40,996 nt of DNA from a virus, in the IMG/VR virus record IMGVR_UViG_3300025117_000137, positions 1 through 40,996 of that record; one strand, written 5' to 3'. Positions within the stretch are counted from its first letter, which is position 1. Each line of letters starts with the position of its first letter. Both the position numbers and the translations under genes were made by a program. Positions 1-40,996 of the stretch are shown piece after piece. Under the pieces are notes generated by a model, which was not told the origin of the DNA, searched no databases, and saw only the letters and a program-made list of their open reading frames with translations.

Positions 1-2
1 GT

Positions 3-53
3 GAGCAGTCCGGCGGCGCCGTCATCACCGCCACTTCCCGGATAGGAGGTTGA
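3..53 (+). CDS. 3' end of the gp46-like baseplate gene, continued from the right end
   Basis: These are the last codons of the gene annotated at 40498-40914, seen again because of the terminal overlap; the TGA stop is at 51-53. The first codons here (E-Q-S) differ from those in the full copy (V-A-A) because bases 1-9 do not match. This could be population variation or an assembly tip. It is not a separate gene. Confidence 0.7.
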   Translation, partial: EQSGGAVITATSRIGG

Positions 54-135
54 CCAATGCCTGACTGGCGCACGATCACCGGCGCGAAAACCGCCGCCGA
101 ACTGCTCACCGAGGGGCGGGACCTGTTGCGCTCTT
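10..135. repeat. Left copy of 126-bp terminal direct repeat
   Basis: Bases 10-135 are identical to 40871-40996 (constant offset 40861), so the ends of the window overlap and the genome closes into a circle of 40861 bp. The repeat covers the end of the gp46-like gene and the start of the gp47-like gene. The match stops sharply: bases 1-9 (gtgagcagt) differ from the corresponding 40862-40870 (ccgtcgccg). A 126-bp overlap is most simply an assembly overlap of a circular or circularly permuted molecule. A true short terminal repeat is less likely because it lies inside coding sequence. Confidence 0.9.
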
Positions 136-1256
136 GGAGCAGCCGCCTCTTCCTTGACCCCGCCTGGGGCGTCTTCTACGACTTCGCCAAGGTCTACGCC
201 TGGCTCCAGAAGACCGCCTATGACCTCCTGGCCACGCTGGCCCCGGAGGCGTTCGCCTCCTACGCCGCCGCCGACTGGTTGGATTACCACGCCATGGACT
301 ACGGCCTCACCAGGACGCCCGCCCGCAAGGCCCAGTGGTACATCACCTTCACCCGCGCCGCCGCCGCCGCGCCGCTGGCGGTCACCGGGACCTGGGTCTC
401 CACCACAACCGGCGATGACGGGAGCGTGTTCCGCTTCCGACGCGCCGAAGACGCCACCGCCGCAACCGGCGAGCTGACCATTGACGTCCTGTTCGAGGCG
501 GAGTTCGAGGGGACCGACTACAACGTCGGCCAGGGCGCGATCACCGTCATGGAGTCGGCCTTCGCCGGCTGGGCGTCGATCACCAATCTGGACCGGGTGG
601 GGCCCCCCGTGTTCGAGGCGTTGGAAGTCGCCGGCTTGGACCTGGAAACCGATGAGTCCTTGCGCGCCCGAATGCTGGGTCGCTGGTCCGAGCGCGGGAG
701 CGTCGCCAACGAGGCCGCTTACATCGCCTGGGTCTTGGACGTGGACCCCAACGCCATCGTGCAGGTGGTCGCCAATGACGGCGTGCTGGCCCCGGGGAAC
801 GTCAAGATTTACGTCAGCGGCACGGACGGCCCCCCAGCCGCCTCCCTGCTGGCGGAAATTCAGTCCTACATCAATAACCAGGCGCCGATTACCGATGACG
901 TGGACGTGGTGACCTACACCGAGGATTCCACCGTTGTCACTGCGACATTGTACGTTGTCCCGGGGACGGCGCAGGCCACGATGGACGCCATGGAGGCCAT
1001 CGTCGAAACCACGATCACGGACATGTTCGGGTACGTGGACGTGGCCGGCGTGCGGCGCTTCGCCATCGGGGAGGATATTCGACTGGACCGCATTCGGGGC
1101 GCGGTCTTCACCGCCTTGGACGCGGCTTATCCGAACGTTTACACCCGGCTGGTTTTCGCGGCGCCGGCGGTGGACGATGCGGTCGCCAGCGGGCATCGGG
1201 GCGCATTGGCCGCCGGCTCCCCGACCATTACCGTCACCGCCGAAACGGCTTTATAA
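57..1256 (+). CDS. Baseplate J / Mu gp47-like baseplate wedge protein
   Basis: A 399-residue protein of the baseplate J family (Mu gp47, P2 gpJ), which forms the wedge of the contractile-tail baseplate. The N-terminal half has the helix-rich segment typical of the family (WLDYHAMDYGLTR near residue 80). The family signature DESLRARMLGRW lies near residue 200, and the C-terminal part ends with IRLDRIRGAVFTALDAAYP. The start ATG follows GGAGG at 45-49. Across the circular junction it lies directly downstream of the gp46-like gene (stop at 51-53), the same order as in Mu. Its first 79 bases recur at 40918-40996. Confidence 0.9.
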   Translation: MPDWRTITGAKTAAELLTEGRDLLRSWSSRLFLDPAWGVFYDFAKVYAWLQKTAYDLLATLAPEAFASYAAADWLDYHAMDYGLTRTPARKAQWYITFTRAAAAAPLAVTGTWVSTTTGDDGSVFRFRRAEDATAATGELTIDVLFEAEFEGTDYNVGQGAITVMESAFAGWASITNLDRVGPPVFEALEVAGLDLETDESLRARMLGRWSERGSVANEAAYIAWVLDVDPNAIVQVVANDGVLAPGNVKIYVSGTDGPPAASLLAEIQSYINNQAPITDDVDVVTYTEDSTVVTATLYVVPGTAQATMDAMEAIVETTITDMFGYVDVAGVRRFAIGEDIRLDRIRGAVFTALDAAYPNVYTRLVFAAPAVDDAVASGHRGALAAGSPTITVTAETAL

Positions 1257-1310
1257 CGGGGCGGCCCTCGACCCCGGGGAAGAAGAAAAAGGTTGAGAGA
1301 ATATCCTAGA

Positions 1311-1487
1311 ATGATCATTGCTTGCACTTGCAATCGGCCAATTTTTATAGAGGATATTATCCCTGTAACCTTGGAGACAAATGATCTCAACTACCATCTG
1401 CTGCTTTGTTCGCATTGTGGGCGCAAATGGACACTGGCGTTTAGTCCAATCGCAATGAAATGTAATAACCCCGGGGAAGGAGAATAG
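1311..1487 (+). CDS. Small Cys-containing protein, function unknown
   Basis: A 58-residue protein from ATG 1311; a TTG at 1293 would add six residues but sits directly on AGG with no room for a ribosome site. It has an early CTC pair and a later CSHCGRKW pair, as in a small zinc-binding fold, then one more Cys near the end. It lies between the gp47-like gene and another small Cys protein, ahead of a fibre gene. Base composition is visibly more AT-rich than the flanking virion genes. No family recognised; probably an accessory gene. Confidence 0.55.
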   Translation: MIIACTCNRPIFIEDIIPVTLETNDLNYHLLLCSHCGRKWTLAFSPIAMKCNNPGEGE

Positions 1488-1490
1488 ACC

Positions 1491-1691
1491 ATGGACTCTC
1501 ATTGTTGCCGCGATTGCGTTTGGTTCGCAAAACACCTTTACCGCCCATCGATGTACCCCGAAGATGTATATCTTTGGTTGCACACCGACCGTTGCAGGAA
1601 GATGATGTTCAACGGCATAAGCACTCCGTTCGTGGCCGCCGATGATTCGGCCTGCGGCGAGTTCGCCCCGAAAGAAAAAGAAAAGGAATAA
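1491..1691 (+). CDS. Small Cys-rich protein, function unknown
   Basis: A 66-residue protein starting at ATG 1491 after GGGGAAGGAG. The N-terminus reads MDSHCCRDCVWF, with further Cys in DRCRKM and SACGEF and a charged tail of alternating K and E. The Cys spacing suggests a small metal-binding or disulfide-bonded domain. It sits three bases after the previous small gene and three bases before a long fibre gene, so the three are translated together. No family recognised. Confidence 0.6.
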   Translation: MDSHCCRDCVWFAKHLYRPSMYPEDVYLWLHTDRCRKMMFNGISTPFVAADDSACGEFAPKEKEKE

Positions 1692-1694
1692 CCC

Positions 1695-3005
1695 ATGGCG
1701 ATAACTGATTTATGGGCGGCGCTGGACAGTTGGGAGACGCGGTTGTCCATCGCCCTTCCCGCCGGGACCGCCAATACCAACGTGGAGTTGTACGGAGTCA
1801 CCGGGCTCCACGCCACGGGCAAGCAGTCGTTGACCATCTTGGACGCCGTCGGGGGAGTGTTGGAAATAATCCACTCCTGGCCGTCCATCAGCGGCTCAAC
1901 CCTGGTGGATTGCACGCGGGTTTACGGCCGGGCCTGTCCCGCCGGCTCGCGCGTCGCCTGCATCATCAACAAGGAGTACTGGGACAACATCGGGACGGTG
2001 TTCGGCGGTCTGGAGGCCGATGAAATCGCGGTGGACGCCAGCGGGTTCGCGGAGGTCTTGTCCGGGACGGATACCGACGCCCAGACCGCATTTGACACCA
2101 TTGACGCCCATGGACACCCGGCCGCCAAGATCACGGTGGACGCTGCCGCGTTCGCCGGCAACCTCTCCCCGGCCGATACCGACGTTCAGACCATGGCCGC
2201 CACCATCGATGCACTGGTGACCACGCCGCTACCGTTCAGCGGAGTCACGATCGTCGCCGCCGCCGGCGGGGATTACACCTCCATCGCCGCCGCCAGCGCC
2301 GCCGTAGGCGCCAGCGGCCGCTTTTACGTCGCGCCGGGGACCTACGCCGAAACCGATAACGTGACTATCGCTGATGACCAATCCTGGAATTTCGACGGAG
2401 TAACCGCCAATTTCGACGCGGGGTTTAATTTCCAAATCACCGGCAACCGCTCGCGCGCCGTCGGAAAATTGACCATCGGCGGCCAGGGAGAGGCCGTCAA
2501 CAATACACTGTTGCGCTACATCGGGGCCGACAACGAATGGGATGGGTGCGACGTTATTATCAATCCCACCGTACCAACCATACCGGCTCAATGGTATCCG
2601 GTCACGGTCAGCGGGGGTGGCATTGGCGGCTCACTCAAGGTCCGGTTGGCCGATTCCGTCACCAACACGAAGCAGCTCACTGCTGTCTCAGGATTCCTCA
2701 CGTTTATTGGCGCACGCACAATGGGAAAATTCAATATCCGCGTTTACTATTGCGTTCACTCAAACGGCGCAATGGCCGTCAACTTCGGCGCGATCAACAT
2801 GATCGCCGGAGCCGCCTGTTTTGGCAACTTAATCCATTCAGTATCGGATGGAATAACGGTAGCCGGCGCTGGCACTGGCTACGGATTCATCGCGGCCGCC
2901 GGCAATAACCGCAATGAAATTGTTGGCGTTTCCGGCCCGAGCGACGAGAGCCATATCTCGGATGCCGGCACCAACAACGACACCGACGCCTACGTGAAAA
3001 CCTAG
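1695..3005 (+). CDS. Tail-fibre or tailspike-like protein with beta-helix region
   Basis: A 436-residue probable receptor-binding or tail-appendage protein. Residues 1-100 look like a small beta domain. Residues 110-180 carry two repeats of the form FAxxLSxxDTDxQ followed by TID, also found in the cement-fibre protein at 25242-27077. From about residue 185 (VAAAGGDYTSIAAASAAVG, then RFYVAPGTYAET) it looks like the parallel beta-helix of pectate-lyase-like phage spikes. Start ATG 1695 lies just after AAGGAATAACCC. It sits between the gp47-like and tail P2 I-like positions of the baseplate block, where fibre genes usually lie. No catalytic site was identified. Confidence 0.7.
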   Translation: MAITDLWAALDSWETRLSIALPAGTANTNVELYGVTGLHATGKQSLTILDAVGGVLEIIHSWPSISGSTLVDCTRVYGRACPAGSRVACIINKEYWDNIGTVFGGLEADEIAVDASGFAEVLSGTDTDAQTAFDTIDAHGHPAAKITVDAAAFAGNLSPADTDVQTMAATIDALVTTPLPFSGVTIVAAAGGDYTSIAAASAAVGASGRFYVAPGTYAETDNVTIADDQSWNFDGVTANFDAGFNFQITGNRSRAVGKLTIGGQGEAVNNTLLRYIGADNEWDGCDVIINPTVPTIPAQWYPVTVSGGGIGGSLKVRLADSVTNTKQLTAVSGFLTFIGARTMGKFNIRVYYCVHSNGAMAVNFGAINMIAGAACFGNLIHSVSDGITVAGAGTGYGFIAAAGNNRNEIVGVSGPSDESHISDAGTNNDTDAYVKT

Positions 3006-3015
3006 GAGGTCCCCC

Positions 3016-3111
3016 ATGAGCCTGACCATAGGATTATCCCTCACCGTCCTGTTAATCGGGGCCATCCTGGCGATCACCATGACCGACCATGACGACGGGG
3101 GGCGGCCATGA
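3016..3111 (+). CDS. 31-residue single-span membrane peptide
   Basis: A short gene read directly from the sequence: ATG 3016 follows TAGGAGGT at a good distance and the TGA stop is at 3109-3111. The product is a hydrophobic helix (LSLTVLLIGAILAIT) followed by a short polar tail TDHDDGGRP. The next gene starts at 3108 in an ATGA overlap, which supports both being translated. Function unknown; a small membrane or holin-like peptide is possible. Confidence 0.55.
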   Translation: MSLTIGLSLTVLLIGAILAITMTDHDDGGRP

Positions 3112-3290
3112 AAATCATAGTCATCCCCGCGCCCGTAGCAGGCACGGTCTGGGCATGGACGAATCTGCAATACACCACCGGCGCCCGTGTCCTGGCCGCT
3201 GGTACGGCCGGCACCGTCTGGGGATGGTACGGCCCCCCGCCGCCCGCGCCGCCCCCGGCCCCGCCGAAAGATAACGGAGGCCCCCCATGA
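3108..3290 (+). CDS. Small Pro-rich protein, function unknown
   Basis: A 60-residue protein overlapping the previous stop by four bases and the next start by four bases. It has a twice-used GTVWAW / GTVWGWYG element and then a run of prolines and alanines (PPPPAPPPAPP) at residues 43-53. The Trp-Gly and Pro-rich pattern is seen in small virion-associated proteins, but no family is recognised. It is kept as a real gene because of the tight overlaps and the strong upstream ribosome site of its neighbour. Confidence 0.45.
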   Translation: MKIIVIPAPVAGTVWAWTNLQYTTGARVLAAGTAGTVWGWYGPPPPAPPPAPPKDNGGPP

Positions 3291-4030
3291 CCGCCTCACC
3301 CTTCGGCCTTGGCGGCGGCTTCGGCGCCCCGCCCCCTTCCTTCTCCGGCGACTTCTCCGAGGCCGAGTACGACCGCGCCCGCTACGTTTGGATGCGCGAA
3401 ACCCACACCCTCGACACCACCATCCGCCGCTTCATGCGCCATTTCGTCGAAGACCTGCGCGCCGCCGTGGTCCGCTGGGCGCGGCTCGCCATCGTCGCCC
3501 TCGCCCCGGCCAACACACTGGACGCCCACGGCCTCACCCGAGCCATGGCCCTCTGGCCCGACGAACCGCCTGACTCCTACCGCCGCCGCCTCATGGACGC
3601 CTTCAACTGGAAGCGCTTCACCGGCTGGCTCCTTGGCCCCTACCGCGCCTTTGAATACTTTGGCGTCACCGCCGACGGCATTCACACCTACGCCGTCCCC
3701 TACGCCCTGTGGACCGCCCTGTCCTGGCAGTCCACCGCCATTGAGGAAGGCGGCGCCGTCGGGCTCCAATGGCTCATTCAGCGGGCTGACGCCCTAAGCG
3801 CCGTCACCTACAACTATTGGGACGGCGCCGCCTGGCAGACCACCGCGTTGACCCAGGCCAACATCCTCGCCCACGGCAATACCGCCGCCGAACTGGAAGC
3901 CATCGCCGCCGCCGACTGGAGCCTGCTGCTCCCCTGCGAAGCGGCGTTCGTGACCTGGTTGGAGGGTGACAATTTCAGCCTCTACCACCCCGGAATAATA
4001 ATCGACGTAACAGCGGAGTTCATCGGATGA
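3287..4030 (+). CDS. Putative tail/baseplate protein at the gp48 / gpI position
   Basis: A 247-residue protein in the place where Mu has gp48 and P2 has gpI, after the gp47-like wedge protein and associated with fibre genes. It contains an arginine/tryptophan-rich helical segment (YRRRLMDAFNWKRFTGWLLGPYRAFEYFG near residues 98-128) that resembles the tail-attachment part of tail P2 I-type proteins. This is followed by a more variable C-terminal half. The N-terminus is Gly/Pro-rich. Assignment rests mainly on position and this segment, so another structural role is possible. Confidence 0.5.
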   Translation: MTASPFGLGGGFGAPPPSFSGDFSEAEYDRARYVWMRETHTLDTTIRRFMRHFVEDLRAAVVRWARLAIVALAPANTLDAHGLTRAMALWPDEPPDSYRRRLMDAFNWKRFTGWLLGPYRAFEYFGVTADGIHTYAVPYALWTALSWQSTAIEEGGAVGLQWLIQRADALSAVTYNYWDGAAWQTTALTQANILAHGNTAAELEAIAAADWSLLLPCEAAFVTWLEGDNFSLYHPGIIIDVTAEFIG

Positions 4031-4374
4031 ATGTTTGGCACATAAAAAAACGTTGCGATAACATGGAGTTAAACCTTGGCGAATGCCTTGAGGGATCAAA
4101 CGTTTTCTCATACTGCCCTCATCTGGTTATCGGCAAGCACTGGGAGAATTGCCCCGCCGGCAATCTCCATTTTGACGCTGGGGAAAAGCAGCAGTTCGTG
4201 GTGACTGTCGATTTGGACGCCCCAAACGCAACCGTTCGGAATGACAACCAAAATTGCCCGCTGCAAAGCGCGCCGGAGTTCAAAAACTTTTTTGCGGGGT
4301 GCAACATATGCGACATTCAGGCCCCGAAAAATTGCCCGCTTCGCAGTGGGCAAATCGTGATACAGGTGAAGTGA
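4027..4374 (+). CDS. Cys-rich protein, function unknown
   Basis: A 115-residue protein starting in an ATGA overlap with the previous gene. It has at least nine cysteines, including NCPAG, NCPLQS, GCNICD and NCPLRSG. The C-terminal pattern CxxC then C-P-L-x-x-G followed by a hydrophobic strand (QIVIQV) is repeated in the small protein at 4577-4771, so the two are probably related. The coding sequence is more AT-rich than the flanking structural genes. It may be an inserted accessory gene; no function can be assigned. Confidence 0.6.
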   Translation: MNVWHIKKRCDNMELNLGECLEGSNVFSYCPHLVIGKHWENCPAGNLHFDAGEKQQFVVTVDLDAPNATVRNDNQNCPLQSAPEFKNFFAGCNICDIQAPKNCPLRSGQIVIQVK

Positions 4375-4577
4375 TGAAGTGCGACCCCCGTTACCTCTCG
4401 GAAATGCGCTGCGGCCTGTGCGGCGAGCCGGCCGCCTCGTTCGTGGTCAGCCCGGACGGCCAGGTCATTTGCCTGGCCTGCCATGAGGCCGCGCTGCGCT
4501 GTGACCTCGCCGACGATGACGCCAGCCCTGGACCGTTGCGCGACCTCGCGCGCCAGCTTTTGAAAGGACTGATATAA
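4374..4577 (+). CDS. Small zinc-ribbon protein
   Basis: A 67-residue protein. The same frame is open further upstream, but the start chosen is ATG 4374 because it forms an ATGA overlap with the preceding stop. It has two CxxC knuckles, CGLCGE at about residue 13 and CLACHE at about residue 32, the layout of a small zinc ribbon, followed by a charged C-terminal helix. GC content matches the late genes. Small zinc ribbons of this sort are common in phages and usually uncharacterised. Confidence 0.6.
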   Translation: MKCDPRYLSEMRCGLCGEPAASFVVSPDGQVICLACHEAALRCDLADDDASPGPLRDLARQLLKGLI

Positions 4578-4771
4578 TGACGACAAATACAGTGTTGCGA
4601 GTGATTTTGGATAACAAACATTTCGTATTTTGCCCATTCCGGATGATGGAGAATATCTATTCCATCATTCCAGCCTGCAAAAAATGCGAGCAGCAGGATG
4701 AATGGGACCCCAAAGAATGCACACTCAAAAATGGACCTGTTATAATCATGGCTTCCGACCAGGAGTTGTAA
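4577..4771 (+). CDS. Small Cys protein related to the 4027-4374 product
   Basis: A 64-residue protein starting at ATG 4577, overlapping the previous stop by one base (TAATG). Motif ACKKCEQQ followed by ECTLKNGPVII matches the C-terminal pattern of the 4027-4374 protein (CNICD then CPLRSGQIVI), which suggests paralogy. AT-rich compared with its neighbours. Function unknown; the metal- or disulfide-binding role is inferred from Cys spacing only. Confidence 0.55.
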   Translation: MTTNTVLRVILDNKHFVFCPFRMMENIYSIIPACKKCEQQDEWDPKECTLKNGPVIIMASDQEL

Positions 4772-4772
4772 A

Positions 4773-5900
4773 ATGGGCACCACCCCCTACACCGGCTCTT
4801 ACCGCCGCGTTGACGGCAACTACGATCTCAATAAAATCACCGGCGAGGCGCTGACCACCATCAGCCGCTACCCGGGCGCCGGCTATTCCGGCATCGTCGC
4901 CCCGCTGGCCTTCCGCCCGCTCCAGTTGAACGAGGCGGTTGGGGTGGACGCCTGGCCCCGCGTCTTCACCTTCCCCGGCGCGGTGGAGCTGACCCGGGTG
5001 GAGGTGGAGCCCGCCAACGCCGGCCAGTTCCGCGTCGATTACCGCACCGGGTTCATTCAGTTCCACACCGCGATTGGCGCCGGGGCCTCGTTCACCGTCG
5101 ATTACTACCCGGGCGAGGAAATCCTGCGCCCGGGTGACTTCACCTCAACCAGCGCCGGCGCCGCCGACGCCGACCTGGTGGTTGTCCTTGACGCCGGCGG
5201 CCTCATTGATGACGCCATGATCCCGGGGACCATCGTCGGCGACAAGACCATCAGCGGGACGCTCACCCTCACCGGCGAGGGGACCGGCGATGACGGCATA
5301 CTGACCGCCGTTGACGATCTCCAGGTCACCGCCGGCGGCGACCTCGCACTCAACCCCACCGGCGATGTGAATATCGCCCCGGTCGGCGGAGACATCGGCC
5401 TCGACGGCAATATCCTGCTGGACGCCGATGATGACCTGGCGTTCGACGATTGGGTCGGTTTCCAGCGCTGGTATCCCGCCATCGGCGGAGAGGTCGCCTT
5501 GGGCGCGGTTCAAGGCATCGCCTACACCATATTTTCCGCCGACGGACAAGTCGCGTACTTCCCCGTCATGTGCCTTCCAGACACGGAAATCAGCTCGATC
5601 ATGTGCGGCTTCCAGAACGCCGACACCCAGGCCCATCAGATGACCATAGACATCAATTGGACCAAAAGCGCTACGGGCGTCACGCCGACGCTGATTGTCT
5701 CTTTCTCCGGGGCGGTCGGCGCCGGGTCCAGCGTCGACATGACGGCGGTCGGCGGCGCCCTGCCCTATGCCTGCGATCTCGCGACCCCCACTTACGTTTA
5801 CTTCAGCGTCACGTCCGGCGGCGGCAATCCCTGGCCGTTCAGCAACCTGTTCATGATCGGCTACAAAGTCAACTACCGCCGCAAGACGGTCCTGGTCTAA
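4773..5900 (+). CDS. Second fibre-like structural protein
   Basis: A 375-residue protein, start ATG 4773 after AGGAGTTG. The N-terminal 110 residues form a compact beta-rich region (YRTGFIQFHTAIGAGASFTVDYYPG), like the virion-attachment domains of fibre or spike proteins. Residues 120-220 are low-complexity beta repeats rich in T, G and D (LTLTGEG, GDLALNPTGDVNIAP, GNILLDADDDLAFDD), as in phage fibre shafts. The last 150 residues look like a beta-sandwich head domain. With the 1695-3005 protein it probably makes up the tail appendages. Receptor unknown. Confidence 0.65.
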   Translation: MGTTPYTGSYRRVDGNYDLNKITGEALTTISRYPGAGYSGIVAPLAFRPLQLNEAVGVDAWPRVFTFPGAVELTRVEVEPANAGQFRVDYRTGFIQFHTAIGAGASFTVDYYPGEEILRPGDFTSTSAGAADADLVVVLDAGGLIDDAMIPGTIVGDKTISGTLTLTGEGTGDDGILTAVDDLQVTAGGDLALNPTGDVNIAPVGGDIGLDGNILLDADDDLAFDDWVGFQRWYPAIGGEVALGAVQGIAYTIFSADGQVAYFPVMCLPDTEISSIMCGFQNADTQAHQMTIDINWTKSATGVTPTLIVSFSGAVGAGSSVDMTAVGGALPYACDLATPTYVYFSVTSGGGNPWPFSNLFMIGYKVNYRRKTVLV

Positions 5901-5920
5901 GTTAGGGAAAGTGAGGCCAA

Positions 5921-6217
5921 ATGTTATGCTCACCCGACAGCGTGTTCCTCGACGGAATGCTCCCCATTCCGACCACTTACAGGGCCGCCCATAATATCAC
6001 CGGGGTCGCCTACGATATTGAGGTCATCCCATTATACATTGCGGACATTACCGCGCCATTCGAGTATGATCTCATTATTCGCGACTTGGCGAACCCCTAC
6101 AATGCGACGCTCTGGCAGCGCTGTCGCCAGTGCGCCATGGAGACCAAGGGCCGGCGTGATATATGCCATTTATACTATTACCACTTCGGCGGATCGGTAA
6201 CGGAGGACTTTGAATGA
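5921..6217 (+). CDS. Small Cys-containing protein, function unknown
   Basis: A 98-residue protein at ATG 5921, preceded by GTTAGGGAAAGTGAGG. The C-terminal part has RCRQCAMETK followed by DICHLYYY, the CxxC-then-C-x-L pattern also seen in the proteins at 4027-4374 and 4577-4771. The N-terminal part is beta-rich. The next gene overlaps its end by four bases (ATGA). AT-rich relative to the fibre gene before it. No family recognised. Confidence 0.55.
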   Translation: MLCSPDSVFLDGMLPIPTTYRAAHNITGVAYDIEVIPLYIADITAPFEYDLIIRDLANPYNATLWQRCRQCAMETKGRRDICHLYYYHFGGSVTEDFE

Positions 6218-6459
6218 GCCCCGGTGAAATCAGCCAGATCGAAAACGCCCTGGGGCGGATCGAAGAGCAGGTAAAAACCCTGCAACGCGAGGTCCGGGAG
6301 TCACGCTCCTATCTGGAGACGCTGCGCCAGCAGGTCAGCGCCCTTCAGGTGGCCCACGAGGCGCTGCGCGGCCGGGTGGTCACCGTGGCCACCCTACTGG
6401 CGGTTGGCCTGGGTGGCGGCACGGGGCTGGGTTGGGTGCTCAAGGGACTGATTCAGTAG
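6214..6459 (+). CDS. XhlA-like coiled-coil membrane protein (holin-associated)
   Basis: An 81-residue protein with a long amphipathic coiled coil (residues 5-55, heptads of L/V and charged residues). A single membrane span rich in G, A and V (VVTVATLLAVGLGGGTGLGWVLKG) follows, ending in a short tail. This is the layout of haemolysin XhlA-type proteins, which help holins or anchor lysis factors at the membrane. It is the last gene of the rightward operon, directly before the terminators at 6474-6564. Other small tail-associated membrane proteins share this layout, so the lysis role is inference. Confidence 0.6.
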   Translation: MSPGEISQIENALGRIEEQVKTLQREVRESRSYLETLRQQVSALQVAHEALRGRVVTVATLLAVGLGGGTGLGWVLKGLIQ

Positions 6460-6473
6460 CCATATTAATAACT

Positions 6474-6491
6474 TGCGGGCCAAAGCCCGCA
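6474..6491. terminator. Inverted repeat, possible terminator of the leftward unit
   Basis: A perfect 7-bp stem TGCGGGC / GCCCGCA with a 4-base loop CAAA lies between the two converging operons. On the minus strand it is followed by AAGTTATTAATATGG, a weak U-rich tail. It could therefore end leftward transcripts that read past the primase-helicase gene. It has no T run on the plus strand. Confidence 0.4.
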
Positions 6492-6542
6492 CGAAAGGGA
6501 ACAATCACGTAAACGCTCTGGCGAAGTGGGGACACACTTTCC

Positions 6543-6564
6543 GGCCCCCTGCGGGGCCTTTTTT
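6543..6564 (+). terminator. Rho-independent terminator of the rightward late unit
   Basis: Stem GGCCCC (6543-6548), loop CTGC, stem GGGGCC (6553-6558), then six T at 6559-6564. It lies about 85 bp after the last plus-strand gene and touches the stop codon of the minus-strand primase-helicase gene. This is where the two main operons meet. Confidence 0.8.
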
Positions 6565-8888
6565 CATATCAGCCGCCGCTCCTCCTGGCGGCCCTCGCTC
6601 TCCAAATCCCGCCCCGTTTCGCGTATTTTTACGCCCCTCCAGCCCCGCACGGACTCGCCGCTGTAGGGCGCGCGGATCGTTCCGTTGACGCAGCCCATCG
6701 CCCGCAGCTTTTCAACTATCGCCCGATGGAGGTATTTTGGGTCGTGTTCATTGTCGGCGCAGTAGTCCGCAACCGCGCGCTTCAACTCCGACCCGGGCAG
6801 TTTTTCATCCTCGCCCAGGAACAACATTTCGTCGAAAAATGCGCCCACCGGATCGCTACTCTGGCGATAGTCACGGGTCGCCATCGCTACCAGGGGCGCG
6901 GTCCCGAGGCCCTCCCTGAGCCAGATTTGAGCCCCACGAACCGCCCAGGACAGTATCCCCGGGGCTTCGGCCGCCAGCTTGTGCTCCAGATTGCGGTCGA
7001 TTTGATCCGCGCCGAACTGCGCCAGAAACGGGATAAGCCGCGGCCTGTTCCACGTTCCGCCGTCCGTCTCATATATCCGAGGCTTGTCATTCACTGCGAA
7101 CCAGATATGCATACACGGCCGCGCGTCAAAAAGCTCCTTGAACAGGAAGCGCATCGTGATGGTATCGCGGCCGGTCAGCCATTTCAAGAAGTTCACCGCA
7201 AGCCGTTTTGAGCCGTCACGCTCCACTGAATGCACGAGCCGCGCGTCGTAAATCGCCGCCAGATCGTTGCGCACGGTGTCCCCATCCTTGGTGTTGAATG
7301 TCTCGGGCGCGGCCGCCCGGGCGTAGGTCCCCATGATATTCTGGAGTGTGCTAATGAACGTGCTCTTGCCGTTATCGCCGCTTGCGCCATAGCAAATGAA
7401 AAAGCACTTTTCGCGCACGTCTCCGGTTAGCGTGTACCCTATCGCGCGCTGCAAATAGCGCACAGCATCTTCATCCCCCAGCATAATCTCGCTCAGGAAC
7501 TGCTCCCATCGCGGGCAGGTCGCGCCAGCATCGTACCGCACTGGGCTGATTTTTGTCAGCAAATCGGCGGCGCGATGGGGCCGGAGCATGCCAGTCTGAA
7601 TGTCCACTGTACCGTTGGCGCAGTTGAGTGTAAAGGGGTCGGCGTTCAGCAGATTTGCGTCATCAATCCGCGTCACGCCCTCGTTGTGGACGATCACGGC
7701 ATCAAGGTTGCGCCGGGAGCAAAGCCCCTTAAGCGCCTTGAATATCTCATCTTTTTCGTCGGCGTCGTCTGTCGCATCAAGCCGACGCTTCGCCTCTATC
7801 CTCACCGCCCGTTCCGCCATGGGTAACATCGCATTGATGCTCGTTTGCTCCCACCGCCGCCCGGTGTAAAGCATCCAGCCATGGCCGACCACGTACCGGA
7901 ACTTTTCCGGGTACACCTCTCTGAGCACCTTCGCCATGGCGGTTTCGGCCGTCCATGGGATAGCCGCCAGGGCCGCGTCATCGGCCGGCGGTGGGAGGTC
8001 CACCACGCGCGCCGCCTGTAGCGCCGTCCCCAGTTCCGCGCGGAAATCCAACCCCTCTTTGGCGCACAACAGATGCAGATCGCTGGGGTCCTTGCAGCCG
8101 CGCGGCATGACGATTGTCGCAGCTGTCCCCGCCCAGCCCAGCGTAGCCAGGTGAGCCCGAAGCGCGACCTGCATTTTCTCCCCGGCGCCGTCCGGCTCTT
8201 GTACGATGAAAAGCTCCCTGATGCCGGCCAGCATCGGCGCGGTCAGCGTCCGGGTTGTCGCCGCCCCAGGTATGCCCAGCGCCGGATAGCCATGATGCCA
8301 CAGCGTCCAGCAATCCGTCTCCCCCTCGACGATGATCAGGTAGCCGTCCCCAGCCTCGCGCCAGGCGGGCAGATGCCACAGGCCATAGGGATAGATCGCG
8401 GCGTCCTGGCCGTCCCCCTCCGGCGCCCGGGTCCACCGGCTCCCCTCCCCGGCCGACATCCTGTACCGCAGCCGCTGGCGTGGCGTCGGCGCGCCATCCT
8501 CTAGTCGGTACGTGATTTTGATCCCGCCCCCGTTCATATCGGAGACGCCCCAGCCCGCTATCTCACCGGGCGGCAAACCCTTCCGCGCGGCCAGGTCTAC
8601 GACCGTGCAGTCCGGCGGCAATCGGGCGGCCCGCTGTTTTTTCGGCGGCTTTTTTTCACGCGGCGGAAACAGATCGGAATATTTCAAGCCCAACCTATCG
8701 AGTACAACGATAGTCTTACAGCCCGCCATGCAGGACAGCAGGACCCGGCCATCATCCCCCTCCCGGATGCTCAGGCTGGCGTCTGTGTCTTCATGCGCCG
8801 GACATCGCGCCATCCATTTTCCCGGGCCGCTCGGGCGAGGTGCAAAACCGCGATGTTCCAGTGCCCCCAAAACATCTTGTATTCCCAT
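6564..8888 (-). CDS. Primase-helicase (CHC2/Toprim primase with D5-type SF3 helicase)
   Basis: A 774-residue replication protein that probably makes primers and unwinds the origin. Zinc-binding residues C29, H32, C53 and C57 form a CHC2-type finger. A Toprim-like stretch follows with LIIVEGETD near residues 184-192 and CKDPSDLHLL near 265. After a D5_N-like region comes the P-loop GASGDNGKST at 501-510, then SF3-type motifs through WFAVNDKP. ATG 8888 is chosen over an upstream in-frame start at 8948 because the upstream one would overlap the RecD2-like gene by 56 bases. ATG 8888 sits 4 bp past that stop, with AAGGA upstream. It is the last gene of the leftward unit. The C-terminus ends in WRGVKI-type residues, echoed in the 19711-20040 protein. 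Confidence 0.88.
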   Translation of the reverse strand: MGIQDVLGALEHRGFAPRPSGPGKWMARCPAHEDTDASLSIREGDDGRVLLSCMAGCKTIVVLDRLGLKYSDLFPPREKKPPKKQRAARLPPDCTVVDLAARKGLPPGEIAGWGVSDMNGGGIKITYRLEDGAPTPRQRLRYRMSAGEGSRWTRAPEGDGQDAAIYPYGLWHLPAWREAGDGYLIIVEGETDCWTLWHHGYPALGIPGAATTRTLTAPMLAGIRELFIVQEPDGAGEKMQVALRAHLATLGWAGTAATIVMPRGCKDPSDLHLLCAKEGLDFRAELGTALQAARVVDLPPPADDAALAAIPWTAETAMAKVLREVYPEKFRYVVGHGWMLYTGRRWEQTSINAMLPMAERAVRIEAKRRLDATDDADEKDEIFKALKGLCSRRNLDAVIVHNEGVTRIDDANLLNADPFTLNCANGTVDIQTGMLRPHRAADLLTKISPVRYDAGATCPRWEQFLSEIMLGDEDAVRYLQRAIGYTLTGDVREKCFFICYGASGDNGKSTFISTLQNIMGTYARAAAPETFNTKDGDTVRNDLAAIYDARLVHSVERDGSKRLAVNFLKWLTGRDTITMRFLFKELFDARPCMHIWFAVNDKPRIYETDGGTWNRPRLIPFLAQFGADQIDRNLEHKLAAEAPGILSWAVRGAQIWLREGLGTAPLVAMATRDYRQSSDPVGAFFDEMLFLGEDEKLPGSELKRAVADYCADNEHDPKYLHRAIVEKLRAMGCVNGTIRAPYSGESVRGWRGVKIRETGRDLESEGRQEERRLI

Positions 8889-8892
8889 GCTG

Positions 8893-11040
8893 CTACAAAT
8901 CCTTTTCGTTGGCCCGTTGCAACCACGTTCGCCGCCGGTCTGACTCAACTTTGGCGGCGCAGTTCCGGATTCCCCAATGATCCCCGATAATTACGGCGCT
9001 CTGTTTCGCGCGCGTTACGCCAGTGTAGAGTAAGTTTCGGTGGTGCTGGAAAGAGTGAGACTTATGACACACCACAATCGCAACCGGAAACTCCGAGCCC
9101 TGCACCTGGTGGATTGTCAGTGCGTAAGCGTGGTCCAAATCGTCAAAGTGGCCGGATTCACGCGATAATTCCAGCGGCTGCGCTACGCCGTCGAACCGCA
9201 CTAGCATTTTTCCCTGGCTCTCCTCACTCTCGATTGTCCCCAGTGTTCCGTTCATCACTCCCAGCGTGTAGCTGTTGTGGCGCTGAATCACCCGATCATG
9301 GCGCAAAAACTTCAATCGCGCCCGGCCCTCCGGCGGCTCCACCTGCACGTCCCAAAGCCGATCTTGGTACAGCCGCTGAAGCTGCTCATTCAGCGCGCGG
9401 ACGCCCAGCGCCGATGACGTGCGCCGCGCCGGAGTCAGAATTTGAACCACATTTGGAGTATCTTCGCCAAAGAGCAGGATGTAGCCGCCCAGCGCCCACT
9501 CCAGCCACGCCGACACGTCCGCCGGCTCCGCCAGCGCCGACACCACGGACCAGGGCGCACTAGGACTGTAGCCGCCAGACGGGACCACCCCCTGCAATAT
9601 CCGCGCGCAGCAGGCGCGCAAATTCCCGCTCTGGCGCACGATCTCCGACAGATGGACCACCGGGACTAGCCCAGTCGAAATAATGTCTCTCAGGGCGTTT
9701 CCCGGGCCGACCGGCGGCAGTTGATTGTGGTCCCCGATGATAATCAGGGCAGTATGGGTCGGATCAAAGGCGCACAGCAGGCGGCGCAACAGCACCACGT
9801 CCACCATGCTCGCCTCGTCCACTATCACCAGGTCGGCTGCGATGGGCGTCTCGGCCAGCCATTGCTCGCCGTTGTAGCCGAGGAGGCGGTGTATGGTGCT
9901 GGCGGGCCGGCCCGTGCTCTCCTCCATGCGCTGCGCGGCTTTCCCGGTCGGCGCGCATTGGACCACGCGCCCCGCGCCGGCCGCCTCGTACATATCTATG
10001 ATCGCCCGCGCTACATGCGTCTTTCCGGCCCCGGCGCCGCCCGTTATCACCATCGCCGGGCGGCGCGCCGCCTCCGTCATCGCCTCCACCTGGCCGGCCG
10101 TCAGTCCCTCCACCACGGGCCGGAGCCCGGGGCGCGCGGGCAGGTCGCGCCACAGGGTCAGCCGCTCCAGTATCTCCGCCTCCGCCGCCCGCAGGTAGGG
10201 CAGGGCCAGGTCGCCCGCCTCCTCCAGTATCTCCCCGTCGGCCGCCGCCGCGTCGATTGCGGCGCCGATGATCTCCGCCCCGTCCGGGCGGTCTAGGCGC
10301 AGCAGCTCCCCCGCCGCGCCCAGCACGTCCCCGCGCGGCGTCCGGGTGTGCCCCTGCTGTTCCGCCGCCTCCTCCAGTACGTAGATCAGCGCCGCCCGTA
10401 GCCGGCCGGGATGGGTGGGCTCGATTCCCATTTTCAGCGCCGCCAAATCCAAGCGCTTGAAGCCGAACCCCTTGATTTCACCGGCGATTTTATAGGGGTT
10501 TTCCTTGAGGATAGAGATTGTGGAGTTGCCGAACCGCTCAACGATGGACCGGATTTGCCAGTTTGTCAACCCGAATCCAGCCAGCCAGGTGGCCGCCTGG
10601 TTGTACGCGGCGGTTTTGCGCCATTCATCGCGCAGCAGCAGGATTGTGTCGATTTTTACACCAGCGCAGCGCGCCATTTCGGCTTGGCGAAAATCCAGGG
10701 CGTTCTCCCAGTCGGCGGCGAATTTCGCGGCTAGTTTCGCGGCCTTAGACGGGCCGATGCCCTTCATTTTCTTGTTGCCAGCGATGTAGGCGGCGAGGGC
10801 ATCTGCGCTGGCGTCGGGCATGAGGTAGGTAAGCGCTTCGGCTTTGAACTGCCACCCATATTTAGGGTGCTCCCCCCATGATCCGGTGAGGCAAACCCGC
10901 TCGCCGACCGCCACGGCGAAAGGCCCGGCAAAATTTTGTTCTCCGAACCGAGTAGCAATTACGCCAGCGGAATATTTCGGCGAGGCGAAAAAAACGCGCT
11001 TCACCTCGCCGGATATGGTCTCGGTTGGTGCGCCGCTCAT
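8893..11040 (-). CDS. RecD2-like ATP-dependent 5'-3' DNA helicase
   Basis: A 715-residue SF1B helicase of the RecD/TraA type that acts in phage replication or recombination. The N-terminus has the small beta-barrel seen in RecD2 (AGPFAVAVGERVCLTGSW). Helix-hairpin-helix-like segments (KGIGPSKAAKL near residue 93) follow. The Walker A is GGAGAGKT at 334-341, with later motifs DLVIVDEASMVD, IIIGDHNQLPPVGPG, and near the end TIHQVQGSEF and LLYTGVTRAK. All motor motifs look intact. Its start overlaps the upstream gene's end by four bases, and the primase-helicase follows 4 bp after its stop. Confidence 0.9.
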   Translation of the reverse strand: MSGAPTETISGEVKRVFFASPKYSAGVIATRFGEQNFAGPFAVAVGERVCLTGSWGEHPKYGWQFKAEALTYLMPDASADALAAYIAGNKKMKGIGPSKAAKLAAKFAADWENALDFRQAEMARCAGVKIDTILLLRDEWRKTAAYNQAATWLAGFGLTNWQIRSIVERFGNSTISILKENPYKIAGEIKGFGFKRLDLAALKMGIEPTHPGRLRAALIYVLEEAAEQQGHTRTPRGDVLGAAGELLRLDRPDGAEIIGAAIDAAAADGEILEEAGDLALPYLRAAEAEILERLTLWRDLPARPGLRPVVEGLTAGQVEAMTEAARRPAMVITGGAGAGKTHVARAIIDMYEAAGAGRVVQCAPTGKAAQRMEESTGRPASTIHRLLGYNGEQWLAETPIAADLVIVDEASMVDVVLLRRLLCAFDPTHTALIIIGDHNQLPPVGPGNALRDIISTGLVPVVHLSEIVRQSGNLRACCARILQGVVPSGGYSPSAPWSVVSALAEPADVSAWLEWALGGYILLFGEDTPNVVQILTPARRTSSALGVRALNEQLQRLYQDRLWDVQVEPPEGRARLKFLRHDRVIQRHNSYTLGVMNGTLGTIESEESQGKMLVRFDGVAQPLELSRESGHFDDLDHAYALTIHQVQGSEFPVAIVVCHKSHSFQHHRNLLYTGVTRAKQSAVIIGDHWGIRNCAAKVESDRRRTWLQRANEKDL

Positions 11041-11561
11041 TGTTTTTTCCGCAGCGCTTTGGCGACGCGGGCCAGGTCCACCTCCGGGCCGCCATTAATG
11101 CGCACGGTCGCCCGGGGCTCCTGCTCCCCCAGCGGTAGCAACTGCTGCTGCTCCTGCCAGGTGTCCACCAGCACGAGGTGGCGCTGTACGCACTGCTGTA
11201 GCGCCTCGATCTGGTCAGGCCCCAGGATCGCCGCGCCAGTCATGGTCAGCCGCACGTCGGCGCGGCCAAAGTTCGGACCAGCCGGCTCGATTTTCATTTT
11301 TCGCCAGTGGATACCGGCGATAGTCACGATATGCTCGCCCTCGTGCTCCAGTACGAGGTAATCCAGCAGGGCGTAAGTGGGGACGGTGACGCCGTAGTAA
11401 TCGCGCAACTCGCCGTCCGCGTCCCACAGGAGCGATGACAGTTTATCGCGCCCCGATTTGAGTATGTCCGCGATGTTGTCAGCGGTCGCGATTTTCTCGA
11501 TTTTGAACGAGAACTCATTGGCGGCCTTGGTCTCGCGCTCTTGGTAACTTATGATTTTCAT
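11037..11561 (-). CDS. Hypothetical early protein
   Basis: A 174-residue protein of unknown function, starting at ATG 11561 behind AAGGAGAAACG. It is mixed alpha/beta, with no cysteine cluster beyond one Cys. The sequence has a central GEHIVTIAGIHWRKMKIEPAGPNFG and a glutamine-rich segment (WQEQQQLLPLGEQEP) near residue 135. Its C-terminal ten residues are basic (VAKALRKKQ). It is coupled to the RecD2-like helicase by a four-base overlap, so a role in DNA metabolism is likely but unproven. Confidence 0.6.
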   Translation of the reverse strand: MKIISYQERETKAANEFSFKIEKIATADNIADILKSGRDKLSSLLWDADGELRDYYGVTVPTYALLDYLVLEHEGEHIVTIAGIHWRKMKIEPAGPNFGRADVRLTMTGAAILGPDQIEALQQCVQRHLVLVDTWQEQQQLLPLGEQEPRATVRINGGPEVDLARVAKALRKKQ

Positions 11562-11576
11562 TGACGTTTCTCCTTG

Positions 11577-12338
11577 TTACGGCATTTGTAGGTACTCACT
11601 CCCGCGCCACAGCCGGCCGCGCTGGCCAGCCGGCGGGCGGGCGCCCCAGGACTTGAAATACACCGGGATTTCCCGGGCCTGGCAATGCTCCATGATCGCA
11701 TCCACCCAGGCGGCCTGCATCGGCCGCGCGCCGCGCCCGGTCTCGCCGCCCAGGATCACCCAGTCCGGTCGGTAGTCACCCGTCACCGCCAGGTCTATCG
11801 GCCCCAACAGCGGCTCCAGGCTCAGATAGGTGGGCCAGCCCATGGTCTGTAGATGGCCGATGTAGGACGCGCGCTCCTCCAATCGCGCCTGCGTCTCCGC
11901 CGTGGCCCCGAAGCGCAGGTGGGCGACGGGCAAACGGTCGAAAAGATGCAGCCAGGCCATGATCGGCCGCTTGGTCAGGATCAAAAACTCATGCCAGGGC
12001 TGGGCCGTCATCGCGTCCAGGGCGGCGTCGATAAAATCCGGGGCGACCAGGGTGTGGAAAAGGTCGTTCCAAACGGCATACGTGGTGGGGACCTTGCGGC
12101 GGCGGCTGGCCTCCAGCGGCTCCAGGCTTGTCCGGACCACGCTGTTGAATGCGCCTTTTAGATTGGTCAAACCCTGGTAGCGGGCGGCGATTTTGGGGTT
12201 GGCTTGACGCTCGCGCATCGCGGCGGCGGCGGCCGCCCAGCAGTGGTCGCAGCCCTCGGAGACGGGCGAGCAGCCGTCCACCAGGACCAGGGGCTTATCC
12301 CAGTAGCGGCCAGCCAGTCGGTTTTTTTTCGTGGTCAT
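11577..12338 (-). CDS. DUF5131 / phage Gp37-Gp68 family protein
   Basis: A 253-residue protein of the phage Gp37/Gp68 (DUF5131) family, which is distantly related to radical SAM enzymes. The N-terminal cysteine motif DGCSPVSEGCDHCWA (Cys near residues 24, 31 and 34) could hold an iron-sulfur cluster. Family features downstream are VWNDLFHTLV, EFLILTKRP, LSLEPLLGPIDL and VILGGETGRGARPM. Members occur in many phages and mobile elements, often near TcmP-type or recombination genes; the biochemical role is not established. It overlaps the ASCH-like gene by four bases. Confidence 0.8.
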   Translation of the reverse strand: MTTKKNRLAGRYWDKPLVLVDGCSPVSEGCDHCWAAAAAAMRERQANPKIAARYQGLTNLKGAFNSVVRTSLEPLEASRRRKVPTTYAVWNDLFHTLVAPDFIDAALDAMTAQPWHEFLILTKRPIMAWLHLFDRLPVAHLRFGATAETQARLEERASYIGHLQTMGWPTYLSLEPLLGPIDLAVTGDYRPDWVILGGETGRGARPMQAAWVDAIMEHCQAREIPVYFKSWGARPPAGQRGRLWRGSEYLQMP

Positions 12339-12826
12339 TGCGCCCTCTCGAACTCAATCCGGCATACCGGGTAGTCGGCCGGGATAAGTAGGCCCAGATA
12401 CGGCCGCCAAAGCTTGGCCGTTTTCGCGCCTGACAGGCGCTGGTACAGGTCCATATAGGCCTCGCGGGTGGTGATCGGCTCCCCGGCCGCGTCCAGCACG
12501 CACTCTCGCGCCACGTCCTCCTCTGTGATATTTTTCAGCCGCTCAAAGCGCAGGCTCGTGATCATGATCCGGTACGGGCCGGGTGCGGTCCTGGACGATT
12601 TGACCGCGTGCTTCTGGCCGACCCACCAGTGGTCCCGCTGGTTCCGAAAAATCAGCCGCAAATCCTGCGCCGGACTGGTCACCAATGCGGCGAGGCAGCC
12701 CCATCTATCCGGCGGCTCATCTATATCGCAGAGTATATCTTCCGGGTACAGCGCCCGGCGTGTGACGGTTTTGCGCCCGGCCAGCACAGCCTCGTAGCTC
12801 CCTGGGGCGGAAAAGATTAACGCCAT
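12335..12826 (-). CDS. ASCH-like (PUA-related) phage protein
   Basis: A 163-residue protein resembling phage ASCH-domain proteins, a PUA-like fold expected to bind RNA or nucleotides. Support is an N-terminal strand followed by EAVLAGRKTVTRR (residues 10-22), the usual GxKTxTRR element. GPYRIMITSLRFERLKNITEEDVARECV follows, resembling the ASCH pattern in which a residue-rich strand precedes ITEEDA, and then a Trp-Pro C-terminus. ATG 12826 is chosen, with AGGAG upstream, over a start 51 bases earlier inside the neighbour. Its first eight residues, MALIFSAP, are identical to those of the next gene upstream. Confidence 0.65.
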   Translation of the reverse strand: MALIFSAPGSYEAVLAGRKTVTRRALYPEDILCDIDEPPDRWGCLAALVTSPAQDLRLIFRNQRDHWWVGQKHAVKSSRTAPGPYRIMITSLRFERLKNITEEDVARECVLDAAGEPITTREAYMDLYQRLSGAKTAKLWRPYLGLLIPADYPVCRIEFERAQ

Positions 12827-12842
12827 TTTGCACACTCCTATT
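12807..12842. repeat. Duplicated translation-start region (copy 1)
   Basis: A 21-bp stretch at 12807-12827 recurs exactly at 13100-13120. After seven mostly different bases, CTCCTATT also matches. Each copy holds a ribosome site, ATG and the codons for MALIFSAP of one gene. This looks like a duplication of a start region rather than chance. Confidence 0.8.
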
Positions 12843-13119
12843 CTTCCTTCGCTATTCGCCGCCCCAGGTAGAGCCATGCGAGGTATTTTTCCAGCTCATT
12901 TTTCTCCTTTTCTCTCTGGAGTATCTCAGTAGCATACGGAGTCAAAATCGCGTCCCGCGCTTCCTGGTCTTCGTAGCGCGATGTGGCAGATAGGATTTTT
13001 TCAAATATTTCTTTCCTCTCTGTCAGTTGGCTTTCCAGTATTTTGAGGTATGCTTTTTCCAGCGCGGACGTTTCCGCGTAATTTGGCCGTTGCGTCGGTG
13101 CGGAAAAGATTAACGCCAT
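12838..13119 (-). CDS. Small charged alpha-helical protein, function unknown
   Basis: A 93-residue protein starting at ATG 13119, preceded by AGGAGGT. After the N-terminal MALIFSAP shared with the neighbouring ASCH-like gene, it is almost entirely helical and rich in E, K and L. It probably forms a coiled coil over residues 20-80 (SALEKAYLKILESQLTERK and onward). The region is AT-richer than its neighbours. An upstream in-frame start 78 bases earlier has no better ribosome site. No family recognised. Confidence 0.6.
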   Translation of the reverse strand: MALIFSAPTQRPNYAETSALEKAYLKILESQLTERKEIFEKILSATSRYEDQEARDAILTPYATEILQREKEKNELEKYLAWLYLGRRIAKEE

Positions 13120-13135
13120 TAGCGCACCTCCTATT
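13100..13135. repeat. Duplicated translation-start region (copy 2)
   Basis: The partner of 12807-12842. It contains the ATG at 13117-13119 (minus strand) and AGGAGGT just upstream of it. The exact 21-bp core is 13100-13120. Confidence 0.8.
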
Positions 13136-13463
13136 CCACCGCCAGCGAGGTAAGCCATTCCTGGCACGCTTCCATCTCCGCGACCGTCTGGTGCCACACC
13201 AGATCGTTGTCTGCGAGGTCTGTCAGTGCGGCATTGGCGGATAGCAGGTTCATGCCGAAATGGGCAGTGAGCGCGGCATGGAGCGCGGCCAGCGCGGCTA
13301 TCTGGGCAGCGATGCGGGTAGGGTCAGGCGGCGGTTGCGTCGCCCGGATGCACTCCTTGCAGCGTATTTTTCCGTCAGGCTCTATCGCCATGATGCCCAG
13401 CGCAAATAGCTCGGCGGTCACGTCGGCGCCGCAATACGAGCAATATTTTTCCTTCATGGTCAT
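13131..13463 (-). CDS. Small zinc-ribbon protein with helical tail
   Basis: A 110-residue protein starting at ATG 13463 after AGGAGGTTGAGG. An N-terminal four-cysteine knuckle pair, CSYCGA at residues 8-13 and CKEC at about 35-38, is typical of a zinc ribbon. The rest is alpha-helical and alanine-rich (RIAAQIAALAALHAALTAHFG). It overlaps the ERCC4-type nuclease gene end by four bases. A DNA- or protein-binding accessory role in the recombination operon is possible. Confidence 0.6.
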   Translation of the reverse strand: MTMKEKYCSYCGADVTAELFALGIMAIEPDGKIRCKECIRATQPPPDPTRIAAQIAALAALHAALTAHFGMNLLSANAALTDLADNDLVWHQTVAEMEACQEWLTSLAVE

Positions 13464-13951
13464 TCCTCAACCTCCTGTTTTGATTGTTGTTTTCCCCCAC
13501 GGCCTCGCGGCCTGAGCGCTTCAAACCCCTGGAGCAAAAACCGCGCGGCCCACTCGATGCAGACGTGGCGCGGCCCCCCGAAAATCACCGGATAGCCGTA
13601 GTCACGAGTGATGGCGAACGTGGCGCCCATGACAGACGCCGGGTGCGCCTGTGACTGGTAGTAGTGGCGATACACGTCCTCGGCCGTCCCCTCGATGATG
13701 ATGCAGCCGTAGGCGCTGGAGTCCAGTCCCCGTTGTAACTCCGCTAAAAAGCGCTCCCTTTGGAGTATGACCGACCCCACGAAATCATCGAGGTTTTTGC
13801 GCTCGACGAACAGGCGGTCCTCATATCCGGCGAGCGAGTAGTCTCCCACCGGGAGGGCCGCCCGGACCGGGCCGTCGAACGGCCCGCCGGCGGGGAACGC
13901 CCATGGGTGCTGTTCCCGGGTGTCTATGATTATGATCGGCTTACTCTTCAT
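13460..13951 (-). CDS. ERCC4-type nuclease
   Basis: A 163-residue protein with the XPF/MUS81 (ERCC4) nuclease fold. The strand IIIIDTREQHPW (residues 6-17) carries the first acidic residue, GDYSLAG the second part, and VERKNLDDFVGS the ERKxxxD catalytic signature near residue 50. It is about the length of stand-alone phage ERCC4 nucleases and lacks the HhH tail of the cellular enzymes. It is expected to cut branched or flap DNA. Its start overlaps the end of the alanine-rich gene by 11 bases; RecT- and RecE-like genes lie just upstream. Confidence 0.85.
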   Translation of the reverse strand: MKSKPIIIIDTREQHPWAFPAGGPFDGPVRAALPVGDYSLAGYEDRLFVERKNLDDFVGSVILQRERFLAELQRGLDSSAYGCIIIEGTAEDVYRHYYQSQAHPASVMGATFAITRDYGYPVIFGGPRHVCIEWAARFLLQGFEALRPRGRGGKQQSKQEVEE

Positions 13952-14507
13952 TGGAGTAATACTTTCTGTATATCACCGCTGCTTTTTTCCAGGCGGCGGC
14001 CCTGGCGGCGGTCCAGGCGGCGGCCCAGGCGGCGGCCCTGGCGGCGTCCCAGGCGGCGGCCCTGGCGGCGGCCCTGGCGGCGGCCCCGGCGGCGTCCCAG
14101 GCGGCGGCCCTGGCGGCGGCCCCGGCGGCGTCCCAGGCGGCGTCCCTGGCGGCGGCCCCGGCGGCGGCCAGCTCCAATGCCGTCGCCGCTCCAGCGGCGT
14201 ACCGCCGCGAGGTCTCCACTGCCACTCGGGGCCTGGGGTCATCTGGGTATATTTTCTCCCACACGGTGAGCGCAATCTGCTCCACCAAATCGCAAGAGAA
14301 AAGCCTCGCCGTTTTTTCGGCGTCCGGGTGCAGGTCCGCCCGCAGCGCCCAGACCGCATCCTGTATCCCGTTGATCTCCAGTATCCGCGAAAGCAGGATC
14401 GGCGCATCATCGCCCCAGTCAGGGCCGAGCGCGGCAACCAGATGCTCGTATCGATCCCGGCAGGCTTTTTTTTCGCGCAGTTGCGCCAACGTCGTGTAAT
14501 GATTCAT
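13941..14507 (-). CDS. Alanine-rich repeat protein
   Basis: A 188-residue protein. Residues 1-110 form a normal globular, mostly helical region (MNHYTTLAQLREKKACRDRY; WEKIYPDDPRPR). Residues 112-172 are a low-complexity array of four-residue units built from A, A, A and one of W, R, G or D (AAWDAAGAAARAAAWDAAR), and the tail is basic and aromatic (IYRKYYSNEE). Similar AW/AR-rich arrays occur in phage and bacterial proteins sometimes labelled Imm5-like, with no established role here. The strand is chosen because the frame has a real start, ribosome site and non-repeat flanks. The array is encoded by 12-bp DNA repeats. Confidence 0.65.
   Translation of the reverse strand: MNHYTTLAQLREKKACRDRYEHLVAALGPDWGDDAPILLSRILEINGIQDAVWALRADLHPDAEKTARLFSCDLVEQIALTVWEKIYPDDPRPRVAVETSRRYAAGAATALELAAAGAAARDAAWDAAGAAARAAAWDAAGAAARAAARAAAWDAARAAAWAAAWTAARAAAWKKAAVIYRKYYSNEE
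13989..14169. repeat. 12-bp GC-rich tandem repeat array (about 15 units)
   Basis: Plus-strand units vary around CAGGCGGCGGCC and CTGGCGGCGGCC, about 15 in tandem, inside the alanine-rich gene. Changes in unit number keep the reading frame because the unit is four codons. The run of GGCGGC could form unusual DNA structure. The six frames are open over this stretch, which creates large shadow ORFs. Confidence 0.85.
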
Positions 14508-14697
14508 CTTTCCTCGCTTTGCTCCTTGAAAAACCAGTCGCAGCAGGTACAGGACACGTACTGCCTATATCCGCCCCCGGCCAGGCCGAACCCCAGGTCC
14601 ACCGGCGAGCCGCACAGCGGGCAGTAATCGCCAGTAGCGGCGGCCCCTGCGGCCAGACCTGCTCGTACCGCTCTATGTAATCCGGCTGGCGTATCAC
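14504..14697 (-). CDS. Zinc-ribbon (Lar-like) protein, read through a -1 frame change
   Basis: The GTG at 14697 overlaps the RecT stop and opens a plausible N-terminus, IRQPDYIERYEQVWPQG. The other half, GDYCPLCGSPV through VSCTCCDWFFKEQ ending at 14504, has two CxxC knuckles as in Lar-type zinc ribbons but lies in the -1 frame with no good start of its own. The frames join at the GGGG run on the minus strand (14644-14647). A one-base slip there gives a coherent 64-residue protein. This could be programmed frameshifting, a mutation, or a one-base sequence error in the homopolymer. Confidence 0.55.
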
Positions 14698-15524
14698 TTG
14701 AACACCTCGCCGGTCTCGGGGTTGTTGCCGGCCGCATCCTCCTGCGCCCGATGAAACACCGCGTCCAGTGCGTCATCATCGTTGTTTTCCAGCGCCGCCC
14801 GCGCCGCAACCGAAGCGGCCGGTAGGTCCACCAACGCCCCCACAGCGCTGATTTGTTGAATGATCTCAAGGCTAAGCGGCATGTCCTTGGCCAGCTTCCG
14901 CACCGCTGTTTTTTTCCACATTTCCGCCGGCGCCGTCTGCCACGGCGAGGAGTCAGAGCCGCTCAGTTTGTTGTATTTTCGATGCCGCTCCACCTCGGCG
15001 GCGTCGCACCAAACATAGTGAATCGGCTCCCCGTTCTTAATCGCAACGGCGTAGGCCAGCACCATGGCGCCACGGTCCGCGACCGCCAGATTGGGCTTGT
15101 GCGTCAGCTTCGGCGGAAGCCCCGCAACGAAACCCCATTCGTCGTTGGAGTAAATCACATCCGGGTATACCGAATCCACCACGCCAGACCGGCGCATGAG
15201 GTCCATGAGCCCGCGATACATGATCATCAGCGTAGCCTTACCGCCGCGCGGGACAATCGCACACCGCCCCAGTTGCGGGTCCAGAGGCAGGCCCACCCGG
15301 GCCGCCTGCACCGCCGCCATCAGCAGGCTGGCCGGCTCGCAGCGGCGCGGATTGAGCAGATCGGGGAATTGAGCGGTCAACAGAATCAACCCCTGGACAA
15401 TCGTTTCTGCGTTGATTCCGGCGGTTTTTGGAATCACCTCATCCATCTGCGCGCGCAAAATCGGCGCGTATCGGCGCAGGTCCTTGGGTGTCGAAAATAC
15501 CAGCGCCGTGCTTTTGTTCTCCAT
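14694..15524 (-). CDS. recT: RecT-family single-strand annealing protein
   Basis: A 276-residue recombinase that anneals complementary single strands, working with the exonuclease encoded just upstream. The RecT core is clear: SLLMAAVQAARVGLPLDP near residue 67, then CAIVPRGGKATLMIMYRGLMDLMRRSG near 87-113. PAEMWKKTAVRKLAKDMP lies near 205, and the acidic tail is variable. Start ATG 15524 follows AGGAGGC. The N-terminal ALVFSTP resembles the MALIFSAP of two downstream genes. Expected to act in phage recombination and concatemer formation. Confidence 0.92.
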   Translation of the reverse strand: MENKSTALVFSTPKDLRRYAPILRAQMDEVIPKTAGINAETIVQGLILLTAQFPDLLNPRRCEPASLLMAAVQAARVGLPLDPQLGRCAIVPRGGKATLMIMYRGLMDLMRRSGVVDSVYPDVIYSNDEWGFVAGLPPKLTHKPNLAVADRGAMVLAYAVAIKNGEPIHYVWCDAAEVERHRKYNKLSGSDSSPWQTAPAEMWKKTAVRKLAKDMPLSLEIIQQISAVGALVDLPAASVAARAALENNDDDALDAVFHRAQEDAAGNNPETGEVFK

Positions 15525-15537
15525 TTCTTACTGCCTC

Positions 15538-16374
15538 CTAGATCGTGTCGTTGTTTTTGTTGAATACCCAGCGAGAGACGGAAAAACGCTCCACCCGCGC
15601 CTCATCGCTCCAGTCCTGGGTTTTGCGGCATTGCGCAAACGTCACCAGGTCTCGGTTGTATTCCATGCGGCCCAACTCCTTGGAGTCCGGATCAAGGTAG
15701 AGCGTGCGAATCTGAATGGGCCGCGTGGTGGACACCACCGCGAAATGAAACGACGGATGGACGCCAGTGAGCGCCCGCCACCCGGCGCTGTAAAATGCAT
15801 CCTGTACGTAGTAGCGAAGCCGGTCGCAGGTGCGCTCGAACTCGCTGACGTTGCCGATGGTTTTGAGTTCGACGATTGAATTTCCCTTGATGTAATCCAA
15901 TCTGGCGCGACATAATTCGCCGGTGATTTCATCCTGCCAGGCGATGGACACCTCGGATTGCCCACCCTGGAACATCCGCGACGCTAGAGGGTGCGAGAAA
16001 ATCGCCGCGCGAATATCCCGAATCAGGCACTCTTCATCCGGCGTGAGCACCTCCTGGCCGGCCGCCGCCGCTTCAGCCTCCAGCGCCGCCAGCGCCTCTT
16101 TGTACTCCTTGTAGGCGGGGCCTTTGCCCTTAGCCTGCATGTCCGCCACCAGGGCCGCCGCGCTCAACGTGGCCCACGCCCAGCGGTCGGGCTCCAGTAC
16201 AGCGAGGTGGACCAGAGACCCCAGACGCATGGCCGCCGACGGCTTGATCGGGTTGCCCTCTATCACCACGTGGCGATAGACCGACGGCCCTTTTGCGATT
16301 AAATTCAATCCCGATCTGGATATTCCAGGCGCGGCGTGGTACTGCGCCGCCGGCATATCGTAGATGATCGTCAT
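15538..16374 (-). CDS. RecE-like / PDDEXK 5'-3' exonuclease
   Basis: A 278-residue exonuclease of the RecE C-terminal type, partner of RecT. Start ATG 16374 is chosen because it follows a strong GGAGGAGGAG; an ATG 36 bases further up has no such site. Key elements are the opening YHAAPGISRSGLNLIAKGP (residues 12-30), GSLVHLAVLEP near 52 with a conserved His, and the catalytic D160 in RARLDYI. IVELKT with E169 and K171 follows, then the YYVQDAFYSAGW helix. It converts double-stranded ends to 3' single strands for RecT. Confidence 0.88.
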   Translation of the reverse strand: MTIIYDMPAAQYHAAPGISRSGLNLIAKGPSVYRHVVIEGNPIKPSAAMRLGSLVHLAVLEPDRWAWATLSAAALVADMQAKGKGPAYKEYKEALAALEAEAAAAGQEVLTPDEECLIRDIRAAIFSHPLASRMFQGGQSEVSIAWQDEITGELCRARLDYIKGNSIVELKTIGNVSEFERTCDRLRYYVQDAFYSAGWRALTGVHPSFHFAVVSTTRPIQIRTLYLDPDSKELGRMEYNRDLVTFAQCRKTQDWSDEARVERFSVSRWVFNKNNDTI

Positions 16375-16462
16375 GATTTGCTCCTCCTCCTCCAAAAAGG
16401 TTATCAGCATTCAATCCCCCGGTTGGTGTCCCGCCATCCGCTCACTTCATATCTCCGGGTGC

Positions 16463-16912
16463 TCATTCATTTGTTGCTCCTATGTAGTTATTATAGTATT
16501 CTTCATGTATGAATCTTTTCCACGTTTCAAGGCGCTCCGTGTCATCCCCAAACCAACTGTCCAGTACGGTATACGATAGGCGGATACGGGAGGCATTGAT
16601 ATTGGCGGCGAGTGTTGGACTACTTTTTAATATCACTTTATCGAAATCTAACTTTGGCGATTCCGACCTGCGCTCCATCTGGCAATCGAAGAGCTTGTAA
16701 TTACAATGGTAATTCCAATTTTCCACGCACTCTGCTATGCTTAATCTGCCCGGATTGCTTACGCCACACTTTAGGCACTTGATGGAATATAACATCTCAA
16801 ACGTTTTGAGTGTGTTCCATTTCAACACTTCTGTTTGTGTTATCAAGTGTGTTGAATTGCATACAGAGCAACGAACAGCATTTTTTAAGCACGCCTGCCG
16901 CGCTTTACTCAT
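16463..16912 (-). CDS. AT-rich zinc-ribbon protein (N-terminus Lar-like)
   Basis: A 149-residue protein with N-terminal CSVCNSTHL, then CLKCGVSNPG and IAECVENWN. This order matches Lar-type zinc ribbons, where CxxC, CxxCG and an alpha-helix ending in WN are usual. More Cys follow (HCNYKLFDC), then an unassigned C-terminal half. Codon choice and base composition are clearly more AT-rich than in the flanking genes, which suggests recent acquisition. Its ATG overlaps the preceding stop by eight bases. Lar proteins relieve host restriction; that role here is only a possibility. Confidence 0.6.
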   Translation of the reverse strand: MSKARQACLKNAVRCSVCNSTHLITQTEVLKWNTLKTFEMLYSIKCLKCGVSNPGRLSIAECVENWNYHCNYKLFDCQMERRSESPKLDFDKVILKSSPTLAANINASRIRLSYTVLDSWFGDDTERLETWKRFIHEEYYNNYIGATNE

Positions 16913-17525
16913 GATGATCCACCTCCTCCAGCGCCTCTAGGAGGCCGATCAGCGTCATACCCGCCTCGGAGGCCAGGCGCACCAGTGCCTGGCAGGCGTG
17001 GATCAGCGCGGCATCGTAGCGGACAGCATACCCCTGTTCCTGCTCGGTATCGAGCCGGATCATCCACAGTACGCCGGGGCCGGCGGGGACGAACCGCAGC
17101 GGCCTGGGAGCGCTGGACACCGCCTGACCGGCGGGCCGCCTGGCCACCGGCTCGGCGGGCAGGGTCAAGTCCGCTACACCCGTCATGGTCAGCGGCTCGG
17201 AGGACGCCGCTACCTCCGCCGTGGTCAGGACCGATTCGACGGCCGGCTCCGGCGGCTCCGGCTGGCATATCGCCGTGGGGGCAGATCGCGGCGCGCCGTC
17301 CCGACGGGCAAGACTCGCCATCCGCTCCCCCGTGGCCATGATATTTTCAATGGCGGTGGCCAGCGCGACTGCATCGCTCGCCGCAAGGTCTGCCCCGGTC
17401 TTGCAATTGGCGCAGCGTTTGTATACGCCAGTCATCTGGTTCATCATACACTCGCTTCTTGGGATTTTTGGCGGCGGACCGCAGAGTCCGGGCCGCTCGC
17501 ACTTGATCATGCTATCAGTCGGCAT
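16905..17525 (-). CDS. Hypothetical early protein with N-terminal Cys motif
   Basis: A 206-residue protein from ATG 17525, behind AAGGAGGAGC and overlapping the upstream gene by 11 bases. The N-terminus has CERPGLCG, then C at 26 and a CANCKTGAD knuckle, so the first 45 residues may bind metal. The middle is Pro/Ala/Glu-rich and probably unstructured. The C-terminal 90 residues look folded (GVLWMIRLDTEQEQGYAVRYDAALIHACQALVRLA). A longer upstream reading of this frame is a shadow. No family recognised. Confidence 0.6.
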   Translation of the reverse strand: MPTDSMIKCERPGLCGPPPKIPRSECMMNQMTGVYKRCANCKTGADLAASDAVALATAIENIMATGERMASLARRDGAPRSAPTAICQPEPPEPAVESVLTTAEVAASSEPLTMTGVADLTLPAEPVARRPAGQAVSSAPRPLRFVPAGPGVLWMIRLDTEQEQGYAVRYDAALIHACQALVRLASEAGMTLIGLLEALEEVDHHE

Positions 17526-17904
17526 CGCGCTCCTCCTTATATTCGATTTGTGGTGGGGCCAGCCACCCCAGTTTTTGCGCGTCGGCGACCATGCGGCGCA
17601 GCAGATCGCGGCACTCGTCCGCGCACTGATCATGGCCGCCGGCGACGCCAGTGCGCCAACTGGTGATATGTTTTTCCCATATGTACTCGCCGGTCTTCTG
17701 ATTGATTCTCTGAATGCCGGCGCTGCACACCGCCGTTGGCGCGCCGGGCGCCAGGAAATAGTCCAGTCGCACGACGACATCGGAAAACAGAATGTCGCCG
17801 GTGGTGTGCATATACCCCTTTCCGGTCGCGGGCAAAAATGACCGGGTGGCCAGGCCGCCGACGGCCAGGCACTCCAGTAGCGTTTTCCGCGGCTCCTTCT
17901 CCAT
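17515..17904 (-). CDS. Hypothetical early protein
   Basis: A 129-residue protein from ATG 17904 with an excellent AGGAGGAGGAG upstream. It is mixed alpha/beta (TTGDILFSDVVVRLDYFLAPG; EYIWEKHITSWRTG), with a C-terminal helix containing CADECRDLLRRMV. No nuclease, kinase or HTH motif is recognisable. It lies in the leftward early operon between the HTH gene and other unknown genes, a position where anti-host or recombination accessory proteins are common. Confidence 0.6.
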   Translation of the reverse strand: MEKEPRKTLLECLAVGGLATRSFLPATGKGYMHTTGDILFSDVVVRLDYFLAPGAPTAVCSAGIQRINQKTGEYIWEKHITSWRTGVAGGHDQCADECRDLLRRMVADAQKLGWLAPPQIEYKEERDAD

Positions 17905-17958
17905 CGTCGCTCCTCCTCCTAAAAAGTGTTGTGAAATCGCCACGTTGCGCAGCGAGCC

Positions 17959-18237
17959 CTATAAAGCTGGCTCCGCTCCAGTCCCCACAGGCCCGCCGCT
18001 AGGCGTTGGCGTCGGCGTCGGAGCATCCGCCAGGTCAGCCCGGCCGTCCGCCAGCGCGATGATCCAGGCCAGTTCGGCGGCGTGCCTCTCGGCCGTCTCC
18101 TCCCGCGTCGGCGGCCTGGTATCGGTGAGCAGCCGCGAGACGTAGGCGTCGGTCTTGCCCATCGCGGTCGCTATCGCCCGCTGGGTGATTCCGCGCCGGT
18201 CCAGTGCGGCGCGTAAGTCGTGGACATCGTTGAACAT
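17959..18237 (-). CDS. Cro/CI-type HTH DNA-binding protein
   Basis: A 92-residue protein with an XRE-type helix-turn-helix: LRAALDRRGITQRAIATAMGKTDAYVSRLLTDTR (residues 8-41) fits the five-helix Cro/CI pattern with recognition helix near DAYVSRLL. A second helical segment and a Pro/Thr/Gly-rich tail follow (TPTPTPSGGP). It is the fourth gene of the leftward unit. It could bind the inverted repeats of the control region, such as GTGATAATCATCAC at 19361 or the early-promoter palindrome. Which of these it recognises cannot be read from sequence. Confidence 0.75.
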   Translation of the reverse strand: MFNDVHDLRAALDRRGITQRAIATAMGKTDAYVSRLLTDTRPPTREETAERHAAELAWIIALADGRADLADAPTPTPTPSGGPVGTGAEPAL

Positions 18238-18238
18238 T

Positions 18239-18418
18239 TCAAATCCCTCCTCTCAGGTAAAGCGCCAGTCCGGCGGGCGCGGCGAAAAGCAGGCCCGCAG
18301 CCTTCAGCGCAATTAATTCCGGGATGCACCATTCGCCGCCGGCGGCGGGCTCCGCTAGGAGGGCCAGCCCCCCCGCAACGAACAGCGCCAGCAGCAGGAA
18401 ATTCGTCAATCTTTTCAT
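18239..18418 (-). CDS. Small membrane protein with two spans
   Basis: A 59-residue protein from ATG 18418, chosen over a start 72 bases upstream because of GGAGGAGGAG just before it. The first span follows MKRLTN (FLLLALFVAGGLALLAEPAAGG). The second (LIALKAAGLLFAAPAGLALYL) follows a short loop with WCIPE. It sits directly before the HTH gene in the early operon. Unknown function; small early membrane proteins often act on host targets or superinfection. Confidence 0.55.
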   Translation of the reverse strand: MKRLTNFLLLALFVAGGLALLAEPAAGGEWCIPELIALKAAGLLFAAPAGLALYLRGGI

Positions 18419-18423
18419 GGGGT

Positions 18424-18639
18424 TTACTCCTCCTCCTCGTGTCCGGCGCACTCGCCGGACCGCAGTGCGCTGCACAGGCTCTCCCTGCACAGCCGCCAGT
18501 CACCGCGATCATCCCGCTCCTCCCGGCATTGCTCAATCAGAGAATCAACCGCGCCGGCGTAATCAAACCAAAACCGCGCCCGGCGGGTGGGCCATGGCGC
18601 CACCTCAGAGCGCGCCTCAATCGCCTCATTGTACCTCAT
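18424..18639 (-). CDS. Small hypothetical early protein
   Basis: A 71-residue protein from ATG 18639 following AGGAGG. It is helical and charged with three cysteines (QCREERDD, LCRESLCSALRSGEC) and a poly-Glu end. The second gene of the leftward unit. No family recognised; real because of ribosome site, spacing and fit with neighbours. Confidence 0.55.
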   Translation of the reverse strand: MRYNEAIEARSEVAPWPTRRARFWFDYAGAVDSLIEQCREERDDRGDWRLCRESLCSALRSGECAGHEEEE

Positions 18640-18661
18640 GGCATATCCTCCTGCGTTTGGT

Positions 18662-18677
18662 GGGGGCCGGAGCCCCC
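18662..18677. other. GC-rich hairpin between the first two early genes
   Basis: On the minus strand the sequence is GGGGGCTCCGGCCCCC, a 6-bp stem with loop TCCG, between the 58- and 71-residue genes. There is no T run, so it is not a standard terminator; it could stabilise or process the early mRNA. An almost identical hairpin lies at 27086-27101 ahead of the capsid gene. Confidence 0.5.
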
Positions 18678-18683
18678 GGTTGA

Positions 18684-18860
18684 TTAAAATCCTCGCTCTC
18701 GCAGCGCGAACCCCATCACCGCGTCGACCTCCTCCTCGTCATACTCGCCGAACATGTGCCGGATGTTCTGCTCAGAGAAATACTCTACGATCTCATCATA
18801 GGTATTTCCGGGGTCTCCGTAGACATTCAGCCATTCGTGTCGTAATAATTCGATCCTCAT
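18684..18860 (-). CDS. First gene of the leftward unit, 58-residue acidic protein
   Basis: Read directly from the sequence: ATG 18860 after CCGAGGAGAGAG, TAA at 18684-18686. The product is 58 residues and acidic (EYDEEEVDAVMG; DEIVEYFSEQNIRHMFG), with no Cys and no known motif. It lies about 45 bases downstream of the early promoter at 18912-18940, so it should be the most strongly expressed early gene. Small acidic first-early proteins are often inhibitors of host factors, but this is inference. Confidence 0.6.
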   Translation of the reverse strand: MRIELLRHEWLNVYGDPGNTYDEIVEYFSEQNIRHMFGEYDEEEVDAVMGFALRERGF

Positions 18861-18911
18861 CGTCTCTCTCCTCGGTTTTTGTTTTCAGTTTCTCTCGCTC
18901 CATCTTTTTTA

Positions 18912-18940
18912 ATCGTATACCATCGGTTATCCGCTGTCAA
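18912..18940 (-). promoter_or_regulatory. Leftward early promoter (PL-like)
   Basis: On the minus strand: TTGACA (-35, 18935-18940), then TATACG at 18914-18919 and overlapping TACGAT at 18912-18917. The spacing is 15 bp to TATACG or 17 bp to TACGAT. It points into the leftward operon, starting about 45 bases before the first ATG. The region from -35 through the -10 and the following GATGGAGCG is nearly repeated at 36098-36133 in front of the HTH gene of the tail operon. Confidence 0.75.
18917..18930. promoter_or_regulatory. Imperfect operator palindrome in the early promoter
   Basis: The plus strand reads ATACCATCGGTTAT; the minus strand is ATAACCGATGGTAT. It overlaps the spacer and -10, the position of a repressor operator. 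It corresponds to the perfect palindrome ATACCGACGGTAT at 36109-36121, with one base inserted and one changed. Confidence 0.6.
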
Positions 18941-19624
18941 CTGTTTTCGACAACTATTTTCGGTTTTTATTTGTCAACAATTTCCAGTGGTTACGCCAAA
19001 CTGGCGGTCTTTCAGCCGGCCAGGTGGAGAAAAAATCGGCGCCGCCAGGGCCGAAAACCGCCCGGCTGGGGCTCCACCGGGCCGGATCCGACCCGGATTT
19101 GACGCCAAGACCGGTAACCACCCGGAATCTCTGGCGTTTTCCCGGCCGGAGCGCTCCGAGGGGGCGGAAGACGTGGCAAAATGAATGAGATTCATCACAT
19201 CGTCACGTCGTTGTGATAATTTTTTGACGCCAAAATTCTCAACGAATACGCCAAGTTACGGAGTTGGAGACCCGTTTGTGATGGACGTGATGAAAAAATC
19301 TAGTACTTACCGCGCCTGCGCGCGCTCGCGTACGCGCGCACGCACAGGCAACAGGTTTCCGTGATAATCATCACAATATCACGGAATCGGTCAACCACCC
19401 GGAATCACTCAAGAAAAGTACGTGATAATTTTTGTGGCGGTGACTAGAAATTCTCAAAATGATACAAAAAAACCAAAACGGCCGGATATGCGTGCGTTAC
19501 ACCCTCCGTCACGCCCCACTGAAAAATACGCCTAAAAACAAACACTTGCAAACTAAGGATAACAGAACTGGATACAAACAAATCGGCGGGATACGCCAAA
19601 AAAACAAATACGTTGCGTTTTTTG
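18941..19624. other. Gene-free control region, candidate origin
   Basis: No credible gene is seen here; open frames are short, lack ribosome sites and lie across AT-rich tracts. It holds repeated short elements. ACGCCAA occurs at 18993, 19102, 19227, 19248 and 19593, always on the plus strand. AACCACCCGGAATC occurs at 19116-19129 and 19393-19406. A paired element is GTGATAATTTTT followed 8-14 bp later by AAATTCTCAA (19213-19242 and 19422-19457). It also has a dense GTGAT cluster and an alternating purine-pyrimidine GC tract (about 19311-19347). Divergent promoters flank it, which fits a replication origin plus switch region. Confidence 0.6.
19194..19426. repeat. Cluster of nine GTGAT/ATCAC words
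   Basis: GTGAT occurs at 19213, 19278, 19287, 19361 and 19422, and ATCAC at 19194, 19370, 19378 and 19404: nine in 233 bp. About half of one would be expected by chance for a 5-mer on both strands. One pair forms the perfect inverted repeat GTGATAATCATCAC (19361-19374). The layout suggests binding sites for a phage regulator or initiator. Confidence 0.75.
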
Positions 19625-19653
19625 TTGCGCGGCGAAAAAATATCGCATATAAT
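19625..19653 (+). promoter_or_regulatory. Rightward promoter before the 19711 gene
   Basis: Perfect -10 hexamer TATAAT at 19648-19653. A weak -35 TTGCGC at 19625-19630 gives a 17-bp spacing, with AT-rich sequence just upstream. The expected start is near 19660, 50 bases before the ATG at 19711. This would be the promoter of the rightward unit unless terminase has its own (see 20050). Confidence 0.6.
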
Positions 19654-19710
19654 CATGAGTATTGGTCATCCGCGCAACGGATGGTGAAACAAAAACGAGT
19701 GGAGTAAATA

Positions 19711-20040
19711 ATGGACGCTGAAAAAATCAAAACCATCCAGGCTCTGGCCCGCAAAATCATCGTGCTGTGCGGGGAGTGCGACACGCCGGCGGTGGGGCGA
19801 TGGGACGAACAGTTCGCGCGCTCCTGCCTCGTGTACATCCCTGGGGCGGAGGCGTCCTCCAGTGAGATATTATATGCGTTGTTTGCATGGTCGCAAGATC
19901 AGGCGATCCCGATCCCGATAGGCAAAAGTCTGCCGCGCGAAATTTGCAAAACGCTCAGACGAGCCGGATGCCGCTCCATTACCGCCCGGATCGAGAGAGG
20001 TGATACCCGCCGCGTCTGGCGAGGCGTAAAAGTCATCTAA
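19711..20040 (+). CDS. Small protein resembling a primase C-terminal winged helix
   Basis: A 109-residue protein, ATG 19711 after GTGGAG. The C-terminal part (about residues 55-109) looks like the winged-helix C-terminal domain of phage primases: ILYALFAWSQDQAIPIPIGKSLPREICKTLRRAG then RRVWRGVKVI. The phage's own primase-helicase ends in a similar pattern, RAMGC, GESVRGWRGVKI. It is the first rightward gene, next to the candidate origin, so an origin-binding or regulatory role is attractive. The N-terminal half is unassigned. Confidence 0.6.
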   Translation: MDAEKIKTIQALARKIIVLCGECDTPAVGRWDEQFARSCLVYIPGAEASSSEILYALFAWSQDQAIPIPIGKSLPREICKTLRRAGCRSITARIERGDTRRVWRGVKVI

Positions 20041-20049
20041 ACTTCCCCC

Positions 20050-20082
20050 TTGACAACTCTCCCCCTCCTGGCGCACTATTAC
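20050..20082 (+). promoter_or_regulatory. Possible promoter before terminase small subunit
   Basis: Perfect -35 TTGACA at 20050-20055, but the -10 is weak (CACTAT at 20074 or TATTAC at 20077, spacing 18 or 21). It lies in the 56-bp gap before the terminase small subunit gene. It could be an activator-dependent late promoter. Confidence 0.4.
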
Positions 20083-20096
20083 GTCAGGAGGCTTCA

Positions 20097-20552
20097 ATGA
20101 ACCCGCGCGGCCGTGAAACCAAATACAACCCCGATCTGGTCAAGGTTTTGTGCGAGCATCTCGAAGACGGTTTCACCGTTGGAGTTTCCTGCGCCGAGTC
20201 GGGCATTTCGACCTCGTGCCTGTACCGCTGGCTGGCGGACGACAAGCCGGAACATGATGATTTAAGGGATAAATTCGCGCGGGCTACCGCTAGAGCGCAA
20301 CGGCGATACGAAGAAATGCTCAAGGTTGCAGTCGCTTCAAAAAAAGACCCGACGGTTATACTGAGCATCCTCAAGCTGCGCTATCCGAAGGACTGGCATG
20401 ATCCCAAGCGGGAGATCGAACTGTCCGGCGGTCTGGCGATCACCAACAACGACGAATCGGCGCTTGAGAAGCTTGCGAAAAAATTCGGCAAGAATACCGC
20501 CGACTTGCGCGCCGAACTGGAAAAAAAAATGGGCGGTGACGATGGCTCGTAG
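20097..20552 (+). CDS. terS: Terminase small subunit
   Basis: A 151-residue DNA-recognition subunit of the packaging motor. The N-terminal HTH (YNPDLVKVLCEHLEDGFTVGVSCAESGISTSCLYRWLADD, residues 9-48) is followed by an oligomerisation helix (LRDKFARATARAQRRYEEMLKVAV). LKLRYPKDWHD is typical of TerS, and the tail is charged (LEKLAKKFGKNTADLRAELEKKM). Start ATG 20097 after CAGGAGG. The large subunit gene overlaps its end, as usual. It should bind a packaging site near this locus. Confidence 0.85.
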   Translation: MNPRGRETKYNPDLVKVLCEHLEDGFTVGVSCAESGISTSCLYRWLADDKPEHDDLRDKFARATARAQRRYEEMLKVAVASKKDPTVILSILKLRYPKDWHDPKREIELSGGLAITNNDESALEKLAKKFGKNTADLRAELEKKMGGDDGS

Positions 20553-21900
20553 CAGCCGCGCCGCCCTGGCGCTCATGGAGATCGAACTTCAACTGCGCGC
20601 CGAACAGCGCGCTTCCCGTCCTGGCCCGCTGCAAGAGCATCAACTCCCCCCTCCTGGCGACTGGTCCACCTGGCTATTTTGCGGTGGACAAGGCACAGGG
20701 AAAACTCATACGGGAAGCGTGAGTGTAATCAACCACTTGCGCCAATATGGAAAAGGCGCTCGTGTAATTATTGCGGGCGCGACGCGCGATGACGTGCGCA
20801 AAGTGTGCCTCGAAGGGCTTTCGGGAATTATGACTCTAGCCGCACCAGACGAGATCAAACTGAACCGCTCCACCCTGGAGGGGTGGCACGAGGATGGCGG
20901 CCGCATCTATGCGCTGGGTGCGGAGGTTCCTGAGCGTTTCCGGGGACCAGAGGCGACATTGCTCTGGGCGGATGAAATCCGGTCCTGGAACCCGGACTCC
21001 TGGGATGTGGCCGTACTGCGTGCGCGCTTGGAGCCGGCTCCGGGTGTGGGGCCGCGCAAGATCGTGACTAGCACGCCGCGCCCGTGTGCGCTCATGCAGG
21101 ACATGATCGCAGACGCAAAAAGTCATCCTGAAAGAACAGTGGTCTCCTATGGCGCCATGGCCGATAATATTTACTTGTCTCCCAAAGCGCGCGCTGAATA
21201 TTACGAAAAGTTCGGCGGAACAAAGATGGCGGCCCAGGAGCTATTCGGGCAAATGACCTATGAGGATGATGGGGCCATGTGGCGGTCAGGGATGATAGAC
21301 CCGCATCGGCGCAGTAATCCCGCCGACTGGCCCGAGTGGCGGCAGACCGTGCTGGCGATTGACCCGGCGGTGACCACCGGCCCGCGTTCGGATGAGACGG
21401 GCCTGGCCGTGGCCTCGGTCGGCGCGGACGGCCACTATTACCTGAGACACTCGGATGGCGGGCGGTGGGAGCCGGAGAAATGGTCAAGCTTGGCCTTGAC
21501 ATTGTTCCGGGAATATGCTTGTGATTACATAGTGGTCGAAACAAACCAAGGCGGCCAGATGGTAAAATCGACGCTGGAAAACGCTTGCAGGCAACTCGAT
21601 ACACGGCTCCCGCCGACCAAGGATTTTTCGGCGATAAAGAGCAAGCCCCAGCGCGCGCTCCCGATTTCCTTGCTCTATCAGCAGGGGCGCGTTCACCATT
21701 GCGGGGTATTCATCGAATTGGAATCGCAGATGATGCAGCTAAAACCGGACCATGATGATCGGCTTGATGCTGCTGTTTATGCGTTGGCGGAAGTGTCCTG
21801 TCCAGCGCCGGACTTCTCGAAGGTGACCACGCTCCGGCCCCGGCTGTTTGATCCGCGCGGTAGGCGAGACGGCTTAACCGCGTGCAACTTGAGGATGTAA
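20542..21900 (+). CDS. terL: Terminase large subunit
   Basis: A 452-residue packaging ATPase-nuclease. Walker A GGQGTGKT is at 48-55 and Walker B ATLLWADEI at 138-146, followed by the coupling motif TSTPRP. The C-terminal RNase H-like nuclease has AIDPAVTTG, with a catalytic Asp near residue 275, and HDDRLDAAVYAL near 415. The frame is open further upstream, but ATG 20542 is chosen because it lies at the terS end; GTG 20536 is an alternative. The genome is thus packaged by TerS/TerL, unlike transposing Mu relatives that share its virion genes. Confidence 0.92.
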   Translation: MARSSRAALALMEIELQLRAEQRASRPGPLQEHQLPPPGDWSTWLFCGGQGTGKTHTGSVSVINHLRQYGKGARVIIAGATRDDVRKVCLEGLSGIMTLAAPDEIKLNRSTLEGWHEDGGRIYALGAEVPERFRGPEATLLWADEIRSWNPDSWDVAVLRARLEPAPGVGPRKIVTSTPRPCALMQDMIADAKSHPERTVVSYGAMADNIYLSPKARAEYYEKFGGTKMAAQELFGQMTYEDDGAMWRSGMIDPHRRSNPADWPEWRQTVLAIDPAVTTGPRSDETGLAVASVGADGHYYLRHSDGGRWEPEKWSSLALTLFREYACDYIVVETNQGGQMVKSTLENACRQLDTRLPPTKDFSAIKSKPQRALPISLLYQQGRVHHCGVFIELESQMMQLKPDHDDRLDAAVYALAEVSCPAPDFSKVTTLRPRLFDPRGRRDGLTACNLRM

Positions 21901-24233
21901 TGGCGCGACGACGCAAACGATACGCAGTTGAGGGGACGGCTCCAGTGATGGCGACCATGCCGCGCGCCGACCTGCGCCCGCTGCCGTTGCGCCTATCGGT
22001 TGACCCGTACATCATGCGCCTGTTCGGCGAATCGGTTCGTATCGACACGGACTATCAACTCTACTACGGCGGTAAGAGCTGGTCGGACCTGTACGATGTA
22101 TTGCGGGACCCGCAGTGGCTGGCGGCGTGGACTCAGCGGCGGGCGGAATCATGCCAGGCCGAATGGGAGGTCCGGGCGTGGGACCCGGGCGATGAGCGGG
22201 AGCAGGAAATCGCCGATGCGGTGTGGGATATGCTGCAACGCCTACATCTGGAGACGGTCCGGGAGGCGGTGGTGCAGGCGGTGCCCTGTGGCTACAGCGT
22301 GCAGGAGGTCATGTGGGCGCGGCGCGGCGGGATGATCGTCCCCGGGGAGATACTGAGCAAGCCGCCCTGGTGGTTCGACTTTGATATAAACGGCGCACTG
22401 TTGTTCAACGACGGCGGCGTAACTTATCGGCCGGTTGCGGACCGGAAATTCCTACTGTCGCAGCATGGAGCCGATGAGAATAATCCTTACGGCAACAAGC
22501 TGGCGTCGGTTTTGTACTCGTTGGTCTGGGTGAAGCGTCACGCCTGGAAATTCGGCGCGGTGTTCCTGGAAAAGTTCAGCGTTCCCGCGATCTTAGCGCA
22601 CTACGCCAGGACGGTTAGCGAGCAGGACCGGGCGGCGCTGCAGGACGCGATTGAGCAATGGGGCGTAGACCAGGCGCTGTTGATTCCCGAGGAGGCGAAA
22701 GTCTCCATTTTGGCCAACAGCAACGCAAGCGGCCAACATCTGCCTCATGCGCAGATGATAGCAGAGGTAGACCGGATAATCGCCAAGGTGGTATTGGGCG
22801 GGTCGCTGACTCTGGAGGCGGGGAGCGATGGCGGGCGCGGGACGCGGGCTCTGGGCGGCGTACACCGAGAGTCGCTTGACCTGCTTGTGTCGGCTGATTC
22901 GCGCTTGATAGAGCAGACGTTGGGGACGCTGATCCGGTGGATTGTCGATTACAACTGGGGGCCTCAAGAAAACTACCCAGAATTTCGTAACATCGTTGAC
23001 CGCGACGAATTGGATACTGAGCGCAACGAGAATTTGCGGGAGTGGTACAAACTGGGTCTGCCCGTGGCGCTGGAATCGATCTACGAGGCGGCGCAGCTTG
23101 ATCCGCCAGCCGATGACGCCGAGATACTGGAGCCTCCCCCGTCGCCTCCTCCTCCTCCTCCCGACGGCGTGGCCCTGGCCCGTGGTCCGGGGGGCTCCAG
23201 TTTGTCGGCGTTCGCGGCTGGCCCTGGCCCTGGCCCGATAGAGCGGGCTGCGCGGGCTGCGGAGGCGTACTCGGAGCGAGTACGGGTGCGGGCGGAGGAC
23301 GTGGTCCTGGCGGCCCACGCCGGGGCGTTCGAGCCGCTGGTGGCCGACTTCCGGGCCATGAGCCGTGCGGCTGATGGACTGGACGCCATGGCGCAGGCGG
23401 TCGGAGCCTACGAGATAGAGCTACAGACGGATCAGATGCAGCAGGCGCACGCGATGCCGGCGGTCGCGGGCGTCGGGGCCGCGCTGGGCAACGTGCGGTT
23501 GCTGGGGCGGCTGTACGGACTGGGCCGGATGCGGGCGGAAATCCAAGCGCAGGTGGACGCGGAGAAATTTTCGGGCCGGCTCCAGTACGATGATCGGGCG
23601 GAGCTAGTGGCCGATGTGGCGTGGGACCAGGACCCGCAGGCGGTGCTAGATCGGCTGGCGGCGCGATACGACGTGGCCCCGGAGGCGTGGGCGACCATGC
23701 AGGGTGTGGAGCGTGCGGCGGTCTGGTCCTACGCCTACGCCCCATGTGCAGAACTGGTGACGGAAGTCAAGGGGATGATCCAGAACGCGGCGGCGCGGGG
23801 GACCAGCTTCTACGATTTTCAAGTTGAACTCGAAGACGCATATATCAAGCGCGGTCTGATTGCTCCGCTGGCGGAAGGCGGCCGGCTGGGCCAGGTCCTG
23901 GCGCCCTGGTATGTGGAGACGGTTTTCAGGACAACGCTTTTTGACGCATACGGGGCGGCCCGCTGGCGGCAAATGCGGGAGTCGCGGGACTATATTCATT
24001 ATTGCGAATGGGTAACGGCTGGGGACCAACGGGTGCGGCCGTCTCATGCGGCGCTGGAAGGTGTGTACCGAATTGACGACATTCCAGCGCGGCCGCCGAT
24101 TGATTACAAGTGCAGGTGTCTGCTGATTGGCATAACCGAGGGGCGGCGCGGGGAGAACAACTACACCATCCGGGAGGATGCGGATTTGATCGGTTCGACG
24201 GCGCGCGGCGGATTTGGAGGGCTTGATGATTAA
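21900..24233 (+). CDS. Portal protein (DUF935, Mu gp29-like) fused to a MuF-like head protein
   Basis: A 777-residue protein starting at ATG 21900, sharing a base with the terL stop. Residues 20-405 match DUF935 portals: WSDLYDVLRDPQWLAAWTQRR, RLHLETVREAVVQAVPCGYSVQEVMW, KFSVPAILAHY and GTRALGGVHRESLDLLVSAD. Then comes a Pro-rich linker (PSPPPPPPDG near 415-424) and a helical region. The final 150 residues have the Mu gp30/SPP1 gp7 signature VETVFRTTLFDAYGAARW, then DQRVRPSHAALEG, then PPIDYKCRCLLIG. In Mu these are two proteins; here one frame encodes both. Confidence 0.85.
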   Translation: MARRRKRYAVEGTAPVMATMPRADLRPLPLRLSVDPYIMRLFGESVRIDTDYQLYYGGKSWSDLYDVLRDPQWLAAWTQRRAESCQAEWEVRAWDPGDEREQEIADAVWDMLQRLHLETVREAVVQAVPCGYSVQEVMWARRGGMIVPGEILSKPPWWFDFDINGALLFNDGGVTYRPVADRKFLLSQHGADENNPYGNKLASVLYSLVWVKRHAWKFGAVFLEKFSVPAILAHYARTVSEQDRAALQDAIEQWGVDQALLIPEEAKVSILANSNASGQHLPHAQMIAEVDRIIAKVVLGGSLTLEAGSDGGRGTRALGGVHRESLDLLVSADSRLIEQTLGTLIRWIVDYNWGPQENYPEFRNIVDRDELDTERNENLREWYKLGLPVALESIYEAAQLDPPADDAEILEPPPSPPPPPPDGVALARGPGGSSLSAFAAGPGPGPIERAARAAEAYSERVRVRAEDVVLAAHAGAFEPLVADFRAMSRAADGLDAMAQAVGAYEIELQTDQMQQAHAMPAVAGVGAALGNVRLLGRLYGLGRMRAEIQAQVDAEKFSGRLQYDDRAELVADVAWDQDPQAVLDRLAARYDVAPEAWATMQGVERAAVWSYAYAPCAELVTEVKGMIQNAAARGTSFYDFQVELEDAYIKRGLIAPLAEGGRLGQVLAPWYVETVFRTTLFDAYGAARWRQMRESRDYIHYCEWVTAGDQRVRPSHAALEGVYRIDDIPARPPIDYKCRCLLIGITEGRRGENNYTIREDADLIGSTARGGFGGLDD

Positions 24234-25239
24234 GTCGGATTGGATAGAAATTGCGCGGAGCGGGCACTATCCGGGGAAGGTGCCCTTGACCCGGGGCATG
24301 TTCGAGGAAATGGTCGCGGCGTTGCCTCGTCTCACGGACGGCGTACCGCTGACCATCGGCCATCCGGATGGGGAGGCTCTAGCCTGGGGCTGGGTGACCG
24401 CGTTGGACGTGCGCGAAAATGGGGAGAGCGGCCCGGACCGGGGTTGGTCATTGTGGATGCAGGCCGACTTGCAGGATGAACTCGCCGAAATGGTCCGGTC
24501 CGACAAACTGCGCAATCGGAGCATCGGGATAGACCAGGACCCGACTGGCGCGTGGTACCTGTGGCATGTGGCGTTCCTCGGGGCGGTTGCCCCGGCGGTT
24601 CCCGGCATGGAGAAAATCAAAATGAGCGCTGATAAGAGTAAGCAGCGCTGCGAGGTTTTTGAGTTCGCCGCAGCGGGCGGCGATGGTGATACGAAACAGT
24701 CCAGAAAAGGAGATAACATGCTGGACAAAAAAAGCGCGCCGCCCGCACCTGGCGGCAACGATCCGGCCCCGGGGATGCAGGAGCACACCCCGGCCCCGGT
24801 GAACGAGGACTACTCCTACGCCGCCAGCGCCGAACTGGCCAAGCTGCGGCAGGAGTTGGAGGCGGAACGGCGTCTGCGCCGGGTGAGCGAGGCGTCGGCG
24901 TTCTGCGAGCGGCTGGCGGCCGAGGGGCGACTGACCCCGGCCATGTCGGCGGGGCTGCCTGAGCTACTGGCGGCCCTCCCGGATGGTGAGGCGTCTGCGT
25001 TCAGCTACTCGATTTCGGGCGCGGAGAAAAAGACCAACCCGGCGGCGTTCATGCGCGCGTTTCTGGCGAGTCTGCCGATCGCGGTGGATTTCTCCGAGCG
25101 GGCGAAACGGCCGGCCGGTCAGGGCGCCATGCCCCCGGGCGGCGATGGAATCGAGGCGCAGATTAACGCCTATCTGGCGAGCAACCCGGGTGCGTCCGTC
25201 GTCACGGCGGTCCACGCCCTGTCCCAAAAGGAGGACTAA
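24226..25239 (+). CDS. Head maturation protease/scaffold (Mu gpI-like)
   Basis: A 337-residue protein in the gpI position, overlapping the portal gene by 8 bases; ATG 24226 follows GGAGGG. Residues 1-150 resemble the Mu I protease domain: IEIARSGHYPG, GVPLTIGHPDGEALAWGWV with a possible catalytic His, and RNRSIGIDQD with Ser. The C-terminal 170 residues are a charged helical scaffold (LAKLRQELEAERRLRRVSEASAFCERLAAEGRLTP, typical of Mu Z). An internal start in frame at 24718 likely gives the scaffold alone. Confidence 0.8.
   Translation: MIKSDWIEIARSGHYPGKVPLTRGMFEEMVAALPRLTDGVPLTIGHPDGEALAWGWVTALDVRENGESGPDRGWSLWMQADLQDELAEMVRSDKLRNRSIGIDQDPTGAWYLWHVAFLGAVAPAVPGMEKIKMSADKSKQRCEVFEFAAAGGDGDTKQSRKGDNMLDKKSAPPAPGGNDPAPGMQEHTPAPVNEDYSYAASAELAKLRQELEAERRLRRVSEASAFCERLAAEGRLTPAMSAGLPELLAALPDGEASAFSYSISGAEKKTNPAAFMRAFLASLPIAVDFSERAKRPAGQGAMPPGGDGIEAQINAYLASNPGASVVTAVHALSQKED
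24718..25239 (+). CDS. Nested scaffold protein (Mu gpZ-like) from an internal start
   Basis: The same frame as the protease gene contains ATG 24718 preceded by AAAAGGAGATAAC, a far stronger ribosome site than most internal methionines have. The product, 173 residues beginning MLDKKSAPPAPGG, covers exactly the scaffold part. Mu genes I/Z and lambda C/Nu3 use this arrangement. Function: core of the procapsid, cleaved or lost on maturation. Confidence 0.7.
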   Translation: MLDKKSAPPAPGGNDPAPGMQEHTPAPVNEDYSYAASAELAKLRQELEAERRLRRVSEASAFCERLAAEGRLTPAMSAGLPELLAALPDGEASAFSYSISGAEKKTNPAAFMRAFLASLPIAVDFSERAKRPAGQGAMPPGGDGIEAQINAYLASNPGASVVTAVHALSQKED

Positions 25240-25241
25240 AC

Positions 25242-27077
25242 ATGACCGCAACCAACATACAAGCCTCTCGGGGTGGGATACGGGTCTCGGTCCCGACCGC
25301 GACGACCACCTTGGTCAAGGGCCGGTTTATCACCCCGGCCGGCGCCTATGCCGGCGCGGGCGAGCACGCCAGCCTGGTCTCCGTGGACGATTACTCCACC
25401 GATGGGTACATCGCCTGTCAGCAGGGCGGGGAGTGCATGGTGGAGACGGCCGGCGTCATCGCGATTGACGCCGAGCTCGCGCTTGCCGCCAACGGGCGAG
25501 TCAAAACGCGCGAAACGGAAGATTATTGCAACGGGTACGCGCGACAGGCGGCCGGCGGGGCCGGGGAATTCATCCTGGTCAACCTGGAGCACGGCTACAG
25601 CATCAGCGCCGATGACGCCCTGGCCGCGCATATCGCCGACACGACCGGGGCGCACGCGGCGAGCGCCATCAGCGTACTGGATACCGCCACCCGGTACACC
25701 GGCGCGGATGTGGAGACCTGCCTGGCCGAGATCGCCGGCGCCGGCCGGACCACTGAGACGATCAAGGCCAACGCCACGGCCATCGCCGGCCACCTGAGCG
25801 ACACGACCGACGCCCATGCTGCGAGCGCGGTGAGCGTAGTGACAAGCGCGTTTGCGGGCGTCCTGAGCGCGGCTGACGACACTGTGCAAAAGGCCCTGGA
25901 CACGATCGACGATCATGGGCATACCGCAGCCGCCATCCCCGTGGTGGACGCCGGTAATTTATACACGGAAACGAATATCGAAACGGTGCTGGCTGAAATA
26001 GCGGGCGTCGGGCGCACCACGGAGACCCTGAAAAGCATTTCCGATCACACCGGCGCGGCATCTGCGGCTCATGCGGGCAGCGCCATCGCCGTCACCTCGG
26101 CCGGGTTCACCGCCGCCCTGCTGGCGCTGGCCCCGGGGCCGACCACCGTGCAGGCAGTGGCCGTCGCGATGGACGCCATCGCGGACGGGACGACCATCGA
26201 TGCGACGGCCGTCACCGGAAAATTAAAAATCGCGGACGGTGGAGTCGGTGTCTCCAAGTTGGGCGCTGGCGCGGTGGGCGTGGGCCTGGAACTGAACGCG
26301 GGCGCGGCTCGCGTCGCGGCTCCGGCTGCGGCCTCGGGCCTGGGCGGCGGCGCGGGCGTGTCGCTCGTGGTCAACCCGGACAACTCCACCATTGAGCTTA
26401 CCGCTGTCACCGGCGAGGTGAAGGTCAAGGACCTCGGAATCACCACCGGCAAGATCGCGCTGCTGGCGGTGGACACGCCGCAATTGGCGCTGCTGGCGGT
26501 GGAAAACGCGCAAATCGGATTGCTCGCCGTGGACTCCCCGCAGATCGCGGCCGGAGCAATCGACTTGGGGCACATGTCGGCCGACTCCGTGGACTCCGAC
26601 CAGTACGTCGATGGTTCAATCGACCTGGTGCATATGTCCGCCGATTCGGTTGATTCGCCGCAGTATGTGGACGGCTCTGTCGACGTGATACACTTGGCCG
26701 TCGCCGCCAAGCCGCTGGTCCAGATTCCGTTCGAGGTCGATCTGGCCGACATCGTGGGCGTGCAGGACATCATCACCGACTATCTGCCCGGATTCGCGTT
26801 CGAGATCGTCAAGTTCGACGCGGTGGTCACGAAGGCGGTCACCACGCCGGCGAAGGACATCACCTGCGTGCTGGACATCGGAGCCAATCCGGTCACCGGC
26901 GGCTCGTTGCAGCTGGCCGGAACGTTCACGCTGGGCGCGCGCCAGGCGTCCACCGACATCACGGCCGCCAACACGGGCAACGCCGCAGCCGTGCTGACCA
27001 TCAAATGCAGCGTGTGCACGGCCGCCTTTGTCGAGGGCCGCGCGTCGTTCCATTTGACCCTGCGGCAGACCGACTAA
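25242..27077 (+). CDS. Capsid cement (DUF2190-like) domain fused to a fibre-like protein
   Basis: A 611-residue protein between scaffold and capsid genes, where small decoration proteins usually lie. Residues 1-110 resemble DUF2190 cement proteins: VSVPTATTTLVKGRFITPAGAY, then GYARQAAGGAGEFILVNLEHG. Residues 120-290 repeat HAASA and FAGVLSAADD-type modules as in fibre proteins. Residues about 400-490 hold short repeats LLAVDTPQL / LLAVENAQI / LLAVDSPQI and two copies of ADSVDSxQYVDGS. Residues 490-611 form a beta-rich C-terminal domain. Likely a head fibre anchored to the capsid surface. Confidence 0.65.
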   Translation: MTATNIQASRGGIRVSVPTATTTLVKGRFITPAGAYAGAGEHASLVSVDDYSTDGYIACQQGGECMVETAGVIAIDAELALAANGRVKTRETEDYCNGYARQAAGGAGEFILVNLEHGYSISADDALAAHIADTTGAHAASAISVLDTATRYTGADVETCLAEIAGAGRTTETIKANATAIAGHLSDTTDAHAASAVSVVTSAFAGVLSAADDTVQKALDTIDDHGHTAAAIPVVDAGNLYTETNIETVLAEIAGVGRTTETLKSISDHTGAASAAHAGSAIAVTSAGFTAALLALAPGPTTVQAVAVAMDAIADGTTIDATAVTGKLKIADGGVGVSKLGAGAVGVGLELNAGAARVAAPAAASGLGGGAGVSLVVNPDNSTIELTAVTGEVKVKDLGITTGKIALLAVDTPQLALLAVENAQIGLLAVDSPQIAAGAIDLGHMSADSVDSDQYVDGSIDLVHMSADSVDSPQYVDGSVDVIHLAVAAKPLVQIPFEVDLADIVGVQDIITDYLPGFAFEIVKFDAVVTKAVTTPAKDITCVLDIGANPVTGGSLQLAGTFTLGARQASTDITAANTGNAAAVLTIKCSVCTAAFVEGRASFHLTLRQTD

Positions 27078-27085
27078 CCATTTCC

Positions 27086-27101
27086 GGGGGCTCCAGCCCC
27101 C
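27086..27101 (+). terminator. Hairpin before the major capsid gene
   Basis: The stem-loop GGGGGCTCCAGCCCCC (6-bp stem, loop TCCA) is followed by ATTTTG, a short T run. It lies between the cement-fibre and capsid genes and could be a weak terminator or an mRNA end-protector that sets capsid expression. It nearly matches the 18662-18677 hairpin. Confidence 0.5.
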
Positions 27102-27123
27102 ATTTTGAAAGGTATACGCAAAA

Positions 27124-28209
27124 ATGAGCAGAATAGAATTTGGAAGGAACGATCAACGCGGGTCGGCTTACACTTTGGCCGCCGACGCTGGGCTCGCCGA
27201 TAGGCTGTGGAGCAAATTCGCGCGTGACTATCAGCGCAAATCCATCGCGGCCCGGGTGGCCCGCTCGTTCGCCGACCGGGCCGATTCCCTGCGCCTGGTT
27301 GATCCGGTGCTGACCAATATCGCGCAGGAGTACAGGGGACAGGACTACATCGCCGACATGTTGTTCCCGACGATACCCGTTTCGGCGCGCGCCTTCGAGT
27401 ATCCGATATTCGGAAAAGAGGCGTGGATCGACAACAGGGCAATCGCCCTGCGCGTCGCCGGGGAGGAGCCGCAGGTGCTCCTGAGCAACGTCACCACGGG
27501 GTCCGCCACCACCATCGATCGCTGGATTGCGACCGCCGTGGACGATACTGAGATGCAGGAGGCCACGCCCGGGACCGAGCGGCTGACCACTATGGCCGGC
27601 CTGGTCGAGTACCTCATGGAGCAGAAAATGCTCTGGCTGGAGGCAGACGCGGCCGAAATAGTCATGAACTCCGGTTTGTACGTAAGCGGAAACACCAGCT
27701 CGCCCGGAACCAAGTGGGACGCTGCGGGCGGCGATTTCCAGGGCGATTTCGTGGGCGCGTTGGAGGTCATCAGCGGCAATGTGGGCGCGAAAGCGAATAC
27801 CGTTCTGATGAGCCCGGGCGTCTGGTATTCGATGCTCAAAAATTCGCAATTCCTGGCGCCGAACGCCAACGCGGCCGTCGTTGGTCCTCCCGATGTGCGC
27901 ACTTGGTTTGCGCAGTTTGGAATCAACCGCGTCCTGGTGGGCGAAGCGTTCAAAATGCTGCCGGCCGACTCCTCGGTTGAGCGCCTGTGGGGAACCGAGT
28001 ATTTCTGGCTCGGCTACGTCGCACAGAGCGTCCAGGCCAACATCCGGCGTCCCTCATTTGGGTACAAATTCGCGAGGTCGAGCTATCCGCAGATTGTCCC
28101 CGAGCGGAACGCCTACGGCGGATGGACCAAGGTTCGCGTTTGGTCTTGCGAACGGCCGGTCGTGACCTCCTATCCGGCGGCCTACCTGTTCTCCAACGTG
28201 CTGGCGTAA
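27124..28209 (+). CDS. Major capsid protein
   Basis: A 361-residue protein in the Mu T position with the features of an HK97-fold coat protein. VDPVLTNIAQEYRGQDYIADMLFPTIPV (residues 59-86) and the following strand YPIFGKEAW resemble the N-arm/E-loop start of many head proteins. A long spine helix (MAGLVEYLMEQKMLWLEADAAEIV) and the ending VRVWSCERPVVTSYPAAYLFSNVL complete the pattern. Start ATG 27124 follows GAAAGG with a slightly long spacing. Position between scaffold/cement and gp36-like genes supports the call. Confidence 0.85.
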   Translation: MSRIEFGRNDQRGSAYTLAADAGLADRLWSKFARDYQRKSIAARVARSFADRADSLRLVDPVLTNIAQEYRGQDYIADMLFPTIPVSARAFEYPIFGKEAWIDNRAIALRVAGEEPQVLLSNVTTGSATTIDRWIATAVDDTEMQEATPGTERLTTMAGLVEYLMEQKMLWLEADAAEIVMNSGLYVSGNTSSPGTKWDAAGGDFQGDFVGALEVISGNVGAKANTVLMSPGVWYSMLKNSQFLAPNANAAVVGPPDVRTWFAQFGINRVLVGEAFKMLPADSSVERLWGTEYFWLGYVAQSVQANIRRPSFGYKFARSSYPQIVPERNAYGGWTKVRVWSCERPVVTSYPAAYLFSNVLA

Positions 28210-28219
28210 GGTACTCTTC

Positions 28220-28678
28220 ATGGCCTACTGCACCTATGCGGACCTCGAAACATACAGGCTGAACGCGGACAAGCTGGCGGAACTGAGCGCGCATGACCCC
28301 GACGGGACGGTCAACACCGCGCGTATTACGGCCGCCTGCGAGGATGTATCCTACCGCATCGACTGTTACATCCGGGGCCGCGCCACGCTGCCAGTGACGG
28401 ACGCCGACACGCTGGCGTTCCTGCGGGGAATAGCTCTCGACCTTGCAGTGTGCGCTCTTTTTACGCGGTACAGCGTACCGAGTGAGGAGACGACGAAAGA
28501 GTGCGATAGGGCCGTGGACATGCTTGAGGCCATCCGGGACGGAAAGATGTTGCTCCCCTCTGGCGGCGCGATTGCTGCGCCCCCAGGGGTGTGGGCCAAA
28601 TCGAATCTGCGCACTTTGACGATTGGCGGCGACACCTCGGATTCTGAATCCGAGGGTAACCTGGACTATTTCCCATGA
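28220..28678 (+). CDS. Head-tail completion protein (DUF1320, Mu gp36-like)
   Basis: A 152-residue protein of the DUF1320 family. It opens MAYCTYADLETYRLNADKLAELS and continues ARITAACEDVSYRIDCYIRGR with LRGIALDLAVCALFTRY, the family's characteristic helices. It sits between capsid and gpG-like genes as in Mu, and probably closes the head-tail junction. It overlaps the next gene by four bases. Confidence 0.85.
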   Translation: MAYCTYADLETYRLNADKLAELSAHDPDGTVNTARITAACEDVSYRIDCYIRGRATLPVTDADTLAFLRGIALDLAVCALFTRYSVPSEETTKECDRAVDMLEAIRDGKMLLPSGGAIAAPPGVWAKSNLRTLTIGGDTSDSESEGNLDYFP

Positions 28679-29196
28679 GCGAGTTGGATCAATGGCGCAG
28701 GTTCATGCGTGACTTCACTCGGAGAGTATCCGATTTGGGGCCGGTCTTGCGTGAAATCGGGGAAGAGGGCATTGCCGACAGCGTGACGAATGTGCGGCGG
28801 GCGGAGACGCCAACCGAGCGGCCGTGGGCTGAGCTGCGGCCGAATACCGTGCTCAATAAAGCGCGGCTGGGGAAGACGCGGCCCGGGATCATGAGTGGGC
28901 AGATGCTGCGACTCTTGATGAAGGTGGACGTGGGCGCGGCGGTTGTGCATTGGGGAACCAATGTGCTGCATGGCGCATACTTCCACAAGGGGACCAAGAA
29001 ACATCCGATAGAGGCTAAGCGGCGCAAGACGCTGGCCTGGTTCGGCGCGGGGGGATGGCATTTCCCGCGCGCTGTCGAACATCCCGGCCAGGTGGGGCGT
29101 GAGTGGGTGGGGATTGGACCGCGACTGGAGCGGCTGATTTCCAAAATCCTGCATCGCCATATCGATGAGGCGGCGCGGCGCGGGGGGTCAGCATGA
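28675..29196 (+). CDS. Virion morphogenesis protein (Mu gpG / P2 gpS-like)
   Basis: A 173-residue protein in the Mu G position. RRAETPTERPWAELRPNTVLNKARLG (residues 41-66) and SGQMLRLLMKVDVGAAVVHWGTNVLHGAYFHKGTK fit the phage virion morphogenesis family, which completes or terminates the tail. The tail (EWVGIGPRLERLISKILHRH) is basic and helical. Overlaps both neighbours by four bases. Confidence 0.85.
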   Translation: MSELDQWRRFMRDFTRRVSDLGPVLREIGEEGIADSVTNVRRAETPTERPWAELRPNTVLNKARLGKTRPGIMSGQMLRLLMKVDVGAAVVHWGTNVLHGAYFHKGTKKHPIEAKRRKTLAWFGAGGWHFPRAVEHPGQVGREWVGIGPRLERLISKILHRHIDEAARRGGSA

Positions 29197-29804
29197 CCCG
29201 CTGGCGCGAAACGATTTACTCCTACCTGGAGACAGTTTTGAAAACGGCGGCGCCGACCGGCCCGGGTTGCAACCGGGTGGAGCGGCGACGGCTGTTCGAG
29301 GAACTGCTGACTGAAACCAAAGAGGGAAAAATCGCGCTACCGGCCGCCTGGGTTCCGCCGTTCGGGGCAATCGACACCGAGGTCGCGGAAGTTTTCTCGC
29401 CGTCGGGGATAGTTGAGGCGCGGGCGATATTCTCCGCCGATGCGGGCGCAACTTACTATCGGCGCCAGTGGAGGCGGGTGGACAACTGCGAATGGACGCC
29501 GCAAATCCTGCTGTGCGTCAAGGACTTCGCGGCGGCCGATGCCGTGCTACCCAAGCTGCGCGCGCTCCTTCCTGGCTACATAACGCAAACGTACACCATG
29601 GCCCGACCGGACCAGGCCGAAGACGATGTTGTGGCGTTGCGCGCATACATTGACTGGCGCACGAGCGGCCAGGTGTACATGAAGAATTTTCAGGCGCAAT
29701 ACGTTTTTTGGAGTATCATGATCCGGTTCAGTTACGGGATTTACGCCCTGACGGACCGCTTGGTTAAACCGTTCTCCGTCGCGCTGGCGGAGCCTGCTGC
29801 TTAA
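29193..29804 (+). CDS. Mu gp37-like (DUF1834) tail completion protein
   Basis: A 203-residue protein in the gp37 position between the gpG-like and tail-sheath genes. It has the N-terminal helix TRWRETIYSYLETVLKTA and a beta-rich body (VAEVFSPSGIVEARAIFSADAGATYYRRQWRRVDNCE), with a C-terminal strand region RFSYGIYALTD. Sequence similarity to known DUF1834 members is moderate by eye, so the call leans on order. Confidence 0.6.
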   Translation: MTRWRETIYSYLETVLKTAAPTGPGCNRVERRRLFEELLTETKEGKIALPAAWVPPFGAIDTEVAEVFSPSGIVEARAIFSADAGATYYRRQWRRVDNCEWTPQILLCVKDFAAADAVLPKLRALLPGYITQTYTMARPDQAEDDVVALRAYIDWRTSGQVYMKNFQAQYVFWSIMIRFSYGIYALTDRLVKPFSVALAEPAA

Positions 29805-29817
29805 GGGAGGCTACGAA

Positions 29818-31302
29818 ATGGGTATCGCTTACGGCGCGTTTGACATGAACGTCGCCGACGCCTCCGCGCCGGTCAACCCCACCGCGCGGATCAACAACTT
29901 TGGCGTGCTGGGCTATTGCACGGCGATGAGCGCCAACAGTTGGAAGAAGGTCAACGGCTACTCCGACCTTGACACCGAGATCGGGAAGGGGCCGTTGCGG
30001 GAGTTCCTCAACCAGTTTTACACCGAGGCGACCAAGAAATCGCGGTCGATCACGGTCATCTGCGCCACACAGGGGACCGCCGGGTACAATTCGGCGGTGA
30101 CGCAGGTGGGCACCGGCGACAGCGAACTGGTAGTCACCGGATCAGCCAAGTGGCATGTCGAATGCGTCGTGACCATCGTTTTGGGTGCGCTGGTTTCGGG
30201 AGGCACCTCCACGGCGAAAATCAGCTATGACGGCGGCGAGACCTACGAGGATACGGTGACCATTCCGGCTACCGGCATCATGCCTATCGACGCCGACTTG
30301 GGGCTGACCCTAACGTTCGAGCACGCCGCCGAACTGACCGCAACCGGAGACACCTACAGCTGGGGATGCATCCCCAAGTCCATTCCGCTGGGCGACGCCG
30401 ACACCGCCGGAAGCATTCTGGGCGAGCTGGCCGCGTACTTCGACGAGGGGACCGCCCCCTGGCCCGAGGCCATCCATATCTGCGACAAAATCGCCCCGGC
30501 CGGCGTGACCGCGCTCAACACCCTGGCGGGGACGCGGCTCGACCTCAAGGCCCCCTGCATGTTCACCGGCGAGTTCCGGCGCAACCACGATTCGGGCGCC
30601 GCCTACATCGCGGAGACCGTCGCGGAATACGTCTCCGACATTCAGGGCGCCACCGAGGGCTATGCCCACGCCAGCGCGACCTCGAAGAAGTGGTTCGGCT
30701 GGATATTGGGCTACCCGGTCATCACCGGCTGGGACGCCACAATCCGCGCCGAAAGCCCGGCCGGCTCCATCTACGGCGTCATGGCGCGGCTCTCCAAATT
30801 GTCGGACTCCGCTGGAGCGACCTACATCAACGGCGCCAGCAACAAGCTCTCCGGCACGGTCCATTCCCTCCAGTTCACCGACGCCCAGAACCAGACGCTG
30901 AATGAGCTGGGCGGCTCACTCATACGCGGCTACCAGGGCGCCCAGGGCTACTGGCCGAGCCGCATGGGCACCAACGCCGGCAACACCAGCGCCTACCAGA
31001 TGTTCGACCGGATGCGGGTCATGATCCTGGCCTGCGGCGAGGTCTTCGCCCGGCTGTTCCCCTATATCGACGTGGATATGAGCGGGGCCGAAGCGACCGC
31101 TATGGAGCCGGCGACCCTTTCCGCCGACCTGACCGCCTGGTTGACCTCGCGGCTGAGCCAGTACGTGACCAGCATCGCCGCAGAGGTTGTTGACGACCCG
31201 GAGGTCCTCGACTCCCTCGAAGTGGACATAACCCTGACCGCGCTGTCGAAGGCCAGCGAGATCACCGCCAACCTGACCATGACCGAGCGCGTGGCGGCAT
31301 AA
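29818..31302 (+). CDS. Tail sheath protein (Mu gpL-like)
   Basis: A 494-residue contractile-tail sheath subunit. It has the family's N-terminal region (NNFGVLGYCTAMS), a variable domain (about residues 85-180), and the C-terminal sheath core: AGTRLDLKAPCMF, LGYPVITGWDATIRAESPAGSIYGVMARL, and GSLIRGYQGAQGYWPSRMG then FDRMRVMILACGEVFARLFPYIDVDM. Start ATG 29818 follows GGGAGG. Its presence shows the phage is a myovirus. Confidence 0.88.
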   Translation: MGIAYGAFDMNVADASAPVNPTARINNFGVLGYCTAMSANSWKKVNGYSDLDTEIGKGPLREFLNQFYTEATKKSRSITVICATQGTAGYNSAVTQVGTGDSELVVTGSAKWHVECVVTIVLGALVSGGTSTAKISYDGGETYEDTVTIPATGIMPIDADLGLTLTFEHAAELTATGDTYSWGCIPKSIPLGDADTAGSILGELAAYFDEGTAPWPEAIHICDKIAPAGVTALNTLAGTRLDLKAPCMFTGEFRRNHDSGAAYIAETVAEYVSDIQGATEGYAHASATSKKWFGWILGYPVITGWDATIRAESPAGSIYGVMARLSKLSDSAGATYINGASNKLSGTVHSLQFTDAQNQTLNELGGSLIRGYQGAQGYWPSRMGTNAGNTSAYQMFDRMRVMILACGEVFARLFPYIDVDMSGAEATAMEPATLSADLTAWLTSRLSQYVTSIAAEVVDDPEVLDSLEVDITLTALSKASEITANLTMTERVAA

Positions 31303-31321
31303 CGCCAAAAGGAGCAATAAA

Positions 31322-31759
31322 ATGGGCGCCGAAGTGAACGGCAAAATGTATGATTGGGGCGACCTGGAAATCTCTGGGATGCCCGGGGTCAACGTGGGAT
31401 TCACCACGCTGACCTATGAGGACGAGATGCCGGTGGAGTTGCAGCACGGCAAGGGCCGGTTGCCGCGCGGCTACACCCAGGGCGGGTTCTCGGGCTCCGG
31501 GAGCCTGGAAATGCACGAGGACAGCTACCTTCGGCTGAATCTGGCGGCGACGGCTCTGGCGGGCAGCGTCTACGGGTTGGAGCCGTTTCCGCTCATCGCA
31601 ACGTTGTATGATGCGGGCGCGGTGGCGGCCACGCTGACCCTGCCGCGCGTGAAATTTGAGCGGCGTTCTCGCAGTCTGGGCAGCGCTGGCAGCGCCGACG
31701 CGGCCAAGGTAACGTTGGCCTTCAAGTACATGGGTGAACCAATTGAGGTGGGGGTATAA
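31322..31759 (+). CDS. Tail tube protein (Mu gpM-like)
   Basis: A 145-residue inner tail-tube subunit, directly after the sheath and of normal length. It is beta-rich (GKMYDWGDLEISGMPGVNVGFTTLTYEDEM), with KFERRSRSLGSAGSADAAKVTLAFKYMGEPIEV at the C-terminus. Start ATG 31322 after AAGGAGC. Order sheath-tube-chaperone is conserved in Mu relatives. Confidence 0.85.
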   Translation: MGAEVNGKMYDWGDLEISGMPGVNVGFTTLTYEDEMPVELQHGKGRLPRGYTQGGFSGSGSLEMHEDSYLRLNLAATALAGSVYGLEPFPLIATLYDAGAVAATLTLPRVKFERRSRSLGSAGSADAAKVTLAFKYMGEPIEVGV

Positions 31760-31760
31760 T

Positions 31761-32399
31761 ATGCGCTACATGGAGGAGCCAGAACTGATTCTCGCGGGTG
31801 AGAAACTGGGCCGGGAAATCCGCGAGCAAACCAGCAACGATGGGACCGTGGTGGTCTATTGGGCTTATCCCGCCAACAGGCCGCTACAGGCGTTCGCGCG
31901 GTCCGCGATGGTGACCAAACCAGCCAAGATGCTGGATTCCTTGGCGGAAATGGTTTTTCCGGACGGCGCGCTGCGGAATCAGTGGGAGCGGGCGATCACG
32001 GACCATCCGCTGTTGGAGTCCGACGTTCTGGGCGAAATTCTCGTTGACCTCGGGTTCAACGCCGATCAGATCACCAGGGACCTGGCCATTGGCGAGTCCG
32101 TGCAGGGACCGCTACGGATGTTTTTACCGGGTGTCGCCGACCCGGTGGAGTTCCGGCGTTTCACCCGGGCCGACCTCGCCCGAACGCGCAACGCCAACTC
32201 CGAACGGATGATGGACACGATGTTTGTGATTTGCGCGGACTGTGCCAAACCGAGTGATATTGCCGCTTGGCTGGGTGAGAAGCCGGGTCATGCGATCAGC
32301 CTTTACGCGGCGCTGGCGCGGGAGCAGGTCGTTGGCGGTGGGGGTTTCCGCGCCTCAAAAAAATTCATTCCGTCGGGGACGATGACGCCGAAACCCTAG
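31761..32399 (+). CDS. Tail assembly chaperone, short form (Mu gp41-like)
   Basis: A 212-residue protein made when no frameshift occurs, starting at ATG 31761 after GAGGTG. It is mostly helical (MLDSLAEMVFPDG, LADLARTRNANSERMMDTMFVICADC). It lies between the tube and tape-measure genes, where chaperones of the gpG/GT type lie in lambda-like phages. The slip at 32357-32363 near its end gives a longer form. Confidence 0.8.
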   Translation: MRYMEEPELILAGEKLGREIREQTSNDGTVVVYWAYPANRPLQAFARSAMVTKPAKMLDSLAEMVFPDGALRNQWERAITDHPLLESDVLGEILVDLGFNADQITRDLAIGESVQGPLRMFLPGVADPVEFRRFTRADLARTRNANSERMMDTMFVICADCAKPSDIAAWLGEKPGHAISLYAALAREQVVGGGGFRASKKFIPSGTMTPKP

Positions 32400-32677
32400 C
32401 GCTACCGCCATTTGGCGACCCCGACGATGACCCGGTTGCGTGGGATGATTGGCTGACCTGGCGGATTACCGGCATTGATCCGCGGGTGATTGACTACCAG
32501 GAGGATTACGAAGCGTTGCAGAAGACCGCCGCCAAAGCCATTGAAATGCTTAGGGATATTATCGCTGGCGGCGTTGGGCTGGGCTTTGGCGGTGGTAAGA
32601 AGGGCGGCAAGAGCGGGGGCGGCAGCCGGGCCGCCAGTGCTCCACCGGGCGGAAGGAGGGCCAGACGACGTGGATAG
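31761..32677 (+). CDS. Tail assembly chaperone, long form by programmed -1 frameshift
   Basis: At 32357-32363 the zero frame reads TCA AAA AAA TTC, an A AAA AAA slippery heptamer. A -1 slip fuses the upstream protein to a new frame (HSVGDDDAETLALPPF, then AWDDWLTWRITGIDP, to stop at 32677), which is a sensible acidic-to-Trp-rich gp42-like tail. The resulting product is 305 residues. Without the slip the second part has no good start: GTG 32486 lacks a ribosome site. This is the gpG/gpGT mechanism. Confidence 0.8.
32357..32363 (+). promoter_or_regulatory. -1 frameshift slippery heptamer A AAA AAA
   Basis: Seven adenines in X XXY YYZ phase with the upstream frame, in front of the second half of the tail chaperone gene. 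Sequence after it is GC-rich and could fold into a stimulatory structure, which I have not modelled. Confidence 0.8.
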
Positions 32678-34643
32678 TATCTACAAATTAGGCGTCTGGT
32701 TGCAGTTAAAGGACGGCTTGACGCACGGCCTGGACAGCATCAACAAGCTGGGCGAGAAGGTTTTCGGGCGCTTCAAAGATATTCGCATGGCCGTACTGGG
32801 CGTAGGTGCGGCCTTCACCATCATGGGGTTCGCCGCGTTGGGGGTGGGCAATCGACTGGCCGACAAGTTCGGCGAGTTCGAGAAGATCATGGCGCTTACA
32901 CGAGGCGCAATCGGTGCGAATGCTCAGGAATTTAAGGCGATGGAAAAAGCGGCGTTGGCCGCCGGCATCGCTACGCAATTCAGCCCAACAGAAGCGGCTG
33001 CCGGGATGAGAGATATTGGTCTGGCCGGTTTTCGGCCGGACGATATAACAAAACTACTACTCCCATCGTTAGACTTGGCCGCAGCATCCGGTGGACTCAT
33101 GAGCGTAGCGGAGTCGGCGGGCATGGTCGTTAAGGCGATCAAATCATATGGGACGGCTGTTGAAGACGCGGGTTTGGCTACGGATCAGATTATAAAAATG
33201 AGCAACAGTTTTTATGTGTCAGCCGGAGAGCTTCCATTGCTTTTCGCTACGGCCGCGCGTGGAGCCCACAGCCTCAGTCAGTCGCTAAGTGAGACCGCCA
33301 TTGCGCTAGGATTCGTCAAAAACACCGGACTGCGAACGGAGACGGCCGCGACTGCGGTTGCCGTGTCGATGGAGCGGATGGTCAGCAGCCGAGTGCAAAA
33401 TAAGCTGATGAAACTTGGGAAGGGGATTGCCGTTGATACGAATGGAGTATTTAGACCATATTTGGACATTGTCTTGGATATTCGCTCTGCTATGGAGGGT
33501 ATGTCCGACGCTGCGGCAAAAAACAAGCTCCAATATATTTTTGGGCGGTATGGCGGCGGCGCGATCAACGCGATAATCAAGCAAATCAATCAGGGTATCA
33601 CCACCAGCACGGGCGAGATTTTGAAGGGCGCTGACGCGATAAATTATTATCGCCACGAACTGGCCAATGCTGAGGGCACAGCCAAGAAAATGGCTAAAAT
33701 CCTGCTGGACACCTGGAGCGGCCAGAAAATATTGCTTCAAGGCTCGGTTGAAACTCTTCAGATTGTGCTGGGCCGCACTTTCGCGGAGATTTTCAGGCCG
33801 GCGATTGAGGCAACTATCGTCGCGGTGAACGCCCTGATTTACGCCTGGGAAGGCTTATCGCCACAGGCGCGGCAGTTCCTCGTACTGATTCCGCTGATTG
33901 GCGGAGCGCTGGGCGGTCTGGTGGTTGGAATTTTCGCGGCCAAGGTCGCCTGGTTGGCGCTCAACGCCGTGTTCGTGGCGACTCCGCTGGGGTGGATTGC
34001 GCTGGCCATGGGCGCCATCGCCGTCGCCGTCGCCGGGGTGATTGTCTACTGGGACAAGCTGGGCGAGGTGATTAAGCGTTCATGGGCGCTGTTGCACGAC
34101 ATGTTCCCTGCCCTTTTCAGCGCCGTCGATTGGCTGGGCGAAGTAGCCCAAAAAATCCCCGGGATGTTTTCCACAGCGGTAACCGGAATAAAAGAGATTT
34201 TTACTCGTGCTATCAAGTGGATAGTTTCCCTGATTGAATCAACACCGCTGGGAAAAAGCCTGCTGAAGGCGCTTGGTGTCCCGAACGCCGCGCTGTTTGA
34301 TGCTGCTGGCAAGTTGTGGGACAAGAATGTTGCGCATGACAAAGCGCTCTTGAGTAAACACTTTGGCGATTTCAGTTGGTCGGACCCTGAAAAGCCGGGT
34401 GAAGAAGGCGCGCCCAAGCCATCCTTCCTTCAGCGCACCATGGCGACCATCGCAGGCAAGGGCGCAGATGCTACGGGCGCGGGCGGGGGCGCAGCCGGGG
34501 GCGGCGGGACTGGTGGCGGCGAGCACTACGACACCAAAATTGAGTTCAACGGAACACTGATTGTTCAGGCGGCGGACTTGTTCGAGGCCCGCAAGGCATC
34601 TGACATTCTGGTCGCCGAACTGCTGGGGGCCGCCCATGCCTGA
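32670..34643 (+). CDS. Tape measure protein
   Basis: A 657-residue protein that sets tail length. GTG 32670, after AGGAGG, is chosen over upstream in-frame ATG/TTG because the upstream part is the Arg/Pro-rich shadow of the chaperone gene. It has a long coiled/helical N-terminal half (GLDSINKLGEKVFGRFKDI) and family-like segments such as ATQFSPTEAAAGMRDIGLAGF and SLSETAIALGFVKNTGLRTE. Membrane-type segments near residues 405-455 (FLVLIPLIGGALGGLVVGIFAAK; ALAMGAIAVAVAGVIVYW) follow. The tail is Gly-rich and helical. Fairly short, which implies a tail of moderate length. Confidence 0.85.
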   Translation: MDSIYKLGVWLQLKDGLTHGLDSINKLGEKVFGRFKDIRMAVLGVGAAFTIMGFAALGVGNRLADKFGEFEKIMALTRGAIGANAQEFKAMEKAALAAGIATQFSPTEAAAGMRDIGLAGFRPDDITKLLLPSLDLAAASGGLMSVAESAGMVVKAIKSYGTAVEDAGLATDQIIKMSNSFYVSAGELPLLFATAARGAHSLSQSLSETAIALGFVKNTGLRTETAATAVAVSMERMVSSRVQNKLMKLGKGIAVDTNGVFRPYLDIVLDIRSAMEGMSDAAAKNKLQYIFGRYGGGAINAIIKQINQGITTSTGEILKGADAINYYRHELANAEGTAKKMAKILLDTWSGQKILLQGSVETLQIVLGRTFAEIFRPAIEATIVAVNALIYAWEGLSPQARQFLVLIPLIGGALGGLVVGIFAAKVAWLALNAVFVATPLGWIALAMGAIAVAVAGVIVYWDKLGEVIKRSWALLHDMFPALFSAVDWLGEVAQKIPGMFSTAVTGIKEIFTRAIKWIVSLIESTPLGKSLLKALGVPNAALFDAAGKLWDKNVAHDKALLSKHFGDFSWSDPEKPGEEGAPKPSFLQRTMATIAGKGADATGAGGGAAGGGGTGGGEHYDTKIEFNGTLIVQAADLFEARKASDILVAELLGAAHA

Positions 34644-35226
34644 GTTCCCTCAATCCACCATCGCCCAAATCGCCACTGTTAATTTTCTTTACTACACGGA
34701 TAAGCTTGACGATCTGGCGGAAATTTCGCTCTATCCGAGCGACGCGCCAAACACGCCGATCAAGCTTCCGGGCCTCTGGGCGGGTGAGGACGTGACGGAT
34801 TCTTGGCGCGCCGACGCTATCCAAATCCTGGGAGCGGACGGCGTGCTGCTACAGGAGCGGGGTCGCGCCCCGTTGCGCATTCGACTGCGGCGGCTGCTGC
34901 TCTCCGACCGGACGATTGAAAATCTCACGTCTGGCGCACTGGTAGAGGGCGGCCTGGCGCTGGCGGAAGCGATGGGGCTGGAGGTCGGCAACCGGACCTG
35001 CTACGACGAACTGCGGGATATTGTTGATATTTTCAGGCGGTTTGACTCCATAAGCGGAGCCCGGGCCATCTGGCGCATCGACTCCGAGCTTGCGAACATT
35101 TACGGCCTAGACAAAATCGTCTTCGTGTCGCACAACATGCGCAACCCGCCCGGCGCCGAGTGGATGGAGGTCTCCCTGGACTTCGAGGAGTATACTGAAT
35201 TTAACATTGATTTCTCCTCGCCATGA
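34636..35226 (+). CDS. Baseplate-hub associated protein (Mu gpN position)
   Basis: A 196-residue protein starting at ATG 34636 inside the tape-measure end (8-base overlap). It sits between the tape measure and gpP-like genes, where Mu encodes gpN, the DNA-circulation-type hub protein. The N-terminus is mixed (TIAQIATVNFLYYTDKLDDLAEISLYPS) and it ends VSLDFEEYTEFNIDF. I do not recognise clear DNA-circulation motifs, so the family call is by position only. Confidence 0.5.
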   Translation: MPEFPQSTIAQIATVNFLYYTDKLDDLAEISLYPSDAPNTPIKLPGLWAGEDVTDSWRADAIQILGADGVLLQERGRAPLRIRLRRLLLSDRTIENLTSGALVEGGLALAEAMGLEVGNRTCYDELRDIVDIFRRFDSISGARAIWRIDSELANIYGLDKIVFVSHNMRNPPGAEWMEVSLDFEEYTEFNIDFSSP

Positions 35227-36101
35227 GCCGCATATCCCTACGCCGCCCCTACGCCACGGTGACAGTGGCCGGCCGCGCGCTGCCTATCGTTGGCGTTGAC
35301 CTGACCGTCGGGAGATACCACAAGGCGGACTTCGGGTCGTTTCAACTTCCCGACGATTTCCGCTGGGCGGCCGATGAGACGTACCCGGCGCCCTACAGCC
35401 CGGTGACCGTGGAAATGGGATATGCCGATGAGCCCACTACTGTACGCCAGTTCAGCATGTTCACAAGCGACACGCCTGCGCGCAATGGGATGATCGACAT
35501 CAAGGACAAGTGGTTTGAACTGGGCGCCAAATTCATGCTCTTGACCGGCAAAGTTTCTTACAAAAACGTTACCCTGGATCAGGTTGTTCGTCATGTTTTA
35601 ACTTTCGCCGGAGTTCGGGATATTTATGTCGGCCAATACGCTATAGTCAAGCCAATGTGGAATGGCTACAACATGACCGTTCAGCAGGCGATTGAGCAGG
35701 CGTCGCAGGACTGGGGCGTCCAGCCGCCGATATTTTTTGACCGCGCCGGGGGGTTCTTTTTCGGCGCGGAAATATCCGCATCCGCGTTCAGTAAGCCCAC
35801 AACCACCACGTTCGTCGAGCGCCAGAATATCATGGGGCAACCTGAAGCGGATACACGCCGCCTCTCCTACGATATGATCGAGACGGGTGCGGAGCCGACG
35901 ATTGGCCAGCAGTGGGATGAGGCGCACCAGGAGCAGGAGATACCCTACTGGCGGCTCCCCGTGGTTTTCGCGCCATGGATATGGCATGGCGATACCGTGC
36001 GGGTGGACCACTCTCGGCTGTCGGGGACGTTCCGGGTCGCGTCGGCGTCGCACGGCTCTAGGCCCTGGGGGACCGTATTGGAGCTTGAAAAAATAGCTTG
36101 A
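35223..36101 (+). CDS. Baseplate hub protein (Mu gpP / P2 gpD-like)
   Basis: A 292-residue hub protein of the late-control D family: opening SLRRPYATVTVAGRALPIVGVDLTVG, then a region KVSYKNVTLDQVVRHVLTFAGV that matches the hub's Phage GPD LysM-like segments, and NMTVQQAIEQASQDWGVQPPIFFD. It ends with the SGTFRVASASHG strand. It overlaps the gpN-like gene by four bases. Its stop overlaps the -35 of the promoter at 36098. Confidence 0.78.
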   Translation: MSRISLRRPYATVTVAGRALPIVGVDLTVGRYHKADFGSFQLPDDFRWAADETYPAPYSPVTVEMGYADEPTTVRQFSMFTSDTPARNGMIDIKDKWFELGAKFMLLTGKVSYKNVTLDQVVRHVLTFAGVRDIYVGQYAIVKPMWNGYNMTVQQAIEQASQDWGVQPPIFFDRAGGFFFGAEISASAFSKPTTTTFVERQNIMGQPEADTRRLSYDMIETGAEPTIGQQWDEAHQEQEIPYWRLPVVFAPWIWHGDTVRVDHSRLSGTFRVASASHGSRPWGTVLELEKIA

Positions 36102-36126
36102 CAGGCGCATACCGACGGTATACGAT
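36098..36126 (+). promoter_or_regulatory. Promoter of the HTH gene inside the tail operon
   Basis: TTGACA at 36098-36103, TATACG at 36119-36124 and TACGAT at 36121-36126 (17-bp spacing to the latter). It lies at the end of the hub gene and points to the HTH gene at 36146. It is close to the early promoter at 18912-18940: both have TTGACA, an ATA...CC-GA-GG-TAT palindrome, TATACGAT, and then GGAGCG. The early copy has about ten extra bases before GGAGCG. Confidence 0.7.
36109..36121. promoter_or_regulatory. Perfect 13-bp operator palindrome
   Basis: ATACCGACGGTAT (arms ATACCG/CGGTAT around a central A) overlaps the spacer and -10, a position that would block RNA polymerase. It precedes an HTH gene, so the simplest reading is autorepression; the same protein could act on the early promoter. 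Confidence 0.65.
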
Positions 36127-36145
36127 GGAGCGGACTGGAGGTTTT

Positions 36146-36445
36146 ATGGACGCAAAAATCACGGTCCTGACCATCCCCGGGCAGCCGCCCATCGTCTGGG
36201 ACGTGGCGCGGGCGGAATGGCAATCCGATCTGTATGCTGGTCTGGACTCCACCCGCGTCCAGGCCGACGCCTGGGAGCGGGTCATCAAGGCCGCCGGCGG
36301 GGCGGCGCATATCGCCCGGGAGCTTGGGGTCTCCCCCGTCACCGTCTACCGCTGGCGGCGCCAGGAGCGCCACCCAAAGGCGATCTATATCAGGGATGGT
36401 CTGGCGCGGCTGATACGGGAGAGGGGGGGCCGTCATGAGCGCTGA
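36146..36445 (+). CDS. HTH regulator embedded in the tail operon
   Basis: A 99-residue protein from ATG 36146, after GGAGG and following the promoter. The C-terminal half has a helix-turn-helix, GGAAHIARELGVSPVTVYRWRRQERHP (residues 51-77), of the Cro/YdaS type, followed by a basic helix. The N-terminal half is a small beta domain (ITVLTIPGQPPIVWDVARAEW). It splits the hub and spike genes, which are neighbours in Mu, so it is an insert. With its own promoter and palindrome it can be expressed outside late time and may act as a repressor. Confidence 0.72.
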   Translation: MDAKITVLTIPGQPPIVWDVARAEWQSDLYAGLDSTRVQADAWERVIKAAGGAAHIARELGVSPVTVYRWRRQERHPKAIYIRDGLARLIRERGGRHER

Positions 36446-37037
36446 CCCCCAGTCCCTGCGACGGGCGTTTTATCACCTCGCCGTCTCCGTTTTCCCGTTT
36501 CTGGAGTCACATTTTCCGCGTCGTTTCACGGGCCGCGCCCGGGTTGTTTCATCCTATTCGGGTACTGCTACTGTCCAGCCGCTGAAAAAAACCGGCGAGG
36601 ATGATACATCCCAGCCGGTCCTCTCCGAAATTCCGCTTCCTGCCTACCTCGCCTCACTCGGGGTAGGCTCCATCGTGCGCATCGCCTATGATTGGTGGGA
36701 CGCCGGTTTCCCGTATGTGCAAGACGTGGTAACGGCTGTCACCCCGCACTGGCAAATGAATACAGCCGGCTCCGAATTGGTCACCTGGGGCAACAGGGTG
36801 AATATGACGGCGGCCACGTCCACCGAGGTTGACTGCCCGGACATCAAGCTGGGAGGGTCTGGCGCGGCCGCGCTACCAGTATTGTATGCTGGCCTGATTG
36901 AGGCGATCACGGCGGCGGCGACTGCGATGGGCGACGGCGGCGCGGCGTTCAAGGCTAACTTGTTGATTGAACTGGCGAAAGTTCCGCCAGTGGAGTGTTT
37001 GGAGCCGCGGAAAACCACCAAGGTCAAGGCGGAATAA
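36435..37037 (+). CDS. Baseplate spike protein (Mu gp45 / P2 gpV-like)
   Basis: A 200-residue protein overlapping the HTH gene by 11 bases. It has an OB-fold-like N-terminal part (RRFTGRARVVSSYSGTATVQPLK, then EIPLPAYLASLGVGSIVRIAYD) and a beta-rich C-terminal part (EVDCPDIKLGGSGAAALPVLYAG) seen in Mu gp45-type spikes. Position after the hub and upstream of the wedge genes fits. It would form the cell-puncturing tip. Confidence 0.7.
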   Translation: MSADPQSLRRAFYHLAVSVFPFLESHFPRRFTGRARVVSSYSGTATVQPLKKTGEDDTSQPVLSEIPLPAYLASLGVGSIVRIAYDWWDAGFPYVQDVVTAVTPHWQMNTAGSELVTWGNRVNMTAATSTEVDCPDIKLGGSGAAALPVLYAGLIEAITAAATAMGDGGAAFKANLLIELAKVPPVECLEPRKTTKVKAE

Positions 37038-37039
37038 TA

Positions 37040-37342
37040 ATGTTTCGGATACCAAAATTAATATGGTCACCTCTGGAGATAATCACGACTCAGTATTCAA
37101 GAAATCGTATCACAAAACCATGTTTTTGTGATTTTAGATCCTTTGTTTTCCAGGGGCAATTTCGTGTCGCCGAATGCCTGGAAGATTATCATCCCGAGGT
37201 GCGGCAGAAATGTGATTACCTGCGGGACGGGTTGACGTGGCTTGAATGTGAGAGTGGAGGCGCAGACGACGTAAACATGAACAATTTCCATAAGGTGGAA
37301 AAGTACGTCGATGAAGGTTTGGACTTTGGTCCCTATTTTTAA
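37040..37342 (+). CDS. AT-rich small Cys protein, function unknown
   Basis: A 100-residue protein from ATG 37040. It has CFCDF near residue 28 and further Cys (AECLEDYHP, QKCDYLRDG, LECESGG). The coding sequence is distinctly AT-richer than neighbours, like the small Cys genes between the fibre genes, so it may share their origin. It lies between the spike gene and the lysis block. No family recognised. Confidence 0.55.
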   Translation: MFRIPKLIWSPLEIITTQYSRNRITKPCFCDFRSFVFQGQFRVAECLEDYHPEVRQKCDYLRDGLTWLECESGGADDVNMNNFHKVEKYVDEGLDFGPYF

Positions 37343-37353
37343 GGAGAGAAAAA

Positions 37354-37608
37354 ATGCCGATAATCTACGACAAAAATGATCCGCGCGCGCGCCGCTTGAT
37401 CCCGCGCAACGCCTTCCGGGAGCCCATGAATGTCGCCGATCTGGCGACCACGGCGATCCAGCTGGCCGCCGTCATCGGCGGGATCGTGCTCTGCTTCACC
37501 GGCCAGCCGGTGGTCGGGGCGGGCCTGGTGGCGGCCGGCCTGGCCGGCGGGAGCCGGGGTGATTTGGTCCGGGATGTTATAAGCAATTTAAAGGAGAAAA
37601 AACAATGA
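37354..37608 (+). CDS. Holin-like two-span membrane protein
   Basis: An 84-residue protein from ATG 37354 after AAGGAGAG. The polar N-terminus is followed by two hydrophobic segments (TTAIQLAAVIGGIVLCFTG and VVGAGLVAAGLAGGS) and a basic tail (LKEKKQ). This is the layout of class II-like holins. It begins a block with a lipoprotein, a small membrane protein and an endolysin, so a lysis role is likely. Confidence 0.6.
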   Translation: MPIIYDKNDPRARRLIPRNAFREPMNVADLATTAIQLAAVIGGIVLCFTGQPVVGAGLVAAGLAGGSRGDLVRDVISNLKEKKQ

Positions 37609-37937
37609 GCAGATTTGCCGCCGCGCTTGGCCTGTGCGCCATTTTCTCCGGCTGCGCCGGGCTCGACAAGGCTTTCATCGCCGAATCAAGCCGCGCCGCG
37701 TTTTCGGCCGCTGGCGACTATCTGAGCGGCTGCACTGTGCTCACCGTGGCGCCGGCATTCACCGTCGATTGGACCGCTGGCGGCGGCGACGCCGTGGGCT
37801 ACGCCGGCGGCCTGTTCGTCGGCTGCCCCGACGGCCGCCTGGTGGAGTTCACCTGCGGCGATGACCCGGCCCAACCCGAGGCCGGCCTGGTCTGCCAGCT
37901 GCTCCGGGGCTGGCAGGCGGTGGCGGAGAAGCCATGA
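37605..37937 (+). CDS. Small lipoprotein
   Basis: A 110-residue protein with an N-terminal signal (SRFAAALGLCAIFSGCAG) and a lipobox-like FSGC at Cys17. After that it is a small secreted domain with several Cys (CTVLTV, CPDGRL, CGDD, CQLL). It overlaps both neighbours by four bases. Rz1-like spanin partners are lipoproteins in this position, but it is longer than typical Rz1, so the spanin call is open. Confidence 0.55.
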   Translation: MSRFAAALGLCAIFSGCAGLDKAFIAESSRAAFSAAGDYLSGCTVLTVAPAFTVDWTAGGGDAVGYAGGLFVGCPDGRLVEFTCGDDPAQPEAGLVCQLLRGWQAVAEKP

Positions 37938-38134
37938 GAGTCGTTATCTGGACATTGACCCTAGTGGTGTGCCTTTTCGGGTTCTGTTTATTGGGATTGG
38001 TTTTGGTTCTGGCCGGTGGCCTGATTGTTGCCGCCGCGATCCCGCTCGCCATTTTGGTGGCGAGCGGCAAATCGGCGCAGCCGGTCATTACCGAAATGGT
38101 CGCCGATTTCACCAATAGGGCGGTAAACCATTGA
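37934..38134 (+). CDS. Small membrane protein
   Basis: A 66-residue protein from ATG 37934, very hydrophobic over residues 4-44 (two possible spans, VVIWTLTLVVCLFGFCLLGLVLVLAGGLIV), with a polar C-terminus. It sits between the lipoprotein and the methylase gene. Possible holin or antiholin; not resolved. Confidence 0.5.
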   Translation: MRVVIWTLTLVVCLFGFCLLGLVLVLAGGLIVAAAIPLAILVASGKSAQPVITEMVADFTNRAVNH

Positions 38135-39045
38135 TTGCCATGGACCTATCCCATATTGCCCAGCCGTGCCGCCACATGGCCCCGTTCGGGTGGTACGGCG
38201 GAAAGGGTAATTTAGTGCGCGCGCTGCTGCCCCTCCTGCCTACCGATGAGCAGGTCTACGTCGAGCCCTACGCTGGCGCGGCCTCCCTGCTGTTTCATCG
38301 CCGGCCCGGGCCGAACGAGGTCATCAACGATCTCCACTCCGAAATTGTCAATCTATTCCGTTGCTTGCAAGACCCGCCGGCGTTTGAGGCGCTGCAACAC
38401 CGGCTCACCTGGACCCTCTACAGCCGGGAGGAGTTCGTGCTGGCGCTGGCGGTCGGCCCCGACGCCGACCCGGTGGACCGCGCCTGGGCGTTTTTTGTCC
38501 GGCAAAACCAGGGATTTGCCGGGAAGGCTACCTGCGAGGGCAACTGGGGCCGGCAGTTCTGTTCCGCCCGCGGCATGGCCGGGACCACCAACCAATGGCG
38601 CGGCCGGCTCAAGTTGCTCCTCTGGTGGCATGATCGCCTCTCCCGCGTACAGGTGGATCATCAGGACGCCCTCGCCTGCATTCGCTACTGGGATGCCCCG
38701 GGAACGCTGTTCTATCTCGATCCGCCCTACACAGCCGGCTCGCGCGCCGCCGGAAACACCGCCGTCTACACCCACGAGGCCGATGACGCCCACCACGCAG
38801 CCCTAGTGGAGCTACTGCTCACACTCCAGGGCCGCGCGGCCCTCTCCGGCTACGACACGCCCGTCTACGCCCCGCTCGCCGCCGCTGGCTGGACCTGCAA
38901 GAAATTCCAAACCGTCTGCCATGCCGCCGGCCGAACGCGCGGCTCCGGGCTCCAGGGGTCCGGGGCCGCCCTCGCCGCAGTCCCCCGCACCGAGTGCCTC
39001 TGGCTCTCCCCCGGCTGCGCCCCACAACAGGAGCTAAAACTATGA
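38131..39045 (+). CDS. Dam-type DNA adenine N6-methyltransferase
   Basis: A 304-residue D12-class methyltransferase. The SAM-binding motif FGWYGGKGN is at residues 19-27, EPYAGAASLLF at 45-55, and the catalytic DPPY at 197-200. The target is unknown; GATC is typical for the class. Start TTG 38131 overlaps the previous stop (TTGA), with GGGCGG upstream; ATG 38140 is an alternative with poorer spacing. It could guard phage DNA against restriction or mark replication. It is unusual between lysis genes, which suggests recent insertion. Confidence 0.88.
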   Translation: MIAMDLSHIAQPCRHMAPFGWYGGKGNLVRALLPLLPTDEQVYVEPYAGAASLLFHRRPGPNEVINDLHSEIVNLFRCLQDPPAFEALQHRLTWTLYSREEFVLALAVGPDADPVDRAWAFFVRQNQGFAGKATCEGNWGRQFCSARGMAGTTNQWRGRLKLLLWWHDRLSRVQVDHQDALACIRYWDAPGTLFYLDPPYTAGSRAAGNTAVYTHEADDAHHAALVELLLTLQGRAALSGYDTPVYAPLAAAGWTCKKFQTVCHAAGRTRGSGLQGSGAALAAVPRTECLWLSPGCAPQQELKL

Positions 39046-39455
39046 AAAAAAGAGTGCTACTTTGGCCAGGCATGGTCTCCCCGCACTTCTCCCTCTCCGA
39101 GGCTCAATGCAAGTGCGGTTGCGCCAAATGGAATATCGTCGCAACCCTCTGGGATGGACTGGAGCGGCTCCGCGCCCTCTGCGGCGATCAGCCCATCATG
39201 GTGCATAGCGCCTACCGCTGCCCCGAGCACAACGCGGCCATTGGCGGCGCGCCGCAGTCGCAGCACCTGGCCGGCCGCGCGGCGGACATATCCGTCGCCG
39301 GTATGTCGCCTGAGCAGCTACAGGTGGCGGCTCTCATGATCCCGGCATTCCGCGCGGGCGGCATCGGGCTCTATGACTGGGGCGTCCACGTGGACGTGCG
39401 TCCCGCCGGCGGCCCCGCCCGCTGGGATTACCGGGGAGGGAAAAATGACCGTTGA
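39042..39455 (+). CDS. M15-type peptidase (endolysin)
   Basis: A 137-residue Peptidase M15A-like enzyme that cuts peptide crosslinks of the cell wall. ATG 39042 follows AGGAGC and overlaps the methylase stop. Zinc ligands are visible: H75 and D82 in QHLAGRAADIS and H116 in YDWGVHVDVR. N-terminal Cys CKCGCAKW and HSAYRCPEHN are typical of the family. There is no signal peptide, so export depends on a holin. Confidence 0.85.
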   Translation: MKKRVLLWPGMVSPHFSLSEAQCKCGCAKWNIVATLWDGLERLRALCGDQPIMVHSAYRCPEHNAAIGGAPQSQHLAGRAADISVAGMSPEQLQVAALMIPAFRAGGIGLYDWGVHVDVRPAGGPARWDYRGGKNDR

Positions 39456-40038
39456 CTTTGCGAAAATTGCAGGACACGAGCACGCCAAAAGAGCGCTGGA
39501 AGTCGCCGCAGTCGGCGGCCTGTCCGTCCTGCTCATCGGCCCGCCCGGGTGCGGGAAAACCATGTTGCTCGACGCATTCATGAATATGATTATCAGGCCA
39601 TTCCCCGCGCTCTATGAAAAGTGGCCCTGCCCATGCGGCTACATGGGCGACGCCAAACATGAATGCCTCTGCTCACCCCAAGAAATCGCGGCGCACTGGC
39701 GGGAGGCCAACCCCGACAGCTACGCCATGCACGTCGAACTGAGCGCGCTTCGGTTCCGCGACATGCAACCGCAAGCCCGCGAAACGACCGCAGAAATCGT
39801 CAAGCGCGTGCAAATCGGCATCGCCAACAAGCGCAAAATCACCACAGCCGCGCTCTCCATGGAGGCCGCCCGCCTCCTCGAAATGGCCGTTGACCGCCTC
39901 GGTATTTCCGCCCGCGCGTACTATGCCGCTCTGGAGATAGCCACCTGCATCGCCGCCCTGGACGGCTCGCCGACCATCCAGGACAGGCACGTTTCCGAGG
40001 CGATTCAATACCGCAACCATCGGGGACCGAGCAAATGA
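39445..40038 (+). CDS. Shortened ComM/Mg-chelatase-like AAA protein
   Basis: A 197-residue protein, ATG 39445 after GGAGGG. It starts as in ComM/YifB: FAKIAGHEHAKRALEVAAVGG, then Walker A GPPGCGKT (32-39). Then it jumps to the family's Cys region PCPCGYMGD ... CLCSPQEIAAHW (61-85) and the C-terminal domain LLEMAVDRLGISARAYYAALEIATCIAALDGSPTI then HVSEAIQYR (to 190). The Walker B and LSGPFLDRxD arginine-finger segments, about 110-150 residues in full-length ComM, are gone, so normal ATPase cycling looks impossible. Host ComM drives branch migration in transformation; here a blocking or binding role is possible. Confidence 0.8.
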   Translation: MTVDFAKIAGHEHAKRALEVAAVGGLSVLLIGPPGCGKTMLLDAFMNMIIRPFPALYEKWPCPCGYMGDAKHECLCSPQEIAAHWREANPDSYAMHVELSALRFRDMQPQARETTAEIVKRVQIGIANKRKITTAALSMEAARLLEMAVDRLGISARAYYAALEIATCIAALDGSPTIQDRHVSEAIQYRNHRGPSK

Positions 40039-40247
40039 GCCGCTGGAAAGTCCTCAATCCTGGCGACCCCAAGACCTGGCCAGAACGCGGTCGGCTCGTG
40101 TATGTTTCCGTCCGCATATTTGATGCTCCGCCTCATGGCGCATTCGCCCGGTTGGTCGCCCCCGATGACGGCGAGCCGCGCTTTATCTGCTCAACTGGCG
40201 GCAGCTTGTCTCTCGAAGAAACCCCATATTGGAGTGAGGTGTGTTGA
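40035..40247 (+). CDS. DUF551-like small protein
   Basis: A 70-residue protein with a WKVLNPGDPKTWPERGRLVYVSVRIFD start and ending SLEETPYWSEVC. The Trp-x-P-E-x-G-x-x-V-x-V pattern and C-terminal P-x-W resemble DUF551-type phage proteins of unknown role. It overlaps both neighbours by four and one bases. No catalytic motif. Confidence 0.5.
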   Translation: MSRWKVLNPGDPKTWPERGRLVYVSVRIFDAPPHGAFARLVAPDDGEPRFICSTGGSLSLEETPYWSEVC

Positions 40248-40501
40248 TGAAAAACCAAAGAGAATTATCCCGCCTCAATCAGAAATTGCGCGACCGGTAT
40301 TACGAACGGGTTGAAATGAAAATGCGTCCAACCCGTAAGCAAAAACGCGCAGCCAGTCGGGAGTTACAGTTTATTGGAGAATATGGGCATATTTTCCAGC
40401 GGAAAATCTTCCTTGATGTTTTCGGAAGAGATATTGGCAAATATCGTCAAATGAGAAAAAGGGAAGAAAAAGAGTTCCTGCGCAGATGGGGTGACAAATG
40501 A
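40247..40501 (+). CDS. Small basic protein, function unknown
   Basis: An 84-residue Lys/Arg-rich protein, start ATG 40247 overlapping the previous TGA, with GAGG a few bases upstream (an earlier GTG at 40241 is possible). Helical, with IGEYGHIFQRKIFLDVFG in the middle. The DNA is clearly more AT-rich than neighbours. It could bind nucleic acid. No family recognised. Confidence 0.55.
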   Translation: MKNQRELSRLNQKLRDRYYERVEMKMRPTRKQKRAASRELQFIGEYGHIFQRKIFLDVFGRDIGKYRQMRKREEKEFLRRWGDK

Positions 40502-40914
40502 CAACCACAACCCCAAACACAATCGACTGGTATCACGGCCCAACCGGCTTAGAGGTGCGAGGCTCCGGCGAACTGCGACCCACGGACGGCATACTCCGCG
40601 CCGCCGCACAGTCCATCGCCCATGATCTGGAGCAACCGCTGGGGTCCATGATCTGGGATGAGGAGGCCGCCCCGTTCGAGGTCGCGGCCGAGGGGAGCCG
40701 CCTGCCCATGATGGTCGGCCAGGACCTGAACGCCGGCTGGGTCCGGTCCTGTCGCCGCGAGGTATCCCGCGTCGCCCGCCTGCCCCGCTGGCGCGACTGG
40801 GTGGAGTCCGCCGACATCGTGGACATCCGCGCCGACGGCGACGCCGTGTCCTTCACCATCGCCGTCGCCGCCGGCGGCGCCGTCATCACCGCCACTTCCC
40901 GGATAGGAGGTTGA
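40498..40914 (+). CDS. Mu gp46-like baseplate wedge protein
   Basis: A 138-residue GP46/gpW-type baseplate protein directly before the gp47-like gene, as in Mu. It has the conserved middle part WDEEAAPFEVAAEG and DLNAGWVRSCRREVSRVARL, and it ends in a beta strand SFTIAVAAGGAVITATS. Overlaps the previous gene by four bases. Its end is seen again at bases 3-53. Confidence 0.75.
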   Translation: MTTTTPNTIDWYHGPTGLEVRGSGELRPTDGILRAAAQSIAHDLEQPLGSMIWDEEAAPFEVAAEGSRLPMMVGQDLNAGWVRSCRREVSRVARLPRWRDWVESADIVDIRADGDAVSFTIAVAAGGAVITATSRIGG

Positions 40915-40996
40915 CCAATGCCTGACTGGCGCACGATCACCGGCGCGAAAACCGCCGCCGAACTGCTCACCGAGGGGCGGGACCTGTTGCGCTCTT
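40871..40996. repeat. Right copy of the 126-bp terminal direct repeat
   Basis: Identical to 10-135. It shows the ends of the sequence overlap, so the genome is circular or circularly permuted. The copy holds the last bases of the gp46-like gene and the first of the gp47-like gene. Confidence 0.9.
40918..40996 (+). CDS. 5' end of the gp47-like baseplate gene, cut by the window end
   Basis: The first 26 codons of the same gene annotated at 57-1256, present again because of the terminal overlap. ATG 40918 follows GGAGG. It is not a second gene. Confidence 0.85.
   Translation, partial: MPDWRTITGAKTAAELLTEGRDLLRS

Follow-up and report, generated by a model that had tools for sequence, protein, structure and literature searches.

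A small HTH gene lies between a tail hub-like gene and a spike/baseplate-like gene of the virus record IMGVR_UViG_3300025117_000137, which we analyzed over its whole length of 40,996 nt (hereafter the window; Table 1). It stands just behind a 44-bp gap, one of the few real gaps in a tightly packed late operon (median intergenic gap of -4), and this gap holds a predicted sigma-70-type promoter whose 5' end overlaps the stop codon of the hub gene. The initial annotation had described a gene of 99 residues interrupting the hub and spike genes, and this gene proved to be real in outline: the ORF matches HTH profiles, has a GGAGG Shine-Dalgarno and overlaps the next start with its stop, by 11 bp, while its removal would leave a 333-bp hole in the operon. 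The profiles matched are carph-isopro (1.9e-7), the phrog_35 repressor (1.8e-6), YdaS_toxin (6e-6) and P22_Cro (0.003), those from Pfam and NCBIfam all falling below curated cut-offs (26.4 bits versus 30 for YdaS_toxin, and 17.9 bits versus 30.2 for P22_Cro). An AlphaFold model made without an alignment had a pLDDT of 47, too poor for a fold search, and a PDB sequence search gave nothing useful. The GC3 of the gene (0.82) is not foreign, and no terminator was found after it. Directly 3' of the spike gene, a 100-residue ORF (37040-37342) of 43% GC and GC3 0.50, in an operon of 60-65% GC, has no relative in any library searched and looks like a recently acquired moron.

The last 126 bases of the window are an exact repeat of bases 10-135 (10-135 = 40871-40996); in all likelihood, therefore, we have here the complete, circularized genome of a phage of about 40.9 kb. 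Its genes form two blocks. The leftward one (about 18860 to 6564) encodes DNA metabolism (primase, RecD-like helicase, ERCC4 nuclease, RecT and exonuclease VIII), and the rightward one, from 19711, runs through terminase, portal, capsid, sheath, tape measure, hub, HTH, spike and lysis genes and crosses the join to 6459. We found neither Rfam families nor tRNAs in the window, no integrase among the early genes scanned, and no divergent repressor gene in the early operon as scanned.

Three other stretches of the genome deserve mention. The divergent region at 18960-19700, of about 750 bp, is AT-richer and contains many short repeats (GTGATAATTTTT, AACCACCCGGAATCWCT and TTTGACGCCAA twice each, and TTCCGTGATA as an inverted pair), and is a candidate origin or control region. 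In an early protein (ORF 13941-14507, minus), 12-bp tandem repeats at 13990-14150 encode a repeated Ala-Ala-rich motif. Finally, a strong stem at 27086-27105 (GGGGGCTCCAGCCCCC, then ATTTT), in the gap just 5' of the capsid gene, is possibly an intra-operon terminator or a processing site.

Table 1. Features of the tail locus and of the early operon, with their positions in the window
Feature	Position	Strand	Remarks
Tail hub-like protein	35223..36101	+	phrog_34501, phrog_196; upstream of the tail promoter
Tail promoter, sigma-70-type, TTGACA-N17-TACGAT	36098..36126	+	TTGACAGGCGCATACCGACGGTATACGAT; promoter-like score 10/12
Perfect palindrome ATACCGACGGTAT	36109..36121	.	Across the spacer and the first base of the -10; candidate operator
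HTH protein gene, 99 residues	36146..36445	+	HTH at residues about 44-79; weakly YdaS / P22 Cro / carph-isopro-like
Spike/baseplate-like gene	36435..37037	+	Weak phrog_27270, phrog_4011; 11-bp overlap with the end of the HTH gene
Leftward early promoter, TTGACA-N17-TACGAT	18912..18940	-	TTGACAGCGGATAACCGATGGTATACGAT; 23/29 bases as in the tail promoter
TAAAAAAGAT insertion relative to the tail copy, then GGAGCG	18896..18911	-	From sequence comparison
Early operon ORF 1, 58 aa	18684..18860	-	No family match
Early-operon HTH_3 protein, 92 aa	17959..18237	-	Alternative candidate ligand of the shared element

Likeness of the tail and early promoters

In both predicted promoters, early and tail, the -35 is perfect, the spacer is 17 bp long and the -10 is the same non-consensus hexamer. 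Read in its own direction, the early promoter is TTGACA GCGGATAACCGATGGTA TACGAT (18940-18912, minus), and the tail promoter is TTGACA GGCGCATACCGACGGTA TACGAT (36098-36126, plus), with a transcript start predicted at about 36133. Both lie at exactly the coordinates given by the initial annotation, and the alignment that it had proposed as a check recovers the common TTGACA and, ungapped, 23 identical bases out of 29. The two 29-mers are each other's best match within the window (the next best reaches 18/29). In simulated Markov windows the top match was 21/29, and at least 23 was obtained in 0/150 per query (0/300 overall). The likeness extends outside the hexamers, with 11 of the 17 spacer bases in common (P about 0.0015 against random 17-mer pairs of the window), the highest value among 45 pairs of promoter-like N17 sites. 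Promoter scans gave only these two sites with a full TTGACA, a 17-bp spacer and a score of 10/12, which for the tail promoter is also the best promoter-like score in the right half of the window. When all upstream regions were aligned with gaps, the pair ranked 3rd of 1653; it is therefore the ungapped, promoter-anchored match that carries the evidence, and not a unique gapped score. The comparison of sequences supports a promoter common to both sites, with the common core ACCGAYGGTATACGAT. Two candidates for a further copy, GTATACGAT at 16569 and GGTATAC at 27111, were rejected because they have no -35 at the right spacing.

The similarity reaches beyond the promoters themselves. GGAGCG follows the -10 in both copies, and the ten or so extra bases that had been noticed ahead of it in the early copy are exactly ten (TAAAAAAGAT). 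This 10-bp difference is flanked by two GAT triplets (TACGAT-TAAAAAAGAT-GGAGCG) and fits one slip or deletion within a duplicated stretch. In the tail promoter GGAGCG belongs to the discriminator, and in the early one to the leader; since it is differently placed relative to the start point, a common function is unlikely, and common descent of the two sites would be the simpler reading. Because the similarity spans TTGACA to GGAGCG with a single GAT/GAT-flanked indel of 10 bp, duplication appears to be the likelier origin of the promoter pair.

We looked for relatives in IMG/VR (with the HTH, hub, capsid, sheath, terminase and 37040 proteins), in GTDB genomes (HTH and sheath proteins) and in GenBank phages (HTH, hub, terminase, sheath, baseplate J and 37040 proteins), and these queries found no independent relative. 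The sole match was the IMG/VR contig IMGVR_UViG_3300025087_000989, 100% identical over 17124-38181 and at both sites; being the same phage, it gives no comparative evidence on the paired sites. The first 11,715 positions of this contig (1-11715) carry glycosyltransferase, radical SAM and sugar epimerase-like ORFs and other tail genes, and are joined inside the tail-spike gene at window position 2265; the junction is either an assembly chimera or the mark of a tail-spike module exchanged in a sister phage. Eight other viral contigs containing the 16-bp core were set aside: TTGACA was never in place, and their frequency is, by our estimate, roughly that of chance.

Palindrome, shared core and candidate ligands

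The tail copy does contain a perfect palindrome, as had been claimed (ATACCGACGGTAT, 36109-36121). However, palindromes with 6-bp arms and a 1-bp center occur 15 times in the window, so that taken alone it is not significant. The further claim of an inverted repeat overlapping the -10 in both promoters holds for the tail copy and fails for the early one, where in the same register only three of the six arm positions pair (ACC/GGT) and more pairing needs a one-base bulge. The paired promoters, GGAGCG and, in outline, the HTH gene of the original observation were confirmed. What the spacers share is ACCGAYGGTA, and the common core ACCGAYGGTATACGAT is asymmetric. A symmetric operator common to both sites is not supported by the sequences; ACCGAYGGTA in both spacers only suggests a common operator, and a common regulator is possible.

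A protein bound at the palindrome, between -35 and -10, would block the polymerase. Which protein might bind the shared core is another matter, since an HTH_3 protein is encoded in the early operon as well and the binder could be either of the two; the early HTH_3 protein is an equally available candidate ligand.

Proposed regulation and its alternatives

A predicted promoter of the early type before an HTH gene inside the tail operon is supported by the 23/29 identity, the 44-bp gap and the HTH profile matches. The idea of a transplanted promoter/operator survives in its first half, an early-type promoter before an HTH gene between hub and spike, whereas the common operator is only suggested. 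The sequence suggests, and does not prove, that the tail HTH protein helps to time or shut off early gene expression.

The best explanation that we can offer, with a probability of about 0.42, is that the gene encodes a nested, autoregulated and early-expressed HTH repressor, under a promoter of the copied type, that also shuts the early operon. The regulator would be a small one, its gene lying within the late tail operon yet read from a host-sigma-70 promoter of its own; this promoter would derive from, or have been copied to, the early leftward promoter. Unmodified host polymerase would start from both promoters early and simultaneously. The HTH protein would at first come from its own promoter, and read-through of the late operon would later supply more of it. 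The protein would then bind ACCGAYGGTA between -35 and -10 and block the polymerase, limiting its own promoter and shutting the early operon late in infection, like a Cro- or Aca-type repressor.

The arrangement had been presented as a switch. In the sense of lysogeny this is unlikely, and we rejected it: the scanned early operon has neither an integrase nor a divergent repressor gene, and with no integrase among the scanned genes the switch is better read as an early shut-off. A more elaborate version, which we find quite unlikely, is a feedback timer split across the genome, in which the copy of the promoter/operator in the late operon would yield the repressor in two rounds, one early, from the copied promoter, and one with the passage of late transcription. 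The onset of tail synthesis would then itself close the early operon, and no lysogeny switch would be needed. If the nested-repressor reading is right, a very small circuit links late expression to early shut-off in a phage without evident lysogeny genes. It would also illustrate how copying a promoter inside a phage genome can bring a nested gene under early control, and second copies of early promoters in late operons may then mark regulators or anti-defence genes.

Other explanations have to be weighed against this one. One is that the early-operon HTH_3 protein (17959-18237, minus), or else a host regulator, controls the two promoters, the tail HTH protein being a downstream target that acts elsewhere, e.g. 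on late or moron genes. This is rather unlikely. In its favor, the HTH_3 protein is a confident assignment (Pfam E 2e-6, above cut-off; AF2 pLDDT 76), and the asymmetric core ACCGAYGGTATACGAT suits either protein. However, when a small HTH gene of a phage directly follows a promoter that contains an inverted repeat, it usually regulates itself (Aca families, PMC9410906), and it is before the tail HTH gene that the better palindrome stands.

It is also unlikely that the HTH gene is a passenger (moron) and that we are looking at two strong host promoters with no common regulator, the copied one providing early expression independently of late activation and the spacer similarity being a matter of ancestry and not of an operator. 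A similarity that continues past the promoter to GGAGCG with one GAT-flanked indel is indeed what a duplicated stretch would leave, the different placing of GGAGCG relative to the start point is not what functional constraint would produce, and the low-GC gene at 37040-37342 lies two genes downstream. Against this, the core ACCGAYGGTA was kept while flanking spacer bases diverged, there is no terminator after the HTH gene, and its GC3 is not foreign. Last, that the two sites match by chance, or have converged on a strong host promoter, with a coincidental palindrome and a tail site that may not fire, is very improbable: although 6-bp-arm palindromes are common here, 8 of 100 shuffles reached two 16-bp-core matches (3 mismatches allowed) and the gapped comparison puts the pair only 3rd, the anchored ungapped match well exceeds what simulation gave, and at either locus it coincides exactly with a gap at the start of a gene.

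Comparison with known systems

Regulatory genes amid the tail genes of a late operon are known from P22, where immI (mnt-arc-ant) lies between genes 16 and 9 and is separately expressed (PMC8022706). The phage studied here has a promoter-like site and an HTH gene inside its late operon. However, this is a single HTH gene between hub and spike, in contrast to the ribbon-helix-helix Arc and Mnt, there is no antirepressor (ant) or divergent promoter, and the promoter-like site is similar to the early one of the same phage. The Aca autorepressors, which are small and of the HTH type, act at inverted repeats inside near-consensus core promoters (PMC9410906). The 99-aa HTH protein is likewise small, and ATACCGACGGTAT at 36109-36121 is an inverted repeat in its own core promoter, of a kind that is common in this genome. 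No acr gene was recognized upstream in the cassette, the next genes being the spike-like one and the orphan low-GC gene at 37040, and none of the protein's matches in Pfam, PHROGs, NCBIfam and PADLOC is an Aca-named family.

A repressor acting on two promoters, as proposed here, also recalls lambda OL/OR, and the HTH protein has weak profile similarity to Cro and YdaS (YdaS_toxin 6e-6, P22_Cro 0.003). The scores are nonetheless below the curated cut-offs, the gene lies in a tail operon, and we found no divergent CI-type or partner repressor and, among the genes scanned, no lysogeny genes. More distant are the Cluster A mycobacteriophages, whose repressor uses dispersed stoperators that include the early promoter Pleft (PMC6550527), with 20-30 asymmetric sites versus only two here. 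In archaeal viruses, an early promoter motif is repeated ahead of dispersed early anti-defence genes (PMC11065993). Our phage likewise has one early promoter element ahead of separate genes, although those promoters are archaeal and present in many copies per virus and ours are two copies in a bacterial phage. It is plausible, by analogy, that the arrangement works like P22 immI and the Aca-type autorepressors, yet its features place it within none of these systems. What distinguishes it from all of them is the copied early promoter before an HTH gene of the tail operon.
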